Below, one piece after another: positions 1-46,787 of a stretch of DNA of 46,787 nucleotides. This DNA comes from Candidatus Faeciplasma pullistercoris (GTDB taxonomy: Bacteria > Bacillota > Clostridia > Oscillospirales > Ruminococcaceae). The DNA lies in assembly GCA_018715525.1 (NCBI GenBank), contig DVLL01000014.1, positions 1-46,787 of the forward strand. The letters run 5' to 3'. The notes beneath the pieces were generated by a model. That model was not told where the DNA came from, ran no database searches, and saw only the letters and a list, made by a program, of their open reading frames with translations. The position numbers and the translations under genes are program-made. Numbering within the stretch: the stretch's first letter is position 1; each line of letters starts with the position of its first letter.

Positions 1-428
1 GACCATTTTTCTTCGCCCATGCGGAAACGGAGCATAGCATCCCGGATAAACGGGAAAATGTAGGTAGCATACTCTGCACCCTTGGCGGGATCGTAGTCCA
101 TCAGCTTTTGGAGCATTTGCTCCCGGCAGGACAGCTTTATATCTATAAATCGCTCTGTGCCGTACAGATCGCCGCCATCCACACCAAGAAAATCTTTGAT
201 GCGCTTATTAAGCTGCGGTTCATAATTGTGGAGGAAGAACGAAAAATATTTCAAGTCCTTTTCGTGTAGAGCAGACAGGATATATTCATTCAGACTGTCC
301 ACCGCTGGCGGCTCCGGTTCCAACTGGAAGATGCGCTCTGCCACATAGGGGATGATGCCGCTAACAGACGGATTGACAGGGTGTTTCAGTATGTATCCGG
401 TCATATTCCATGTAAAATCATTCAGCAT
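1..428 (-). CDS. sigma-70-like protein of a mobile element (3' end outside window)
   Basis: Partial gene read leftward from an ATG at 428; the first 142 codons are in the window. GGGAGG lies 6 nt before the ATG. The visible part is an acidic helical leader followed near residues 105-140 by a stretch (DYDPAKGAEYATYIFPFIRD, then AMLRFRMGEE) that resembles sigma-70 region 2 in pattern. The domain that would confirm a sigma factor (region 4) lies outside the window. It starts 36 nt after the stop of the upstream nuclease-like gene, so it is probably the third gene of the leftward operon that starts at 2520. Sigma-like genes of this kind occur in conjugative and mobilizable elements of Clostridia; the exact role here is inferred, and another helical DNA-binding protein is possible. 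Confidence 0.5.
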   Translation of the reverse strand, partial: MLNDFTWNMTGYILKHPVNPSVSGIIPYVAERIFQLEPEPPAVDSLNEYILSALHEKDLKYFSFFLHNYEPQLNKRIKDFLGVDGGDLYGTERFIDIKLSCREQMLQKLMDYDPAKGAEYATYIFPFIRDAMLRFRMGEEKW

Positions 429-464
429 AGCGCACCTCCCTTCAAGTGAATCAGATGGTAACCA

Positions 465-1394
465 TTAACTAATCTTAAAAGCGATGAAATACACAGGGAA
501 ATCAAATCCATCTCGTGTAAGAATCAGGGTCGCAACCCGAGCAGCCGCATTTGGATAAGGTAGCACATTGAATGGACGCTTTATCTGGAGTGGAAAATCG
601 TACTGCCGCACATGATCGGAATATCTCTTCCAGAAGGATTCAAAATCCGCAGAGTTTACATATGCAACAAGGAAAGTAGCTGTCCCGAGTGCATTATAAT
701 TGACAATGGCTTTGTCAATATGAGCGTCAATGTACACTGTTGATACACTGTCCAGCTTCAAACCTTCAAATATAGCAATTTCCCGCCCAGCTTTGGTCAA
801 GAGTATATCAACCTCTGCTGCATCCATTCCGCTTGCTGATATGCCATGCCTTGTCTGGTCTTTTACTTCGTTATATCCCTTAAAAGAAAGCATATCTCTA
901 AAGTAGTCGTTTATGCTGTTCTCAGAACTTGATGCGGTGAACGAAGCGTTCAAGCAAACGCGTTCGCCCACCTGTATCAAATCATCGAGTACACTCTGAG
1001 CTGCTGCCATATCAGCATTTAATCGTTCCTCGTTTGATGGCGGAATCATTGTGGATTCGGCTGTACTGTCAGAAGCAAAATAGTAGACCTTTCGAACGAG
1101 AAGTCCCGATTCGCTTGCCTTGAGCGCCTTCCCTATCGCATCTTGCAGTACGGAATCGAAAGACTGTAGTAATGCTATGTCAGATTCTGCACCTTCAAAT
1201 GTGAAATCCAGAGCATTTTTATTCCAGTTATCACCTTTCATCCCTGCATAATAAGCCAGACCAAGATCTTCATACTCATATTCGCACCGTTGAAAGGCTT
1301 GGGCTACATGAGCTTTTCCGAATTGCTGAAGAAATTGAACAACACGTTTATTAAAATTTGCAGGTACACTGTATGTAAAATCAAATTCTCCCAT
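465..1394 (-). CDS. putative PD-(D/E)XK-type protein of the mobile element
   Basis: A 309-residue cytoplasmic protein with no signal peptide or membrane segment. Residues about 160-215 hold a nuclease-like core: helix INDYFRDML, then GISASGMDAAEVDILL with Asp196, then a buried beta strand ending IAIFEGLKL with Glu210 and Lys213. This resembles the E-A/G-L-K variant of the PD-(D/E)XK fold. The following stretch of about 50 residues (AHIDKAIVNYN, then FLVAYV) looks like the alpha/beta remainder of that fold. The start is fixed by GGGGGA upstream and by the 1-nt gap after the DUF6076 stop, so the two are translationally linked. Function is unknown; a DNA or RNA nuclease acting in defence or element maintenance is inferred from motif shape only. 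I do not recognise a named family. Confidence 0.5.
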   Translation of the reverse strand: MGEFDFTYSVPANFNKRVVQFLQQFGKAHVAQAFQRCEYEYEDLGLAYYAGMKGDNWNKNALDFTFEGAESDIALLQSFDSVLQDAIGKALKASESGLLVRKVYYFASDSTAESTMIPPSNEERLNADMAAAQSVLDDLIQVGERVCLNASFTASSSENSINDYFRDMLSFKGYNEVKDQTRHGISASGMDAAEVDILLTKAGREIAIFEGLKLDSVSTVYIDAHIDKAIVNYNALGTATFLVAYVNSADFESFWKRYSDHVRQYDFPLQIKRPFNVLPYPNAAARVATLILTRDGFDFPVYFIAFKIS

Positions 1395-1395
1395 C

Positions 1396-2520
1396 TCACA
1401 TTCCCCCGATATAAGTCTGTTTTGTGGTCTTGGCTTCTTTCTTCAAAGCAGCCTGCTCCATCTCTTTTTCATAATCACCCTTGGCATAGGCAACATTGCT
1501 GAGTGCCCGGAGCATCTTATCTTTTGCCAGTTTCTTCATAACCTCTGCAAGATCAGCGTCCAGAGTACCACGCTTCACATAGCGGTTTATGGTATTTAGC
1601 CGCTTCTCGTAAATCTGTTTCAGTGGATGATCGTCCGCAAGCTCCCGTTGTTCTCGCCCTTTCAGATTGCCGATCTGCCGACAGGTGCGGTGCAGCTTAT
1701 CTCCCGGCGCATAGCCGCCGCAGTATTTGGTGTGTCTTGCGTTGGTAGTCAAAAACCATTTGCCGCAGATCCGGCACTTCTTTGGGGCATGACCGACACA
1801 CAAGCCCTCAAAGAAATCAGACCGGAACATTCCCACGAACGATACATAGTGCATCCGTTTGACGAGCTTTGCCACATCCTCGCCGGGACGGATGGTAGCC
1901 ACATACTGAACAGAGTTGTTCGCAACAGACATCCAAGCATTGCCCTCCATGATAGAGAACTCCGGTGGGAAATAACTGCCAAACATCTTTGCAAAGCCCT
2001 CTGCGGTGCGGTCAGCTTCGTTGCCGTCTGATTTTTCCGCAAAATCAAGCATTGCTTGTTGGTATTCCCCAAGGGAGTATGCCAGATGCCCGAATACAGC
2101 GGTATAGCGTTGGAGCATCATCGCATCCGCATATTTTGGAACTTCTTCAAGCTGCAAGGAGTTGGCTGCGGCTTTTATAGCAAACTCCACATATTTCAGC
2201 ACATTGTCGGCAGTAAAGACTTTTTCAATCCGTTTTCTGTGTTTTGGAATGTCCATGTAGGAAAAAGGAGAAGTTTTGCTGAGAATATCCAGCATTTCCA
2301 GAGCAGCGTCCCTTGCCATAGGAAAGAGCGCAGAAGCATCCTGTCCTGCGTTCAGCATACCAAGCAGCAGATTGATTTTCTGGCATTGCTCGTTCATCTG
2401 GGCAAGAGTATCTGCCGTAACATTCAGCGCATCACAGGCAAGAGTGCCGACAGGAAATGTTTTGCCCTCATATATGACCGTATCCTGCCAAAAATCCAAT
2501 GTCATCAGTTCTTGATTCAT
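1396..2520 (-). CDS. DUF6076 zinc-finger protein
   Basis: A 374-residue protein starting MNQELMTLDF. An AGGAGG 6 nt upstream decides this ATG over the in-frame ATG at 2568. The N-terminal two thirds is helical and has no motif I can name. Residues about 248-285 form a probable zinc-binding knot: C-R-I-C-G-K-W-F, then H-T-K-Y-C, then H-R-T-C-R. A basic helical tail follows. This layout matches DUF6076 proteins of Clostridia mobile elements, often annotated only as hypothetical. It heads a leftward operon with the nuclease-like gene (1-nt gap) and the sigma-like gene, divergent from the primase genes at 2742. A nucleic-acid-binding role is likely from the Cys/His pattern but not shown. Confidence 0.7.
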   Translation of the reverse strand: MNQELMTLDFWQDTVIYEGKTFPVGTLACDALNVTADTLAQMNEQCQKINLLLGMLNAGQDASALFPMARDAALEMLDILSKTSPFSYMDIPKHRKRIEKVFTADNVLKYVEFAIKAAANSLQLEEVPKYADAMMLQRYTAVFGHLAYSLGEYQQAMLDFAEKSDGNEADRTAEGFAKMFGSYFPPEFSIMEGNAWMSVANNSVQYVATIRPGEDVAKLVKRMHYVSFVGMFRSDFFEGLCVGHAPKKCRICGKWFLTTNARHTKYCGGYAPGDKLHRTCRQIGNLKGREQRELADDHPLKQIYEKRLNTINRYVKRGTLDADLAEVMKKLAKDKMLRALSNVAYAKGDYEKEMEQAALKKEAKTTKQTYIGGM

Positions 2521-2676
2521 ACTCGCCCTCCTGTCCTGTTTTTTCATTTCTTTCATTATACCATGCAAATATGAAGAAATCTACATCCCGCGGAAAGTTG
2601 TCCTGTTTTTTGAAATGGGGTTGTCCTCCGATTAGCCTGTTTTTTGAAAAATCCGGCATAACCATAGTAGAAAGAG

Positions 2677-2708
2677 CGAAACACCTGCCAATCACGGCGG
2701 GTGTTTCG
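2677..2708. promoter_or_regulatory. 13-bp hairpin before the primase gene
   Basis: The perfect arms CGAAACACC (2677-2685) and GGTGTTTCG (2700-2708) continue inward through four more pairs (one G-U) around a 6-nt loop. No T-run follows on the plus strand, so it is not a canonical terminator there. It lies in the divergent region between the DUF6076 start (2520) and the primase ATG (2742), where a leader-RNA structure or protein site is plausible. Confidence 0.5.
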
Positions 2709-2741
2709 TGCTTTCTGAATACTATGAACGGAGGTTTTTCT

Positions 2742-3353
2742 ATGACAATCTATGAAACCATCAAGGCGGCAATCAGCGTAAAGCAAGCCGCCGAACACTA
2801 CGGGCTGAAAGTCAATCGCAACGGCATGGCTTGCTGCCCGTTCCACAACGACAGGCATCCCAGCATGAAGCTGAACGAGGAATATTTCTTCTGCTTTGGC
2901 TGCGGAGCCAAGTGGGACGTGATCGACTTCGTGGCAAGGTTGTTCGATCTGAGCAGCCATGAAGCAGCACAAAAGCTGGCTTCGGATTTTGGGCTTGACC
3001 CGAAACCGCCCACTGCCGCAGCTATGGTCAAGCCCAAACGTCCCTATATCCGTCAGTTCCGGGAGGACGAAATGCTGTGCTTCCGGGTGCTGATGGATTA
3101 TCTGCATCTGCTGGAAGATTGGAAAGTGCGATATGCACCGAAAACACCGGACGATGCCCTGGATGACCGTTTTGTGGAAGCCTGCCAGATGCTTGATTAT
3201 ATCGAATATCTGGCAGACGTTTTGACAGTGGGCGATCTGGAAGAACGGGTTGCCGTGGTGGACGAGCTGATGAAGGAGGGCAAGATTGCTTTCCTTCGAG
3301 ATTATGTGGCACGGAAACGAAAGGAAGGGTTGTCCCATGGGGAAGAAAGGTAA
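2742..3353 (+). CDS. CHC2 zinc-finger DNA primase-like protein
   Basis: A 203-residue protein starting MTIYETIK, with GGAGG 7 nt before the ATG. Residues 25-52 are a CHC2-type primase zinc finger: CPFHNDRHPSM, then FFCFGCGAKWDVIDFV. This is the domain with which DnaG-type primases contact template DNA. No TOPRIM catalytic domain follows; instead there is a helical region of about 120 residues. The next gene, a D5/P4-type protein, overlaps the end by 17 nt. Split primases of this kind serve replication of plasmids, phages and mobilizable elements, so the pair probably acts together. The fold assignment is firm; the catalytic partner is inferred. Confidence 0.88.
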   Translation: MTIYETIKAAISVKQAAEHYGLKVNRNGMACCPFHNDRHPSMKLNEEYFFCFGCGAKWDVIDFVARLFDLSSHEAAQKLASDFGLDPKPPTAAAMVKPKRPYIRQFREDEMLCFRVLMDYLHLLEDWKVRYAPKTPDDALDDRFVEACQMLDYIEYLADVLTVGDLEERVAVVDELMKEGKIAFLRDYVARKRKEGLSHGEER

Positions 3354-4728
3354 AACACCGGATATGAATCTGCCTGTCTGGTTTGATGGACAGAACATCA
3401 ACGAGGCTCTGTTTTGTGAAGAATTTCTGCAGGAGCGCAGAATCATCTTCGCTAACGGAGCTTTTTTCACGCCTGATGGTCGAGTGACTGACGATCTCCC
3501 TCTGCGTGGAGAGATTTACGACAAGCTGAAATTCTGTGCCGTGAACAACATCCCCCGGAAGATCACCAACATTCTGGAGGTACTGAAACTTGAAGCCCAT
3601 GTGCCTGACTTCCCGCCGGAACAGGATCGCATCCATGTTGCCAACGGTACGCTGCTGTTGAATGGCACCTTCACCGAGGGTAGACCGGCTATCGTGCGAA
3701 GTCGTCTGCCTGTTGCGTACAATCCCGATGCTCACACACCTGTAATCTGGCTAAACTTTCTGGATGGGCTGCTCCATGCGGAGGATATCCCCACCTTGCA
3801 AGAGTTCATCGGCTACTGCCTGATTCCATCCAACAAGGGACAGCGTATGATGGTCATTAAGGGGAACGGCGGCGAGGGTAAATCCCAAATCGGTGCGGTG
3901 CTTTCGGCTATCTTTGGCACGAATATGAAAGACGGCAGCATCGGCAAGATTTCTGAAAACCGCTTCGCCCGTGCCGATCTGGAACACATCCTGCTGTGCG
4001 TGGATGATGATATGCGAATGGAAGCCCTGCGCCAGACCAACTATGTAAAATCCATCGTGACAGCACAGGGCAAGATGGATTTGGAACGTAAAGGCAAGCA
4101 GAGTTATCAGGGTTGGATGTTTGCCCGGCTGCTGGCATTCAGTAACGGTGATCTGCAAGCCCTGTATGACCGCAGTGACGGATTTTATCGCAGACAGCTT
4201 GTGTTAACCACCAAGGAAAAGCCTGCTGACAGAGCAGACGATCCTGACCTTGCAGAAAAGATGAAAGCCGAAGCCGAGGGCGTTTTTCTCTGGGCTTTTG
4301 AAGGTTTACAGCGGCTCGTTGCCAACAACTTTAAGTTTACAGAGAGTGACCGTATCCGTGAAAACCGGGAAGCGGTCAAGCGTGACAACAACAATATCTT
4401 TGATTTCATGGAATCAGAGGGATACATCCGGCGTAAAGCGGATGCGTCCATCAGCTCCAAGGATTTCTATGAAATCTACCGAATGTGGTGCGAGGAAAAC
4501 TCCCTTGCACCGCTGAAAGCCCGCAGCTTCAGCGACGCTATGATTGCCAATGCCGGGAGATTCAATCTGGAGCATTGCAACAACATCACCAACTCTGCCG
4601 GACGGCGGGTGTGGGGCTTTATGGGTGTGGAAGCAGTGGCAAGACCTCATATAAATGGGTTTTACGGAGATTCGCCGTGTACGTACGTACAGGATGACAT
4701 TCCGGAGGAATGGCGACAGGTCGAGTAA
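3337..4728 (+). CDS. phage/plasmid primase-helicase, D5/P4 family
   Basis: A 463-residue protein. The ATG at 3337 lies inside the end of the preceding gene, giving translational coupling. Residues 60-140 form the D5 N-terminal-type region. A helicase superfamily 3-like ATPase follows, with Walker A GNGGEGKSQ (176-184) and Walker B HILLCVDDDM (217-226). The C-terminal 90 residues resemble the winged-helix end of P4/D5 primases (KDFYEIYRMWCEENSLAPL, then GRRVWGF). It should unwind and load at the element's origin, using the CHC2 protein for priming. Length and motif spacing match clostridial mobile-element homologues usually called 'virulence-associated E' or 'phage/plasmid primase'. Confidence 0.88.
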   Translation: MGKKGKTPDMNLPVWFDGQNINEALFCEEFLQERRIIFANGAFFTPDGRVTDDLPLRGEIYDKLKFCAVNNIPRKITNILEVLKLEAHVPDFPPEQDRIHVANGTLLLNGTFTEGRPAIVRSRLPVAYNPDAHTPVIWLNFLDGLLHAEDIPTLQEFIGYCLIPSNKGQRMMVIKGNGGEGKSQIGAVLSAIFGTNMKDGSIGKISENRFARADLEHILLCVDDDMRMEALRQTNYVKSIVTAQGKMDLERKGKQSYQGWMFARLLAFSNGDLQALYDRSDGFYRRQLVLTTKEKPADRADDPDLAEKMKAEAEGVFLWAFEGLQRLVANNFKFTESDRIRENREAVKRDNNNIFDFMESEGYIRRKADASISSKDFYEIYRMWCEENSLAPLKARSFSDAMIANAGRFNLEHCNNITNSAGRRVWGFMGVEAVARPHINGFYGDSPCTYVQDDIPEEWRQVE

Positions 4729-4761
4729 AACCGATTGCTGGTACGTATGTACACAGCAAAA

Positions 4762-4958
4762 GAGCGTGAAACGCTCGTTATCGAAACAGCACATTCCCTC
4801 TCGTCTGGGCTGTTTCGATGTCCACGGACTTTTGAAAAAGTGTCTGTGGACACCGGCTGCATGAGGAAGTTGGCACAGAACAGCTTCATGCAGACGGGCT
4901 GACCATGGGAAAAGGCGCAGACATTTTGCCTTGGTCAGCAGAGGTCACCGCAGTGACC
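4762..4958. repeat. chain of six hairpins upstream of the oriT core
   Basis: Six consecutive inverted repeats fill the 380-nt gap between the helicase and relaxase genes: 4762-4766/4772-4776 (5 bp), 4781-4790/4809-4818 (10 bp, TCGAAACAGC), 4820-4829/4842-4851 (9 of 10), 4857-4864/4886-4893 (8 bp, CTGCATGA), 4898-4905/4932-4939 (8 bp, GCTGACCA) and 4943-4948/4953-4958 (6 bp). No ORF is convincing here. Dense secondary structure just upstream of a relaxase gene is what transfer origins and lagging-strand-type origins look like, so this is probably the accessory half of oriT. Confidence 0.65.
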
Positions 4959-5017
4959 GCATTCCCCCTCGGGAGAGCCCTCGGAGAGCCCACGGCACTT
5001 TGCAGCCAGCATGGATG

Positions 5018-5045
5018 AAAGTGTAATAGTGGGTTATTACACTTT
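5018..5045 (+). other. oriT: oriT core, MOBV (pMV158-like) type
   Basis: The arms AAAGTGTAATA (5018-5028) and TATTACACTTT (5035-5045) are perfect 11-bp complements around the loop GTGGGT. The shape and the TAGTG-G/T-GTTA loop closely resemble the pMV158 MobM nick-site hairpin (AAAGTATAGTG then TGTTATACTTT). The site lies 63 nt before the start of the MOBV relaxase gene, the usual place. By analogy the nick would fall in the loop G stretch. Similarity to pMV158 is from memory of that site. Confidence 0.75.
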
Positions 5046-5108
5046 GAAAAAGTGCCTCTCCGTAAGCTCCCCGCTGTCTGCAAATCCCAAAGAAAGGACA
5101 AAAATTCT

Positions 5109-6398
5109 ATGGCAAGAAATGATGGAATAGACCGTACCGTAGCCAGAAATCAGGACTTGGAAACCCCGGCAGATGTGGCTAAGGTACAGGAACACAATGA
5201 GCGTGAAAAGGAAAGCTACAGCAATCAGGACATCGTGCCGGAACGCACTTCTCTGAACGTCCATTTCAAAGCACCCAGGGGCGATTATGTAAAAATGTTT
5301 GAGCAGATGGAACAGGACGGCGTGATCTCCACCAGAGGTCTGAAACCCGATGCCGTCAAATACGGCGAGTTGATCTTCGATGTGAACTCCGCTTACTTCT
5401 ACAACCACGGCGGCTATGAATTTGCAAAGCAGTTTTATGCCGATGCCTATAAAGCTGCCGTGGAGATCGTGGGCGGTGAGCAGTATATCCTCTCCGCTGT
5501 GATGCATGCCGATGAGCGCAACCGGGCAATGTCCGAAGCTCTGGGCGAGGATGTGTACCACTATCACCTTCATGTAGTCTATATCCCGGTGGTGGAAAAG
5601 CAAATCCTGTGGTCGAAGCGATGCAAGGATGAAACCCTCCGTGGAACTGTCAAGGAGGTCATCACACAGGTCAGCCGCAGCAAGAAATGGGACTCAAAGC
5701 CGGTACTTGACGAGAACGGCAATCCGATGCTGAACGCAAAAGGGAAAAAGATTTTGAAGTCGTCCTACAGTGTGTTGCAGGATGACTTTTTTCAGTTCAT
5801 GCGAGCTGCCGGATATACCGATGTGGAGCGTGGAGAGCGTGGCAGCACCGAGGAACATCTGACGGTGACACAGTTCAAGGTACAGGCTGAACAGCAGCGT
5901 CTGGAAACTGTGACCGGACAGGTGGCACAGGCCGAGCAGAGTTTGGAGGATACCAAGGTTGCCACAGCAAAGCAGAAAAAGAAACTGGAAGCTCTGCAAA
6001 AGGAAACCAAGGCAGCAAAGACTATTGCGCTGACGGTGCAGGACATTGAAGCAATGGGTAAGAAAAATGCCCTCACCGGAAATGTCTCTCTGACACAGGA
6101 TCAGTGCGAGACCCTGAAACGCTATGCAGTCAACGGCATTATTGCCAACGCCGACAACAAGCGCTTGAAGGAAAAATTGGCTTCCGCTGAAAAGACGGCT
6201 TCCATCTGGAAGCAACGGTACGATGCGCTGAACGAAAAATATATGGAACTCAAACAGAAAGCCCAACCCTATCTGGATGCGTTGGAGATTGCATCGGAAA
6301 GGGTCAGGGCTTTTATTTCTGCCGTCCTCGCCAGAGGAAAGGAAACAAGGGAACTTAAAACACCTGCCCGCAAGCGTGGACAGGATATGGAAATTTGA
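5109..6398 (+). CDS. mobV: MOBV-family relaxase (Pre/Mob type)
   Basis: A 429-residue protein beginning MARNDGID, with AAAGGA upstream. Motif I is EHNEREKESYSNQDI (28-42), the HNxR...YxN signature of MOBV relaxases. Motif III is HADER (133-137) followed by the HUH-type metal-binding histidines in YHYHLHV (His151, 153, 155). The two halves of motif III are separated by about 13 extra residues compared with the usual compact HxDExxPHxH. From about residue 265 to the end there are long heptad-like coiled coils rich in Q, E, K and A. The enzyme would nick at the hairpin just upstream and pilot the strand; a conjugative system for transfer must come from elsewhere. Confidence 0.88.
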   Translation: MARNDGIDRTVARNQDLETPADVAKVQEHNEREKESYSNQDIVPERTSLNVHFKAPRGDYVKMFEQMEQDGVISTRGLKPDAVKYGELIFDVNSAYFYNHGGYEFAKQFYADAYKAAVEIVGGEQYILSAVMHADERNRAMSEALGEDVYHYHLHVVYIPVVEKQILWSKRCKDETLRGTVKEVITQVSRSKKWDSKPVLDENGNPMLNAKGKKILKSSYSVLQDDFFQFMRAAGYTDVERGERGSTEEHLTVTQFKVQAEQQRLETVTGQVAQAEQSLEDTKVATAKQKKKLEALQKETKAAKTIALTVQDIEAMGKKNALTGNVSLTQDQCETLKRYAVNGIIANADNKRLKEKLASAEKTASIWKQRYDALNEKYMELKQKAQPYLDALEIASERVRAFISAVLARGKETRELKTPARKRGQDMEI

Positions 6399-6416
6399 TG
6401 GAGGGATTGCCTATTG

Positions 6417-6599
6417 ATGAAATACTATGAGGAAGCAAAATATAATGCGGCATTTGACCGCTGTGTGGATGTTATGAGCCAGATGCTCCAAAAATATGGA
6501 CATCAGGTTTTGGATAAATTGGAGCAGGATGAACCGCAGAAAGTGGAGCATTCCGAGGAAAGTAATCAAGCGCAGCCTTTGACGGACAAGGCTGCGTAA
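6417..6599 (+). CDS. small mobile-element protein
   Basis: A 60-residue acidic protein, MKYYEEAKYNAAFDRCVDVM then a charged tail. It begins 18 nt after the relaxase stop. GGAGGG at 6400-6405 is 11 nt from this ATG and 8 nt from a TTG at 6414, so the start may be the TTG and add one residue. No domain is recognisable. Position between relaxase and regulator suggests an accessory mobilization protein, but that is context only. Confidence 0.6.
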   Translation: MKYYEEAKYNAAFDRCVDVMSQMLQKYGHQVLDKLEQDEPQKVEHSEESNQAQPLTDKAA

Positions 6600-6611
6600 A
6601 AATTTACAATT

Positions 6612-6662
6612 TACACGTTGCGTATTCGATGTAGCTGTGCTATAATGATTACGCAACGTGTA
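6612..6662 (+). promoter_or_regulatory. promoter enclosed by 13-bp inverted arms (regulator leader)
   Basis: TTGCGT (6618-6623), a 17-nt spacer and TATAAT (6641-6646) form a near-consensus promoter for the helix-turn-helix gene at 6688. The arms TACACGTTGCGTA (6612-6624) and TACGCAACGTGTA (6650-6662) are perfect complements; the left one covers the -35 and the right one covers the expected start point. A T-rich run (6663-6674) follows, so the same structure could also terminate transcription arriving from the relaxase operon. The arms may be paired operators for the downstream regulator. Confidence 0.7.
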
Positions 6663-6687
6663 TTTTTGTTTTTAGGGAGATAGGAAG

Positions 6688-6918
6688 ATGGATTGTAAAA
6701 ACAGAATTATAAAGTTGCGGGAAAGCACAGGATTAAACCGGAAGGACTTTTGCAAGCTCGTCAATATCCCGTACCGGACAATGACCGAGTGGGAACTGGA
6801 CAACCGCCATGCACCGGATTATGTGCTGAGACTTTTGGAGTATTATATCCGCAACGAGGGATTGATGGTAAAAGAAATGAGCGAGGGAGGTGACGATTCT
6901 GAAAAAGAAGCAACTTAA
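6688..6918 (+). CDS. helix-turn-helix transcriptional regulator
   Basis: A 76-residue protein. Residues about 6-40 (IIKLRESTGLNRKDFCKLVN, then IPYRTMTEWE) form a Cro/CI-type helix-turn-helix, with the recognition helix near IPYRTMTEWELD. AGGAAG precedes the ATG closely. Its last 29 nt overlap the start of the recombinase frame, so the two are translationally coupled. Small regulators directly before serine recombinases usually control excision. The mirrored operator-like arms around its own promoter point to autoregulation, which is inferred. Confidence 0.8.
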   Translation: MDCKNRIIKLRESTGLNRKDFCKLVNIPYRTMTEWELDNRHAPDYVLRLLEYYIRNEGLMVKEMSEGGDDSEKEAT

Positions 6919-8836
6919 ATGTTATCTATATACGAGAGTGTCCACCTCCATGCAGGTAGACGGGTACAGCTTGGATGCCCAGAGAGACAAGCTGCGGAAG
7001 TATGCGGCATACGAGGATATGATTGTTGCCGGGGAGTATTCTGACGAAGGATTTTCTGGAAAGAACATCCAAGGGCGGCAGGACTTCCAACGGATGCTGA
7101 ACGACATCTAGGACTGCAAAGACGGCGTTTCCTATGTGCTGGTCTTTAAGCTCTCCCGATTTGGCAGAAATGCGGCAGATGTTCTGAACTCCTTGCAGCT
7201 TATGCAGGATTTCGGTGTCAATCTGATCTGCGTGGAAGATGGCATTGACAGTTCCAAGGATGCCGGAAAGCTGATGATCTCCGTGCTGTCTGCGGTGGCA
7301 GAGATTGAGCGAGAGAATATCCGCACCCAGACAATGGCAGGACGGGAGCAAAAGGCTCGTGAAGGCAAGTGGAACGGCGGTTTCGCCCCGTATGGCTATA
7401 AACTGGAAAATGGCGATCTTGTCATTGCCGAGGATGAAGTGGAAGTAATTCGTGTCATTTATGACCGCTACATTCACACCAATGAGGGCGTCGCCGGAGT
7501 TGCAAAATATCTGAACCGTAATGGCTTTATCAAGAAGCTGCGGCAGAACAACACCATTCCCGGATTTTCAAGGAACTTCGTGCAGGACGTATTGGACAAT
7601 CCTGTCTACATGGGTAAGATTGCCTATGGCAGACGCAGAACGGAAAAGAAGCAAGGTACAAGAAATGAGATGCACGTAGTTGAGCAGTCGGAGTTCCCGA
7701 TTTATGAGGGGCAGCACGAAGCCATCATTTCCGAAGAAGATTGGTATCTGGCACAAGAAAAGCGCAAGATCAATTCCTTTAAGCGGGAAAAGGTCAACAA
7801 TCCAGACCATGCACACATCCTGTCCGGTATCCTGAAATGCCCATGCTGCGGAAAGAGTATGTACGGCAACATTGCCAAGGCTCACAGCAAGGACAAGAAA
7901 ACGAGATATTATTACTACTGCAAGAATACGGTAACACCGACTGGGCATGAGTGCAGTTTCCGCTTGAACATCGAACAGACGGAAATCAATAAGTTTGTGG
8001 CGAAGATCATTTCCGCTATGGTCAACAATCCCCGATTTGTAGAAGCGATTCAGGCGAAAATCGGCTCGGCTGTTGATACAGAGGATATGGAAAAGCAGAT
8101 TGCCGTCCTACAAGGGCAGCTAAAGCAAGCCTTTGGCACGAAAAGCCGTTTGGAGCGTCAGATGGATACCTTGGACATCAACGATGCCCACTATGACAGA
8201 AAGATTTTGGACTTGCAGCGTCGCTATGATGAGCAGTATGATACGATAGAGGAAATCGAAGTTCAGATTGCCGAACTGCAAGGGCAGATACGCAGCATCC
8301 AGCAGGAGAAAATTTCTGGCGATAACATTTACAGGCTTTTACTGGCATTTGATGAAGTCTATCATTCCGCAACGGAAGCGGAACAGAAAGAGTTTATGAA
8401 AGCCTTTATCGAGCGAATTGAGATGTTCCCGGAAAAGAGGAAAGACGGTAGCTGGATAAGGAAGATTGTTTTCAACTTCCCTGTGCCTGTTGATGGCGAG
8501 GAAGTGAAAGAACTTCCCTTGGAAACTGAAACAACCGTCGAGACGGTGGTCCTCTTGTCACGGGAAACAAATCCACTGACGGTTGAGGTTAGAATGGAAG
8601 TGGAAACCGGCGAGGTCAAGGAGCATCCGACCTATAAACGCATTCAGGAGTATGTGCAGGAAAAGTACGGCTTCAAAGTCCATACGGCATATATTGCAGA
8701 GGTCAAGCGTATGGTCGGGCTGGATGTGGGACAGAATTATAATCTATCCAAGAAGGAAAATGCGAAAGTGCCAAAGTGCCCGCCGGAGAAGGAAGCGGCG
8801 ATTATGGAAACGCTAAAGTTCTTTGGGATGATTTAA
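6890..8836 (+). pseudogene. large serine recombinase interrupted by an amber codon
   Basis: A single 648-codon frame encodes a complete large serine recombinase except for a TAG at 7109-7111 (codon 74, after LNDI). Before it are the catalytic serine motif YTRVSTSMQ (Ser18) and SLDAQRDKL. After it come the rest of the resolvase fold (FKLSRFGRNAADVL, IERENIR), the recombinase domain (GFAPYGYKL), a zinc ribbon (CPCCGKSM, then YYYCKN) and a coiled coil, and a C-terminal module ending CPPEKEAAIMETLKFFGMI. GTG at 6890 overlaps the ribosome site GGGAGG, so translation may start instead at the CTG at 6899. One base change (CAG or GAG to TAG) would explain the stop. Unless it is read through, the catalytic serine and the DNA-binding part are separated and the element should be locked in place. 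Confidence 0.85.
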
Positions 8837-8859
8837 TAAAACGAAAGAACGAGGTTAAA

Positions 8860-9390
8860 ATGACTTTTTTGGAGACAGAGCGGCTAATTCTCCGCAATGT
8901 AAAATCAGAGGATGCAACAATCATTCATGACTACCGAAACAACGAAGTCTGCGCAAAATATCAGCGTGGTCAGACAAAAGATTTCGACGGCATTGTTGAC
9001 TTAGTTGAACAAAGGAAAAGCGATATAGTTGGCGTGGATGCGTCGTTTATGGTTGCTGTAGCATTAAAAGATACAGATGAGATGGTTGGAGAAGTCGTTG
9101 TCATGCCGGAGGACGGGACGATCTCCCTTGGCTATACTTTCTCCTACCGCCATCACCGAAAGGGCTATGCTTACGAAAGTCTGTCTGCCCTCATTAGCAT
9201 GCTCCATGAACGTTACCCGGGGTGGGACTTTATCAGCTTTACAGAGCCAGAGAATGTACCGAGTATAAATCTGCTAATGAAACTGGGGTACAACAATATG
9301 GGCTTTATCCCTCATATGGAGTCCCTGGTTTTTGGAAAGTGGACTAGCCCTGCAACAGAAAAAGAAATCGCTGATGTAATTGAAAAATAA
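8860..9390 (+). CDS. GNAT acetyltransferase (RimJ/RimL-like)
   Basis: A 176-residue protein beginning MTFLETERLILRNV, the typical start of RimJ/RimL-type N-acetyltransferases. Later landmarks are MVGEVVV (strand beta 4), FSYRHHRKGYAYESL (acetyl-CoA pyrophosphate loop in an R/H-x-x-G-x-A form) and ENVPSINLLMKLGYNNMGF near the C-terminus. It begins 23 nt after the recombinase stop, so it may be cargo at the element's end or the first gene past it. The substrate (a protein N-terminus or a small amine) cannot be read from the sequence. Confidence 0.85.
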   Translation: MTFLETERLILRNVKSEDATIIHDYRNNEVCAKYQRGQTKDFDGIVDLVEQRKSDIVGVDASFMVAVALKDTDEMVGEVVVMPEDGTISLGYTFSYRHHRKGYAYESLSALISMLHERYPGWDFISFTEPENVPSINLLMKLGYNNMGFIPHMESLVFGKWTSPATEKEIADVIEK

Positions 9391-9483
9391 GAATGTTTTT
9401 CTGAAAGTAAGTTTTATAGTCAAGGGTATTATCATCACTTCGATGATTGAATACAAATCTATTATAGAAAGGGTGGTTTAAAT

Positions 9484-9522
9484 ATGAAGATGAATCATGT
9501 ATGGAGGGTTCATGCTTTCTAA
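9484..9522 (+). CDS. leader peptide upstream of the second acetyltransferase
   Basis: A 12-codon ORF, MKMNHVWRVHAF, ends at TAA 9520-9522. A purine-rich GGGTGG lies 7 nt before its ATG. Its 3' half forms the left arm of a hairpin, GGAGGGTT (9503-9510) with AACCCTCC (9521-9528), and that right arm can alternatively pair with the TGGAGG ribosome site (9541-9546) of the gene at 9553. This is the arrangement of translational attenuators that respond to ribosome stalling. No known leader matches from memory. Confidence 0.45.
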   Translation: MKMNHVWRVHAF

Positions 9523-9528
9523 CCCTCC
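9503..9528 (+). promoter_or_regulatory. attenuator-like hairpin
   Basis: Eight base pairs, GGAGGGTT with AACCCTCC, around a 10-nt loop. The left arm lies inside the leader ORF and the right arm starts at its stop codon. The right arm's CCTCC is also complementary to the downstream GGAGG at 9542-9546, so two mutually exclusive folds exist. Confidence 0.5.
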
Positions 9529-9552
9529 GAATAATTATTTTGGAGGATTAAA

Positions 9553-9996
9553 ATGGAAAATCAAATTACCATCAGCAAGGCAAATCTAAAAGAAAACTGG
9601 CAGGAACTTATACGGCTGGAAAACAAATTTCTGATGGAGATTGGCGAACAGGCGTTAACAGAAGAAAAGCAAGCACGACTCTACCAAGCCGTCCGAGATG
9701 GAAAAATTACATTTTTCCTTGCTAATTGTGGAGATAGGGCGGCTGGAATGTGCAGCGTTGTTAAGCACTTCTCTACCTTTGCCTGTACGGACACAGGCGT
9801 ATTTGAGGACTTTTATGTGGAGCCTGTGTTCCGCAAAAAAGGCATAGCAAGGATGCTTGCCCAAGCCGCTCAGAGTTGGAGCTGTGAACAGGGACTTGCA
9901 AGCTTGACAGTCTGCTGTGCTCCCTGTGACGAAAAAATGTACCGGTCACTCGGCTTTGATGCTCCGCTTGGTAAAACATATGCGAAGATAATCTAA
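9553..9996 (+). CDS. GNAT acetyltransferase
   Basis: A 147-residue protein with GGAGG 6 nt before the ATG. The core acetyl-CoA site is DFYVEPVFRKKGIARMLAQ (about residues 88-106), followed by LTVCCAP and EKMYRSLGF, a complete single-domain GNAT fold. Four cysteines lie between residues about 77 and 123, some near the presumed cofactor site. It follows a 160-nt leader with a small ORF and a switchable hairpin, an arrangement often seen for inducible drug-modifying enzymes. The substrate is unknown; drug or amine acetylation is inference from the leader only. Confidence 0.83.
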   Translation: MENQITISKANLKENWQELIRLENKFLMEIGEQALTEEKQARLYQAVRDGKITFFLANCGDRAAGMCSVVKHFSTFACTDTGVFEDFYVEPVFRKKGIARMLAQAAQSWSCEQGLASLTVCCAPCDEKMYRSLGFDAPLGKTYAKII

Positions 9997-10006
9997 TTGC
10001 ACCGGC

Positions 10007-10081
10007 TTCAGGTCAGGCGGATTTTGTAAGGTAACAAGCGAAACCAAGACTTGCTCAGAGGGTAAAATCCGCCTGCCTGAG
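10007..10081. repeat. long near-perfect hairpin
   Basis: CAGGCGGATTTT (10014-10025) pairs perfectly with AAAATCCGCCTG (10064-10075). Past one bulged T the stem continues for six more pairs (one G-U), giving about 18 bp. It starts just after the acetyltransferase stop. No T-run follows, so a simple terminator is unlikely. It may be an attenuator for the gene at 10203 or a remnant inverted repeat of a mobile unit. Confidence 0.5.
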
Positions 10082-10202
10082 AAACAAAGAGAGGTTATAT
10101 ATCGTCTCCCGTCACTCAGCGGCGAAAAGGGTGTGTAAAAGGCTGGCAACACCTATATTGTGGTGTAATCAGAATATAAATATCTATTTTAGAAGGTGAA
10201 AA

Positions 10203-10874
10203 ATGAAAACGGTTACGATATGCGGAAGCATGAAATTTCAAAAGGAAATGCAGAAGATAGCCTTTGACCTTGAAGCCGGACATAATATGAGTGTTCTGCA
10301 ATGCGTATACAATATTGACAATGCGGATATTTCAGAAATTCAACGAGAAGCACTTTCAAAAGCGCATTACCGTAAAATCGAGATTTCAGACGCCGTTTAC
10401 GTTGTGGATATTGGAGGCTACATTGGTAAGTCTGTTTCAGAGGAAATCCAATTTGCAAAAATGAGAGGAAAAGAAATTATCCTGCATTCAGAGTATATAC
10501 TTTTAAGCAAAGAACCGGCAGAGCATCAAATGAATCTTTATTCCGAGCCTTTTGAAATGATAAAAAGCGGCAGGAAGACAATAGAGCTCCGCCTTTGGGA
10601 TGAGAAGCGGCAGAAAATCAGAATTGGCGATATAATTGTTTTTACCAACATCGCTGGTGGTGAAAAACTGCAAGCGGCGGTTGTAAATTTGCACCGCTTT
10701 AGCAGCTTTGAGGAACTGTATAGGTCTTTGCCGCTTTTGAAGTGCGGATATACTGAGGATAATATTGGCATGGCAAATGCTTTAGATATGGAAAAATACT
10801 ACTCCACAGATAAGCAGAAAAAGTACGGTGTTGTTGGAATTGAACTCTCATCACCTAAGCAAATTAAAGATTAA
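10203..10874 (+). CDS. nucleoside deoxyribosyltransferase-like domain fused to an ASCH domain
   Basis: A 223-residue protein of two parts. Residues 1-97 start KTVTICGSMKF, a Rossmann-like first strand, and continue to SDAVYVVDIGGYIGKSVSEE then IQFAKMRGK. The last part matches the G-x-S-x-x-E-I-x-F/A helix that carries the catalytic glutamate of nucleoside 2-deoxyribosyltransferases, which would be Glu81. Residues 108-215 form an ASCH domain: EPFEMIKSGRKTIELRLWD, then KIRIGDIIVFTN, then YSTDKQKKYGVVGIEL. ASCH domains bind or hydrolyse modified RNA or nucleosides. The fusion suggests one protein that recognises a nucleotide or modified nucleoside and removes or exchanges its base. A clear ribosome site (AGAAGGTG) precedes the ATG. 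It lies between mobile genes and tRNA-His, in accessory sequence. Confidence 0.7.
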   Translation: MKTVTICGSMKFQKEMQKIAFDLEAGHNMSVLQCVYNIDNADISEIQREALSKAHYRKIEISDAVYVVDIGGYIGKSVSEEIQFAKMRGKEIILHSEYILLSKEPAEHQMNLYSEPFEMIKSGRKTIELRLWDEKRQKIRIGDIIVFTNIAGGEKLQAAVVNLHRFSSFEELYRSLPLLKCGYTEDNIGMANALDMEKYYSTDKQKKYGVVGIELSSPKQIKD

Positions 10875-11243
10875 ACGCAGCGCTCTTATATAATGTATAA
10901 AATTCACAAAAGTACACCTTAGCGCAACATTCGTTGCCCCGGTGTTATTGTGCTGTGCTAGTGGCTGTAAAGAACTTACGATTTCCGCCAAAGTAAAATC
11001 AAAATTAAAGCATATATAGCGGATGAGTAGCAGCTCCGTGAGCGCTCTGACTTTCACAAAAAAGTGGGAGCAAGCGACATAAACTTGCTCCGACAATTGT
11101 CGGTTGTTCATAACTGATTTAATAATAAGGACACACTTAGACACCTTAGCGCACTTGTCTTGCATGCTCTGCTCTTTTTTCATTGTCTGTCGCTCATCAT
11201 TGTAACACCTACAATTTTGAGATTAAAAAAATTTAAATAACTA
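10875..11243. repeat. non-coding region with a direct repeat, hairpin and palindrome
   Basis: This 369-nt stretch has no convincing gene. It holds two copies of ACACCTTAGCGCA in the same direction (10913-10925 and 11141-11153, 228 nt apart). Between them are a hairpin, GGAGCAAG (11067-11074) with CTTGCTCC (11084-11091), and the adjoining 14-nt palindrome CCGACAATTGTCGG (11090-11103). The contents suggest a decayed or regulatory region at the edge of accessory DNA. Confidence 0.5.
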
Positions 11244-11272
11244 TTGATTTTTTATTTTTGACGTGCTATAAT
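11244..11272 (+). promoter_or_regulatory. promoter of tRNA-His
   Basis: TTGATT (11244-11249), a 17-nt spacer and TATAAT (11267-11272), 49 nt before the tRNA. Confidence 0.75.
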
Positions 11273-11321
11273 ACTACTTGCGTTCTCGGTTGGACATGTT
11301 TAACGAGAGCTCGTGACATAT

Positions 11322-11399
11322 GGTGGGTATAGCGTAGTTGGTTAACGCGTCAGATTGTGGTTCTGAAGATCGTCGGTTCGAATCCGACTACCCACCCCA
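11322..11399 (+). tRNA. tRNA-His (GTG anticodon)
   Basis: A full cloverleaf: acceptor GTGGGTA/TACCCAC, the extra 5' G pairing with C73 that is diagnostic of tRNA-His, D arm, anticodon stem TCAGA/TCTGA around TTGTGGT with anticodon GTG at 11357-11359, and T arm with GGTTCGAATCC. The CCA end is encoded (11397-11399). Confidence 0.97.
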
Positions 11400-11406
11400 C
11401 AGTTTT

Positions 11407-11430
11407 CCGGCGTTTGTGCGCCGGTTTTTT
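11407..11430 (+). terminator. rho-independent terminator of tRNA-His
   Basis: CCGGCG (11407-11412) pairs with CGCCGG (11419-11424), followed by six T. Confidence 0.92.
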
Positions 11431-11502
11431 ATGCCAATTTTTCATATCCACATCCAAAAGATTTTAAGATCCGAAAAAAATATTATTTTTGCATCTTGAT
11501 TA

Positions 11503-11532
11503 TTGACTGAACGCTCTTGAATGAGATATAAT
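11503..11532 (+). promoter_or_regulatory. promoter of the Cthe_2159-family gene
   Basis: TTGACT (11503-11508), an 18-nt spacer and TATAAT (11527-11532), 41 nt before the ATG. Confidence 0.7.
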
Positions 11533-11573
11533 CGAAACAGTAGAGATTTTCAAGGAAGAATGGTGATTTTTAC

Positions 11574-13403
11574 ATGTCTACGAAAAGCCGCAGAAAATCA
11601 AGGTCAACGGCGACGAAGCCGCTTATGATTATTATTTTGCTTGCGATTGTCGTTATTGCAGCGATGTTTTTAATATTCAGTTCCGGAGATAAAACACCGA
11701 CAGGTAACATTCCCTCCGACGGTAGCGGGCTTGTCCAGCTCACTGACGGCTCTACCTATAAGAAGCTTTTGAACGAATCCTCGCTTCCTGACGCTACTAT
11801 GCCTGTGCAAACCTCTAATGAAGCCGGAAATACGGTTATATCGCTCAGCGGAAGCACGGCGACAGTTGAAGGCTCGGGTGCGTCGTATGATGAAGATACA
11901 AGGACGCTTATGATAAACCGTGCTGGAGTATACCAGCTTTCCGGAAATCTTGATAATGGCAGGGTATTGGTGAATGCCTCGGGTGAGGATGTAGTTCTTA
12001 TTCTCAACGGCGTCAATATAAATAACTCTGACGGTCCTGCGCTCTATGTATTCCAAGCCAAGACTGTAACCCTGATTGCCAACGGCGATACGGAAAATAT
12101 TTTTACCGACGGCTCTGCGTATGATTTCAGCTTAGATTATTGCGACACGCTTAACTCCGAACCGAACGCCGCCGTATTTTCCAAGGCTGATATGATCATA
12201 AGGGGAACAGGAACGATAACGGTTAACGGAAAATACTCGGCTGGAATCATATGTAAGGACACCCTTAAGATAGTGAATACCAATGTAAAAGTAGACGCTG
12301 TAAACAACGGCATCAATGGCAAGGATTTTCTTGTTATTCAGAATTCAACGGTTACTGTAAACGCAGGTAACGATGGCCTTAGGTCTACAAAGGACGATGA
12401 TCCAACGCTCGGCTACGGTCAGTTTATCGACTCAAACATAACGGTTACTGCCGGCGGCGACGGGATACAGGTTGAGACGGGGCTGACAGTTGATAACTGC
12501 TCAATGAATATTGTCTGCGGCGGCGGATCATCAAACGATGCTGTTGACAGTCAAAAGGGTATCAAGTGCAATCAGGGCTATGTCAGCATATTAAGCGGCA
12601 ATATAATCATTGATTCTGCCGACGACTCGATAAACGCTGCCGGAAATGTGACTATTTCCGGAGGAGTGCTGAACCTCTCTACTTCTGACGATGCGGTTCA
12701 CTCTGACTTCTCCCTTAACATTACCGGCGGAACCACGGTTGTGACAAAGTGCAAGGAGGGTCTTGAGGGCATATCTGTTGACGTTTCGGGCGGAAATGTT
12801 TACATCAATTCCAAAAAGGACGGCATCAACGCAGCCGGAGGTTCCGACAGCGAGGGCTTTGACGGCACTGCCGCAAGCGTTCCGTCCGGCGAGCCGGTAT
12901 TTATAAGGGTGTCTGGAGGGTATGTATACATTACGTCTGACGGCGACGGCATAGACTCAAATGGAGACGTTATTCTTTCCGGTGGCACGCTAATAATGTA
13001 CGCTGCTCCTTCTGCGGAATACGGCTTGATAGATCACGCGGGAACCTTTACTCTTGACGGCGGAACCCTGCTTGCCCTTGGTTCGAGCAAAAACGCGCCA
13101 ATCTCTGACGGCTTCACCCAGAACTGCATCGCGGCTGACTTTACAGGCGGCGTAGCTGCCGACGATGTCATAGGTATATCATCGGCGAGCGCAAGCTATG
13201 TTTTCAAGAACGCTAAGCAGGTGAGCTACATGATTTTCTCCTCTCCGATAATCCAGACAGGCGCTGAGTGTACAGTATCATATGGAGGAAAGAACTCAAG
13301 CGTGGATAACATAGACGGAGTTTACACAAATCCGAAATACTCAGGAGGCGAGACTCTTACTCAGGGTGTAAGCGGAGCGCTGACCTTCTTTACAATCCAG
13401 TAA
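11574..13403 (+). CDS. Cthe_2159-family carbohydrate-binding surface protein
   Basis: A 609-residue exported protein. A basic N-terminus is followed by a hydrophobic segment (residues about 17-35, PLMIIILLAIVVIAAMFLIF) that acts as signal or anchor. The rest is a right-handed beta-helix-like repeat array with recurrent units such as GDDSINA, SDGDGIDSNGDVILSGGTL and KKDGINAAGGS. Such Asp/Gly/Asn-rich turns are typical of Cthe_2159 (DUF4353) proteins, the founding member of which binds cellulose and pectin-type polysaccharides and calcium. It is transcribed alone, with its own promoter and terminator. Polysaccharide binding at the cell surface is the likely role; no catalytic site is visible. 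Confidence 0.85.
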   Translation: MSTKSRRKSRSTATKPLMIIILLAIVVIAAMFLIFSSGDKTPTGNIPSDGSGLVQLTDGSTYKKLLNESSLPDATMPVQTSNEAGNTVISLSGSTATVEGSGASYDEDTRTLMINRAGVYQLSGNLDNGRVLVNASGEDVVLILNGVNINNSDGPALYVFQAKTVTLIANGDTENIFTDGSAYDFSLDYCDTLNSEPNAAVFSKADMIIRGTGTITVNGKYSAGIICKDTLKIVNTNVKVDAVNNGINGKDFLVIQNSTVTVNAGNDGLRSTKDDDPTLGYGQFIDSNITVTAGGDGIQVETGLTVDNCSMNIVCGGGSSNDAVDSQKGIKCNQGYVSILSGNIIIDSADDSINAAGNVTISGGVLNLSTSDDAVHSDFSLNITGGTTVVTKCKEGLEGISVDVSGGNVYINSKKDGINAAGGSDSEGFDGTAASVPSGEPVFIRVSGGYVYITSDGDGIDSNGDVILSGGTLIMYAAPSAEYGLIDHAGTFTLDGGTLLALGSSKNAPISDGFTQNCIAADFTGGVAADDVIGISSASASYVFKNAKQVSYMIFSSPIIQTGAECTVSYGGKNSSVDNIDGVYTNPKYSGGETLTQGVSGALTFFTIQ

Positions 13404-13412
13404 CTTAATATC

Positions 13413-13449
13413 GGGCATATCGCAGCTGAGCCGTGGTGTGCCCATTTTT
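13413..13449 (+). terminator. probable terminator
   Basis: GGGCA (13413-13417) pairs with TGCCC (13439-13443), followed by ATTTTT. The stem is short and the loop long, so it is moderate only. Confidence 0.5.
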
Positions 13450-13469
13450 CTTTGCTGACTGTCTAAAAA

Positions 13470-13498
13470 TTGACAATGATAATGAACTGTGATATAAT
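13470..13498 (+). promoter_or_regulatory. consensus promoter of trpS
   Basis: TTGACA (13470-13475), 17-nt spacer and TATAAT (13493-13498), both full consensus. A leader of about 140 nt separates it from the trpS start. Confidence 0.85.
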
Positions 13499-13642
13499 AC
13501 AAAAGTATAGCTGTTGTACTTCATTTTAAGTAGTTTTTTCCTTGTCACTTTTGTGGCACCGGAAAATATGGCTAACTAAATCATTTTGCTTGCGCGCGAT
13601 ATAACGCAAAAGTGATAATAATATTTAATGGGAGACTTATAT

Positions 13643-14653
13643 ATGCCTGAGAATACGGAAAAGAAAAAGGTAATATTCAGCGGAATACAGCCTACTGGCG
13701 TTTTCACGCTGGGAAACTATATAGGCGCTATCAGAAACTGGGGACCGCTTCAGGATGAATACGACTGCATTTACTCGATAGTTGACATGCATGCTCTGAC
13801 AGTGAAGCGCGATCCTGTCAAGTTCAGACAGCAGACCCTTGAGGCGTACGCTCTCATTTTGGCGTGCGGCATAGATCCTGTTAAGTCGATAGCGTTCATA
13901 CAAAGCCATAATCCAAGCCACGCGCAGCTGAACTGGATCCTTGCGTGCGCGACACAGTTCGGAGAGCTTTCACGTATGACTCAGTTCAAGGACAAGTCCA
14001 AAAAGCATCCTGACGATGTAAACGCGGGACTGTTTACCTATCCCGTGCTCATGGCCGCCGATATACTTACCTATAACGCCGATTTGGTTCCGATAGGAGC
14101 AGACCAGAAGCAGCATCTTGAGCTCACAAGAAACATTGCGGTCAGGTTTAATCAGCGCTTCGGGGATACATTCGTCATTCCCGAGCCTTATATACCGAGC
14201 TTTGGCGCGAGTGTTAAGAGCCTTCAGGACCCCACCAAGAAGATGTCAAAATCCGATGAGAACCCGAACGCCTGCGTTTATATACTCGATGACAAGGACA
14301 CCATCATAAGAAAGTTCAAGCGTGCAATAACTGACAGCGATTCAGAGGTCAGGTATGCAGAGGGCAAGGACGGAATAAACAACCTTATTACTATTTATTC
14401 CTGCGTTACCGGAAAGAATACTCAGGAGATAGAGAGCGAATTCAGCGGCAAGGGATACGGTGACTTTAAGCTTGCAGTCGGCGAGGCTGTAGCTGATCAT
14501 CTTGAGCCTGTGAGAACAAGATTTGCCGAGCTTATGAACGACAAGGCGTACCTCAAGGAGTGCTACACAGACGGCGCGCAAAGAGCGTTCAAGATATCGA
14601 ACAAGATAGTTACAAAGGCCTACCGCAAGGTCGGCTTTGTCGACTACAGGTAG
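13643..14653 (+). CDS. trpS: tryptophanyl-tRNA synthetase
   Basis: A 336-residue class I synthetase. The ATG at 13643 is chosen over the in-frame ATG at 13628 because GGGAGA lies 8 nt before it. The sequence has the HIGH-equivalent TLGNYIGAI (after FSGIQPTGVF), the KMSKS loop KKMSKSDENPN, and GADQKQHLELTRNIA at the adenylate site. Length and motifs match bacterial TrpRS throughout. It attaches tryptophan to tRNA-Trp in the cytoplasm. The long leader carries no complete T-box. Confidence 0.97.
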   Translation: MPENTEKKKVIFSGIQPTGVFTLGNYIGAIRNWGPLQDEYDCIYSIVDMHALTVKRDPVKFRQQTLEAYALILACGIDPVKSIAFIQSHNPSHAQLNWILACATQFGELSRMTQFKDKSKKHPDDVNAGLFTYPVLMAADILTYNADLVPIGADQKQHLELTRNIAVRFNQRFGDTFVIPEPYIPSFGASVKSLQDPTKKMSKSDENPNACVYILDDKDTIIRKFKRAITDSDSEVRYAEGKDGINNLITIYSCVTGKNTQEIESEFSGKGYGDFKLAVGEAVADHLEPVRTRFAELMNDKAYLKECYTDGAQRAFKISNKIVTKAYRKVGFVDYR

Positions 14654-14682
14654 CCCCGCGGCATCACCGGGAGGAAGCAGCG

Positions 14683-14844
14683 ATGAACAAGGGAGGAGCG
14701 GCTGCGGCTGCGGGGATAACGATGGGCACCTGCCTTGCCATGATAATATCGTTTTCCTGCAACCACTCGATTTTATGGGCTATTATACATGGCTGCCTGA
14801 GCTGGGTGTACGTTATTTACCGTCTGATTGTCGGCGGATATTGA
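14683..14844 (+). CDS. small membrane protein
   Basis: A 53-residue protein, MNKGGAAAAAGITMGTCLAM at the start and ending VYVIYRLIVGGY, with GAGGAAG before the ATG. Two hydrophobic helices are separated by CNHSILWAIIHGC. It sits 29 nt after trpS and 26 nt before ychF, probably one operon. Similar small proteins occur in Ruminococcaceae as far as I recall; no function is known. Confidence 0.7.
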   Translation: MNKGGAAAAAGITMGTCLAMIISFSCNHSILWAIIHGCLSWVYVIYRLIVGGY

Positions 14845-14870
14845 TAGATTGAATTTTTGGAGATGAAGTT

Positions 14871-15965
14871 ATGAAGCTTGGAATGGTCGGACTTCCAAAC
14901 GTCGGAAAGAGCACTCTTTTTAACGCTCTGACCAACGCGGGGGCTGAGTCCGCTAATTATCCTTTTTGCACAATAGAGCCTAATGTGGGAGTGGTTTCTG
15001 TCCCGGACGAGAGGCTTGAAAAGCTCGCGCAGATGTATAATCCGACAAAGTTCACTCCTGCGACACTCGAGTTTGTTGATATAGCAGGTCTTGTAAAGGG
15101 CGCGTCAAAGGGAGAGGGGCTTGGAAATAAGTTTCTTGCGAATATTCGGGAGTGCGACGCGATAATCCACGTTGTAAGGTGCTTTGAGTCTGATGATATA
15201 ATCCATGTAGAGGGCTCGGTTGACCCCGCAAGGGATATCGAGACTATTGACCTTGAGCTTATTCTTGCAGACTTGGAAGTACTTGAGAGAAGACTCGACA
15301 AGGCGAAAAAGATGATCAAGGGCGACAAGAAATATCAGTCGGATGTTGATATGACAGAGGCGCTTATTCAGCATCTGTCCGACGGAAAGCCGGCAAGAAG
15401 CTATCCGTTTACCGATGAAGAGCGCGAAATGATAAAATCAACTCCGCTTTTGTCCCAAAAGCCTGTAATATACGCTGCGAACCTCAGCGATGATGATTTT
15501 CGCAATAACCTTGACACCAACAAGCACTACGCGGCAGTCAAAAAAATAGCGGCTGAGGAGCAGTCGGCAGTCCTTCCAATATGCGCTCAGATAGAAGCGG
15601 AGCTTTCGGATATGTCCGAGGAGGACAAAAAAATGTTCCTTGAGGACTTGGGTCTTGAGGTTTCCGGACTCAACAGAGTGATCAAGGAGGGCTACGCGCT
15701 TCTTGGACTTATATCCTTCCTCACAGCGGGAAAGGATGAGTGCAGAGCGTGGACTATCAAAAAGGGAACAAAGGCTCCGCAGGCGGCAGGTAAGATACAC
15801 ACCGACTTTGAGCGAGGCTTCATAAGAGCGGAGGTAGTTGCGTTTTCGGACCTCGAGGCGTGCGGCTCAATGGCTGCTGCAAGGGAAAAGGGTCTTGTCC
15901 GCTCCGAGGGAAAAGAGTATGTGATGTGCGACGGAGACGTAGTTCTCTTCAGATTCAACGTATAA
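14871..15965 (+). CDS. ychF: OBG-type ATPase/GTPase YchF
   Basis: A 364-residue YchF/OLA1 protein. P-loop GLPNVGKSTLFNAL, switch region EPNVGVV, DIAGLVKGASKGEGLGNKFL (G3 with the YchF insert), a helical domain in the middle, and the C-terminal TGS domain with the E-C-R-A-W-T-I-K-K-G-T-K-A-P stretch and GKIHTDFERGFIRAEV. YchF binds ribosomes and prefers ATP over GTP; it influences stress responses. Operon mates are trpS and the small membrane gene. Confidence 0.96.
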   Translation: MKLGMVGLPNVGKSTLFNALTNAGAESANYPFCTIEPNVGVVSVPDERLEKLAQMYNPTKFTPATLEFVDIAGLVKGASKGEGLGNKFLANIRECDAIIHVVRCFESDDIIHVEGSVDPARDIETIDLELILADLEVLERRLDKAKKMIKGDKKYQSDVDMTEALIQHLSDGKPARSYPFTDEEREMIKSTPLLSQKPVIYAANLSDDDFRNNLDTNKHYAAVKKIAAEEQSAVLPICAQIEAELSDMSEEDKKMFLEDLGLEVSGLNRVIKEGYALLGLISFLTAGKDECRAWTIKKGTKAPQAAGKIHTDFERGFIRAEVVAFSDLEACGSMAAAREKGLVRSEGKEYVMCDGDVVLFRFNV

Positions 15966-15997
15966 GCGGCGGCTAAACAAATTAAACGCAATAGATA

Positions 15998-16038
15998 TGC
16001 GCCTTCAAAAGCATGGAAGCTTTGTAGGCGCATTTTTT
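15998..16038 (+). terminator. terminator of the trpS-ychF unit
   Basis: TGCGCCT (15998-16004) pairs with AGGCGCA (16026-16032) with further inner pairing, followed by six T. Confidence 0.88.
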
Positions 16039-16048
16039 CATAAGAAAA

Positions 16049-16072
16049 CCGTCTTCGGAATTCCGAAGACGG
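16049..16072 (-). terminator. terminator of gap
   Basis: A perfect 24-nt palindrome, CCGTCTTCGGAA and its complement, is followed on the minus strand by TTTTCTT. It ends the leftward gap transcript. Confidence 0.8.
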
Positions 16073-16105
16073 TATGGTAATATACTTTGACAGAAGCTTT
16101 AAAAA

Positions 16106-17173
16106 TTAGAGCTCAGCGAAGTACTTGATGGTTCTTACCATCTGGCTGGTGTAGGAGTTCTCGTTGTCGTACCAAGAAACAACCTGTACCTGATAGAGGT
16201 CATCAGCGATCTTAGCAACCATTGTCTGAGTAGCATCGAAGAGTGAGCCATATCTCATTCCGATAACATCAGAAGAAACGATAAGATCCTCGTTGTAGCC
16301 GTAGGACTCGGAAGCGGCAGCCTTCATAGCGGCGTTGATGCCCTCCTTGGTTATATCCTTGCCCTTAACAACAGCGGTAAGGATAGTGGTGGAACCGGTA
16401 GGAACGGGAACTCTCTGAGCAGAACCGATGAGCTTGCCGTTGAGCTCGGGAATTACAAGTCCGATAGCCTTAGCAGCGCCGGTGGAGTTAGGAACGATGT
16501 TAGCAGCACCTGCTCTTGCACGACGAAGGTCGCCCTTGCGGTGAGGACCGTCAAGGATCATCTGGTCGCCGGTGTAAGCATGAATGGTGGACATGATACC
16601 GCTCTGGATAGGAGCATAGTCGTTAAGAGCCTTAGCCATAGGAGCGAGGCAGTTGGTGGTGCAGGAAGCAGCGGAAATGATGGTGTCATCCTTAGTAAGG
16701 GTCTTCTCATTAACGCTGTAAACGATAGTAGGAAGATCATTTCCTGCGGGAGCGGAAATAACAACCTTCTTAGCGCCTGCGTCGATGTGAGCCTGGCTCT
16801 TAGCCTTGGAGCAATAGAAGCCGGTGCACTCAAGAACTACATCAACACCGAGCTCTCCCCAGGGAAGATCAGCAGCGTTGGGCTTAGCGTAAATTGTGAT
16901 CTCCTTGCCGTCAACGATGATGGCGCCGGGAGTAACAACAGTCTTGCCATCCTCTGCATATACAGCGGGCTTGCAGTCTACGGTGTGCTTGTTCTCGCCG
17001 ATCTTTCCGCAGTAGCCGCCCTGAGCGGTATCATACTTGAGAAGGTGAGCGAGCATCTCAGGCTTAGTAAGGTCGTTGATTGCTACTACCTCGTAGCCAT
17101 CAGCGTCGAACATCTGTCTGAAAGCAAGACGACCGATTCTGCCGAAACCATTAATTGCAACTTTTACTGACAT
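16106..17173 (-). CDS. gap: glyceraldehyde-3-phosphate dehydrogenase
   Basis: A 355-residue enzyme. The start is [15 protein letters not shown] because GGAGG lies 8 nt before this ATG, not the in-frame ATG at 17188. NAD site GFGRIGR, catalytic Cys171 in SAASCTTNC, and [13 protein letters not shown] close to the C-terminus. At 355 residues it is slightly longer than the usual 330-340, with an insertion near residues 70-82 (AEDGKTVV). It carries out the NAD-dependent oxidation of glyceraldehyde 3-phosphate in glycolysis. It is transcribed alone, leftward. Confidence 0.98.
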
Positions 17174-17208
17174 TTCAAAAACCTCCATAAGTTTTTAATG
17201 TACTTATT

Positions 17209-17237
17209 ATTCTACACTATCCTGCTATTATTTGCAA
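17209..17237 (-). promoter_or_regulatory. promoter of gap
   Basis: On the minus strand, TTGCAA (17237-17232), a 17-nt spacer and TAGAAT (17214-17209). Confidence 0.65.
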
Positions 17238-17397
17238 GTACTTTGTACAAAAAAGTACCGGCTCAGCCTCAGCAAGCGTAGATACGGGTAAATAATAGCT
17301 TGTGTCTCGAAGAAAGAATGATAAAATGACGGTATTTTTTAAAGTCCGGTAAGGCATGATTTGTTGCAAGTATCTCCGTTGATTTTTCTTTGTAATT

Positions 17398-17441
17398 TTA
17401 TGTGATTTTATCACAGAAAAAACATTTTGACGTGGTATAAT
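17398..17441 (+). promoter_or_regulatory. CRP/FNR-type box with promoter of the trxA operon
   Basis: TTATGTGATT, TTA, TCACAGAA runs from 17398 to 17418 and contains TGTGA-N5-TCACA (17401-17415), with a 6-bp palindrome TGTGAT/ATCACA. TATAAT lies at 17436-17441. The -35 position has only ACAGAA, and the palindrome centre is about 40 nt before the expected start point. That is the class II activation geometry of CRP/FNR proteins. Confidence 0.8.
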
Positions 17442-17500
17442 AGGCTTGCAGCTAAGAGATGAAGGGCTGCAACCAAAATTAATCCAAGGAGGACTTAAAA

Positions 17501-17806
17501 ATGTCTGTAATCAATATCACTAAGGAAAACTTTAATACTGAGGTGCTCGGCTCTGATAAGCCCGTTCTTATCGACTTCTGGGCAAGCTGGTGCGGTCCAT
17601 GCAGAATGGTAAGCCCTATCGTAGACGAAATTGCTCAGGAGAGAACGGATATCAAGGTAGGAAAGGTAAATGTCGACGAGCAGTCCGAGCTCGCCGCGCA
17701 GTTCGGAGTAATGAGCATTCCTACTCTTGTAGTAATGAAGGACGGAAAGGTTGTCAACCGTTCTGTCGGCGCAAGACCTAAGAGGGACATTCTTTCCCTT
17801 CTGTAA
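17501..17806 (+). CDS. trxA: thioredoxin
   Basis: A 101-residue thioredoxin with the active site FWASWCGPCRM, GKVNVDEQ, cis-proline MSIPTLVVMKDG. It is about 5-8 residues short at the C-terminus compared with E. coli TrxA. AGGAGG lies before the ATG. It is first in an operon with a rhodanese and coenzyme A disulfide reductase, under a CRP/FNR-type box, so this thioredoxin probably serves a stress or sulfur role beyond housekeeping. Confidence 0.96.
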   Translation: MSVINITKENFNTEVLGSDKPVLIDFWASWCGPCRMVSPIVDEIAQERTDIKVGKVNVDEQSELAAQFGVMSIPTLVVMKDGKVVNRSVGARPKRDILSLL

Positions 17807-17818
17807 GGAGCTGATTAG

Positions 17819-18139
17819 ATGGGATTCTTCGATTTTCTCAAGCCCGCAGACATAAACGCAGGTGTGGAAAAATTTAAATCCACCGGAGGCGCTGTGCTTT
17901 TAGATGTGCGCACTCCGGCGGAGTACAAAAGCGGTCATATACCGGGAAGCAGAAATTTCCCGCTTGACTCTATAGAGACTCTTCCGCGAGTCATAGCTGA
18001 CAAGAACATACCTATATTCGTCCATTGCTTCAGCGGGGCGAGGAGCGGACAGGCAGCTTCAGCAATGAGGAGAATGGGCTACACCAATGTGACCAACATA
18101 GGCGGCATATCAGGATACCGCGGAAAGGTGGTAAAATAA
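17819..18139 (+). CDS. single-domain rhodanese
   Basis: A 106-residue rhodanese-like protein: LLDVRTPAEYKSGHIPGSRNF (CH2A-like), then HCFSGARSGQA with the active-site Cys in a six-residue loop, then GGISGYRGK. The six-residue Cys loop is typical of sulfurtransferases rather than phosphatases. AAGGAG lies before the ATG and it starts 12 nt after trxA. It probably carries persulfide to or from partners; the oxidoreductase gene 2 nt downstream carries its own rhodanese domain. Confidence 0.93.
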   Translation: MGFFDFLKPADINAGVEKFKSTGGAVLLDVRTPAEYKSGHIPGSRNFPLDSIETLPRVIADKNIPIFVHCFSGARSGQAASAMRRMGYTNVTNIGGISGYRGKVVK

Positions 18140-18140
18140 G

Positions 18141-19835
18141 ATGAAGATTGTCATCGTGGGAGGAGTCGCCGGCGGAGCTACAGCGGCCGCGAGACTTCGC
18201 AGACTTGACGAGAATGCCGAGATAATCGTATTTGAGCGCTCCGGCTTTGTGTCATACGCCAACTGCGGTCTTCCTTACTACATTGGAGGAGTGATTGAGA
18301 AAAAAGAAGAGCTCACCTTACAAACGCCGGAAAGCTTTAGAAGGCGTTTCAATGTTGATATGCGCGTCAGGCATGAGGTCACTAAGATAAATCCTGAAAG
18401 GAAAACGGTTTATGTCACTAACCTCGTCACCGGTGAAAGCTTTGAGGAAAGCTATGATAAGCTTATCCTGTCTCCGGGAGCTCGTCCGGTCAGACCTGAT
18501 TTTCCGGGAATAGAGTCTGATAAAATTTTCACGCTTCGCACGGTAGAGGACACATACAAGATAAAGGATTATATCAACGCGAATAAGCCTTCTTCCGCCG
18601 TTGTAGTAGGCGGAGGCTTCATAGGAATTGAAGCGGCGGAAAACCTTAAGGGGCTTGGAGTAGACGTAACATTAGTAGAGGCTATGAACCAGCTTATGGC
18701 TCCGTTTGACTATGACATTGCGGCGTTTATCCATGCCGAGGTGAGAAGAAAGGGCGTAAACCTCGTCTTAGGCAGAAAGCTTCAGGGCTTTAAGCCTGAC
18801 GGAGAGTCGCTGGAAGTAAGCATCGAGGACGGCTTGGGCATAAAAGCCGACATGGTTATTTTAGCGATGGGAGTTTCGCCTGATACCGCCATTGCAAAGG
18901 ACGCGGGGCTCAAGCTTGGAATCAAGGGAAGCATTGTCGTAAACGAGCATATGCAGACCTCAGATCCTGATATTTACGCAGTAGGCGACGCTGTTCAAAT
19001 CAAAAACTTTGTAACCGGAAAAGACGCTCTTATTTCGCTCGCAGGACCCGCCAATAAGCAGGGAAGAGTGGCTGCGGACAATATCTGCGGACTCAATAGC
19101 AGCTATAACGGCGGGCAGGGAAGCTCTGTGATAAAGATTTTCAGCCTTACCGCCGCATCGACAGGAATAAACGAGCGCACAGCAAAAAGCCTCGGCATCG
19201 AGTGCGACAAGGTGATTCTTTCGCCGTCCAGCCACGCGGGCTATTACCCTGGCGGAAAGGTGATGACTCTAAAGCTTGTCTTTGAGAAGGGCAGCTATAG
19301 AATCTTAGGCGCGCAGATAGCCGGCTATGACGGGGTGGACAAGAGAATAGATGTCCTTGCCACGGCGATAAGGGCGGGAATGAAGGCGTATGAGCTTGTC
19401 GAGCTCGACCTTGCGTACGCACCGCCGTATTCCTCGGCAAAGGACCCGGTAAACATGGCTGGATTCATGGCTGAGAACATCAAAAACGGGATTGTGAAGC
19501 AGTGGTACTATGAGGACGTTGACTCGTTGCCTATGGACGGCAGCGTAACGCTTCTCGACGTAAGAACTCACTCTGAGTATGCGCGCGGTCATATCGAAGG
19601 CTTTATAAATATTCCTGTTGACAGCTTAAGAGAGCGAATATCCGAGCTTGACAGTTCCAAGCCGGTATACGTTATCTGTCAAAGCGGCGTAAGAAGCTAT
19701 ATTGCGACGAGGATACTTATGGGACGTGGCTTTGAGTCATACAATTTTGCCGGAGGCTTCCGCTTCTACGACGCTGTAAGAAACGACAAGGCGCTTGCGG
19801 AGCGTTCTACGCTTTGCGGAATGGACGCAAACTAA
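18141..19835 (+). CDS. coenzyme A disulfide reductase with C-terminal rhodanese domain (CoADR-Rhd)
   Basis: A 564-residue flavoprotein. N-terminal FAD site VIVGGVAGGATAAARLR and the single catalytic cysteine in SYANCGLPYYIGG (Cys42), the CoADR signature. NAD(P)H site AVVVGGGFIGIEAAENL, FAD site DIYAVGDAVQI. From about residue 465 a rhodanese domain follows, with DVRTHSEYARGHIEGFINIP and the Cys513 loop CQSGVRS. Such fusions reduce CoA disulfide, persulfide or polysulfide with NAD(P)H. It is cytoplasmic and the last gene of the trxA operon, so thioredoxin, rhodanese and CoADR-Rhd form a sulfane-sulfur relay. Confidence 0.94.
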   Translation: MKIVIVGGVAGGATAAARLRRLDENAEIIVFERSGFVSYANCGLPYYIGGVIEKKEELTLQTPESFRRRFNVDMRVRHEVTKINPERKTVYVTNLVTGESFEESYDKLILSPGARPVRPDFPGIESDKIFTLRTVEDTYKIKDYINANKPSSAVVVGGGFIGIEAAENLKGLGVDVTLVEAMNQLMAPFDYDIAAFIHAEVRRKGVNLVLGRKLQGFKPDGESLEVSIEDGLGIKADMVILAMGVSPDTAIAKDAGLKLGIKGSIVVNEHMQTSDPDIYAVGDAVQIKNFVTGKDALISLAGPANKQGRVAADNICGLNSSYNGGQGSSVIKIFSLTAASTGINERTAKSLGIECDKVILSPSSHAGYYPGGKVMTLKLVFEKGSYRILGAQIAGYDGVDKRIDVLATAIRAGMKAYELVELDLAYAPPYSSAKDPVNMAGFMAENIKNGIVKQWYYEDVDSLPMDGSVTLLDVRTHSEYARGHIEGFINIPVDSLRERISELDSSKPVYVICQSGVRSYIATRILMGRGFESYNFAGGFRFYDAVRNDKALAERSTLCGMDAN

Positions 19836-19837
19836 AA

Positions 19838-19860
19838 GCCGGACACAGGATTCGTCCGGC
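19838..19860 (-). terminator. hairpin between convergent genes
   Basis: GCCGGAC (19838-19844) pairs with GTCCGGC (19854-19860). On the minus strand it is followed by TTTT, so it mainly ends the regulator transcript; it may also act for CoADR. Confidence 0.7.
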
Positions 19861-19880
19861 GCATGTAAAAATAAAATTGT

Positions 19881-20540
19881 CTATTCGTCTGCAAGGCTTT
19901 CAAGCTTACGCTTGTCGGTTATTTCTATCATTCCTCGCGAGAGCTTGACTACGCCTTCGTTTTGGAAGTATTTGAGCATTCTTGTAACTACCTCGCGGGG
20001 GCTGCCGAGGTGCTTTCCGATAGTCTCGTGAGTGATTTTAAGGGTGTCGTTTTCCTCTGTCAGGGCTTCGCTGAGTAAAAAGTTCGCCAGTCGCTTGTCA
20101 AAGCTCTGCCACATGATCTGGTCTATCAGCCACATTACATCGGTAAACCTGCTCGCCATGATTTCGTTTGTGTAGTTTGCAAGCGGCGCCGACTCCTGCA
20201 TCACGCTTTTGTATACCTCTGACGGTATGATTATCACCTCGGTGTCCTTTTCCGCCTCGATAGTGATATCGAATCTTATGCTGTTCATGATGCAGGATGC
20301 GGACAGGAGGCAGATATCTCTTTCAAACAGGGAGTAGATTGTTATTTCCCTGCCGTCGGAGGAGAGTATATATGCCCTGAGTTTACCTGACAGAATCAAA
20401 AATAGGCCTGTGCAGTCATTCGAGCCGTTGTGCAAAATCTCGCCCTTGCGGAATTTTTTTGTGGTGCAGCAGGACTGAAGCCTGTGCCGGTGCTCATCGG
20501 ACAATTTGTTCCAAACAGAAAGATATTCAAGGTAGTTCAA
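19881..20540 (-). CDS. CRP/FNR family transcriptional regulator
   Basis: A 219-residue protein: cyclic-nucleotide-binding-type beta barrel (residues about 25-120), a dimer helix, and a winged helix-turn-helix with KITHETIGKHLGSPREVVTR. The start is taken as the TTG at 20540: the longer frame's ATG at 20603 lies under the -35 box of the promoter at 20574-20603. The recognition helix reads S-P-R-E-V-V-T-R, so Arg182, Glu183 and Arg187 match Arg180, Glu181 and Arg185 of E. coli CRP, which read TGTGA half-sites. FNR-type N-terminal iron-sulfur cysteines are absent, but a Cys-Cys pair (24-25) and Cys43, 77 and 83 exist, which could allow redox sensing. Predicted to control the two TGTGA-type promoters in this island. 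Confidence 0.9.
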   Translation of the reverse strand: MNYLEYLSVWNKLSDEHRHRLQSCCTTKKFRKGEILHNGSNDCTGLFLILSGKLRAYILSSDGREITIYSLFERDICLLSASCIMNSIRFDITIEAEKDTEVIIIPSEVYKSVMQESAPLANYTNEIMASRFTDVMWLIDQIMWQSFDKRLANFLLSEALTEENDTLKITHETIGKHLGSPREVVTRMLKYFQNEGVVKLSRGMIEITDKRKLESLADE

Positions 20541-20573
20541 GCAGACACCCGCCTTTTTATTAAATACAATGCA

Positions 20574-20670
20574 AGTATACCACGCGTTCGGCAACGATGT
20601 CAAATCATCAAAAAAGTTTTATGTTCAACAAAAAAGTACGATTGACATCGATTGGCATGAATGATATCAT
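20574..20670. promoter_or_regulatory. divergent promoters with mirrored -35 elements
   Basis: Minus strand: TTGACA (20603-20598), 18-nt spacer, TATACT (20579-20574) for the regulator gene. Plus strand: TTGACA (20642-20647), 17-nt spacer, TATCAT (20665-20670) for the NifX-like gene. Both -35 boxes lie in the same 9-mer TTGACATCG, arranged as an inverted pair 38 nt apart, and the following bases are also similar. A shared operator is plausible. Confidence 0.75.
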
Positions 20671-20748
20671 AGCTGTGTAACATAGATTTTTTATTTAACG
20701 GCGATATTGATATATTAGCCGCTTTCAAGGCTATAAGGAGAAGTTATT

Positions 20749-21174
20749 ATGAGAATAGCTGTTGCGTATGATAACGGAGAAATTTTTCAGCATTTCGGCA
20801 GGACCGAGCAGTTCAAGGTGTATGATATCGAAGACGGAAAGGTCACGTCAAGCAAAATAGTCGGAACAGACGGTCAGGGACACGGCGCTCTTGCCGGAGT
20901 TTTGGGTACGATCGGCGCTGATGTGCTAATATGCGGTGGAATCGGCGCGGGAGCGCAGAACGCCGTATCTATGGCGGGAGTGAAGCTGTACGGCGGAGTG
21001 ACAGGCAGCGCGGACGAGGCGGTCAGCGCGTATTTAAGCGGCAGTCTTGATTTTGACCCGAATGTTATGTGTGACCATCATCACCATGATGAAGGTAATA
21101 GCTGCGGCTCTCATGGCTGCGGCTCTCATGGCTGCGGCGAACACACCTGCGGCTCGCACGGCTGCGGACACTGA
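20749..21174 (+). CDS. NifX/NifB-type metal-cofactor-binding protein with Cys/His-rich tail
   Basis: A 141-residue protein. Residues 1-105 are the dinitrogenase iron-molybdenum cofactor biosynthesis fold: MRIAVAYDNGEIFQHFGRTE, FKVYDI, then GHGALAGVLGTIGADVLICG, GIGAGAQNAV. The tail (about 108-141) contains CDHHHHDEG, then repeated CGSHGCG units, giving about 9 Cys and 9 His in 34 residues, a probable metal-binding arm. No nif genes are present, so it more likely handles iron-sulfur or other metals for the redox proteins downstream. An 89-nt gap with a hairpin separates it from the next gene. Confidence 0.85.
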   Translation: MRIAVAYDNGEIFQHFGRTEQFKVYDIEDGKVTSSKIVGTDGQGHGALAGVLGTIGADVLICGGIGAGAQNAVSMAGVKLYGGVTGSADEAVSAYLSGSLDFDPNVMCDHHHHDEGNSCGSHGCGSHGCGEHTCGSHGCGH

Positions 21175-21196
21175 CGAGAGGGCTGGAATGATTTTT

Positions 21197-21228
21197 ACAG
21201 ACCGGGTCTTGGCGTTCGCCGGGTCTGT
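21197..21228 (+). terminator. hairpin after the NifX-like gene
   Basis: ACAGACC (21197-21203) pairs with GGTCTGT (21222-21228). No good T-run follows (GATTAAAAAATAG), so it may reduce rather than end transcription. Confidence 0.4.
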
Positions 21229-21263
21229 GATTAAAAAATAGCGTTTTAAGGAGGCGGTAGAAA

Positions 21264-21911
21264 ATGAAGACAAAAAAATATGTGTGCACCATTTGCGGCT
21301 ATGTCCACGAGGGCGAGCTTACGGATGATTTCACCTGTCCGATATGCGGAGCTGACAGAAGCGCGTTTGTACCAGTTGAGGAGGAAAACGCTGCAGCCGC
21401 TCAGTCTGAAAAAACAGATGAATCTGAGAAGGGAACCCTTGCGGATGATGAATTAACTGAGCTTACTCCTATGGAGATGAGCATCATCTGCTCCAATCTT
21501 GCAAGGGGCTGTGAAAAGCAGTACATGCCGGAGCAGTCGAAAAGCTTCAAGCTCTTGGCTGACTTTTTCCGTTCTAAGGCGGGCAGCCCGGTAAGCGCGG
21601 ATATCGACAGGATAGCTGATCTTATCGAAAGCGATTTGTCAAAGGGATTTCCGGAGGCGTTTTCCGCCGCCAAAGAGGTAAATGATCGCGGCGCGCTCAG
21701 GAGCCTTGTGTGGAGCGAAAAGGTAACGAAAGTACTCAGCTCTCTGATACTCAGATACAAAACTCAGGGAGACAAGCTTCTTGAAAATACCGGAGTGTAT
21801 GTATGCTCTGTCTGCGGATTCGTTTTTATAGGAGATCGCCCGCCGGAAATATGTCCGGTATGCAAGGTGCCGGCGTGGAAGTTCGATAAAATTGAGGGGA
21901 GGAGCGCGTGA
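21264..21911 (+). CDS. double-rubredoxin-domain protein
   Basis: A 215-residue protein. Residues 6-36 form a short rubredoxin-like knuckle pair (CTICGYVHEG, then DFTCPICGADRSAF). A helical region of about 140 residues without obvious metal ligands follows (EMSIICSNLARGCEKQYM to RYKTQGDKLLENTG), with a second knuckle pair near the C-terminus (CSVCGFVFIG, then CPVCKVPAWKF). The spacing between the two CxxC pairs is that of the rubrerythrin C-terminal rubredoxin. Unlike rubrerythrin, I see no di-iron EX29-33EXXH pattern in the middle. It probably carries electrons between redox partners. AAGGAGG lies before the ATG. Confidence 0.8.
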   Translation: MKTKKYVCTICGYVHEGELTDDFTCPICGADRSAFVPVEEENAAAAQSEKTDESEKGTLADDELTELTPMEMSIICSNLARGCEKQYMPEQSKSFKLLADFFRSKAGSPVSADIDRIADLIESDLSKGFPEAFSAAKEVNDRGALRSLVWSEKVTKVLSSLILRYKTQGDKLLENTGVYVCSVCGFVFIGDRPPEICPVCKVPAWKFDKIEGRSA

Positions 21912-22528
21912 TGTCTAATCCTAAGTCAGGTTCAAAAAAGTACGCAGTCAGAAACCTAAGGCTTTGCACCAAGGACTGCCTTTGCCTGTATGTCTGCCCT
22001 ACAGGAGCAACAGACACAGAGAACAGCATCATAGATGTAGCTAAATGTATCGGCTGCGGTGATTGCGCAGACTCATGCCCCTCTGGTGCTATTACCATGA
22101 TGCCGTACGAACTGCCCGAGCAGCAGCCCAAGGACGATAAGGTTACCGACGCCAACCGCAGGCTTATTCTCAGTAAGGCGGAAGCCGAAAATTTGGCTTC
22201 GCAGATACCCGGGGCTTTGGGAAAGGCGATTGAGAGATCGTCAAGGCTTATGGCTGAGGATCTGTGCCGTGAGGCGGGATTTATGCTGCCTCAGAGCCGA
22301 AATGCCAAGGAATTTCTCAAAAAAATAAGAAGCTACCCCGGAGTTCCAAAGGAAGCGGTCGATTCGCTCTTGAACTCGATAGAATTTCACGAGGGCTCAT
22401 CTGCAAAGGAGACCGAGGAAAAGTGGAAGTGCTCGGTCTGCGGATATGTGCACACGGGAAAGCTTAGTGAATACTTTACCTGTCCGATATGCGGTCAGCC
22501 GCATACGGCATTTGAAAGGATTCAGTAA
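21911..22528 (+). CDS. ferredoxin (two 4Fe-4S sites) fused to a rubredoxin-like domain
   Basis: A 205-residue protein whose ATG overlaps the previous stop (TGATG). Residues about 18-60 form a double-cluster ferredoxin: LCTKDCLCLYVCPTGA, then KCIGCGDCADSCPSGAI. The second site is canonical (CxxCxxCxxxCP); the first has C-x3-C-x-C-x3-CP, so one Cys is shifted. A helical region of about 100 residues then leads to a rubredoxin knuckle pair (CSVCGYVHTG, then CPICGQPHTAF) almost identical in pattern to the N-terminal one in the previous protein. It is a likely electron donor for superoxide reductase, next in the row. Confidence 0.83.
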   Translation: MSNPKSGSKKYAVRNLRLCTKDCLCLYVCPTGATDTENSIIDVAKCIGCGDCADSCPSGAITMMPYELPEQQPKDDKVTDANRRLILSKAEAENLASQIPGALGKAIERSSRLMAEDLCREAGFMLPQSRNAKEFLKKIRSYPGVPKEAVDSLLNSIEFHEGSSAKETEEKWKCSVCGYVHTGKLSEYFTCPICGQPHTAFERIQ

Positions 22529-22568
22529 TAATTTTGATGGTCATGCGACAATTTTGCCGCTGTATCAA

Positions 22569-22574
22569 TATAAT
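22569..22574 (+). promoter_or_regulatory. possible -10 of the superoxide reductase promoter
   Basis: TATAAT stands 29 nt before the ATG. No good -35 hexamer is visible at 16-18 nt, so it may not be independent. Confidence 0.3.
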
Positions 22575-22602
22575 TTAAATTTTATTAAAGGAGACAAAAA
22601 TC

Positions 22603-22980
22603 ATGAGCGCAAAGTTTTATATCTGCCGTCATTGCGGCAATCTTGTAGGAATGATAAACAATTCCGGAGTACCTATGGTCTGCTGCGGAGAGAAGATGCA
22701 GGCTCTTGAAGCCAACACCACCGAGGCTGCCGGAGAGAAGCATATCCCGGCAGTAACCGTTGACGGCGGCACCGTCAAGGTAACTGTAGGCGAGGTTAAG
22801 CACCCAATGCAGCCTGAGCACTATATCCAGTGGGTATATGTTCAGACCGAAAAGGGCGGACAGCGCAAGTCGTTCAAGCCCGGCGATGAGCCCACCGCTA
22901 CCTTCAGCGTAGTAGACGACAAGGTTGTCGCCGTATACGCATACTGCAACCTTCACGGCCTTTGGGCAGTAGAGCTCTGA
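22603..22980 (+). CDS. dfx: desulfoferrodoxin (superoxide reductase)
   Basis: A 125-residue two-iron superoxide reductase. Centre I (rubredoxin-like) ligands are Cys8, Cys11, Cys27 and Cys28. Centre II ligands are His47 in EKHIPAV, His67 and His73 in KHPMQPEHYI, and Cys115 and His118 in CNLHGLW; the lysine of EKH that helps proton transfer is kept. It reduces superoxide to hydrogen peroxide with electrons from rubredoxin, supplied by the rubredoxin proteins upstream. AAAGGAG lies before the ATG; the 74-nt gap from the ferredoxin gene suggests either the same operon or a weak extra promoter. Confidence 0.97.
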   Translation: MSAKFYICRHCGNLVGMINNSGVPMVCCGEKMQALEANTTEAAGEKHIPAVTVDGGTVKVTVGEVKHPMQPEHYIQWVYVQTEKGGQRKSFKPGDEPTATFSVVDDKVVAVYAYCNLHGLWAVEL

Positions 22981-23002
22981 TATCGACACCAAGATTATTT
23001 TC

Positions 23003-23041
23003 CGCCTGTCGGGACAAGCCTACCGGCAGGCGAAATTTTTT
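23003..23041 (+). terminator. terminator after superoxide reductase
   Basis: A 10-bp stem (23003-23012 with 23023-23032, one G-U) followed by six T. Confidence 0.9.
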
Positions 23042-23054
23042 AGAGCCTGATAAA

Positions 23055-23099
23055 TTATGTGATTAAGTCACAGAATTGCCGATCGGGATCGGTTATACT
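23055..23099 (+). promoter_or_regulatory. CRP/FNR-type box with promoter of the DUF6132-CcdA-TlpA operon
   Basis: TTATGTGATT, AAG, TCACAGAA (23055-23075) matches the trxA box in every position except the three in the middle. TATACT is at 23094-23099 and the -35 position has the weak CAGAAT. The palindrome centre again lies about 41 nt before the expected start point. Confidence 0.8.
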
Positions 23100-23143
23100 C
23101 TACACATAGCCTCTTATATTTTGGAGCATTGGAGCGTGACGAT

Positions 23144-23374
23144 ATGAAAACTAAACTGATAAAAATTCTGAGAAAGTCTGTTAAGCCGTTGATTTTTATC
23201 GCGGCAGGCGTTATCGTGGGCGTAGCGTACTATTATCTTGTAGTTTGCGAGTCGGGAAGCTGTCCGCTGAAATCAAGTCCGTGGATGACAGGCGCGTATG
23301 TCGGGCTGATAGGGCTTTTGGTGTCAGGAATATTTTCAAAGTCAGGGGGAGACAGTGACAAATGCAATATGTGA
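23144..23374 (+). CDS. DUF6132-type small membrane protein
   Basis: A 76-residue protein with two membrane segments (residues about 13-35 and 48-66) separated by a loop holding CESGSCPLKSSPWMTGAY. The start at 23144 is chosen because GGAG lies 9 nt upstream. The Cys-x4-Cys loop (CESGSC) and the small size match DUF6132 proteins, which are often found with thiol and redox membrane genes. It overlaps ccdA by 13 nt. The function is unknown; a membrane thiol partner is an inference. Confidence 0.75.
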   Translation: MKTKLIKILRKSVKPLIFIAAGVIVGVAYYYLVVCESGSCPLKSSPWMTGAYVGLIGLLVSGIFSKSGGDSDKCNM

Positions 23375-24024
23375 TACTTTTTCTCGAGGGCGTCATAACT
23401 TTTATCTCGCCATGCCTTTTGCCGATGCTTCCGATATACATCTCCTATTTTGCCGGAGGGGAAGAGCGATCCATGGGAAAAACTGTTAAAGGCGCGCTTG
23501 GCTTTGTGACCGGCTTTACGGTAATTTTTACAGCCATGGGGGCGCTCGCCGGCACTGTCGGAAGCTTTTTGACGAGGTATCAGACCGCTGTCAATATCAT
23601 TACCGGACTGATCGTGGTCTTCTTCGGTCTTTGCTATCTCGGAGTATTCAAGTTTAGTATTTTCAAGGGCAGCAGCCGCGAAGTGGATACCAAGATCACC
23701 GGATTTTTCCCTGCCATGCTTTTCGGAATGATATTCTCGATAGGCTGGACGCCGTGTGTGGGAGCGTTTTTAGGCTCGGCGCTTTTGCTGGCTTCTCAGC
23801 AGGGTCATGTTCTTGAGGGAACGCTTATGCTATTGGTATTCTCCCTCGGACTGGGAATACCTTTCATACTGAGCGCGGTGCTGATAGATTATTTAAAGAC
23901 TACTTTTAACTGGATTAAAAAGCATTACCGTATTATAAACATAATAAGCGGCTGCCTTTTGATACTGATAGGTATTATGATGGCTACGGGTACGCTTGGC
24001 GCGCTGCTTGCTTTATTGAGCTGA
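23362..24024 (+). CDS. ccdA: CcdA/DsbD-type thiol-disulfide electron carrier
   Basis: A 220-residue membrane protein with six predicted helices. Conserved cysteines lie in FISPCLLPMLP (helix 1) and GWTPCVGAFLGSALL (helix 4), the pair that carries electrons across the membrane in CcdA. It overlaps the preceding gene and is followed by a TlpA-like protein 20 nt on, so it should pass electrons from cytoplasmic thioredoxin (trxA, same regulon) to that extracellular thioredoxin. Cytochrome c maturation genes are absent from the window; a role in extracytoplasmic thiol reduction or oxygen defence fits better. Confidence 0.93.
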   Translation: MQYVILFLEGVITFISPCLLPMLPIYISYFAGGEERSMGKTVKGALGFVTGFTVIFTAMGALAGTVGSFLTRYQTAVNIITGLIVVFFGLCYLGVFKFSIFKGSSREVDTKITGFFPAMLFGMIFSIGWTPCVGAFLGSALLLASQQGHVLEGTLMLLVFSLGLGIPFILSAVLIDYLKTTFNWIKKHYRIINIISGCLLILIGIMMATGTLGALLALLS

Positions 24025-24044
24025 TATTGTCAGGAGGTTAGCGT

Positions 24045-24746
24045 ATGAAAACGAATAATAAGACCTTGGCTTTGGTAATTATACTTGTTTTTGTCTTACT
24101 TATCGGCGGAGCATATATGCTGTACAGCAGGCTGAGCCGGGATTACTCCTCCGAGCAGCTTGTCACCGAGCAGAATGTCAACAGGAATGAGCCGTCTGAT
24201 TCGGATACACAGGGCTCGGGCAGCGATTCGGATGCTGGCGATAATTCGGAGCAGGCATCTGACTCATCGGACGAGACAGGGACCGCCTCAGGCGATAGCG
24301 AACCGGACTCGGACGAGCTTTCCACGGCGCCGGACTTTACCGTTTACGACATAGACGGCAATGAGGTCAAGCTTTCGGACTACTTTGGGAAGCCGATAGT
24401 ACTAAACTTCTGGGCGAGCTGGTGCGGTCCGTGTAAAAGCGAGATGCCGGAGTTTAACGAGATGTATTCCGAGCTTGACGGCGAGGTGATATTCCTGATG
24501 GTCAACATGACCGACGGAAGCCGCGAGACAGTCGAGTCCGCAAGCGAATATGTAAGCGAAGAGGGCTTTAGCTTCCCGGTAATGTACGACACAGCGCAGG
24601 ACGCAGCATATACCTATGCGGTGTACTCGCTGCCTACGACCTATTTTTTGGATGAAGAAGGGTATCTGATCGCGCGCGCCGTGGGAGCGATAGACAAGGA
24701 CACCTTGCAGCAGGGTATAGATATGATATACACTCCGGAGGAGTAA
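24045..24746 (+). CDS. TlpA/ResA-like extracellular thioredoxin
   Basis: A 233-residue membrane-anchored protein. Hydrophobic anchor at residues about 8-26, then a strongly acidic Ser/Asp/Glu linker (about 45-92), then a thioredoxin fold with WASWCGPC (Cys127, Cys130) and a cis-proline in YSLPTTYFLDEEG. The PDFTVYDIDGNEVKLSD start of the fold is typical of the TlpA/ResA group. Its partner CcdA lies immediately upstream, and the operon ends in a strong terminator. The substrate is not identifiable. GGAGG lies before the ATG. Confidence 0.93.
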   Translation: MKTNNKTLALVIILVFVLLIGGAYMLYSRLSRDYSSEQLVTEQNVNRNEPSDSDTQGSGSDSDAGDNSEQASDSSDETGTASGDSEPDSDELSTAPDFTVYDIDGNEVKLSDYFGKPIVLNFWASWCGPCKSEMPEFNEMYSELDGEVIFLMVNMTDGSRETVESASEYVSEEGFSFPVMYDTAQDAAYTYAVYSLPTTYFLDEEGYLIARAVGAIDKDTLQQGIDMIYTPEE

Positions 24747-24778
24747 CGAAAAGAAATCTCAAAATAGCTGAACATTCA

Positions 24779-24814
24779 AGCCGCAGTACGATACTTTGCG
24801 CACTGCGGCTTTTT
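24779..24814 (+). terminator. terminator of the ccdA operon
   Basis: AGCCGCAGT (24779-24787) pairs with ACTGCGGCT (24802-24810), then four T. Confidence 0.9.
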
Positions 24815-24943
24815 AGCGAAACGTAAGATTATATACGGGCAAAGCTCAAATCAAGCCGCAAATAATCGGAAAATTCATTCACAAACATCAAAAGTGGAAC
24901 GCTAAAGGAACGCTGATGGAATTTATAAGGAACTCACAGGAGG

Positions 24944-24949
24944 TATAAT
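24944..24949 (+). promoter_or_regulatory. possible -10 of the fatty acid operon
   Basis: TATAAT at 61 nt before acpP. The -35 position (ATTTAT) is weak. The region from 24815 to 25004 has no gene; the direct repeat GGAACGCT at 24896-24903 and 24907-24914 lies upstream. No FabT or FapR operator is recognisable. Confidence 0.45.
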
Positions 24950-25004
24950 ATATCACGGCAAGCAGCAAAAGCTGTCTGTAAATTCAATTTGGAGGCATTT
25001 AATT

Positions 25005-25238
25005 ATGTATTTTGACGCAATTGCTAAGATCGTTGCTGAGCGCACCGGATGTGATGTAGCTGATATCAAGCCTGAGAGCAAGTTCTCTGAGCTCGGCATT
25101 GATTCCTTGGACACCGTTGAGCTTCTTATGAGCCTTGAGGACGAAATCGGAATTGAGATCGAGCTTGACCGCAAGGTTGAGACTATCGACGACCTCGACA
25201 AGTTCATTCAGAGCAAGCAGGAAAACGCAAATGATTAA
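25005..25238 (+). CDS. acpP: acyl carrier protein
   Basis: A 77-residue acidic protein with the phosphopantetheine site [10 protein letters not shown] (Ser34). GGAGG lies before the ATG. It carries growing fatty acyl chains in the cytoplasm. It is the first gene of the operon and overlaps fabK by 8 nt, so it is the promoter-proximal carrier for the enzymes that follow. Confidence 0.97.
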
Positions 25239-26175
25239 GTCAGCGATATGTGAAATGCTGGGTATAAAATACCCGGTATTTCAGGGCGGTATGGCTTGGA
25301 TTGCTGACGGTAAGCTGGCCGCTGCCGTTTCAAATGGCGGCGGTCTCGGCATAATTGCGGCAGGAAACGCCCCGGCAGACTATGTCCAAGAGCAGATAAA
25401 AATAGCTAAGTCACTTACCGATAAGCCAATCGGCGTGAACATCATGCTTATGAGTCCCTATGCGGACGATGTTGCAAAGGTAGTAGCGGAGAACAAGGTC
25501 GAGGTGGTAACCACCGGAGCCGGTAATCCGTCTAAATATATGAAGTCCTGGTTGGACGCAGGCATAAAGGTAATACCCGTAGTAGCTTCAGTCGCAATGG
25601 CTAAGCTTATGACAAGGGTTGGCGCTGCCGCTTTGATAGCCGAGGGCGGAGAGAGCGGCGGACATGTCGGCGAGCTTACAACAATCGTGCTTGTGCCGCA
25701 GGTATGCGACGCCACCAATCTTCCCGTAATCGCCGCAGGCGGTATTGCCGACGGCAGGGGAGTTGCCGCGGCGTTCATGCTCGGAGCGCAGGGAGTTCAG
25801 ATGGGCACAAGATTCTTAAGCGCTTATGAGTGCTCTGTTCACCCTACATATAAAGAAAAGGTGCTTAAGGCAAACGACCTTTGCACCATGGTGACCGGCA
25901 AGAGGCTTGGTCATCCCGTCAGAAGCCTGAGGACTCCGTTTACAAGGGAGTATTTCAAGGCTGAGTACAGCACTATGTCAGATGAGGAGCTTGAGAAGCT
26001 CGCGACCGGCGCCTTAAGGCTTGCTGCCAAGGAAGGCGATGTCGAAAAGGGCTGCTTCCTCGCCGGACAGATAGCGGCAATGGTAAAGAAAGAACAGCCT
26101 GCCGCGGAAATAATCAAGGAAGTTATAGAGGAAGCCGAGCCTATCCTCCTGAGGGCACCGCAATGGGTAGAATAG
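25231..26175 (+). CDS. fabK: enoyl-ACP reductase II, FMN-dependent
   Basis: A 314-residue flavoprotein of the nitronate monooxygenase-like barrel: [21 protein letters not shown], then [19 protein letters not shown], and [19 protein letters not shown] with GVQMGTRFL at the FMN phosphate site. The GGHxG motif is shared with FabK. It reduces the trans-2-enoyl-ACP with NAD(P)H in the last step of each elongation cycle. FabK enzymes are insensitive to triclosan, unlike FabI, and no fabI is visible here. Confidence 0.95.
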
Positions 26176-27059
26176 CTTTTGTTTTTTCGGGTCAGGGAGA
26201 CCAGTATCCCGGAATGGGAAAGGAGCTTTGTGACAAGTACCCTGTAGCCAAGGAGGTCTTTGATTCCTGCGACTTGGTTCGTCCGGGAACGAGCGCACAG
26301 TGCTTCTTCGGAACAGAAGAGGAGCTCAAGGAGACGTCAAACACTCAGCCCTGCCTTTTTGCGATGGAGCTTGCGGCTGCTATGGTTCTTCGCAGCAAGG
26401 GAATTGTTCCTGACGCGGTAGCGGGATTTTCGCTCGGCGAGGTGACAGCAGTCACATTTGCCGGCATATTTGACTGCGAGACAGGCTTCAGGCTTGTGTG
26501 CAGGCGCGGTGAGCTTATGCAAAGAGAAGCAGAGAAGTTCGACACCTCCATGGCGGCGGTAGTGAAGCTGAGCAACGAGGATGTAATAAGCATCTGCGAC
26601 AGGTATCCGGACATATATCCTGTCAACTTCAACTGCCCCGGTCAGGTTTCAGTCTCAGGCTTGAGCGAGAAGATGCCGGAGTTTTATAACGATGTAAAGG
26701 CGGCCGGCGGAAGAGCCATTCCAATCAAGGTCAAGGGAGCGTTCCATTCTCCATATATGAACGAGGCTTCAAAGGACTTTGCCGCTGAAATCGACAAGGC
26801 GGTTATTTCCAAGCCCAAGATCACGGTATACTCCGACATGACGGCTATGCCGTATGACGAGGATGTTAAGAGCCTTCTTTCAAAGCAGATCTGCAACCCG
26901 GTAAAGTGGGAGCAGGCTATAAGGAATATGATCGATGCCGGTATTGATACGTTTGTCGAGATAGGTCCCGGAAAGACTCTTACCAACATGATAAGAAAGA
27001 TAAGCACAGAGGTCAAAGCCTGCGCGCTTAATGATTATCTTGCGGAGGTAGAAGGATGA
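26163..27059 (+). CDS. fabD: malonyl-CoA:ACP transacylase
   Basis: A 298-residue enzyme overlapping fabK by 13 nt. FVFSGQGDQYPGMGKEL at the start, the nucleophile in AVAGFSLGEVT (Ser90; Leu stands where His is common, as in GHSLGE), and the catalytic histidine in KGAFHSP (His195). The C-terminal VEIGPGKTL is standard. It moves malonyl units from CoA to acyl carrier protein. The GFSLGE form instead of GHSLGE is a known clostridial and streptococcal variant as far as I recall. Confidence 0.96.
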   Translation: MGRIAFVFSGQGDQYPGMGKELCDKYPVAKEVFDSCDLVRPGTSAQCFFGTEEELKETSNTQPCLFAMELAAAMVLRSKGIVPDAVAGFSLGEVTAVTFAGIFDCETGFRLVCRRGELMQREAEKFDTSMAAVVKLSNEDVISICDRYPDIYPVNFNCPGQVSVSGLSEKMPEFYNDVKAAGGRAIPIKVKGAFHSPYMNEASKDFAAEIDKAVISKPKITVYSDMTAMPYDEDVKSLLSKQICNPVKWEQAIRNMIDAGIDTFVEIGPGKTLTNMIRKISTEVKACALNDYLAEVEG

Positions 27060-27787
27060 TATTAAACGGAAAAACAGCTATAATCACCGGAGGCTCTCGC
27101 GGCCTCGGAGAGCAGATAGCGTATAAGCTCGCATCGATGGGCGCTAATATCGCGATTGTGGATGTAGGAGATCCTGCGCTGGCTGAGGGCGTATGCCGCA
27201 ACTGCGAGACAGAATACGGCGTCAAGGCGCTTTCCTACCGCTGCGATGTTTCCAATTTCTCTCAGGTAAAGGAAACCGTTGCGAATATTAAAAAGGATTT
27301 TGGCACGGCTCATGTACTTGTAAACAATGCCGGCATTACAAGGGACAATATAGCAGCTATGATGTCCGAGGAGGATTTCGACAAGGTAATAGCAGTAAAC
27401 CTCAAGGGCGCCTTCAACATGATCCGCCACACATCTGGTCTCTTTATTCGCAACAGGGAAGGCTGCATAATCAACATTTCCTCTGTTTCCGGACTTATGG
27501 GAAATGTTGGACAGTGCAATTACGCCGCTTCAAAGGCAGGTCTTGTCGGACTTACAAAGACCATAGCCAAGGAGCTTGCTCCCAAGGGGGTAAGGTGCAA
27601 CGCTATCGCTCCCGGCTTCATAGAGACTGCGATGACCGGAAATCAGACAGATAACCCGCTTCTCAAGATGATACCGCTGGGAAGAATGGGAAGCGCCAAG
27701 GATATAGCTGACGCAGCGGGATACCTTGTAACTGCCGATTATGTGACCGGAATAGTGCTCAAGGTAGACGGCGGAATTTCAATGTAA
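27056..27787 (+). CDS. fabG: 3-oxoacyl-ACP reductase
   Basis: A 243-residue short-chain dehydrogenase with a 4-nt ATGA overlap with fabD. Cofactor site TGGSRGLGEQIA, NNAG at 90-93, catalytic Ser near 142 (INISSVSG), Tyr156 and Lys160 in YAASKAG. C-terminal VLKVDGGISM. NADPH-dependent reduction of 3-oxoacyl-ACP. The family is large, but the operon setting makes FabG firm. Confidence 0.96.
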   Translation: MILNGKTAIITGGSRGLGEQIAYKLASMGANIAIVDVGDPALAEGVCRNCETEYGVKALSYRCDVSNFSQVKETVANIKKDFGTAHVLVNNAGITRDNIAAMMSEEDFDKVIAVNLKGAFNMIRHTSGLFIRNREGCIINISSVSGLMGNVGQCNYAASKAGLVGLTKTIAKELAPKGVRCNAIAPGFIETAMTGNQTDNPLLKMIPLGRMGSAKDIADAAGYLVTADYVTGIVLKVDGGISM

Positions 27788-27799
27788 GGAGAAGCTCTA

Positions 27800-29041
27800 A
27801 TGAGTGAGAATAGAAGAGTAGTTGTCACAGGTCTTGGTGCAGTGACTCCCATCGGAAAAAATGTTTCCGAGACCTGGGAGAGCATGAAGTCAGGCAAAAA
27901 CGGAATAGGTCCTATTACACATTTTGACACCACAGCGTTTAAGGCTAAGCTTGCCGCGGAGGTAAGCGACTTTGATCCCAAGGAGTACCTTGAGGTCAAC
28001 GAGGTATTAAGAACAGACAGATATACGCAGTTCGCGATAGCTGCTGCGAAGCAGGCGTGCGACGACTCCGGAATAGAGGGAAATGTCGAGCCTGAGCGTT
28101 TTGCGGTAATTTTAGGAACAGGTATAGGCGGAATAACGACCTTTGAGACAGAGCACACTAAGCTTATTGAAAAAGGCCCGAGAAGAGTTTCATCGCTGCT
28201 GGTGCCTATGATGATATCCAACATAGCAGCGGGAATGATCGCTATAAAGCACTGCTGCAAGGGTCCCGCGATGCCAGCTGTCACGGCGTGTGCCTCCGGC
28301 TCTAACGCGATAGGCGAGGCTTATCGCCTGATAAAGCACGGCTATGCAGATGCTGCTATAACCGGCGGCTCAGAGGCTGCTATAAGCCCCTGCGCGGTTG
28401 CCGGGTTTATAAACATGCAGGCTCTTTCCACCTCAGAGGATCCCAACGCTGCGTCTCTTCCTTTTGACAGACGCAGGGGAGGCTTTGTAATGGGCGAGGG
28501 CTCGACTGTTCTCATTATCGAGGAATATGAGCACGCAAAGGCAAGAGGAGCTAAGATTTATGCAGAGCTGTGCGGGTACGGTTCAACCTGCGACGCTTAC
28601 CATATTACCGCTCCGGATCCGGAGGGTAACGGCGGAATGAGGGCAATGAAGCAGGCCATGGACGAAGCCGGTTATACTGACAGCGACTGCGTATATGTAA
28701 ATGCTCACGGTACCGGAACTCATATGAATGACGCCGTTGAGACAAAGGCTATAAAGAAGGCTCTCGGCGAGGAAGCAGCCCGCAGAGCGTATGTAAGCTC
28801 CACCAAGTCAATGACAGGACACATGCTCGGAGCTGCCGGAGCTGTAGAGGCTTTGGCGTGCATATTCGCTCTCAACGATGGCATTATACCTCCAACCATC
28901 AATCTTAACGAGCAGGATGAAGAGTGCGACCTTAATTGCGTTCCAAACACCGCGGTAAAGGCCGATGTTACGCTCTGCCTTTCCAACTCTTTGGGCTTCG
29001 GCGGACATAACGCTTGTCTTGCTTTCAGAAAGGTGAAGTAA
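27800..29041 (+). CDS. fabF: 3-oxoacyl-ACP synthase II
   Basis: A 413-residue condensing enzyme. Nucleophile Cys164 in TACASGSNAIGEA, histidines in NAHGTGTHMND and STKSMTGHMLGAAG, the Cys-His-His triad of KAS I/II. C-terminal SNSLGFGGHNACLAFR. It elongates acyl-ACP chains. No initiating KAS III (fabH) gene lies in this operon, so priming depends on a gene elsewhere or on FabF by decarboxylation. Confidence 0.97.
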   Translation: MSENRRVVVTGLGAVTPIGKNVSETWESMKSGKNGIGPITHFDTTAFKAKLAAEVSDFDPKEYLEVNEVLRTDRYTQFAIAAAKQACDDSGIEGNVEPERFAVILGTGIGGITTFETEHTKLIEKGPRRVSSLLVPMMISNIAAGMIAIKHCCKGPAMPAVTACASGSNAIGEAYRLIKHGYADAAITGGSEAAISPCAVAGFINMQALSTSEDPNAASLPFDRRRGGFVMGEGSTVLIIEEYEHAKARGAKIYAELCGYGSTCDAYHITAPDPEGNGGMRAMKQAMDEAGYTDSDCVYVNAHGTGTHMNDAVETKAIKKALGEEAARRAYVSSTKSMTGHMLGAAGAVEALACIFALNDGIIPPTINLNEQDEECDLNCVPNTAVKADVTLCLSNSLGFGGHNACLAFRKVK

Positions 29042-29042
29042 A

Positions 29043-29489
29043 ATGAATGAGACAGATATCCGCAAATACGCGGAGTTAATGAAGGAGCTTGAGCTTACTG
29101 CTCTCGAGATTAAGGACGGAGACAAGGTTGTCAGACTCGAGCGCAATATATCTGTAAGAGTAACCGAGACCGTTCAGGCGGCGCCTGTAGCTTCACCCGC
29201 TTCAGCTTCTGCCGCTATCAATGCAAACGCTCAGGTGCCTGTAAATTCTAATTGCTTTACAGTAAAATCCCCGCTCGTCGGTGTATTTTACGCCGGTCCT
29301 GCCGAGAACGTCGAGCCTTTTGTATCCATCGGAGACCATGTCAAGAGGGGTCAGACGCTCTGCATAATTGAAGCCATGAAGCTTATGAACGAAATATATG
29401 CGGACGAGGACGGAGTTATCGAGGAGATATGCGTCACCAACGGACAGGTTGTCGATTACGGCACAGAGCTGTTCAGAATCAAGAGGTAG
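29043..29489 (+). CDS. accB: biotin carboxyl carrier protein of acetyl-CoA carboxylase
   Basis: A 148-residue carrier beginning 1 nt after fabF. N-terminal dimerisation helices, a Pro/Ala/Ser linker (45-70), and the biotinyl domain with Lys113 in CIIEAMKLMNEI. SPLVGVFYAGPAE is the BCCP thumb-type region. It carries carboxybiotin between AccC and AccAD. Confidence 0.96.
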   Translation: MNETDIRKYAELMKELELTALEIKDGDKVVRLERNISVRVTETVQAAPVASPASASAAINANAQVPVNSNCFTVKSPLVGVFYAGPAENVEPFVSIGDHVKRGQTLCIIEAMKLMNEIYADEDGVIEEICVTNGQVVDYGTELFRIKR

Positions 29490-29492
29490 AAG

Positions 29493-29909
29493 ATGAACAA
29501 GGAAGAGATTATGAAAATTCTCCCTCACAGGGACAATATGCTTCTTCTGGACGACGCCGAAAATATTGAGGGCACCGCGATAGCTCACTATAATGTGCGC
29601 GGAGACGAGTTTTTCCTCAAAGGTCATTTTCCGGGCAATCCCATAGTTCCGGGAGTTATACTTTGCGAGATACTCGCTCAGTCGGCATGTGTTTTGATGA
29701 AGGACGTGCTCAAGGAGGGTCAGCTTCCTGTTTACACCGGACTTAACAATGTAAAGTTTCGTTCGCCGGTCAAACCGGGCGACAGGGTAGAGACTAAGGT
29801 TCATCTCAAGAGGTCGAAGCATCCCTTCTACTTTGCCGAGGGAACTCTGTCGGTAGGAGACAGGCTGTGCGTTTCCGCTGAATTTTCATTTGCTATAACA
29901 GGTGAGTGA
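29493..29909 (+). CDS. fabZ: 3-hydroxyacyl-ACP dehydratase
   Basis: A 138-residue hotdog-fold dehydratase: ILPHRDNMLLLD, GHFPGNPIVPGVILCEILAQ with the catalytic His45 and Glu59, KFRSPVKPGD. It dehydrates 3-hydroxyacyl-ACP to the trans-2-enoyl form for FabK. It lies between accB and accC, as in streptococcal operons. Confidence 0.96.
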   Translation: MNKEEIMKILPHRDNMLLLDDAENIEGTAIAHYNVRGDEFFLKGHFPGNPIVPGVILCEILAQSACVLMKDVLKEGQLPVYTGLNNVKFRSPVKPGDRVETKVHLKRSKHPFYFAEGTLSVGDRLCVSAEFSFAITGE

Positions 29910-29912
29910 CAT

Positions 29913-31220
29913 ATGTTTTCAAAAATACTTATTGCTAACCGCGGAGAGATAGCGGTTCGCATTATCAGAGCCTGCAAGGAGATGGGGGTTGCCACCGTAG
30001 CTGTATATTCCGAGGCGGACAGGAACGCGCTTCACGTTGCGCTTGCCGACGAAAGCTACTGCATAGGCGGTCCTGAGGCGTCGGAAAGCTATCTCAATGA
30101 GAATCAGATAATAAGCGCAGCTATTCTTGCCGGGGCTCAGGCGATACATCCAGGATACGGCTTTCTTTCGGAAAACGCACATTTCGCCCGCCTGTGCCGT
30201 AAAAACGGAATAGTTTTTATTGGTCCTCAGCCTGAGAGCATGGAACGGCTGAGCGATAAAGCGATTTTAAAGGAGCTTATAAGCAGCACAGGTCTTACCG
30301 TTATACCCGGAACAAAGGCGGTTTCGTCCGTCGAGGAGGCTAAGGCGTCAGCTTTGAAGCTTGGCTATCCGGTTATGATAAAGGCTTGTGCGGGCGGCGG
30401 AGGAAGAGGCATCAGGCTGATAAGAAGCGAGGATGAGCTCGAGGACGCCTATATGCAGGCGGCTTCCGAGGCTCTTAGCGCATTCGGCGACGGCAGCGTG
30501 TATATCGAAAAGTATATATACCCCGCAAGGCATGTTGAGCTTCAGATCCTTGCCGATGAGCAGGGCAATGCCGTTTGTCTCGGAGACAGAGATTGCTCAT
30601 TGCAGCGAAGAAACCAGAAGCTTCTTGAGGAGACGCCTTCCCCGGCGGTCAACAGCGAACAGCGAGAGAGGATAATGAAGCTTGCCGTTGACGCGGTAAA
30701 AAAGATCGGCTATGTAGGCGCGGGAACCTTGGAGTTTCTTCTTGACCGTGACGGAAACTTCTGGTTCATGGAGATGAATGTAAGGCTCCAGGTCGAGCAT
30801 TGCGTAACCGAAATGCTGACCGGTATTGACCTTGTCAAGTGGCAGATAAGAATCGCCGCCGGAATACCGATAAACTTTACTCAGGACGACATAAGCCTTA
30901 CCGGCAGCGCCATTGAGTGCAGAATCAATGCTCAGAGCTGCGATAAGCTTGAGATGCTCCATGTTCCCGGCGGTCCGTCAGTCAGGTTTGACACATGGCT
31001 TGTCGAGGGCATGACGGTATCTCCGTATTATGATTCTCTCCTTGGCAAGCTTGTCGTCTATTCTAAGACGAGGGAAGAGGCTTTAAGAAAGATGCGCGCT
31101 GCTCTTTGCGAGCTTGTCATCAAGGGAATTTCCACAAATATAGAGGAACAGCTTCGTATTATCGGAGATGACAGATTTATCTCCGGAAATTACGACCTTA
31201 CATTTATGGGTAACAGGTGA
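29913..31220 (+). CDS. accC: biotin carboxylase of acetyl-CoA carboxylase
   Basis: A 435-residue ATP-grasp enzyme: LIANRGEIAVRIIRACKEMG at the start, HPGYGFLSEN, GGGGRGIRLI (ATP loop), EKYIYPARHVELQ, MEMNVRLQVEH with catalytic residues. It carboxylates the biotin on AccB with bicarbonate and ATP. It is 10-15 residues shorter than most at the C-terminus. Confidence 0.97.
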   Translation: MFSKILIANRGEIAVRIIRACKEMGVATVAVYSEADRNALHVALADESYCIGGPEASESYLNENQIISAAILAGAQAIHPGYGFLSENAHFARLCRKNGIVFIGPQPESMERLSDKAILKELISSTGLTVIPGTKAVSSVEEAKASALKLGYPVMIKACAGGGGRGIRLIRSEDELEDAYMQAASEALSAFGDGSVYIEKYIYPARHVELQILADEQGNAVCLGDRDCSLQRRNQKLLEETPSPAVNSEQRERIMKLAVDAVKKIGYVGAGTLEFLLDRDGNFWFMEMNVRLQVEHCVTEMLTGIDLVKWQIRIAAGIPINFTQDDISLTGSAIECRINAQSCDKLEMLHVPGGPSVRFDTWLVEGMTVSPYYDSLLGKLVVYSKTREEALRKMRAALCELVIKGISTNIEEQLRIIGDDRFISGNYDLTFMGNR

Positions 31221-31224
31221 TTAG

Positions 31225-32085
31225 ATGCCATTACTTAACTTTTTAAAACCTAAGAACCAGCTTGAGGAGGGCGGACGCTCGGCAGCTCCCGTGCAGCAGG
31301 ACGCCGGCGAGCCTGAGAAGAACTGTCCAAACTGCCATAAGGATATACCGCTTAGCCGCCTTTGGGCAAATAATTTGGTGTGCTCCTGCGGCTATCACTT
31401 TAGGATGAAGGCAAGGCAGCGCATAAGGATGATTGTCGACAAGGACAGCTTCAAGGAGCTGTTTTCAGAGATAAAGTCGGGCAATCCGCTCAGCTTCCCG
31501 GGATATTCGGATAAGCTGGATACCGTTCGCACCGCGAGCGGCGAGGAAGAAGCGGTTATCTGCGGAATTGCCGACATAGGTCAGAGAAAGTGCTGCCTTT
31601 TCGTTATGGAGTCCTACTTCATGATGGGAAGCATGGGAAGCGCCGCAGGTGAGAAGATCGCTTCTTTGTTCGAGTACGCCTTGGATAACAGGCTGCCTGT
31701 TATAGGATTTACCGTCTCCGGCGGAGCCAGGATGCAGGAAGGACTTCTCTCACTTATGCAGATGGCTAAGACAAGTGCCGCGGTGAAGCGTCACAGCGAT
31801 GCTGGACTGCTGTATATTGCCGTCTTGACCGACCCAACGACAGGCGGCGTGACTGCAAGCTTTGCCATGGAAGCCGATATAACCCTTGCCGAGCCCGGAG
31901 CTACGGTTGGCTTTGCCGGAGCGAGGGTAGTAGAGCAGACAACGAGGAAGTCGCTTCCGAAGGAGTTCCAGAAGTCTGAATTTGTTTTGAAGCACGGATT
32001 TATAGACCAGATAGTGCCTCGTAATGAACAGAGGAATGTTTTGGCGGAGCTTCTTAAGATGCACGAGCGGAGTGTGAAAGTATGA
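31225..32085 (+). CDS. accD: acetyl-CoA carboxylase carboxyltransferase, beta subunit
   Basis: A 286-residue crotonase-fold subunit. GFTVSGGARMQEG and GVTASFAMEADITLAEPGA are carboxyltransferase signatures. The N-terminal zinc ribbon has CPNC (32-35) and later VCSCGYHF; the second knuckle is C-x-C rather than the usual C-x2-C. Its stop overlaps the accA start (ATGA). With AccA it transfers carboxyl from biotin to acetyl-CoA. Confidence 0.96.
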   Translation: MPLLNFLKPKNQLEEGGRSAAPVQQDAGEPEKNCPNCHKDIPLSRLWANNLVCSCGYHFRMKARQRIRMIVDKDSFKELFSEIKSGNPLSFPGYSDKLDTVRTASGEEEAVICGIADIGQRKCCLFVMESYFMMGSMGSAAGEKIASLFEYALDNRLPVIGFTVSGGARMQEGLLSLMQMAKTSAAVKRHSDAGLLYIAVLTDPTTGGVTASFAMEADITLAEPGATVGFAGARVVEQTTRKSLPKEFQKSEFVLKHGFIDQIVPRNEQRNVLAELLKMHERSVKV

Positions 32086-32873
32086 GCGGTACAGCGTATG
32101 ATAGAGTAAAACTCGCAAGAGACAGCTCAAGACCCACCGGTCTTGACTATATTAAAAGAATTTTCAAGGGATTTATAGAGTTTCACGGCGACCGCCGTTA
32201 TGCCGACGATCCGGCGATAGTCGGAGGAATAGCCTGGCTCAACAATACCCCTGTAACGGTTATCGCGATCGAAAAGGGTCACACTGCCAAGGAACGCTCC
32301 TACCGAAACTTCGGGGCGCCTCATCCTGAGGGGTATCGCAAGGCATTAAGGCTTATGAAGCAGGCTGAGAAATTCGGAAGACCTGTCATATGCTTTATCG
32401 ACACCTCCGGAGCTTATTGCGGCATCGGCGCGGAGGAGCGCGGACAGGGTCAGGCTATTGCAGAGAATTTAATGGAAATGACTACCCTGTGCGTGCCCAT
32501 AATTTCAATACTCGTAGGTGAGGGCGGAAGCGGGGGAGCGCTCGCGCTTGCCGTTGCAGACAGGGTATGGATGCTGCAGAATGCAGTTTACTCGGTTATC
32601 TCTCCCGAGGGCTGCGCGAGCATTCTTTGGAAGGATTCATCAAAGGCAGAGGCAGCTGCCGCAAGCTTGAAGCTTACGGCTGAGGACGCCAAGAGCTTAG
32701 GAGTAATTGAAAAGATCCTTTCCGAAAACGATATTGGCAAAAAGGAATTTTATGACCGCATTCGCTCTTTGCTCACAGATGAGCTTGAGGAGCTTTCAAA
32801 GGATATCGATCTTATAGGAATGCGCTATGATCGCTTCCGCAAGCTTGGTATCACGGCTGTATCAGAGGAGTAA
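32082..32873 (+). CDS. accA: acetyl-CoA carboxylase carboxyltransferase, alpha subunit
   Basis: A 263-residue subunit. FHGDRRYADDPAIVGGIAW, NFGAPHPEGYRKALRLM, FIDTSGAYCGIGAEERGQGQAIA, and VGEGGSGGALALAVADRV carry the carboxyltransferase fold and oxyanion sites. It is shorter than E. coli AccA (319) because the N-terminal helical extension is missing, as in streptococci. It completes the four-subunit carboxylase encoded in this operon. Confidence 0.96.
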   Translation: MSGTAYDRVKLARDSSRPTGLDYIKRIFKGFIEFHGDRRYADDPAIVGGIAWLNNTPVTVIAIEKGHTAKERSYRNFGAPHPEGYRKALRLMKQAEKFGRPVICFIDTSGAYCGIGAEERGQGQAIAENLMEMTTLCVPIISILVGEGGSGGALALAVADRVWMLQNAVYSVISPEGCASILWKDSSKAEAAAASLKLTAEDAKSLGVIEKILSENDIGKKEFYDRIRSLLTDELEELSKDIDLIGMRYDRFRKLGITAVSEE

Positions 32874-32876
32874 CAT

Positions 32877-34517
32877 ATGAGCATATACACAAAATATTGC
32901 ACTGAGGTGGTCGATGAAAACGGCTCACTTCAAAAAATCACACTCAATTATCCGGACAATTTTAACTTTGCATATGATGTAGTTGACGTGATAGCAAAGC
33001 AAACGCCGGATAAGAGAGCGTTGGTTTGGTGCAATACCGAAAACGAGGAGCATATATTCAGCTTTAAGGACATTAGCGAATACAGCAACAGGTACGCTAA
33101 TGTCTTTAAGAATGCGGGAATAGGCAAAGGGGACAAGGTTATGCTTGTTCTCAAGCGTCATTACGAGTATTGGTTTGCCGCGATCGCTTTACATAAGCTT
33201 GGGGCGATCATGATTCCTGCTACGCATATGCTCACCGTAAGTGACTTTGTCTACAGGATAAAGGCGTCAGGGCTAAAGGCGGCGGTCTGCACCTCTCAGA
33301 ACGAAGTGCCGCAGAAGCTTAAGGCTGCTCTTGACGAGCTCGGCTGTCAGGCAACGCTGTGGTGCGTTCAGTCCGATGTTCCGGGCTTCAGAAATCTCAT
33401 TGCTGAGGCTGAGGAGGCCTCTACGGAATTTGAAAAGGTAGAGACGCATGTATCGGATCCGATGATGCTTTATTTCACATCGGGAACGACGGGCTATCCC
33501 AAGGGAGTTATTCATAACTTTTCCTATCCCTTGGCTCACATAGTGACTGCAAAGTACTGGCAGCAGGCAGAGGATAACGGTCTTCACTTCACTGTAGCGG
33601 AAACAGGCTGGGCGAAGGCGTCATGGGGAAAGCTGTACGGTCAGTGGCTGGTAGGAAGCGCTGTAATGGTATTTGATTTTGACAACTTTGATCCTAAACA
33701 GCTTACAACTGTCATCAACCGCTACGGAGTGACCTCTTTCTGCGCGCCTCCGACCGTTTACAGATATCTTGTCCGCAAGGGAATACCGGATATGCCTTCT
33801 CTGAGGCACGCTTCTACGGCAGGTGAGATGCTTGCTCCCGAGGTATTTCGCAGGTTTACGGAAAAGACCGGACTGGAGCTTTGCGAGGGCTACGGACAGA
33901 CCGAAACCACTCTTCTTATGGCTAATTTCAAGGGCAGAGAGCCTGTGCAGGGCTCGATGGGAACCATTTCCCCTCTTTACAATATTGAGCTTAGAAGCAA
34001 GGACGGCAGCCCTGTTGCTCCCGGAGAAGTCGGAGAGGTATGTATTATTCCTCCAGCTGACGGAAGCAAGCAGGTTGGAGTCTTCTGCGGGTATCTTAAT
34101 AACGACGAGCAGTATGATTATGTATGGAGAGGCGGAGTTTACCATACGGGCGACGTCGCATATTACGATGAAAACGGGCTTTACTGGTTCCACGGTCGCT
34201 TTGACGATATAATAAAGTCCTGCGGATATAGGGTGGGTCCCTATGAGATAGAGAATGTCCTGACTGAACACCCCGCTGTAGCCGAGTGCTCTGTAATAGG
34301 CGTCCCTGATCCATTAAGAGGTCAGGCTATCAAGGCTGTGATAGTTCTCGGAAGCGAATACAAGCCGTCCCACGAGCTGGAGCTTGAGATAAAGGACTTC
34401 TGCAACTCGAAGCTTGCCGAGTACAAGTGGATAAAGCTGATTGACTTTGTGGAAGAGATGCCAAAGACTATAAGCGGAAAGATCCAGAAGTCGGTTCTTC
34501 GCGGTCAACAAGACTGA
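32877..34517 (+). CDS. medium-chain acyl-CoA synthetase-like AMP-forming ligase
   Basis: A 546-residue adenylate-forming enzyme starting 3 nt after accA. P-loop YFTSGTTGYPKG, AMP-site GYGQTETTLLMANF, HTGDVAYYDENGLYWFHGRFDD hinge, and catalytic Lys in KTISGKIQKSVLR. The stretch ETGWAKASWGKLYGQWLVGS is typical of the ACSM-type (medium-chain or branched-chain acyl-CoA) group. Cytoplasmic. Its place as last gene of a biosynthesis operon suggests activation of exogenous or recycled acids for lipid synthesis or for priming in the absence of fabH; that link is an inference. Confidence 0.92.
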   Translation: MSIYTKYCTEVVDENGSLQKITLNYPDNFNFAYDVVDVIAKQTPDKRALVWCNTENEEHIFSFKDISEYSNRYANVFKNAGIGKGDKVMLVLKRHYEYWFAAIALHKLGAIMIPATHMLTVSDFVYRIKASGLKAAVCTSQNEVPQKLKAALDELGCQATLWCVQSDVPGFRNLIAEAEEASTEFEKVETHVSDPMMLYFTSGTTGYPKGVIHNFSYPLAHIVTAKYWQQAEDNGLHFTVAETGWAKASWGKLYGQWLVGSAVMVFDFDNFDPKQLTTVINRYGVTSFCAPPTVYRYLVRKGIPDMPSLRHASTAGEMLAPEVFRRFTEKTGLELCEGYGQTETTLLMANFKGREPVQGSMGTISPLYNIELRSKDGSPVAPGEVGEVCIIPPADGSKQVGVFCGYLNNDEQYDYVWRGGVYHTGDVAYYDENGLYWFHGRFDDIIKSCGYRVGPYEIENVLTEHPAVAECSVIGVPDPLRGQAIKAVIVLGSEYKPSHELELEIKDFCNSKLAEYKWIKLIDFVEEMPKTISGKIQKSVLRGQQD

Positions 34518-34551
34518 TTTTTCGGCTTTCCCAAAATTCAACTAAATATAA

Positions 34552-34607
34552 TTGCGCTTCTCACAATAATGTGATATAATCATATTTGATGTATCACATT
34601 ATTTTTT
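34552..34607 (+). promoter_or_regulatory. promoter with overlapping inverted repeat before the PAS regulator
   Basis: TTGCGC (34552-34557), 17-nt spacer, TATAAT (34575-34580). AATGTGATA (34568-34576) and TATCACATT (34592-34600) are perfect 9-bp arms that overlap the -10, and a run of seven T follows at 34602-34608. The structure may end the upstream operon, act as an operator, or do both. TCACA-ATAA-TGTGA (34561-34574) lies in the spacer; it is the reverse layout of the TGTGA boxes elsewhere. Confidence 0.6.
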
Positions 34608-34638
34608 TACAAGCTTCGGGTATGTGGAGGTGAGGAAA

Positions 34639-36312
34639 ATGCCCAGGGATATGGATGAAATTCTTAATAGCTGCATTGGAGGATTTCATATATACAGTCT
34701 TGGAAAGAACTTTGGCGTAAGCTTTGCCAGCAAAAGCCTTGGCGACATGCTCGGATACTCGGCAAATGAGCTTACCAACACGGACGGCGGTCTGTATTTG
34801 TCCCTTATTTTTCCTTCCGATAAAAAAACATTCTTTGATTTTGTAAAAAAGCTTTGCTCAGGTGAAAGGTCGCTTTCCGCCGAGTATCGGCTTATAAAAA
34901 AGGACGGGTCGCTTATATATGTCAGGGATACCGTCTCGGTAAGGCGCAGCGACTCTGGGGAGCTTGAGGGATATTCCGTCCTGACCGATATAACCGATAT
35001 AAGGAACGAGAACAAAAATCTCAGCTTTTTGAACGATACCATGCCATGCGGCTTTATGAAGTATACCTGCGATAAGCAGCCTAAAATTACATACATAAAC
35101 AAGCAGATGACAGAGATACTCCGTTTTCCTCGAGTAAAGGACGGCGAGATGGACTATCTTGATATCTATCGCGACAACATTTTCCTGATGATACCGATAG
35201 AGGAGAGGAGAAGGTTCTCCCTTTATTTGAACCGTGTGTACTCTGTCGGTGCTCCGGTTGCCGGAGAGATAACGGTTCTGAGGTGCGACGGCACAAAGGC
35301 GTATCTGCTCGGCTGGGTGACTAAGCACCGCAACGAGAATGGCGAGGAAGAGTTTCAGTCCGCCTGTGTGGATATAACCGAAAGACATAATATTAATAAG
35401 GAACACGAGATAAAAAGGTATATTAAGGCGCTGTCAGACGTATATGACGAGATATTCCAGTTTGACTATTCGGAAAATACCGTAAAGTGCATACATGCCA
35501 CTGAGAACGCCGGGGGAAGCTCAGAGCTATTTAAGTGGCTGATAAACATGCCGATGCAGATGGAGGAAGCGGTAGAAAAGTGGGTTATAGGCAGGGTGAG
35601 TGAAAATGATGCCGACAGACTGCGCGAGTTCTTCTCAGATTTCAGCAGAAACCGCAGGTTCTTAGATCCTGACTCAAAGCCGCCCACGATAACCTATCAG
35701 GCTGTGTACGCAGGCGGTGAAGCTCATACCTACCGCGGCATATTTTTAAGAATCAACAGTACGTTGTTTTTGTTTTGCTGTCGTATGCTTTCTTTGGAAA
35801 GCACGCAGCCATCGCAATCAGCCAACATTATTTCTGAAGCCGGAAGCTTACCTCAAAAGAAAAATGAGAAGGAAAAAACAGAGGTCAGAATCCGCACCTT
35901 CGGATATTTCGACATATTTGTGAACGGCAGACCAATACCGTTCCGTTCTCAAAAATCGAAGGAGCTTTTTGCGCTGCTTGTAGACCGCAGAGGCGGGTAT
36001 GTCTCGTCTGACGAGGCGATAAGCTTTTTGTGGGAGGACGAGCCTGTCAATCCTGTCACGCTAGCCAGATACCGCAAGGTCGCTCTGAGACTTAAAAATA
36101 TTCTTGAGGAGTACGGTATCTCTGATGTTGTTGAGTCGGTAGACGGAAAAAGACGAATAGTTGTCGAAAAGGTCAACTGCGACTTGTATGATTATCTCAG
36201 CGGCAAGGAGGAGTATTCTCAGCTGTTTAAGGGAAGCTATCTGACAAATTACAGCTGGGGAGAAACAACGCTTGCCGAGCTCTCCGGAAGATATTATACA
36301 GACGCAGGCTGA
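34639..36312 (+). CDS. PAS-PAS regulator with C-terminal winged-helix (SARP/OmpR-type) domain
   Basis: A 557-residue cytoplasmic protein; GGAGG and TGAGG precede the ATG at 34639, which is preferred to the in-frame GTG at 34624. Two PAS-like segments (residues about 12-120 with EYRLIKKDGSLIYVRDTVSV, and 125-240 with RFSLYLNRVY, YLLGWV), a middle region without clear motif, then after about residue 415 a winged-helix domain (VRIRTFGYFDIFVNGRPI, KELFALLVDRRGGYVSSDEA, ISFLWEDEPVNPVTLARYRK) of the OmpR/SARP type. There is no receiver or kinase domain, so signals probably reach the DNA-binding part through the PAS units. The target is unknown; neighbours are fatty-acid and arginine genes. Confidence 0.82.
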   Translation: MPRDMDEILNSCIGGFHIYSLGKNFGVSFASKSLGDMLGYSANELTNTDGGLYLSLIFPSDKKTFFDFVKKLCSGERSLSAEYRLIKKDGSLIYVRDTVSVRRSDSGELEGYSVLTDITDIRNENKNLSFLNDTMPCGFMKYTCDKQPKITYINKQMTEILRFPRVKDGEMDYLDIYRDNIFLMIPIEERRRFSLYLNRVYSVGAPVAGEITVLRCDGTKAYLLGWVTKHRNENGEEEFQSACVDITERHNINKEHEIKRYIKALSDVYDEIFQFDYSENTVKCIHATENAGGSSELFKWLINMPMQMEEAVEKWVIGRVSENDADRLREFFSDFSRNRRFLDPDSKPPTITYQAVYAGGEAHTYRGIFLRINSTLFLFCCRMLSLESTQPSQSANIISEAGSLPQKKNEKEKTEVRIRTFGYFDIFVNGRPIPFRSQKSKELFALLVDRRGGYVSSDEAISFLWEDEPVNPVTLARYRKVALRLKNILEEYGISDVVESVDGKRRIVVEKVNCDLYDYLSGKEEYSQLFKGSYLTNYSWGETTLAELSGRYYTDAG

Positions 36313-36319
36313 TTGTATT

Positions 36320-36359
36320 AAAAGCGCGAGTCATGCTTTGGGCTTGCGCTTTTCGTTTT
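36320..36359 (+). terminator. terminator of the PAS regulator
   Basis: AAAAGCGC (36320-36327) pairs with GCGCTTTT (36346-36353), followed by CGTTTTA. Confidence 0.8.
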
Positions 36360-36456
36360 AGGTGTGGTGTTCTCTAAATCGCAAATATGCACAATGTTGT
36401 TAATAATTTACGCTTTAAATTCGTTATTAAATGGCTGAAATATGGCGGAAAATCTA

Positions 36457-36485
36457 TTGAATAAATATTCACCGCGTGATATAAT
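36457..36485 (+). promoter_or_regulatory. argC promoter with ArgR (ARG) box over the -35
   Basis: TTGAAT (36457-36462), 17-nt spacer, TATAAT (36480-36485). TGAATAAATATTCA (36458-36471) is a full ARG box (TGAAT-N4-ATTCA) and covers the -35, so an arginine-bound ArgR would block polymerase. A second, weaker half-site-like run follows downstream near 36488-36500. Confidence 0.85.
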
Positions 36486-36529
36486 GACTGCATATTTAAT
36501 GTAAATTTATACATTCGGAGATGTAAATC

Positions 36530-37462
36530 TTGACTAAAGTTTTTATTGACGGCAAGGCGGGAACGACCGGTCTTCGCATCTATGAGCGATTGGAGCAGCG
36601 AAGTGATTTGGAGCTTTTGACATTAAGCGAAGAGGACAGAAAAAAGCCCGAATGCCGCAAGCTTATGCTCAACAAGGCGGATATTGTTTTTCTGTGTCTG
36701 CCTGATGATGCCGCCATTGAGGCGGTGTCAATGATAGATAGCCCTGAGACCATTGTGCTGGACACTTCCACCGCTCACAGAACCAATCCGGAGTGGGCGT
36801 ACGGTTTTCCGGAGCTCAGCGATGAGTTAAAGAGCAAAATTATGAGCTCAAAGAGAATTGCCGTTCCCGGATGCCATGCAAGCGGCTTTATAGCTTTGGT
36901 GTATCCGCTTATCGAGGCGGGGATTCTCAGCTCAGAATCAAAGCTCTATTGTCACTCGCTTACCGGCTACAGCGGCGGAGGCAAAAAAATGATAGCCCAG
37001 TATGAGTCGGAGACTGATAATGCTCTTCTGAAAGCTCCCAGACAGTATGGTCTGACTCAGAATCACAAGCACTTAAAAGAGATGAAGGCAATATGCGGAC
37101 TTGATGTTTATCCTGTTTTTTGCCCGATCGTCTCAAACTTCTACAGCGGCATGGAGGTAACGGTTCCTCTGTTTATGTCTGACTTAAAAAAGGGCACCTC
37201 TGTTGAAGATATCATCTCTGTGTATAAAAACAAGTATACGGGTCCTGTAGTCAGCTATTCGGATAGCTGTGACGAAGGCGGGATGCTCTCTGCTGCGGAC
37301 ATGAGCCTTAAGGACTCGATGATAGTATCAGTATTCGGAAACGAGGAAAGGGTACTACTCACCGCAAGGTATGATAACTTAGGCAAGGGTGCTTCCGGCG
37401 CAGCCGTTGAGCTTCTTAACATGATAACCGGAGCTAAGATTACCGAGGGTCTTGACATCTGA
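36530..37462 (+). CDS. argC: N-acetyl-gamma-glutamyl-phosphate reductase (type 2)
   Basis: A 310-residue enzyme starting at TTG (36530); CGGAG lies 9 nt upstream and no ATG is nearer in frame. NADP site FIDGKAGTTGLRIYERL, catalytic Cys115 in VPGCHASGF. The short form and the GKAGTTGL start mark it as the type 2 ArgC (about 310 residues, against about 345 for type 1). It reduces N-acetylglutamyl phosphate to the semialdehyde. First gene of the arginine operon. Confidence 0.95.
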   Translation: MTKVFIDGKAGTTGLRIYERLEQRSDLELLTLSEEDRKKPECRKLMLNKADIVFLCLPDDAAIEAVSMIDSPETIVLDTSTAHRTNPEWAYGFPELSDELKSKIMSSKRIAVPGCHASGFIALVYPLIEAGILSSESKLYCHSLTGYSGGGKKMIAQYESETDNALLKAPRQYGLTQNHKHLKEMKAICGLDVYPVFCPIVSNFYSGMEVTVPLFMSDLKKGTSVEDIISVYKNKYTGPVVSYSDSCDEGGMLSAADMSLKDSMIVSVFGNEERVLLTARYDNLGKGASGAAVELLNMITGAKITEGLDI

Positions 37463-37509
37463 TATGCTCAATTCAAGAATAAGTCAGTTATTTGAAAGGG
37501 AGAAATAAA

Positions 37510-38721
37510 ATGAAGATAATTGATGGCGGTGTTTGCGCCGCTAAAGGCTTTATGGCAAACGGTATCCACTGCGGTATACGCAAGAATAAGTCAAAAAGGG
37601 ATCTAAGCCTTATTTTCAGTGAGAAGAGGGCTTCGGCTGCGGCCGTTTATACCACCAATCTTGTAAAGGGCGCTCCGCTTGTTGTAACTAAGTCTCACCT
37701 TTCTGACGGCTACGCTCAGGCGGTTATCTGCAACAGCGGAAACGCCAACACCTGTAACGCCAACGGCATAGAAATCGCTGAGCAGATGAGCGAGCTGACG
37801 GCTAAGGAGCTTGGTATATCAGCGTCTGATGTAGTTGTGGCGTCTACCGGTGTAATCGGTCAGCCGCTTGACATTACGCCTATTGCCGGGGGAATACCTG
37901 AGCTTGTGTCCGGACTCGGGGCTCACAGCGATTACGCCGCCGAGGGAATTATGACAACAGATACGGTAAAAAAAGAGATCGCCGTCAGCTTTGAAATCGG
38001 CGGCAAGGAATGCAAAATAGGCGGAATAGCGAAGGGTTCCGGAATGATACACCCAAACATGGCGACAATGCTGGTATTCATCACAACAGATTGCGCTATA
38101 AGCTCGCAGATGCTCCGCAAGGCTCTTTCGACCGACATTCAGAATACGTTTAATATGGTAAGCGTAGACGGCGACACGTCTACCAACGACATGGTGACCA
38201 TTCTTGCGAACGGAATGGCGGGTAACTGTGAAATAGTCGCGGATGGTGACGATTTTTCCGAATTTATGAGGGCTCTTAATACCGTTACCGTATACCTTTG
38301 CAAGTGCATTGCGGGAGACGGAGAGGGCGCCACAAAGATGATAGAGTGCAGAGTTGACGGAGCGGCTTCCAAGAGCGTTGCAAAGACAGTGGCCAAGGCT
38401 GTGATATGTTCTTCTTTAACGAAAGCTGCAATGTTCGGCGCGGACGCAAACTGGGGAAGAGTTTTGTGCGCGATAGGATATTCCGGAGCGGATGTTGACG
38501 TCAACAAGGTTGATGTGTCCTTTATTTCCAATGCCGGCAGGGTAGATGTCTGCAAGGACGGAGCCGGAATCGAATTCTCTGAGGATATTGCGAAAAAAGT
38601 TCTTACAGAGAAGGAAATAATGATTGCCGTAAGCCTCAACAGCGGAGACTTCAGCGCTACCGCGTGGGGCTGCGACCTCACATATGACTATGTCAGAATA
38701 AACGGCGACTATCGCACCTGA
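37510..38721 (+). CDS. argJ: bifunctional ornithine acetyltransferase / N-acetylglutamate synthase
   Basis: A 403-residue autoprocessing enzyme with AAAGGGAG before the ATG. The self-cleavage site is KGSGMIHPNMATMLVF, breaking before Thr186, which becomes the nucleophile of the beta chain. CNSGNANTCN is the conserved acetyl-transfer loop. It recycles acetyl groups from acetylornithine to glutamate, so a separate argA is not needed. 47 nt after argC. Confidence 0.96.
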   Translation: MKIIDGGVCAAKGFMANGIHCGIRKNKSKRDLSLIFSEKRASAAAVYTTNLVKGAPLVVTKSHLSDGYAQAVICNSGNANTCNANGIEIAEQMSELTAKELGISASDVVVASTGVIGQPLDITPIAGGIPELVSGLGAHSDYAAEGIMTTDTVKKEIAVSFEIGGKECKIGGIAKGSGMIHPNMATMLVFITTDCAISSQMLRKALSTDIQNTFNMVSVDGDTSTNDMVTILANGMAGNCEIVADGDDFSEFMRALNTVTVYLCKCIAGDGEGATKMIECRVDGAASKSVAKTVAKAVICSSLTKAAMFGADANWGRVLCAIGYSGADVDVNKVDVSFISNAGRVDVCKDGAGIEFSEDIAKKVLTEKEIMIAVSLNSGDFSATAWGCDLTYDYVRINGDYRT

Positions 38722-38748
38722 TAAAAATAGCTCGGAAAGGGATATAAA

Positions 38749-39615
38749 ATGACAATATCAAACTCCGACAGAGCGAGAATACTTGTTCACGCTCTGCCCT
38801 ATATCAAGAACTACAACGGAAAGATCGTCGTAATCAAGTACGGCGGAAATGCCATGATAAACGATAAGCTGAAAAATTCCGTTGTAAGAGACATTGTTTT
38901 ACTCAGCCTCATCGGCGTCAAGGTGGTTTTGGTTCATGGAGGAGGTCCGGAGATATCCGAAATGCTCTCAAAAATCGGCAAGGAGTCAAAGTTTGTAAAC
39001 GGTCTTAGGGTTACTGACACCGAGACTGTTGAAATAGTTCAAATGGTTCTTGCGGGTAAGATAAACAAAAATCTTGTCAATATGATCGAGTGCTGCGGCG
39101 GACGCTCGATAGGTCTATCCGGTCTCGACGGTCATATGATAAAAGCTGAGATGAAGAACGAGGAGCTTGGATATGTCGGACGGATCACAAAGATTGACCC
39201 AAGACCCATTCTTGATGTGATAGAAAAGGGATATATACCGGTAGTTTCTACGCTCGGCTGCGACGACGAGGGAAATGTCTACAATATCAACGCGGATACT
39301 GCCGCCGCTAAAATCGCGGGAGCTCTCGGCGCGGAAAGTCTACTTACACTCACCGACACCGCAGGCATCCTTATGGACAAGGACGACCCTGACACGCTTA
39401 TCACGAAAATCAACATAGAAGAGACGAAAAAGCTTATCGAAGACGGAGTCATATGCGATGGAATGATACCAAAGGTCGAGTGCTGCACCAACGCTTTGCT
39501 CGACGGAGTCAAGAAAGTGTTTATAGTCGACGGAAGAATACCTCATTCTATTCTCATCGAAACGCTCACCGATGAAGGAATAGGAACAATGTTTGAGATG
39601 GGAGAACATAAGTAA
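38749..39615 (+). CDS. argB: acetylglutamate kinase
   Basis: A 288-residue amino acid kinase: IVVIKYGGNAM (ATP site), VLVHGGGPEIS, GLSGLDGHMIKAE, NINADTAAAKIAGAL. It phosphorylates N-acetylglutamate. The N-terminal helix that marks arginine-feedback hexameric forms (HALPYIKNYNGK) is present, so feedback by arginine is likely in addition to the ARG box. It precedes argD with a TAATG overlap. Confidence 0.97.
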   Translation: MTISNSDRARILVHALPYIKNYNGKIVVIKYGGNAMINDKLKNSVVRDIVLLSLIGVKVVLVHGGGPEISEMLSKIGKESKFVNGLRVTDTETVEIVQMVLAGKINKNLVNMIECCGGRSIGLSGLDGHMIKAEMKNEELGYVGRITKIDPRPILDVIEKGYIPVVSTLGCDDEGNVYNINADTAAAKIAGALGAESLLTLTDTAGILMDKDDPDTLITKINIEETKKLIEDGVICDGMIPKVECCTNALLDGVKKVFIVDGRIPHSILIETLTDEGIGTMFEMGEHK

Positions 39616-40778
39616 TGAATATATTTGAGCTTGACAGGAGCTATATAGCGAATACATACGCGAGATTTCCCATCAATATAGTCAAGGGAAAGGGCTCGCT
39701 CGTCTGGGACTGCGACGGCAAGGAGTATATAGATCTCGGCAGCGGGATAGCAGTTAACAGCTTTGGTTTATGCGACGAAGAGTGGATTGCAGCCGTGACC
39801 GAGCAGCTTGGAAAATTCCAGCATACCTCTAACCTATACTACTCGGAGCCCTGTGCCAAGCTTGCTCAGATGCTATGTGAAAGAACAGGTCTTAAGAAGG
39901 TATTCTTTTCTAATTCAGGAGCGGAGGCAAACGAGTCTGCCATAAAAGCTGCCAGAAAATACGCGGCTGACAAAAACGGCAGCGACTGCTATACCATTAT
40001 CACATTAAAGAACAGCTTTCACGGCAGAACCGTCACAACGCTTGCAGCGACAGGTCAGGACAGCTTCCATCAGTACTTCCAGCCGCTGACTCACGGGTTT
40101 GTCCACTGCGAAGCGACCGTGGATGATTTGCGCAAAACGGTAAACGAAAATAAGGGAAAAATCGCCGCCATCATGTTTGAGATAGTAAGGGGAGAGGGCG
40201 GAGTACTCCCGCTTGAAAAGAGCTTTGTCGACGAGATGGTAAAGATATCTCGTGAGGAGGATATCATTCTCATAGCCGATGAGGTTCAGGTTGGAAACGG
40301 CAGAAGCGGAAAGCTTTACGGCTATATGAATTACGGATTTACCCCTGATGTTGTAACTACCGCTAAAGGTATAGGCGGCGGACTTCCGATAGGAATCACG
40401 ATGCTCGGCGAGAAGCTGAAGGACGTGTTTACGCCGGGTCTCAACGGCTCAACATTTGGCGGAAATCCGATTTGCTGTGCAGGAGCTATTAGCATACTGC
40501 AAAGAATTGACGACAAGCTTCTTGAGGAGGTTTCTAAAAAGTCCCGTTACATCTTTTCAGAGCTTGAGGGCGCGAACGGCGTTGAGAGCGTAACCGGAAT
40601 GGGGCTTATGGTTGGAGTCAGGACGGTAAAGGATGCAAAGGCTGTTGTCAGCGAGTGCATAGCTAACGGTGTGCTGGTATTGACAGCAAAGGACAAGATA
40701 AGGCTGCTTCCGGCGCTTAATATTCCTTTTGATCTTCTTGAAAAGGCGATCTCTATCCTAAAAAAAGCTTGTGTATAA
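39615..40778 (+). CDS. argD: acetylornithine aminotransferase
   Basis: A 387-residue class III PLP aminotransferase: FFSNSGAEANESAIKAAR, SFHGRT, IADEVQVGNGRSG (Asp for the PLP ring nitrogen), VTTAKGIGGGLPIG (Schiff-base Lys), NGSTFGGNPICCAG. It transaminates N-acetylglutamate semialdehyde. DEVQVGNGRSG deviates from the usual DEVQTGIGRTG. The operon ends here; argF and argGH are not in the window. Confidence 0.95.
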   Translation: MNIFELDRSYIANTYARFPINIVKGKGSLVWDCDGKEYIDLGSGIAVNSFGLCDEEWIAAVTEQLGKFQHTSNLYYSEPCAKLAQMLCERTGLKKVFFSNSGAEANESAIKAARKYAADKNGSDCYTIITLKNSFHGRTVTTLAATGQDSFHQYFQPLTHGFVHCEATVDDLRKTVNENKGKIAAIMFEIVRGEGGVLPLEKSFVDEMVKISREEDIILIADEVQVGNGRSGKLYGYMNYGFTPDVVTTAKGIGGGLPIGITMLGEKLKDVFTPGLNGSTFGGNPICCAGAISILQRIDDKLLEEVSKKSRYIFSELEGANGVESVTGMGLMVGVRTVKDAKAVVSECIANGVLVLTAKDKIRLLPALNIPFDLLEKAISILKKACV

Positions 40779-40788
40779 GGAAAATGAT

Positions 40789-40829
40789 ATATCCCGATTT
40801 GCATTTTGGCAGATCGGGATATTTGTTTA
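40789..40829 (+). terminator. terminator of the arg operon
   Basis: ATATCCCGAT (40789-40798) pairs with ATCGGGATAT (40813-40822), then TTGTTTAT. Confidence 0.85.
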
Positions 40830-40919
40830 TTAGCCGTAAAAATTTTTCATGAGTTTTCTGCGTCAGCTAATTGCTTTGTGTTTGTCTTAGAGAATTTTAC
40901 AATGATTTTATAGTAATAG

Positions 40920-40948
40920 TTGAAACTTTTCGCAATAAGGTGTATACT
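40920..40948 (+). promoter_or_regulatory. promoter of the transglutaminase-like gene
   Basis: TTGAAA (40920-40925), 17-nt spacer, TATACT (40943-40948), 64 nt before the GTG start. Confidence 0.7.
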
Positions 40949-41012
40949 CAATTCATACCTGCTCGCAGAAATAACGCGTTATCAATTCTTGGTACTAATC
41001 AGGGGGCATATT

Positions 41013-42521
41013 GTGATAAACATTATACATAAGTTTGGCTCATATATAAGTTACACATGCCACAAATTTCTAAGGATAAGAATGACGCTGCTGCTTTTCG
41101 CGGCAGCTTCAACGATGTTTGCGGCAGGGTGCGTTGCCAACCTTGATTTGGACAGGGAAGCCTCAAATATAACCACTCCAAGGTACATGCCGTCAGAGTC
41201 GGAAACTACGGCAACAAGCTCATTAGACAGCTCGGAAAGTACTTCAGAATACATAGATGGATTGGCAACGGAGCCTGTGGTTACTACAGTAACTGCTACG
41301 GAAGTATCAAGCACAACCGCGACTGAAACCTCGGTAGTTACCGAAACCGAGCCAAAAAGAACATCGGCAACAACAGTGACGGCGGCAACGACGGTAACCA
41401 CGACGCCGGCGACAACAGTTACCACGACCGAGAAAACGACAGTCGCCGCAACATCTGCTACTACTAAAGCATCTAAAGATGAAAATGCGTCAGGACTTGA
41501 TGTACACCTTGCCGACGATGATGATTATTACTTCCGCAACGCACTTACCGGTGATTATGCTAAAATATACGATGGTATCTACAATGGTTTGTTTAACAGA
41601 GCGGATGTTTTTACTGTCAAGTATGTAGATTATGATACGCTATATGATATATTTTCCATGGTAACGCACGATCACCCGGAGATTTTCTGGACAGACGGAG
41701 GGTATACATATACATATGATTATATCAACTGCGAAATTTCTCCAACATACAGCTTTTCAAAAAGTGATATTTTGAAAATTCAGGAACAAATTGACGAAAA
41801 TATCAGCGAAATTTTACAAGAGTTGTACCAAATGGACTCCGAGTATGAGATCGCCAAAGCGGTATATGAGCATTTAATCGATACAGTGGAATATGTTTGG
41901 GACAGTCCGAATAATCAGAATATAATCAGCTCCCTGGTCAATGGCGAAAGCGTGTGCTCAGGGTACGCCAAGGCTGCTCAGTACCTGATGCAGCTTTGCG
42001 GATTGCAGGTTATTAGAGTTGATGGGAATGTCATAGATAGCGGATCACATACATGGCTGATTGTAAGAATAGACGGTAAATATTATCAGTATGATGTGAC
42101 ATTTGGTGACAGAGTCTTTTCCGATCCATCAAGTAATCCTGATCAGCTTGACTATGATTACAGCTACCTTTGTACTACCGACGAAATAATGCTTCGCGAC
42201 AGAGATGTTGATAAAACTTTTGTCAAGCTTCCGGAGTGCAATTCAAACGACTATAATTATTATGTTCTGAACGACTCGTACTATGAGGAAGGCGAGAGCA
42301 ATGTGGAAGCCGACATGGCGGATAGTATATCACACGGTGAAAGAGTTTGGTCTGCTCAATTTGAGAGCGAAAGCGATTATCTTACTGTAAAGGCAAAAGT
42401 TGAGAATGGTCTATACCATGATACGCTGATTAAGAATTATACGTTTAAGCCAGACACAATGGTTGTCACCTGGTATACTTGCGATGATTACACCTATTCA
42501 ATTACATGCTGGCGTGAATAG
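41013..42521 (+). CDS. transglutaminase-like lipoprotein
   Basis: A 502-residue exported protein starting at GTG 41013, with AGGGGG 7 nt upstream. A basic n-region leads to TLLLFAAASTMFAAGC, a lipobox with the lipidated Cys40. Residues about 60-160 are a Thr/Ser/Glu-rich linker with many TT and TV repeats, probably spanning the wall. The domain at 290-380 is a transglutaminase core with the triad Cys315 in GESVCSGYAKA, His346 in SGSHTWLIV and Asp361 in YQYDVTFGD. Such proteins may act as cysteine proteases or cross-linkers on the cell surface. Own promoter and terminator. Confidence 0.88.
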   Translation: MINIIHKFGSYISYTCHKFLRIRMTLLLFAAASTMFAAGCVANLDLDREASNITTPRYMPSESETTATSSLDSSESTSEYIDGLATEPVVTTVTATEVSSTTATETSVVTETEPKRTSATTVTAATTVTTTPATTVTTTEKTTVAATSATTKASKDENASGLDVHLADDDDYYFRNALTGDYAKIYDGIYNGLFNRADVFTVKYVDYDTLYDIFSMVTHDHPEIFWTDGGYTYTYDYINCEISPTYSFSKSDILKIQEQIDENISEILQELYQMDSEYEIAKAVYEHLIDTVEYVWDSPNNQNIISSLVNGESVCSGYAKAAQYLMQLCGLQVIRVDGNVIDSGSHTWLIVRIDGKYYQYDVTFGDRVFSDPSSNPDQLDYDYSYLCTTDEIMLRDRDVDKTFVKLPECNSNDYNYYVLNDSYYEEGESNVEADMADSISHGERVWSAQFESESDYLTVKAKVENGLYHDTLIKNYTFKPDTMVVTWYTCDDYTYSITCWRE

Positions 42522-42528
42522 ACTATGG

Positions 42529-42577
42529 CGCGCCTCACAAAAAAGCTGTCAGGCTTTCTTGTAAGGCGCGTAATTTT
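42529..42577 (+). terminator. terminator of the transglutaminase-like gene
   Basis: CGCGCCT (42529-42535) pairs with AGGCGCG (42564-42570) with further inner pairing, followed by TAATTTT. Confidence 0.75.
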
Positions 42578-42605
42578 GTGCGGTCATATTCGGCGGCTGA
42601 TTCAA

Positions 42606-43717
42606 TTAAGTTAAACGCTCGTAAATAGCTACATCAGCCGCAGCCTCTTTAGCCATCTTTTTCAGCTCACTGTCGCTTATATCCTCCGTCCGGTACCGGA
42701 TGGCGTTTCGAGCGTCCATTATCGTGCTGATGATGTCAATAGGCCTGCACCGCCAAGCAACATAGCAGTTTTCGGTGGATTCAAGGGTCGGATATATTTC
42801 ATCCTCCAAAACGATCTCGGGAATATCTCCGTTATAGGCGTCAAAAAGATATTCCAAAAAACGTATGGCGTTTTCCGAATTTTGTGAATTTGGGTTAAGC
42901 AAATACACGTTGGAATCAAGAATTGTAATATCGTCTCCGAAGGGAATGTCATCTCTGTTGCCGCCCGGATTGTCATAAATATATTTGAACCACTTGTACA
43001 GCCCATTGCCGTCCGGGTCTGAATATCTCTTTTCGGCAAAGTCAATGATTTTAGCGTAGTAAATATCCTCGGAAGTAATCAGCGAATAGCTGAAGACACT
43101 GCCGTCTTCCGGATTGATCTCCTCTGTCCACCAGTTATAAATACCTGCCGGAACTCCGAAATATTAGCCGTCATAGCTTACCATCAAATCAGCGGCTAAG
43201 TTGCCGGAGATTCTTGAATTAAGGCTTTCGATTCCTTTCAGGTCTACAAACGCATCCGAGTCGACATAGTGGTGGAAGTCCGAACCGGTATTGTAAATGT
43301 CAAAGTCATTATTACCCGCCAAAAACATAAAAACAAGCTGGTCATATTCGGTATAGGCGTTTTTGACAAGATGCCGGTCTCTTTTTCGAAGCCGTAAACT
43401 ACTTCCTGAACGGTAACATTACCCAAAATTGTTATGATTTTCGGAGGGTTAAGATAGTCATAAACGCGGCATTTGTTGTCGGCGCTCGAAATGGCGGAAA
43501 CAATATTTTCGTAAACACTGACGAAAAATCTTGTTTCATTGGAAACCTCAAGGTAACAGCGGTTGAGGACAATACTGTCAGTGCTGTCAAGGGAATATTC
43601 GGTGACACTGCAGGGTGAATCACCGTCATTGCTTACGCCGACGTATACAACAGCCGTATCGGTCTTCGGGCATTAAGCCACAGCAGGATTGCAAGTACGG
43701 TCGGGAGAACTTTTCAT
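42606..43717 (-). pseudogene. decayed extracellular solute-binding protein gene
   Basis: A ribosome site (AAAAGGAG) and ATG at 43717 begin a signal-peptide-like frame that is broken almost at once. Read with two early frameshifts it gives VLPTVLAILLWLNA, then DTAVVYVGVSNDGDSP. After another shift near 43350 it continues FMFLAGNNDFDIYNTGSDFH, then DSDAFVDLKGIESL, which resembles ABC-transporter solute-binding lipoproteins. A TAA at 43164-43166 interrupts DLMVSYDG and YFGVPAGIYNWW; the last intact piece ends at 42606. At least three frameshifts and one nonsense codon, so it cannot make a functional product. No transporter genes lie nearby. Confidence 0.8.
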
Positions 43718-44151
43718 AAGAACATCTCCTTTTCACAGTGATTTCCGTATTCAAATAGGGGAATGCTGCATCAGATAGGGGATTGCCGCATGTCTGTGAC
43801 GTGCCGGGCGCGAGAAGCAATCTATTCAAAATAAATCATTGTCTGAAATGTCGGCACGTCCACCAGTGGTTCTTTTTATGAAATTTACGACAAAATAACA
43901 TATACATATAATTCTATCCACCTATTTATATGGCAATGGACAAATCACTTTTAACAGCCATGATGTAAAATAAATTTCTGTTAACGAGTATATTGCCATA
44001 AATTACAATAAAAGTGTAGCATATATTTTACTATTTTGTCAACAACATTTATTCAACTTTCTCAATATAATTTTAAAATGTTAACTATACTGCCGGAACG
44101 GCTGATATGGCGCCCGCCATTGTCTATGGGCTTCAAATATTAACCACCATG
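43718..44151. other. AT-rich intergenic stretch
   Basis: No gene is visible. The only feature I can support is a minus-strand promoter at 44013-44042 (listed separately) reading into the pseudogene. The rest is low-complexity AT-rich sequence. Confidence 0.6.
44013..44042 (-). promoter_or_regulatory. promoter reading toward the pseudogene
   Basis: On the minus strand, TTGACA (44042-44037), an 18-nt spacer and TACACT (44018-44013). A leader of about 290 nt would precede the pseudogene start. Confidence 0.55.
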
Positions 44152-44811
44152 TCACTCTAAAGGATCTTCAACACTGATTAAGCCTTCTGTATCTTCCTCT
44201 ACAAGAATTTCGCCTTCATCGTCATAATACTGGTAGTCCTCCGGAATGAGTGGAGCGGGATTCCCTGGATCGTCATCCAATACAAACAAGCTGAACACCG
44301 AAACGCTTTGTTCTCCGGAATGCTCAAGCAACTCGTGAGAGTAAGCAAACGATATGAATACCCTCTGGCCGACGAGAAGTTCTTCCTTATTGAAATCGGC
44401 ATAATTGCATTTCAAATATGTATCATCAGATACGGTAAACGAGTAATTATTACGGTGATTGATATCCATGTCTTCGTCGGCGGAAAGTAAAACTCTTATG
44501 TTGCCGTCTGCCGTTTTTTCAAGCGACAAAATTTTACCGTAAAGGAATTCAACCTCTTCATGCGCGGCGATTACTGTTTCAAGCTTTGCATCATACCATT
44601 TTTTGAAGTTATCCTCACCTGGCAACGGGTAGCCGAATTCGTCGCAAAATATTTCCGATTTTTCATCTGTGAATGTATCAGCGCCGTCAGTACTTGTCAC
44701 GGCATTGCCTGACGTTTTATCAGCACCTACACTTACACTGCCTCTGCCTATTGCTATACCGATAGCGGCTGACAGTATGCACAGTGCGGCTATTAAAATA
44801 ACTTTTTTCAT
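44152..44811 (-). CDS. secreted or anchored protein of unknown function
   Basis: A 219-residue protein starting MKKVILIAALCILSAAIG, chosen because AGGAGG lies 4 nt before this ATG, not the in-frame ATG at 44838. One N-terminal hydrophobic segment (3-22) serves as signal or anchor. The remainder is acidic, with a beta-rich central part (VEFLYGKILSLEKTADGNIRV to VGQRVFISFAY) and a very acidic C-terminal end. No family is recognised. It starts 23 nt after the protease gene, so the two probably share a transcript and may be functionally linked, for example as regulator, substrate or partner of the protease. Confidence 0.75.
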   Translation of the reverse strand: MKKVILIAALCILSAAIGIAIGRGSVSVGADKTSGNAVTSTDGADTFTDEKSEIFCDEFGYPLPGEDNFKKWYDAKLETVIAAHEEVEFLYGKILSLEKTADGNIRVLLSADEDMDINHRNNYSFTVSDDTYLKCNYADFNKEELLVGQRVFISFAYSHELLEHSGEQSVSVFSLFVLDDDPGNPAPLIPEDYQYYDDEGEILVEEDTEGLISVEDPLE

Positions 44812-44834
44812 AATTCCTCCTAAAGTAAAGTTAT

Positions 44835-45677
44835 TCATCTAATGCTATCATACATTGTTTTTAACGAAGCATCAATTCTTCTTCCGCTATTGTACGCGGT
44901 TGAGCCGACACCTGAAGTATGAATACCTATCACCTTATATTTGCCGTTAGAGTCCACATAATACATTGGAGAACCGCTTTGACCGCCGGAGGTATCTACA
45001 TTGTGATATACTTTTGTAGATGTGATAGTTTGCGTCATTCCGTTTCCTGTATACAATATCTTTCCGGAGGGATAACCGGTAATGATTATAGATTTGTTTG
45101 ATATTTGTGTGTCAGAAAGACTTTCTAGTTCAAAATACGTTGTGATTCCTTGCAAGTCGCTTATTTGATCATCATCCAAAATTATATAGCCATAGTCATA
45201 CGCGGAACTACGTGAATTATTAATGTAATGCATATATCCAAATTCGGTATCACTATCTTCCACAACGTTTAAAGTAGCCGCATAACAAGTAGAAACATTG
45301 TTTTCATTGTAATATAGCCCAAAATATATATTGATTTTTTCAACTTTTCCGTATGGATGCACATAACTCCCGTTTTCTGTCTTTGTGCATACAAAATTAT
45401 GTGCTGCAGTTACAATACAATTATCTGATATCAAAAATCCTGTACCAGCCTGCGTTGAACACCCGCAATCTAAATACACATACATTTTACAAATAGCATT
45501 ATAAGGTGCAATTCTGGTGTTTGAAACTTGTGTCCTTGTGTCAGGATCAATTATTGACGCCGGGGCAATGCCGTAATCTTCTTCGATGACTACAATTGTA
45601 GGTTCAGTGGCAACGCAAGTTAAAGTAAGCATGATAGCAGTCATAATGGTAAAAATAAATGCAAATATCTTTTTCAT
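44835..45677 (-). CDS. secreted trypsin-like (V8/glutamyl endopeptidase-type) serine protease
   Basis: A 280-residue protein. The ATG at 45677 has AAAGGAG upstream and starts a signal peptide (MKKIFAFIFTIMTAIMLTLT, then CVATEP); the longer in-frame start at 45812 is less likely. After a pro-like segment the catalytic triad is His93 in VTAAHNF, Asp161 in SSAYDYGYIIL and Ser234 in DTSGGQSGSPMYY. The GGQSGSP form and the placement match the S1B (V8/Glu-specific) group rather than trypsin. A Cys-x-Cys (71, 73) is unusual for this group. It should act outside the cell. Confidence 0.88.
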   Translation of the reverse strand: MKKIFAFIFTIMTAIMLTLTCVATEPTIVVIEEDYGIAPASIIDPDTRTQVSNTRIAPYNAICKMYVYLDCGCSTQAGTGFLISDNCIVTAAHNFVCTKTENGSYVHPYGKVEKINIYFGLYYNENNVSTCYAATLNVVEDSDTEFGYMHYINNSRSSAYDYGYIILDDDQISDLQGITTYFELESLSDTQISNKSIIITGYPSGKILYTGNGMTQTITSTKVYHNVDTSGGQSGSPMYYVDSNGKYKVIGIHTSGVGSTAYNSGRRIDASLKTMYDSIR

Positions 45678-45994
45678 CTTAATTTCTCCTTTAAAATAAA
45701 ATTTAACTATTTTCCAATTAAGAAAGTGTTGGCGTGAACGATGATGAAGCACTTCGCCATTTGATAAAAATTGCCGCAATTCTGCGCAAAACAGCGCTTT
45801 TATTTTTTTCAATTCATATTCAACTCTCCTACTTTTTGATTTACTTCGAGCTGTTTGAACAAGGTGACGCCGAGAAGATTTTCCGTGTGCGCCGCGCTTG
45901 AAGCTGCGCTTCCGTTCAAAAATTTTAAAGGCGTGCTCTTCTTAGCGGAGCTTGTTTACATATTAAGGACAAGACTATGCATACTCTCACCGCC
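45678..45994. other. intergenic stretch without clear gene
   Basis: The minus strand stays open from the protease start back to about 45812 (ALFCAELRQFLSNGEVLHH), which could be a remnant of another coding region, but no ribosome site or recognisable domain supports a gene. A plus-strand frame at 45855-46040 is also open and equally unsupported. Confidence 0.5.
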
Positions 45995-46618
45995 TTACTC
46001 GTTTGGAACTATTAGCTCGTTTTCCGGAATGCTTATGTAGTTCCTTACCGAAGACCCGTCGTCTGAGATTTCGATATAGCTGAAAATGTAATTGCCGTAC
46101 TCGCTGCCCTCGTCCCTGATGTAATCTTTTAATTCAAGATCGTTTATTTCATAATCAGTCAGCCCATCAGGGAATTTGATATCGAACACCTCGCCCGTAC
46201 TGAGGTTGTACGCCTTTTTCGATGTGAATTGAATAAAAACGCCGTTTACTATCTTGGCACTCATCTTATCGATCTTTTCTCCGGGGAAGGAGGTCTCGTT
46301 GCCGTTATAATCTATTGCGTACATTCCCGTGTCGTCGCTGTACACAAAGTATCCGTCTCTGGCGAACATATTTGATCTTGCATCAAATTTTTCCGGTATG
46401 TCCGAGGGAAGAACCTCGCCGGTGTCGATGCCGAGAGAATAAACCTCGCATACAATATGCTCAGTTTCCCATGCAAATTTCTCTTCAAATGAATTATTCA
46501 ATTCCTCAGCAGATAAATTCAGGTAAGGATTTTCTTGGTCCAAGTATGTATGATATAAAAGCAAAAACTTTTCCTTGTCGCTTGGCTCATCTATGAGGGT
46601 AAGGTATATACTGAGCAT
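45995..46618 (-). CDS. chimeric or decayed ORF: sigma-factor-like N-terminus on an unrelated tail
   Basis: A 207-residue frame. The first 27 residues, MLSIYLTLIDEPSDKEKF then LLLYHTYLD, resemble the N-terminus of ECF-type sigma factors of ruminococci (family resemblance from memory). At about residue 28 it switches to ENPYLNLSAEELNN and an acidic, beta-rich sequence (DGYFVYSDDTGMYAIDYNGN, FTSKKAYNLSTGE) that shows no sigma regions 2 or 4. No good ribosome site precedes the ATG. Probably a fusion created by deletion, or a decayed gene. The MITE-like element lies 22 nt upstream. Confidence 0.45.
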   Translation of the reverse strand: MLSIYLTLIDEPSDKEKFLLLYHTYLDQENPYLNLSAEELNNSFEEKFAWETEHIVCEVYSLGIDTGEVLPSDIPEKFDARSNMFARDGYFVYSDDTGMYAIDYNGNETSFPGEKIDKMSAKIVNGVFIQFTSKKAYNLSTGEVFDIKFPDGLTDYEINDLELKDYIRDEGSEYGNYIFSYIEISDDGSSVRNYISIPENELIVPNE

Positions 46619-46640
46619 TTACCATTTACACACATCCTTA

Positions 46641-46787
46641 TGACAAAATGTAGTATTACGGGATAATTATATATTTATTTAAAGCAAAATGTCAATAGGT
46701 GGGGCAGTGAGACAAAAAATGCATACTGAGAAAAATATCACAATTTATAAAAAATATATAATTATCCAGTAATACTACATTTTGTCA
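46641..46787. mobile_element. MITE-like element with 36-bp terminal inverted repeats
   Basis: The left arm (46641-46676) begins TGACAAAATGTAGTATTAC and continues GGGATAATTATATATTT-like; the right arm (46752-46787) is its reverse complement with one mismatch in 36 (46660). The 75 nt between arms carry no ORF. About 147 bp with long inverted ends and no coding capacity is MITE architecture. The right arm ends at the last base of the window, so target duplication cannot be seen. Confidence 0.75.

Follow-up and report, generated by a model that had tools for sequence, protein, structure and literature searches.

Twin TGTGA-N5-TCACA boxes before the trxA and ccdA operons of Candidatus Faeciplasma pullistercoris, probable operators of a CRP/FNR-family protein encoded between them

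In our view, the sensing of oxygen and thiol damage by strict gut anaerobes, beyond control by PerR, Rex, and sigma-B, is poorly known. In a 46,787-nucleotide contig of Candidatus Faeciplasma pullistercoris (the window, that is, the whole stretch of DNA analyzed), two thiol-redox operons carry nearly the same short palindrome ahead of their first start codons. Which protein reads these boxes, and to what effect? The pattern TTATGTGATT-N3-TCACAGAA has exactly two copies in the window, at 17398-17418 (TTATGTGATTTTATCACAGAA) and 23055-23075 (TTATGTGATTAAGTCACAGAA), 5.66 kb apart, both of the form TGTGA-N5-TCACA. The two copies share 18 of 21 bases, and their flanks differ in sequence. None is expected by chance, as 100 dinucleotide shuffles gave zero box matches even with three mismatches allowed. 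In a genome-wide scan (1.71 Mb, 96% complete), the window's two were the sole exact copies, and one further genomic place lay within three mismatches of the box, with the palindrome absent there. A sequence-only reading had proposed that the trxA and ccdA promoters share one regulator site and that this operator is one base shorter than the CRP/FNR form; at the level of sequence, the exact twin matches and their N5 spacer bear out both points. The features concerned are as follows.

17398..17418, + strand: putative operator box 1 (trxA operon), TGTGA-N5-TCACA with right arm TCACAGAA; exact match, 0 expected
17436..17441, + strand: TATAAT, the predicted -10 of the trxA promoter, 20 nt past TCACA
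17501..17806, + strand: trxA, thioredoxin (Pfam Thioredoxin 3.5e-32; NCBIfam TIGR01068 above cutoff)
17819..18139, + strand: rhodanese-domain protein (Pfam Rhodanese 2e-18)
18141..19835, + strand: CoA-disulfide-reductase-like protein with a C-terminal rhodanese domain (Pfam Pyr_redox_2, Rhodanese; TIGR03385 520 bits, below the cutoff of 579)
19881..20603, - strand: CRP/FNR-family regulator (Pfam HTH_Crp_2, cNMP_binding); the true start may be a TTG near 20540
23055..23075, + strand: putative operator box 2 (ccdA operon); exact match, its TGTGATTAAGTCACAGAA part identical in the relative G030
23094..23099, + strand: TATACT, the predicted -10 of the ccdA promoter, 21 nt past TCACA
23144..23374, + strand: small membrane protein of 76 aa that opens the ccdA operon
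23362..24024, + strand: ccdA-type membrane thiol-electron carrier (Pfam DsbD_TM 4.5e-21)
24045..24746, + strand: TlpA/ResA-like membrane-anchored thioredoxin (Pfam AhpC-TSA 1.1e-24; NCBIfam ResA subfamily 110 bits, below the cutoff of 170)

Behind box 1, the operon starts with trxA (start codon at 17501) and continues with the rhodanese gene and the CoA-disulfide-reductase-like gene with its rhodanese domain. Behind box 2 come the 76-aa membrane ORF (start codon at 23144), ccdA (23362), and the TlpA/ResA-like gene; the 76-aa protein (23144-23374) has a few cysteines, and its ORF overlaps ccdA. The regulator gene, absent from the sequence-only reading, sits between the two operons on the minus strand.

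The fold of this regulator is that of the CRP/FNR superfamily (cNMP_binding, 1.2e-10; HTH_Crp_2, 3.4e-15). Its closest solved chain is 3dv8 (E 1.2e-87), a Crp/Fnr protein of Eubacterium rectale that is similar over nearly the full length and has the DCTG and CLLSASC motifs in common with it. The better-known CRP and FNR did not fit. A true CRP, the cAMP receptor, was rejected at 45.7 bits against a PRK11753 cutoff of 266, and FNR, whose site is TTGAT-N4-ATCAA, at 39.4 bits against a PRK11161 cutoff of 228 and on the GTGA type of the site. Similarity to CooA, whose haem ligands are Cys75/His77 and the N-terminal Pro, is weak (4.8e-10); a CooA Cys aligns with C104 of the regulator, and a Ser is paired with the His of the CMHSGC stretch. 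Cysteines at positions 64, 98, and 104 are found in 77 of 81 aligned sequences, the other four being gapped there, and R203, E204, and R208 are also unchanged in 77/81. All six residues recur in 80/80 proteins of the named loci (the best 80 of 590, 7 of them overlapping the earlier set) and in 10 of 10 further, partly distant proteins, except for C104 (9/10). From the reading helix, half-sites of the GTGA type are predicted: in the portion of the source cited here (PMC1274295), G3 and A6 of the motif are tied to R180 and E181 of CRP-type helices, and the constant R203/E204/R208, which belong to the class of residues paired with G3/A6 of TGTGA, fit such a half-site. PgRsp of Porphyromonas gingivalis, a CRP/FNR protein modelled on 3DV8, is described in the part of its report drawn on here as binding haem and as linked to oxidative stress (PMC6955866). 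By analogy with PgRsp, and given the conserved cysteines and the CooA Cys aligned with C104, redox sensing by the regulator is likely. The cysteines could form a disulfide or hold a metal, an iron-sulfur cluster, or haem.

The spacing of the box follows this protein into other genomes. In 58 loci (205 kb) around regulator relatives, TGTGA-Nk-TCACA with k = 5 gave five exact and 26 one-mismatch sites; at none of the nine other spacings were there exact sites or more than four one-mismatch sites. In 80 longer loci (1.06 Mb), the N5 pattern GTGAY-NNN-RTCAC had 84 sites versus 2 for N4, 5 for N6, 1 for N7, and 4 for N3, and 59 of the 80 loci held an exact-core N5 box. Six of these 80 (G186, G183, G268, G209, G138, and G044) had been picked knowing that a box lay nearby; the other 74 hold 74 N5 sites, 57 with a -10 at 21, versus 0-5 sites at seven other spacings. 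A set of 73 named loci, for which similarity to the regulator was the sole criterion (the best 80 of 590, less 7 overlaps), gave 75 N5 sites in 54 loci and 0-8 sites at ten other spacings. It includes Anaerobutyricum hallii, Oliverpabstia intestinalis, Enterocloster hominis, Mordavella massiliensis, two Lachnoclostridium strains, and Oscillibacter and Dysosmobacter assemblies. The locus of the commensal A. hallii DSM 3353 (L251) is among those with an N5 box close by. The exact-core box is absent from 21 of the 80 and 19 of the 73 regulator loci. N6 and N4 spacings were rejected, as neither is enriched in any locus set; the half-site spacing usual for CRP/FNR proteins (GA-N6-TC) is not the one found. 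The N5 operator is a variant, and the protein fold still places the regulator in the CRP/FNR superfamily. Distant regulators (L354-L358) also have N5 boxes in the same stretch. At L354 (genome G923), where the regulator scores about 100 bits, N5 boxes with a -10 stand before the regulator gene, trxA, a CoADR-like gene, and a gene for a CGNLCP-motif membrane protein, which indicates that even a far relative keeps the N5 form.

The box also holds a nearly fixed place in the promoter. Its centre lies at about -40/-41 in both window promoters if the -10 is taken as -12 to -7, the start points being predicted; this agrees with the class II activator geometry suggested earlier for the pair. Among relatives, 64 of 84 distinct sites in the 80 loci and 56 of 75 in the 73 named loci have a TATAAT-like hexamer (at least 5/6) that begins exactly 21 nt past the box. 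Other offsets have 0-10 sites in the former (offsets 5-44), among them 5 and 8 at the neighbouring 20 and 22, and 0-5 in the latter (offsets 10-59). With the -10 at -12 to -7, an offset of 21 nt puts the box centre at -41, so that relative to predicted start points the boxes show the centre near -41 and the fixed distance to the -10 of class II sites.

In all, 159 exact-core sites were collected in 153 loci, 135 of them with a -10 at 20-22, and the 120 of these 135 with spacing 21 and full flanks gave the logo GTGAYNWNRTCACRGAA. Selection fixed or biased its GTGAY...RTCAC and -10 columns and left the spacer and the outside positions free. At the dyad, 119 of 120 promoters have A or T. To the right of the dyad, G at +8 (118/120) and A at +9 (111/120) far outdo their left mirror bases, C at -8 (16/120) and T at -9 (65/120), and they fall where GA stands in a TTGACA -35 given a 17-bp spacer; we therefore take the right arm of the box in these 120 promoters of relatives to overlap a degenerate -35, CRGAAA, with a nearly constant GA. 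Sigma probably still touches this element. The idea that the box replaces a weak -35 needs a correction: a degenerate -35 is present rather than simply absent.

The sequence-only reading was not refuted by its own check, conservation of the box in related genomes: the box does accompany the regulator gene across family and class. Within the genus (31 genomes), a close regulator occurs in only two, our own genome and G030, whose protein is 98% identical; G003 and G002 carry a relative of 39-41%, 12 genomes give weak matches (E 4e-7 to 1e-3), and 15 give none. G030 has the same ccdA box, the one that the comparison covers, the trxA promoter lying past the end of its contig. G003 has an N5 box before trxA and, with one mismatch, before ccdA, and G002 has a GTGA-N5-TCAC box before trxA and a small gene resembling ferredoxin-thioredoxin reductase. 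In the promoters of these three genomes, the -10 begins 20 or 21 nt after the box. Exact palindromes in G018, G029, G010, and G027 of the genus have no cluster genes alongside and look like chance.

In 297 family genomes, with regulator-positive meaning E 1e-30 or better, the plain palindrome TGTGAYNNNRTCACA was present in 60 of 125 genomes with the regulator versus 34 of 172 without (p 3e-7), and its reversed control gave 13 and 11 sites. The composite pattern GTGAYNWNRTCACNGA-N18-20-TANNNT was present in 79 of 125 regulator-positive versus 10 of 172 negative genomes (p 7e-28; 129 and 11 sites, 3 for the reversed pattern) and absent from 46 of the 125; it was built from a logo drawn partly from the same genomes and is not independent of that logo, whereas the plain-palindrome test is. 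Among 311 genomes of the class, the composite pattern followed regulator similarity: 31/55 with a close regulator, 4/18 at mid-distance, 6/21 with a weak match, and 9/217 with none, against 5 sites for the reversed control. It was missing from 24 of the 55 close-regulator and 14 of the 18 mid-distance genomes.

In our own genome, the composite pattern picks out three sites, those of trxA, ccdA, and an NrdG2-type activase. The last lies on another contig (C2, 38066-38107; locus L123), 157 nt before the gene for this radical-SAM protein (212 bits versus a cutoff of 131), and suggests that ribonucleotide reduction joins the regulon here. This is the only one of the genome's 12 one-mismatch sites (14 sites in all versus 4 for the reversed control) to match the composite promoter pattern; several of the others fall within long ORFs. 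Neither the third site, nor the nearly constant GA of the -35, nor the wide occurrence of the box figured in the sequence-only reading.

The genes behind the 135 boxes belong mainly to the thioredoxin system and to oxygen defence. A thioredoxin-fold or thioredoxin-reductase cluster accounts for 82, followed by small ferredoxin (15), CoADR/rhodanese (13), rubredoxin-type (5), a presumed short-chain-dehydrogenase-like cluster named by motif (4), desulfoferrodoxin (3), ferredoxin-thioredoxin-reductase-like (3), ferritin (2), an unnamed small protein (2), and six singletons. The singletons include a flavo-diiron-type protein, MsrA-MsrB, and the regulator itself, and two of 50-51 aa are probably miscalled ORFs; 7 of the 15 downstream clusters, and one window-type gene, were checked by Pfam. 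Recurrence before orthologous operons is clear for trxA, with a box within 450 bp upstream in 89 of 110 matches. Directly before ccdA (up to 450 bp), an exact-core box is rare, at 2 of 20 matches. A co-oriented box and promoter up to 3.5 kb upstream were found for CoADR in 58/76, for ccdA in 16/20, and for desulfoferrodoxin in 13/19, versus 3, 2, and 2 in the opposite orientation. NifX was rarely behind a box (5 of 23 places in 169 loci, versus 2 in the opposite orientation).

Sequence comparison establishes that the box is real and has the N5 form, that it goes with the regulator, where it sits in the promoter, which genes it precedes, and which residues of the regulator are conserved. We put a probability of about 0.83 on the reading that both boxes are operators of the CRP/FNR protein encoded between them and that this protein is an N5 class II activator of a thiol/oxygen stress regulon. 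From the same sequences, we infer binding, activation rather than repression, and the signal. Arg203-Glu204-x3-Arg208, which corresponds to R180/E181/R185 of CRP, would let the regulator dimer read the GTGA half-sites, and these are spaced one base pair more tightly than those of CRP or FNR. At -40/-41, over the degenerate -35 (CRGAAA), the bound dimer would help RNA polymerase to start, as in class II activation. The signal is probably thiol oxidation or exposure to oxygen, perceived via C64, C98, and C104 of the sensor domain, and the regulon would repair cytoplasmic and exported thiols (TrxA, TrxB, CoADR-Rhd, rhodanese, CcdA-TlpA) and remove oxygen species.

The same regulator could instead act on the N5 box as a repressor, with the -35 region blocked until stress releases the protein. 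In the 120 logo promoters, the box lies over the -35 position, where a bound protein can occlude polymerase; moreover, the HcpR of Desulfovibrio is predicted, in the part of the study cited, to activate or repress according to site position (PMC545781). A repressor would, however, have no need of a position fixed almost to one base, as seen in the predominance of the 21-nt offset (64/84, versus 5 and 8 at 20 and 22), and the -35 is so poor that the promoter should need help. Repression is thus an unlikely reading. Far less likely still is that a different protein acts on the box, with the CRP gene as a mere neighbour. Odd-length palindromes are common for Fur-family proteins, and a Fur/PerR-type (7-1-7) or MarR-type regulator would suit one; composite sites were also present without a detected close CRP relative in the 10/172 family and 9/217 class genomes already mentioned. 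Against this stand the genome-wide co-occurrence of box and regulator in family and class, the fit of the GTGA half-site to a constant CRP-type helix, and the distance between them: of 80 loci, 6 of which had been picked with a box in view, 42 have a box of no more than one mismatch less than 1.5 kb from the regulator gene, versus 2-5 loci for five other spacings. Some regulator genes also carry the box themselves (L269, L354). That the twin boxes arose by chance or as a duplication artefact is barely credible. The agreement of 18 of 21 bases is what a recent promoter copy would give, but shuffling gives no such box, the flanking bases differ, other genera have the box ahead of different redox genes, and both the N5 enrichment in the two locus sets and the family co-occurrence contradict it.

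Activation by the CRP/FNR protein encoded between the operons may be one case of something wider. Taken together as a single proposition, we hold it slightly more probable than its opposite that a Clostridia-wide CRP/FNR subfamily, with half-sites closer by one base pair than in the CRP/FNR operators described in the literature covered, hence a changed geometry of the dimer or of the bent DNA, and with a three-cysteine redox sensor of a new kind, is a general activator under thiol and oxygen stress in gut anaerobes, its regulon comprising oxygen-defence enzymes, the CcdA-TlpA relay for export, thioredoxin, CoA-disulfide reductase, and, here, the ribonucleotide reductase activase. The class II sites of E. 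coli CRP are TGTGA-N6-TCACA. The regulator resembles E. coli CRP in its GTGA half-sites, its R-E-x3-R reading helix, and a site centred near -41, and differs from it in the N5 spacer (an odd palindrome), the conserved cysteines of the sensor domain, and the redox targets. HcpR and HcpR2, which regulate hcp, are likewise CRP/FNR proteins of anaerobes with stress targets, and Desulfovibrio HcpR has TGTGA half-sites; their motifs, as given in the part of the source used, are wTGTGA-N6-TCACAw, wyTTGAC-N4-GTCAArw, and GTAAC-N4-GTTAC (PMC1274295). We rejected HcpR on the N5 palindrome, the thioredoxin-system genes downstream, and the lack of an hcp-like cluster among the 15 downstream clusters. PgRsp is also a redox-linked CRP/FNR protein with the same E. 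rectale structure, 3DV8, as its model, and among the papers listed only the PgRsp paper names 3DV8; the promoters tested there were hmu, bcp, and its own, and the words "consensus" and "TGTGA" are absent from its main text (PMC6955866). In Clostridia, the trx genes of C. difficile are also induced by oxygen, and the sections cited of a 2024 study name sigma-B and sigma-A promoters and report oxygen induction of the sigma-A-transcribed trxA, with no regulator named there and the words CRP and FNR absent from the main text (PMC10880999). In the open-access literature covered by our search, we found no description of an N5-box regulon. From the sequence patterns, the system looks like a widespread clostridial circuit for oxygen and thiol stress, for which many species now have a regulator gene, a precisely defined operator, a rule for promoter position, and a list of targets; it also raises the structural question of how a CRP-fold dimer reads an odd-length palindrome.

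Other genes near the boxes deserve mention. A type I GAPDH gene (16106-17188), for an enzyme type that is redox-sensitive, is divergent from trxA, with 209 bp from its start to box 1. At 20749-21174, a gene for a NifX/NafY-type (Nitro_FeMo-Co) protein with a His/Cys-rich tail and CGSHGCG repeats heads a four-gene set with two rubredoxin-domain proteins and a desulfoferrodoxin. Before the regulator gene and these NifX/rubredoxin/desulfoferrodoxin genes of the window, the best N5 box is a two-mismatch match at 20598-20612. At L282 (2674), a thioredoxin fused to thioredoxin reductase (419 aa) is encoded behind an N5 box.
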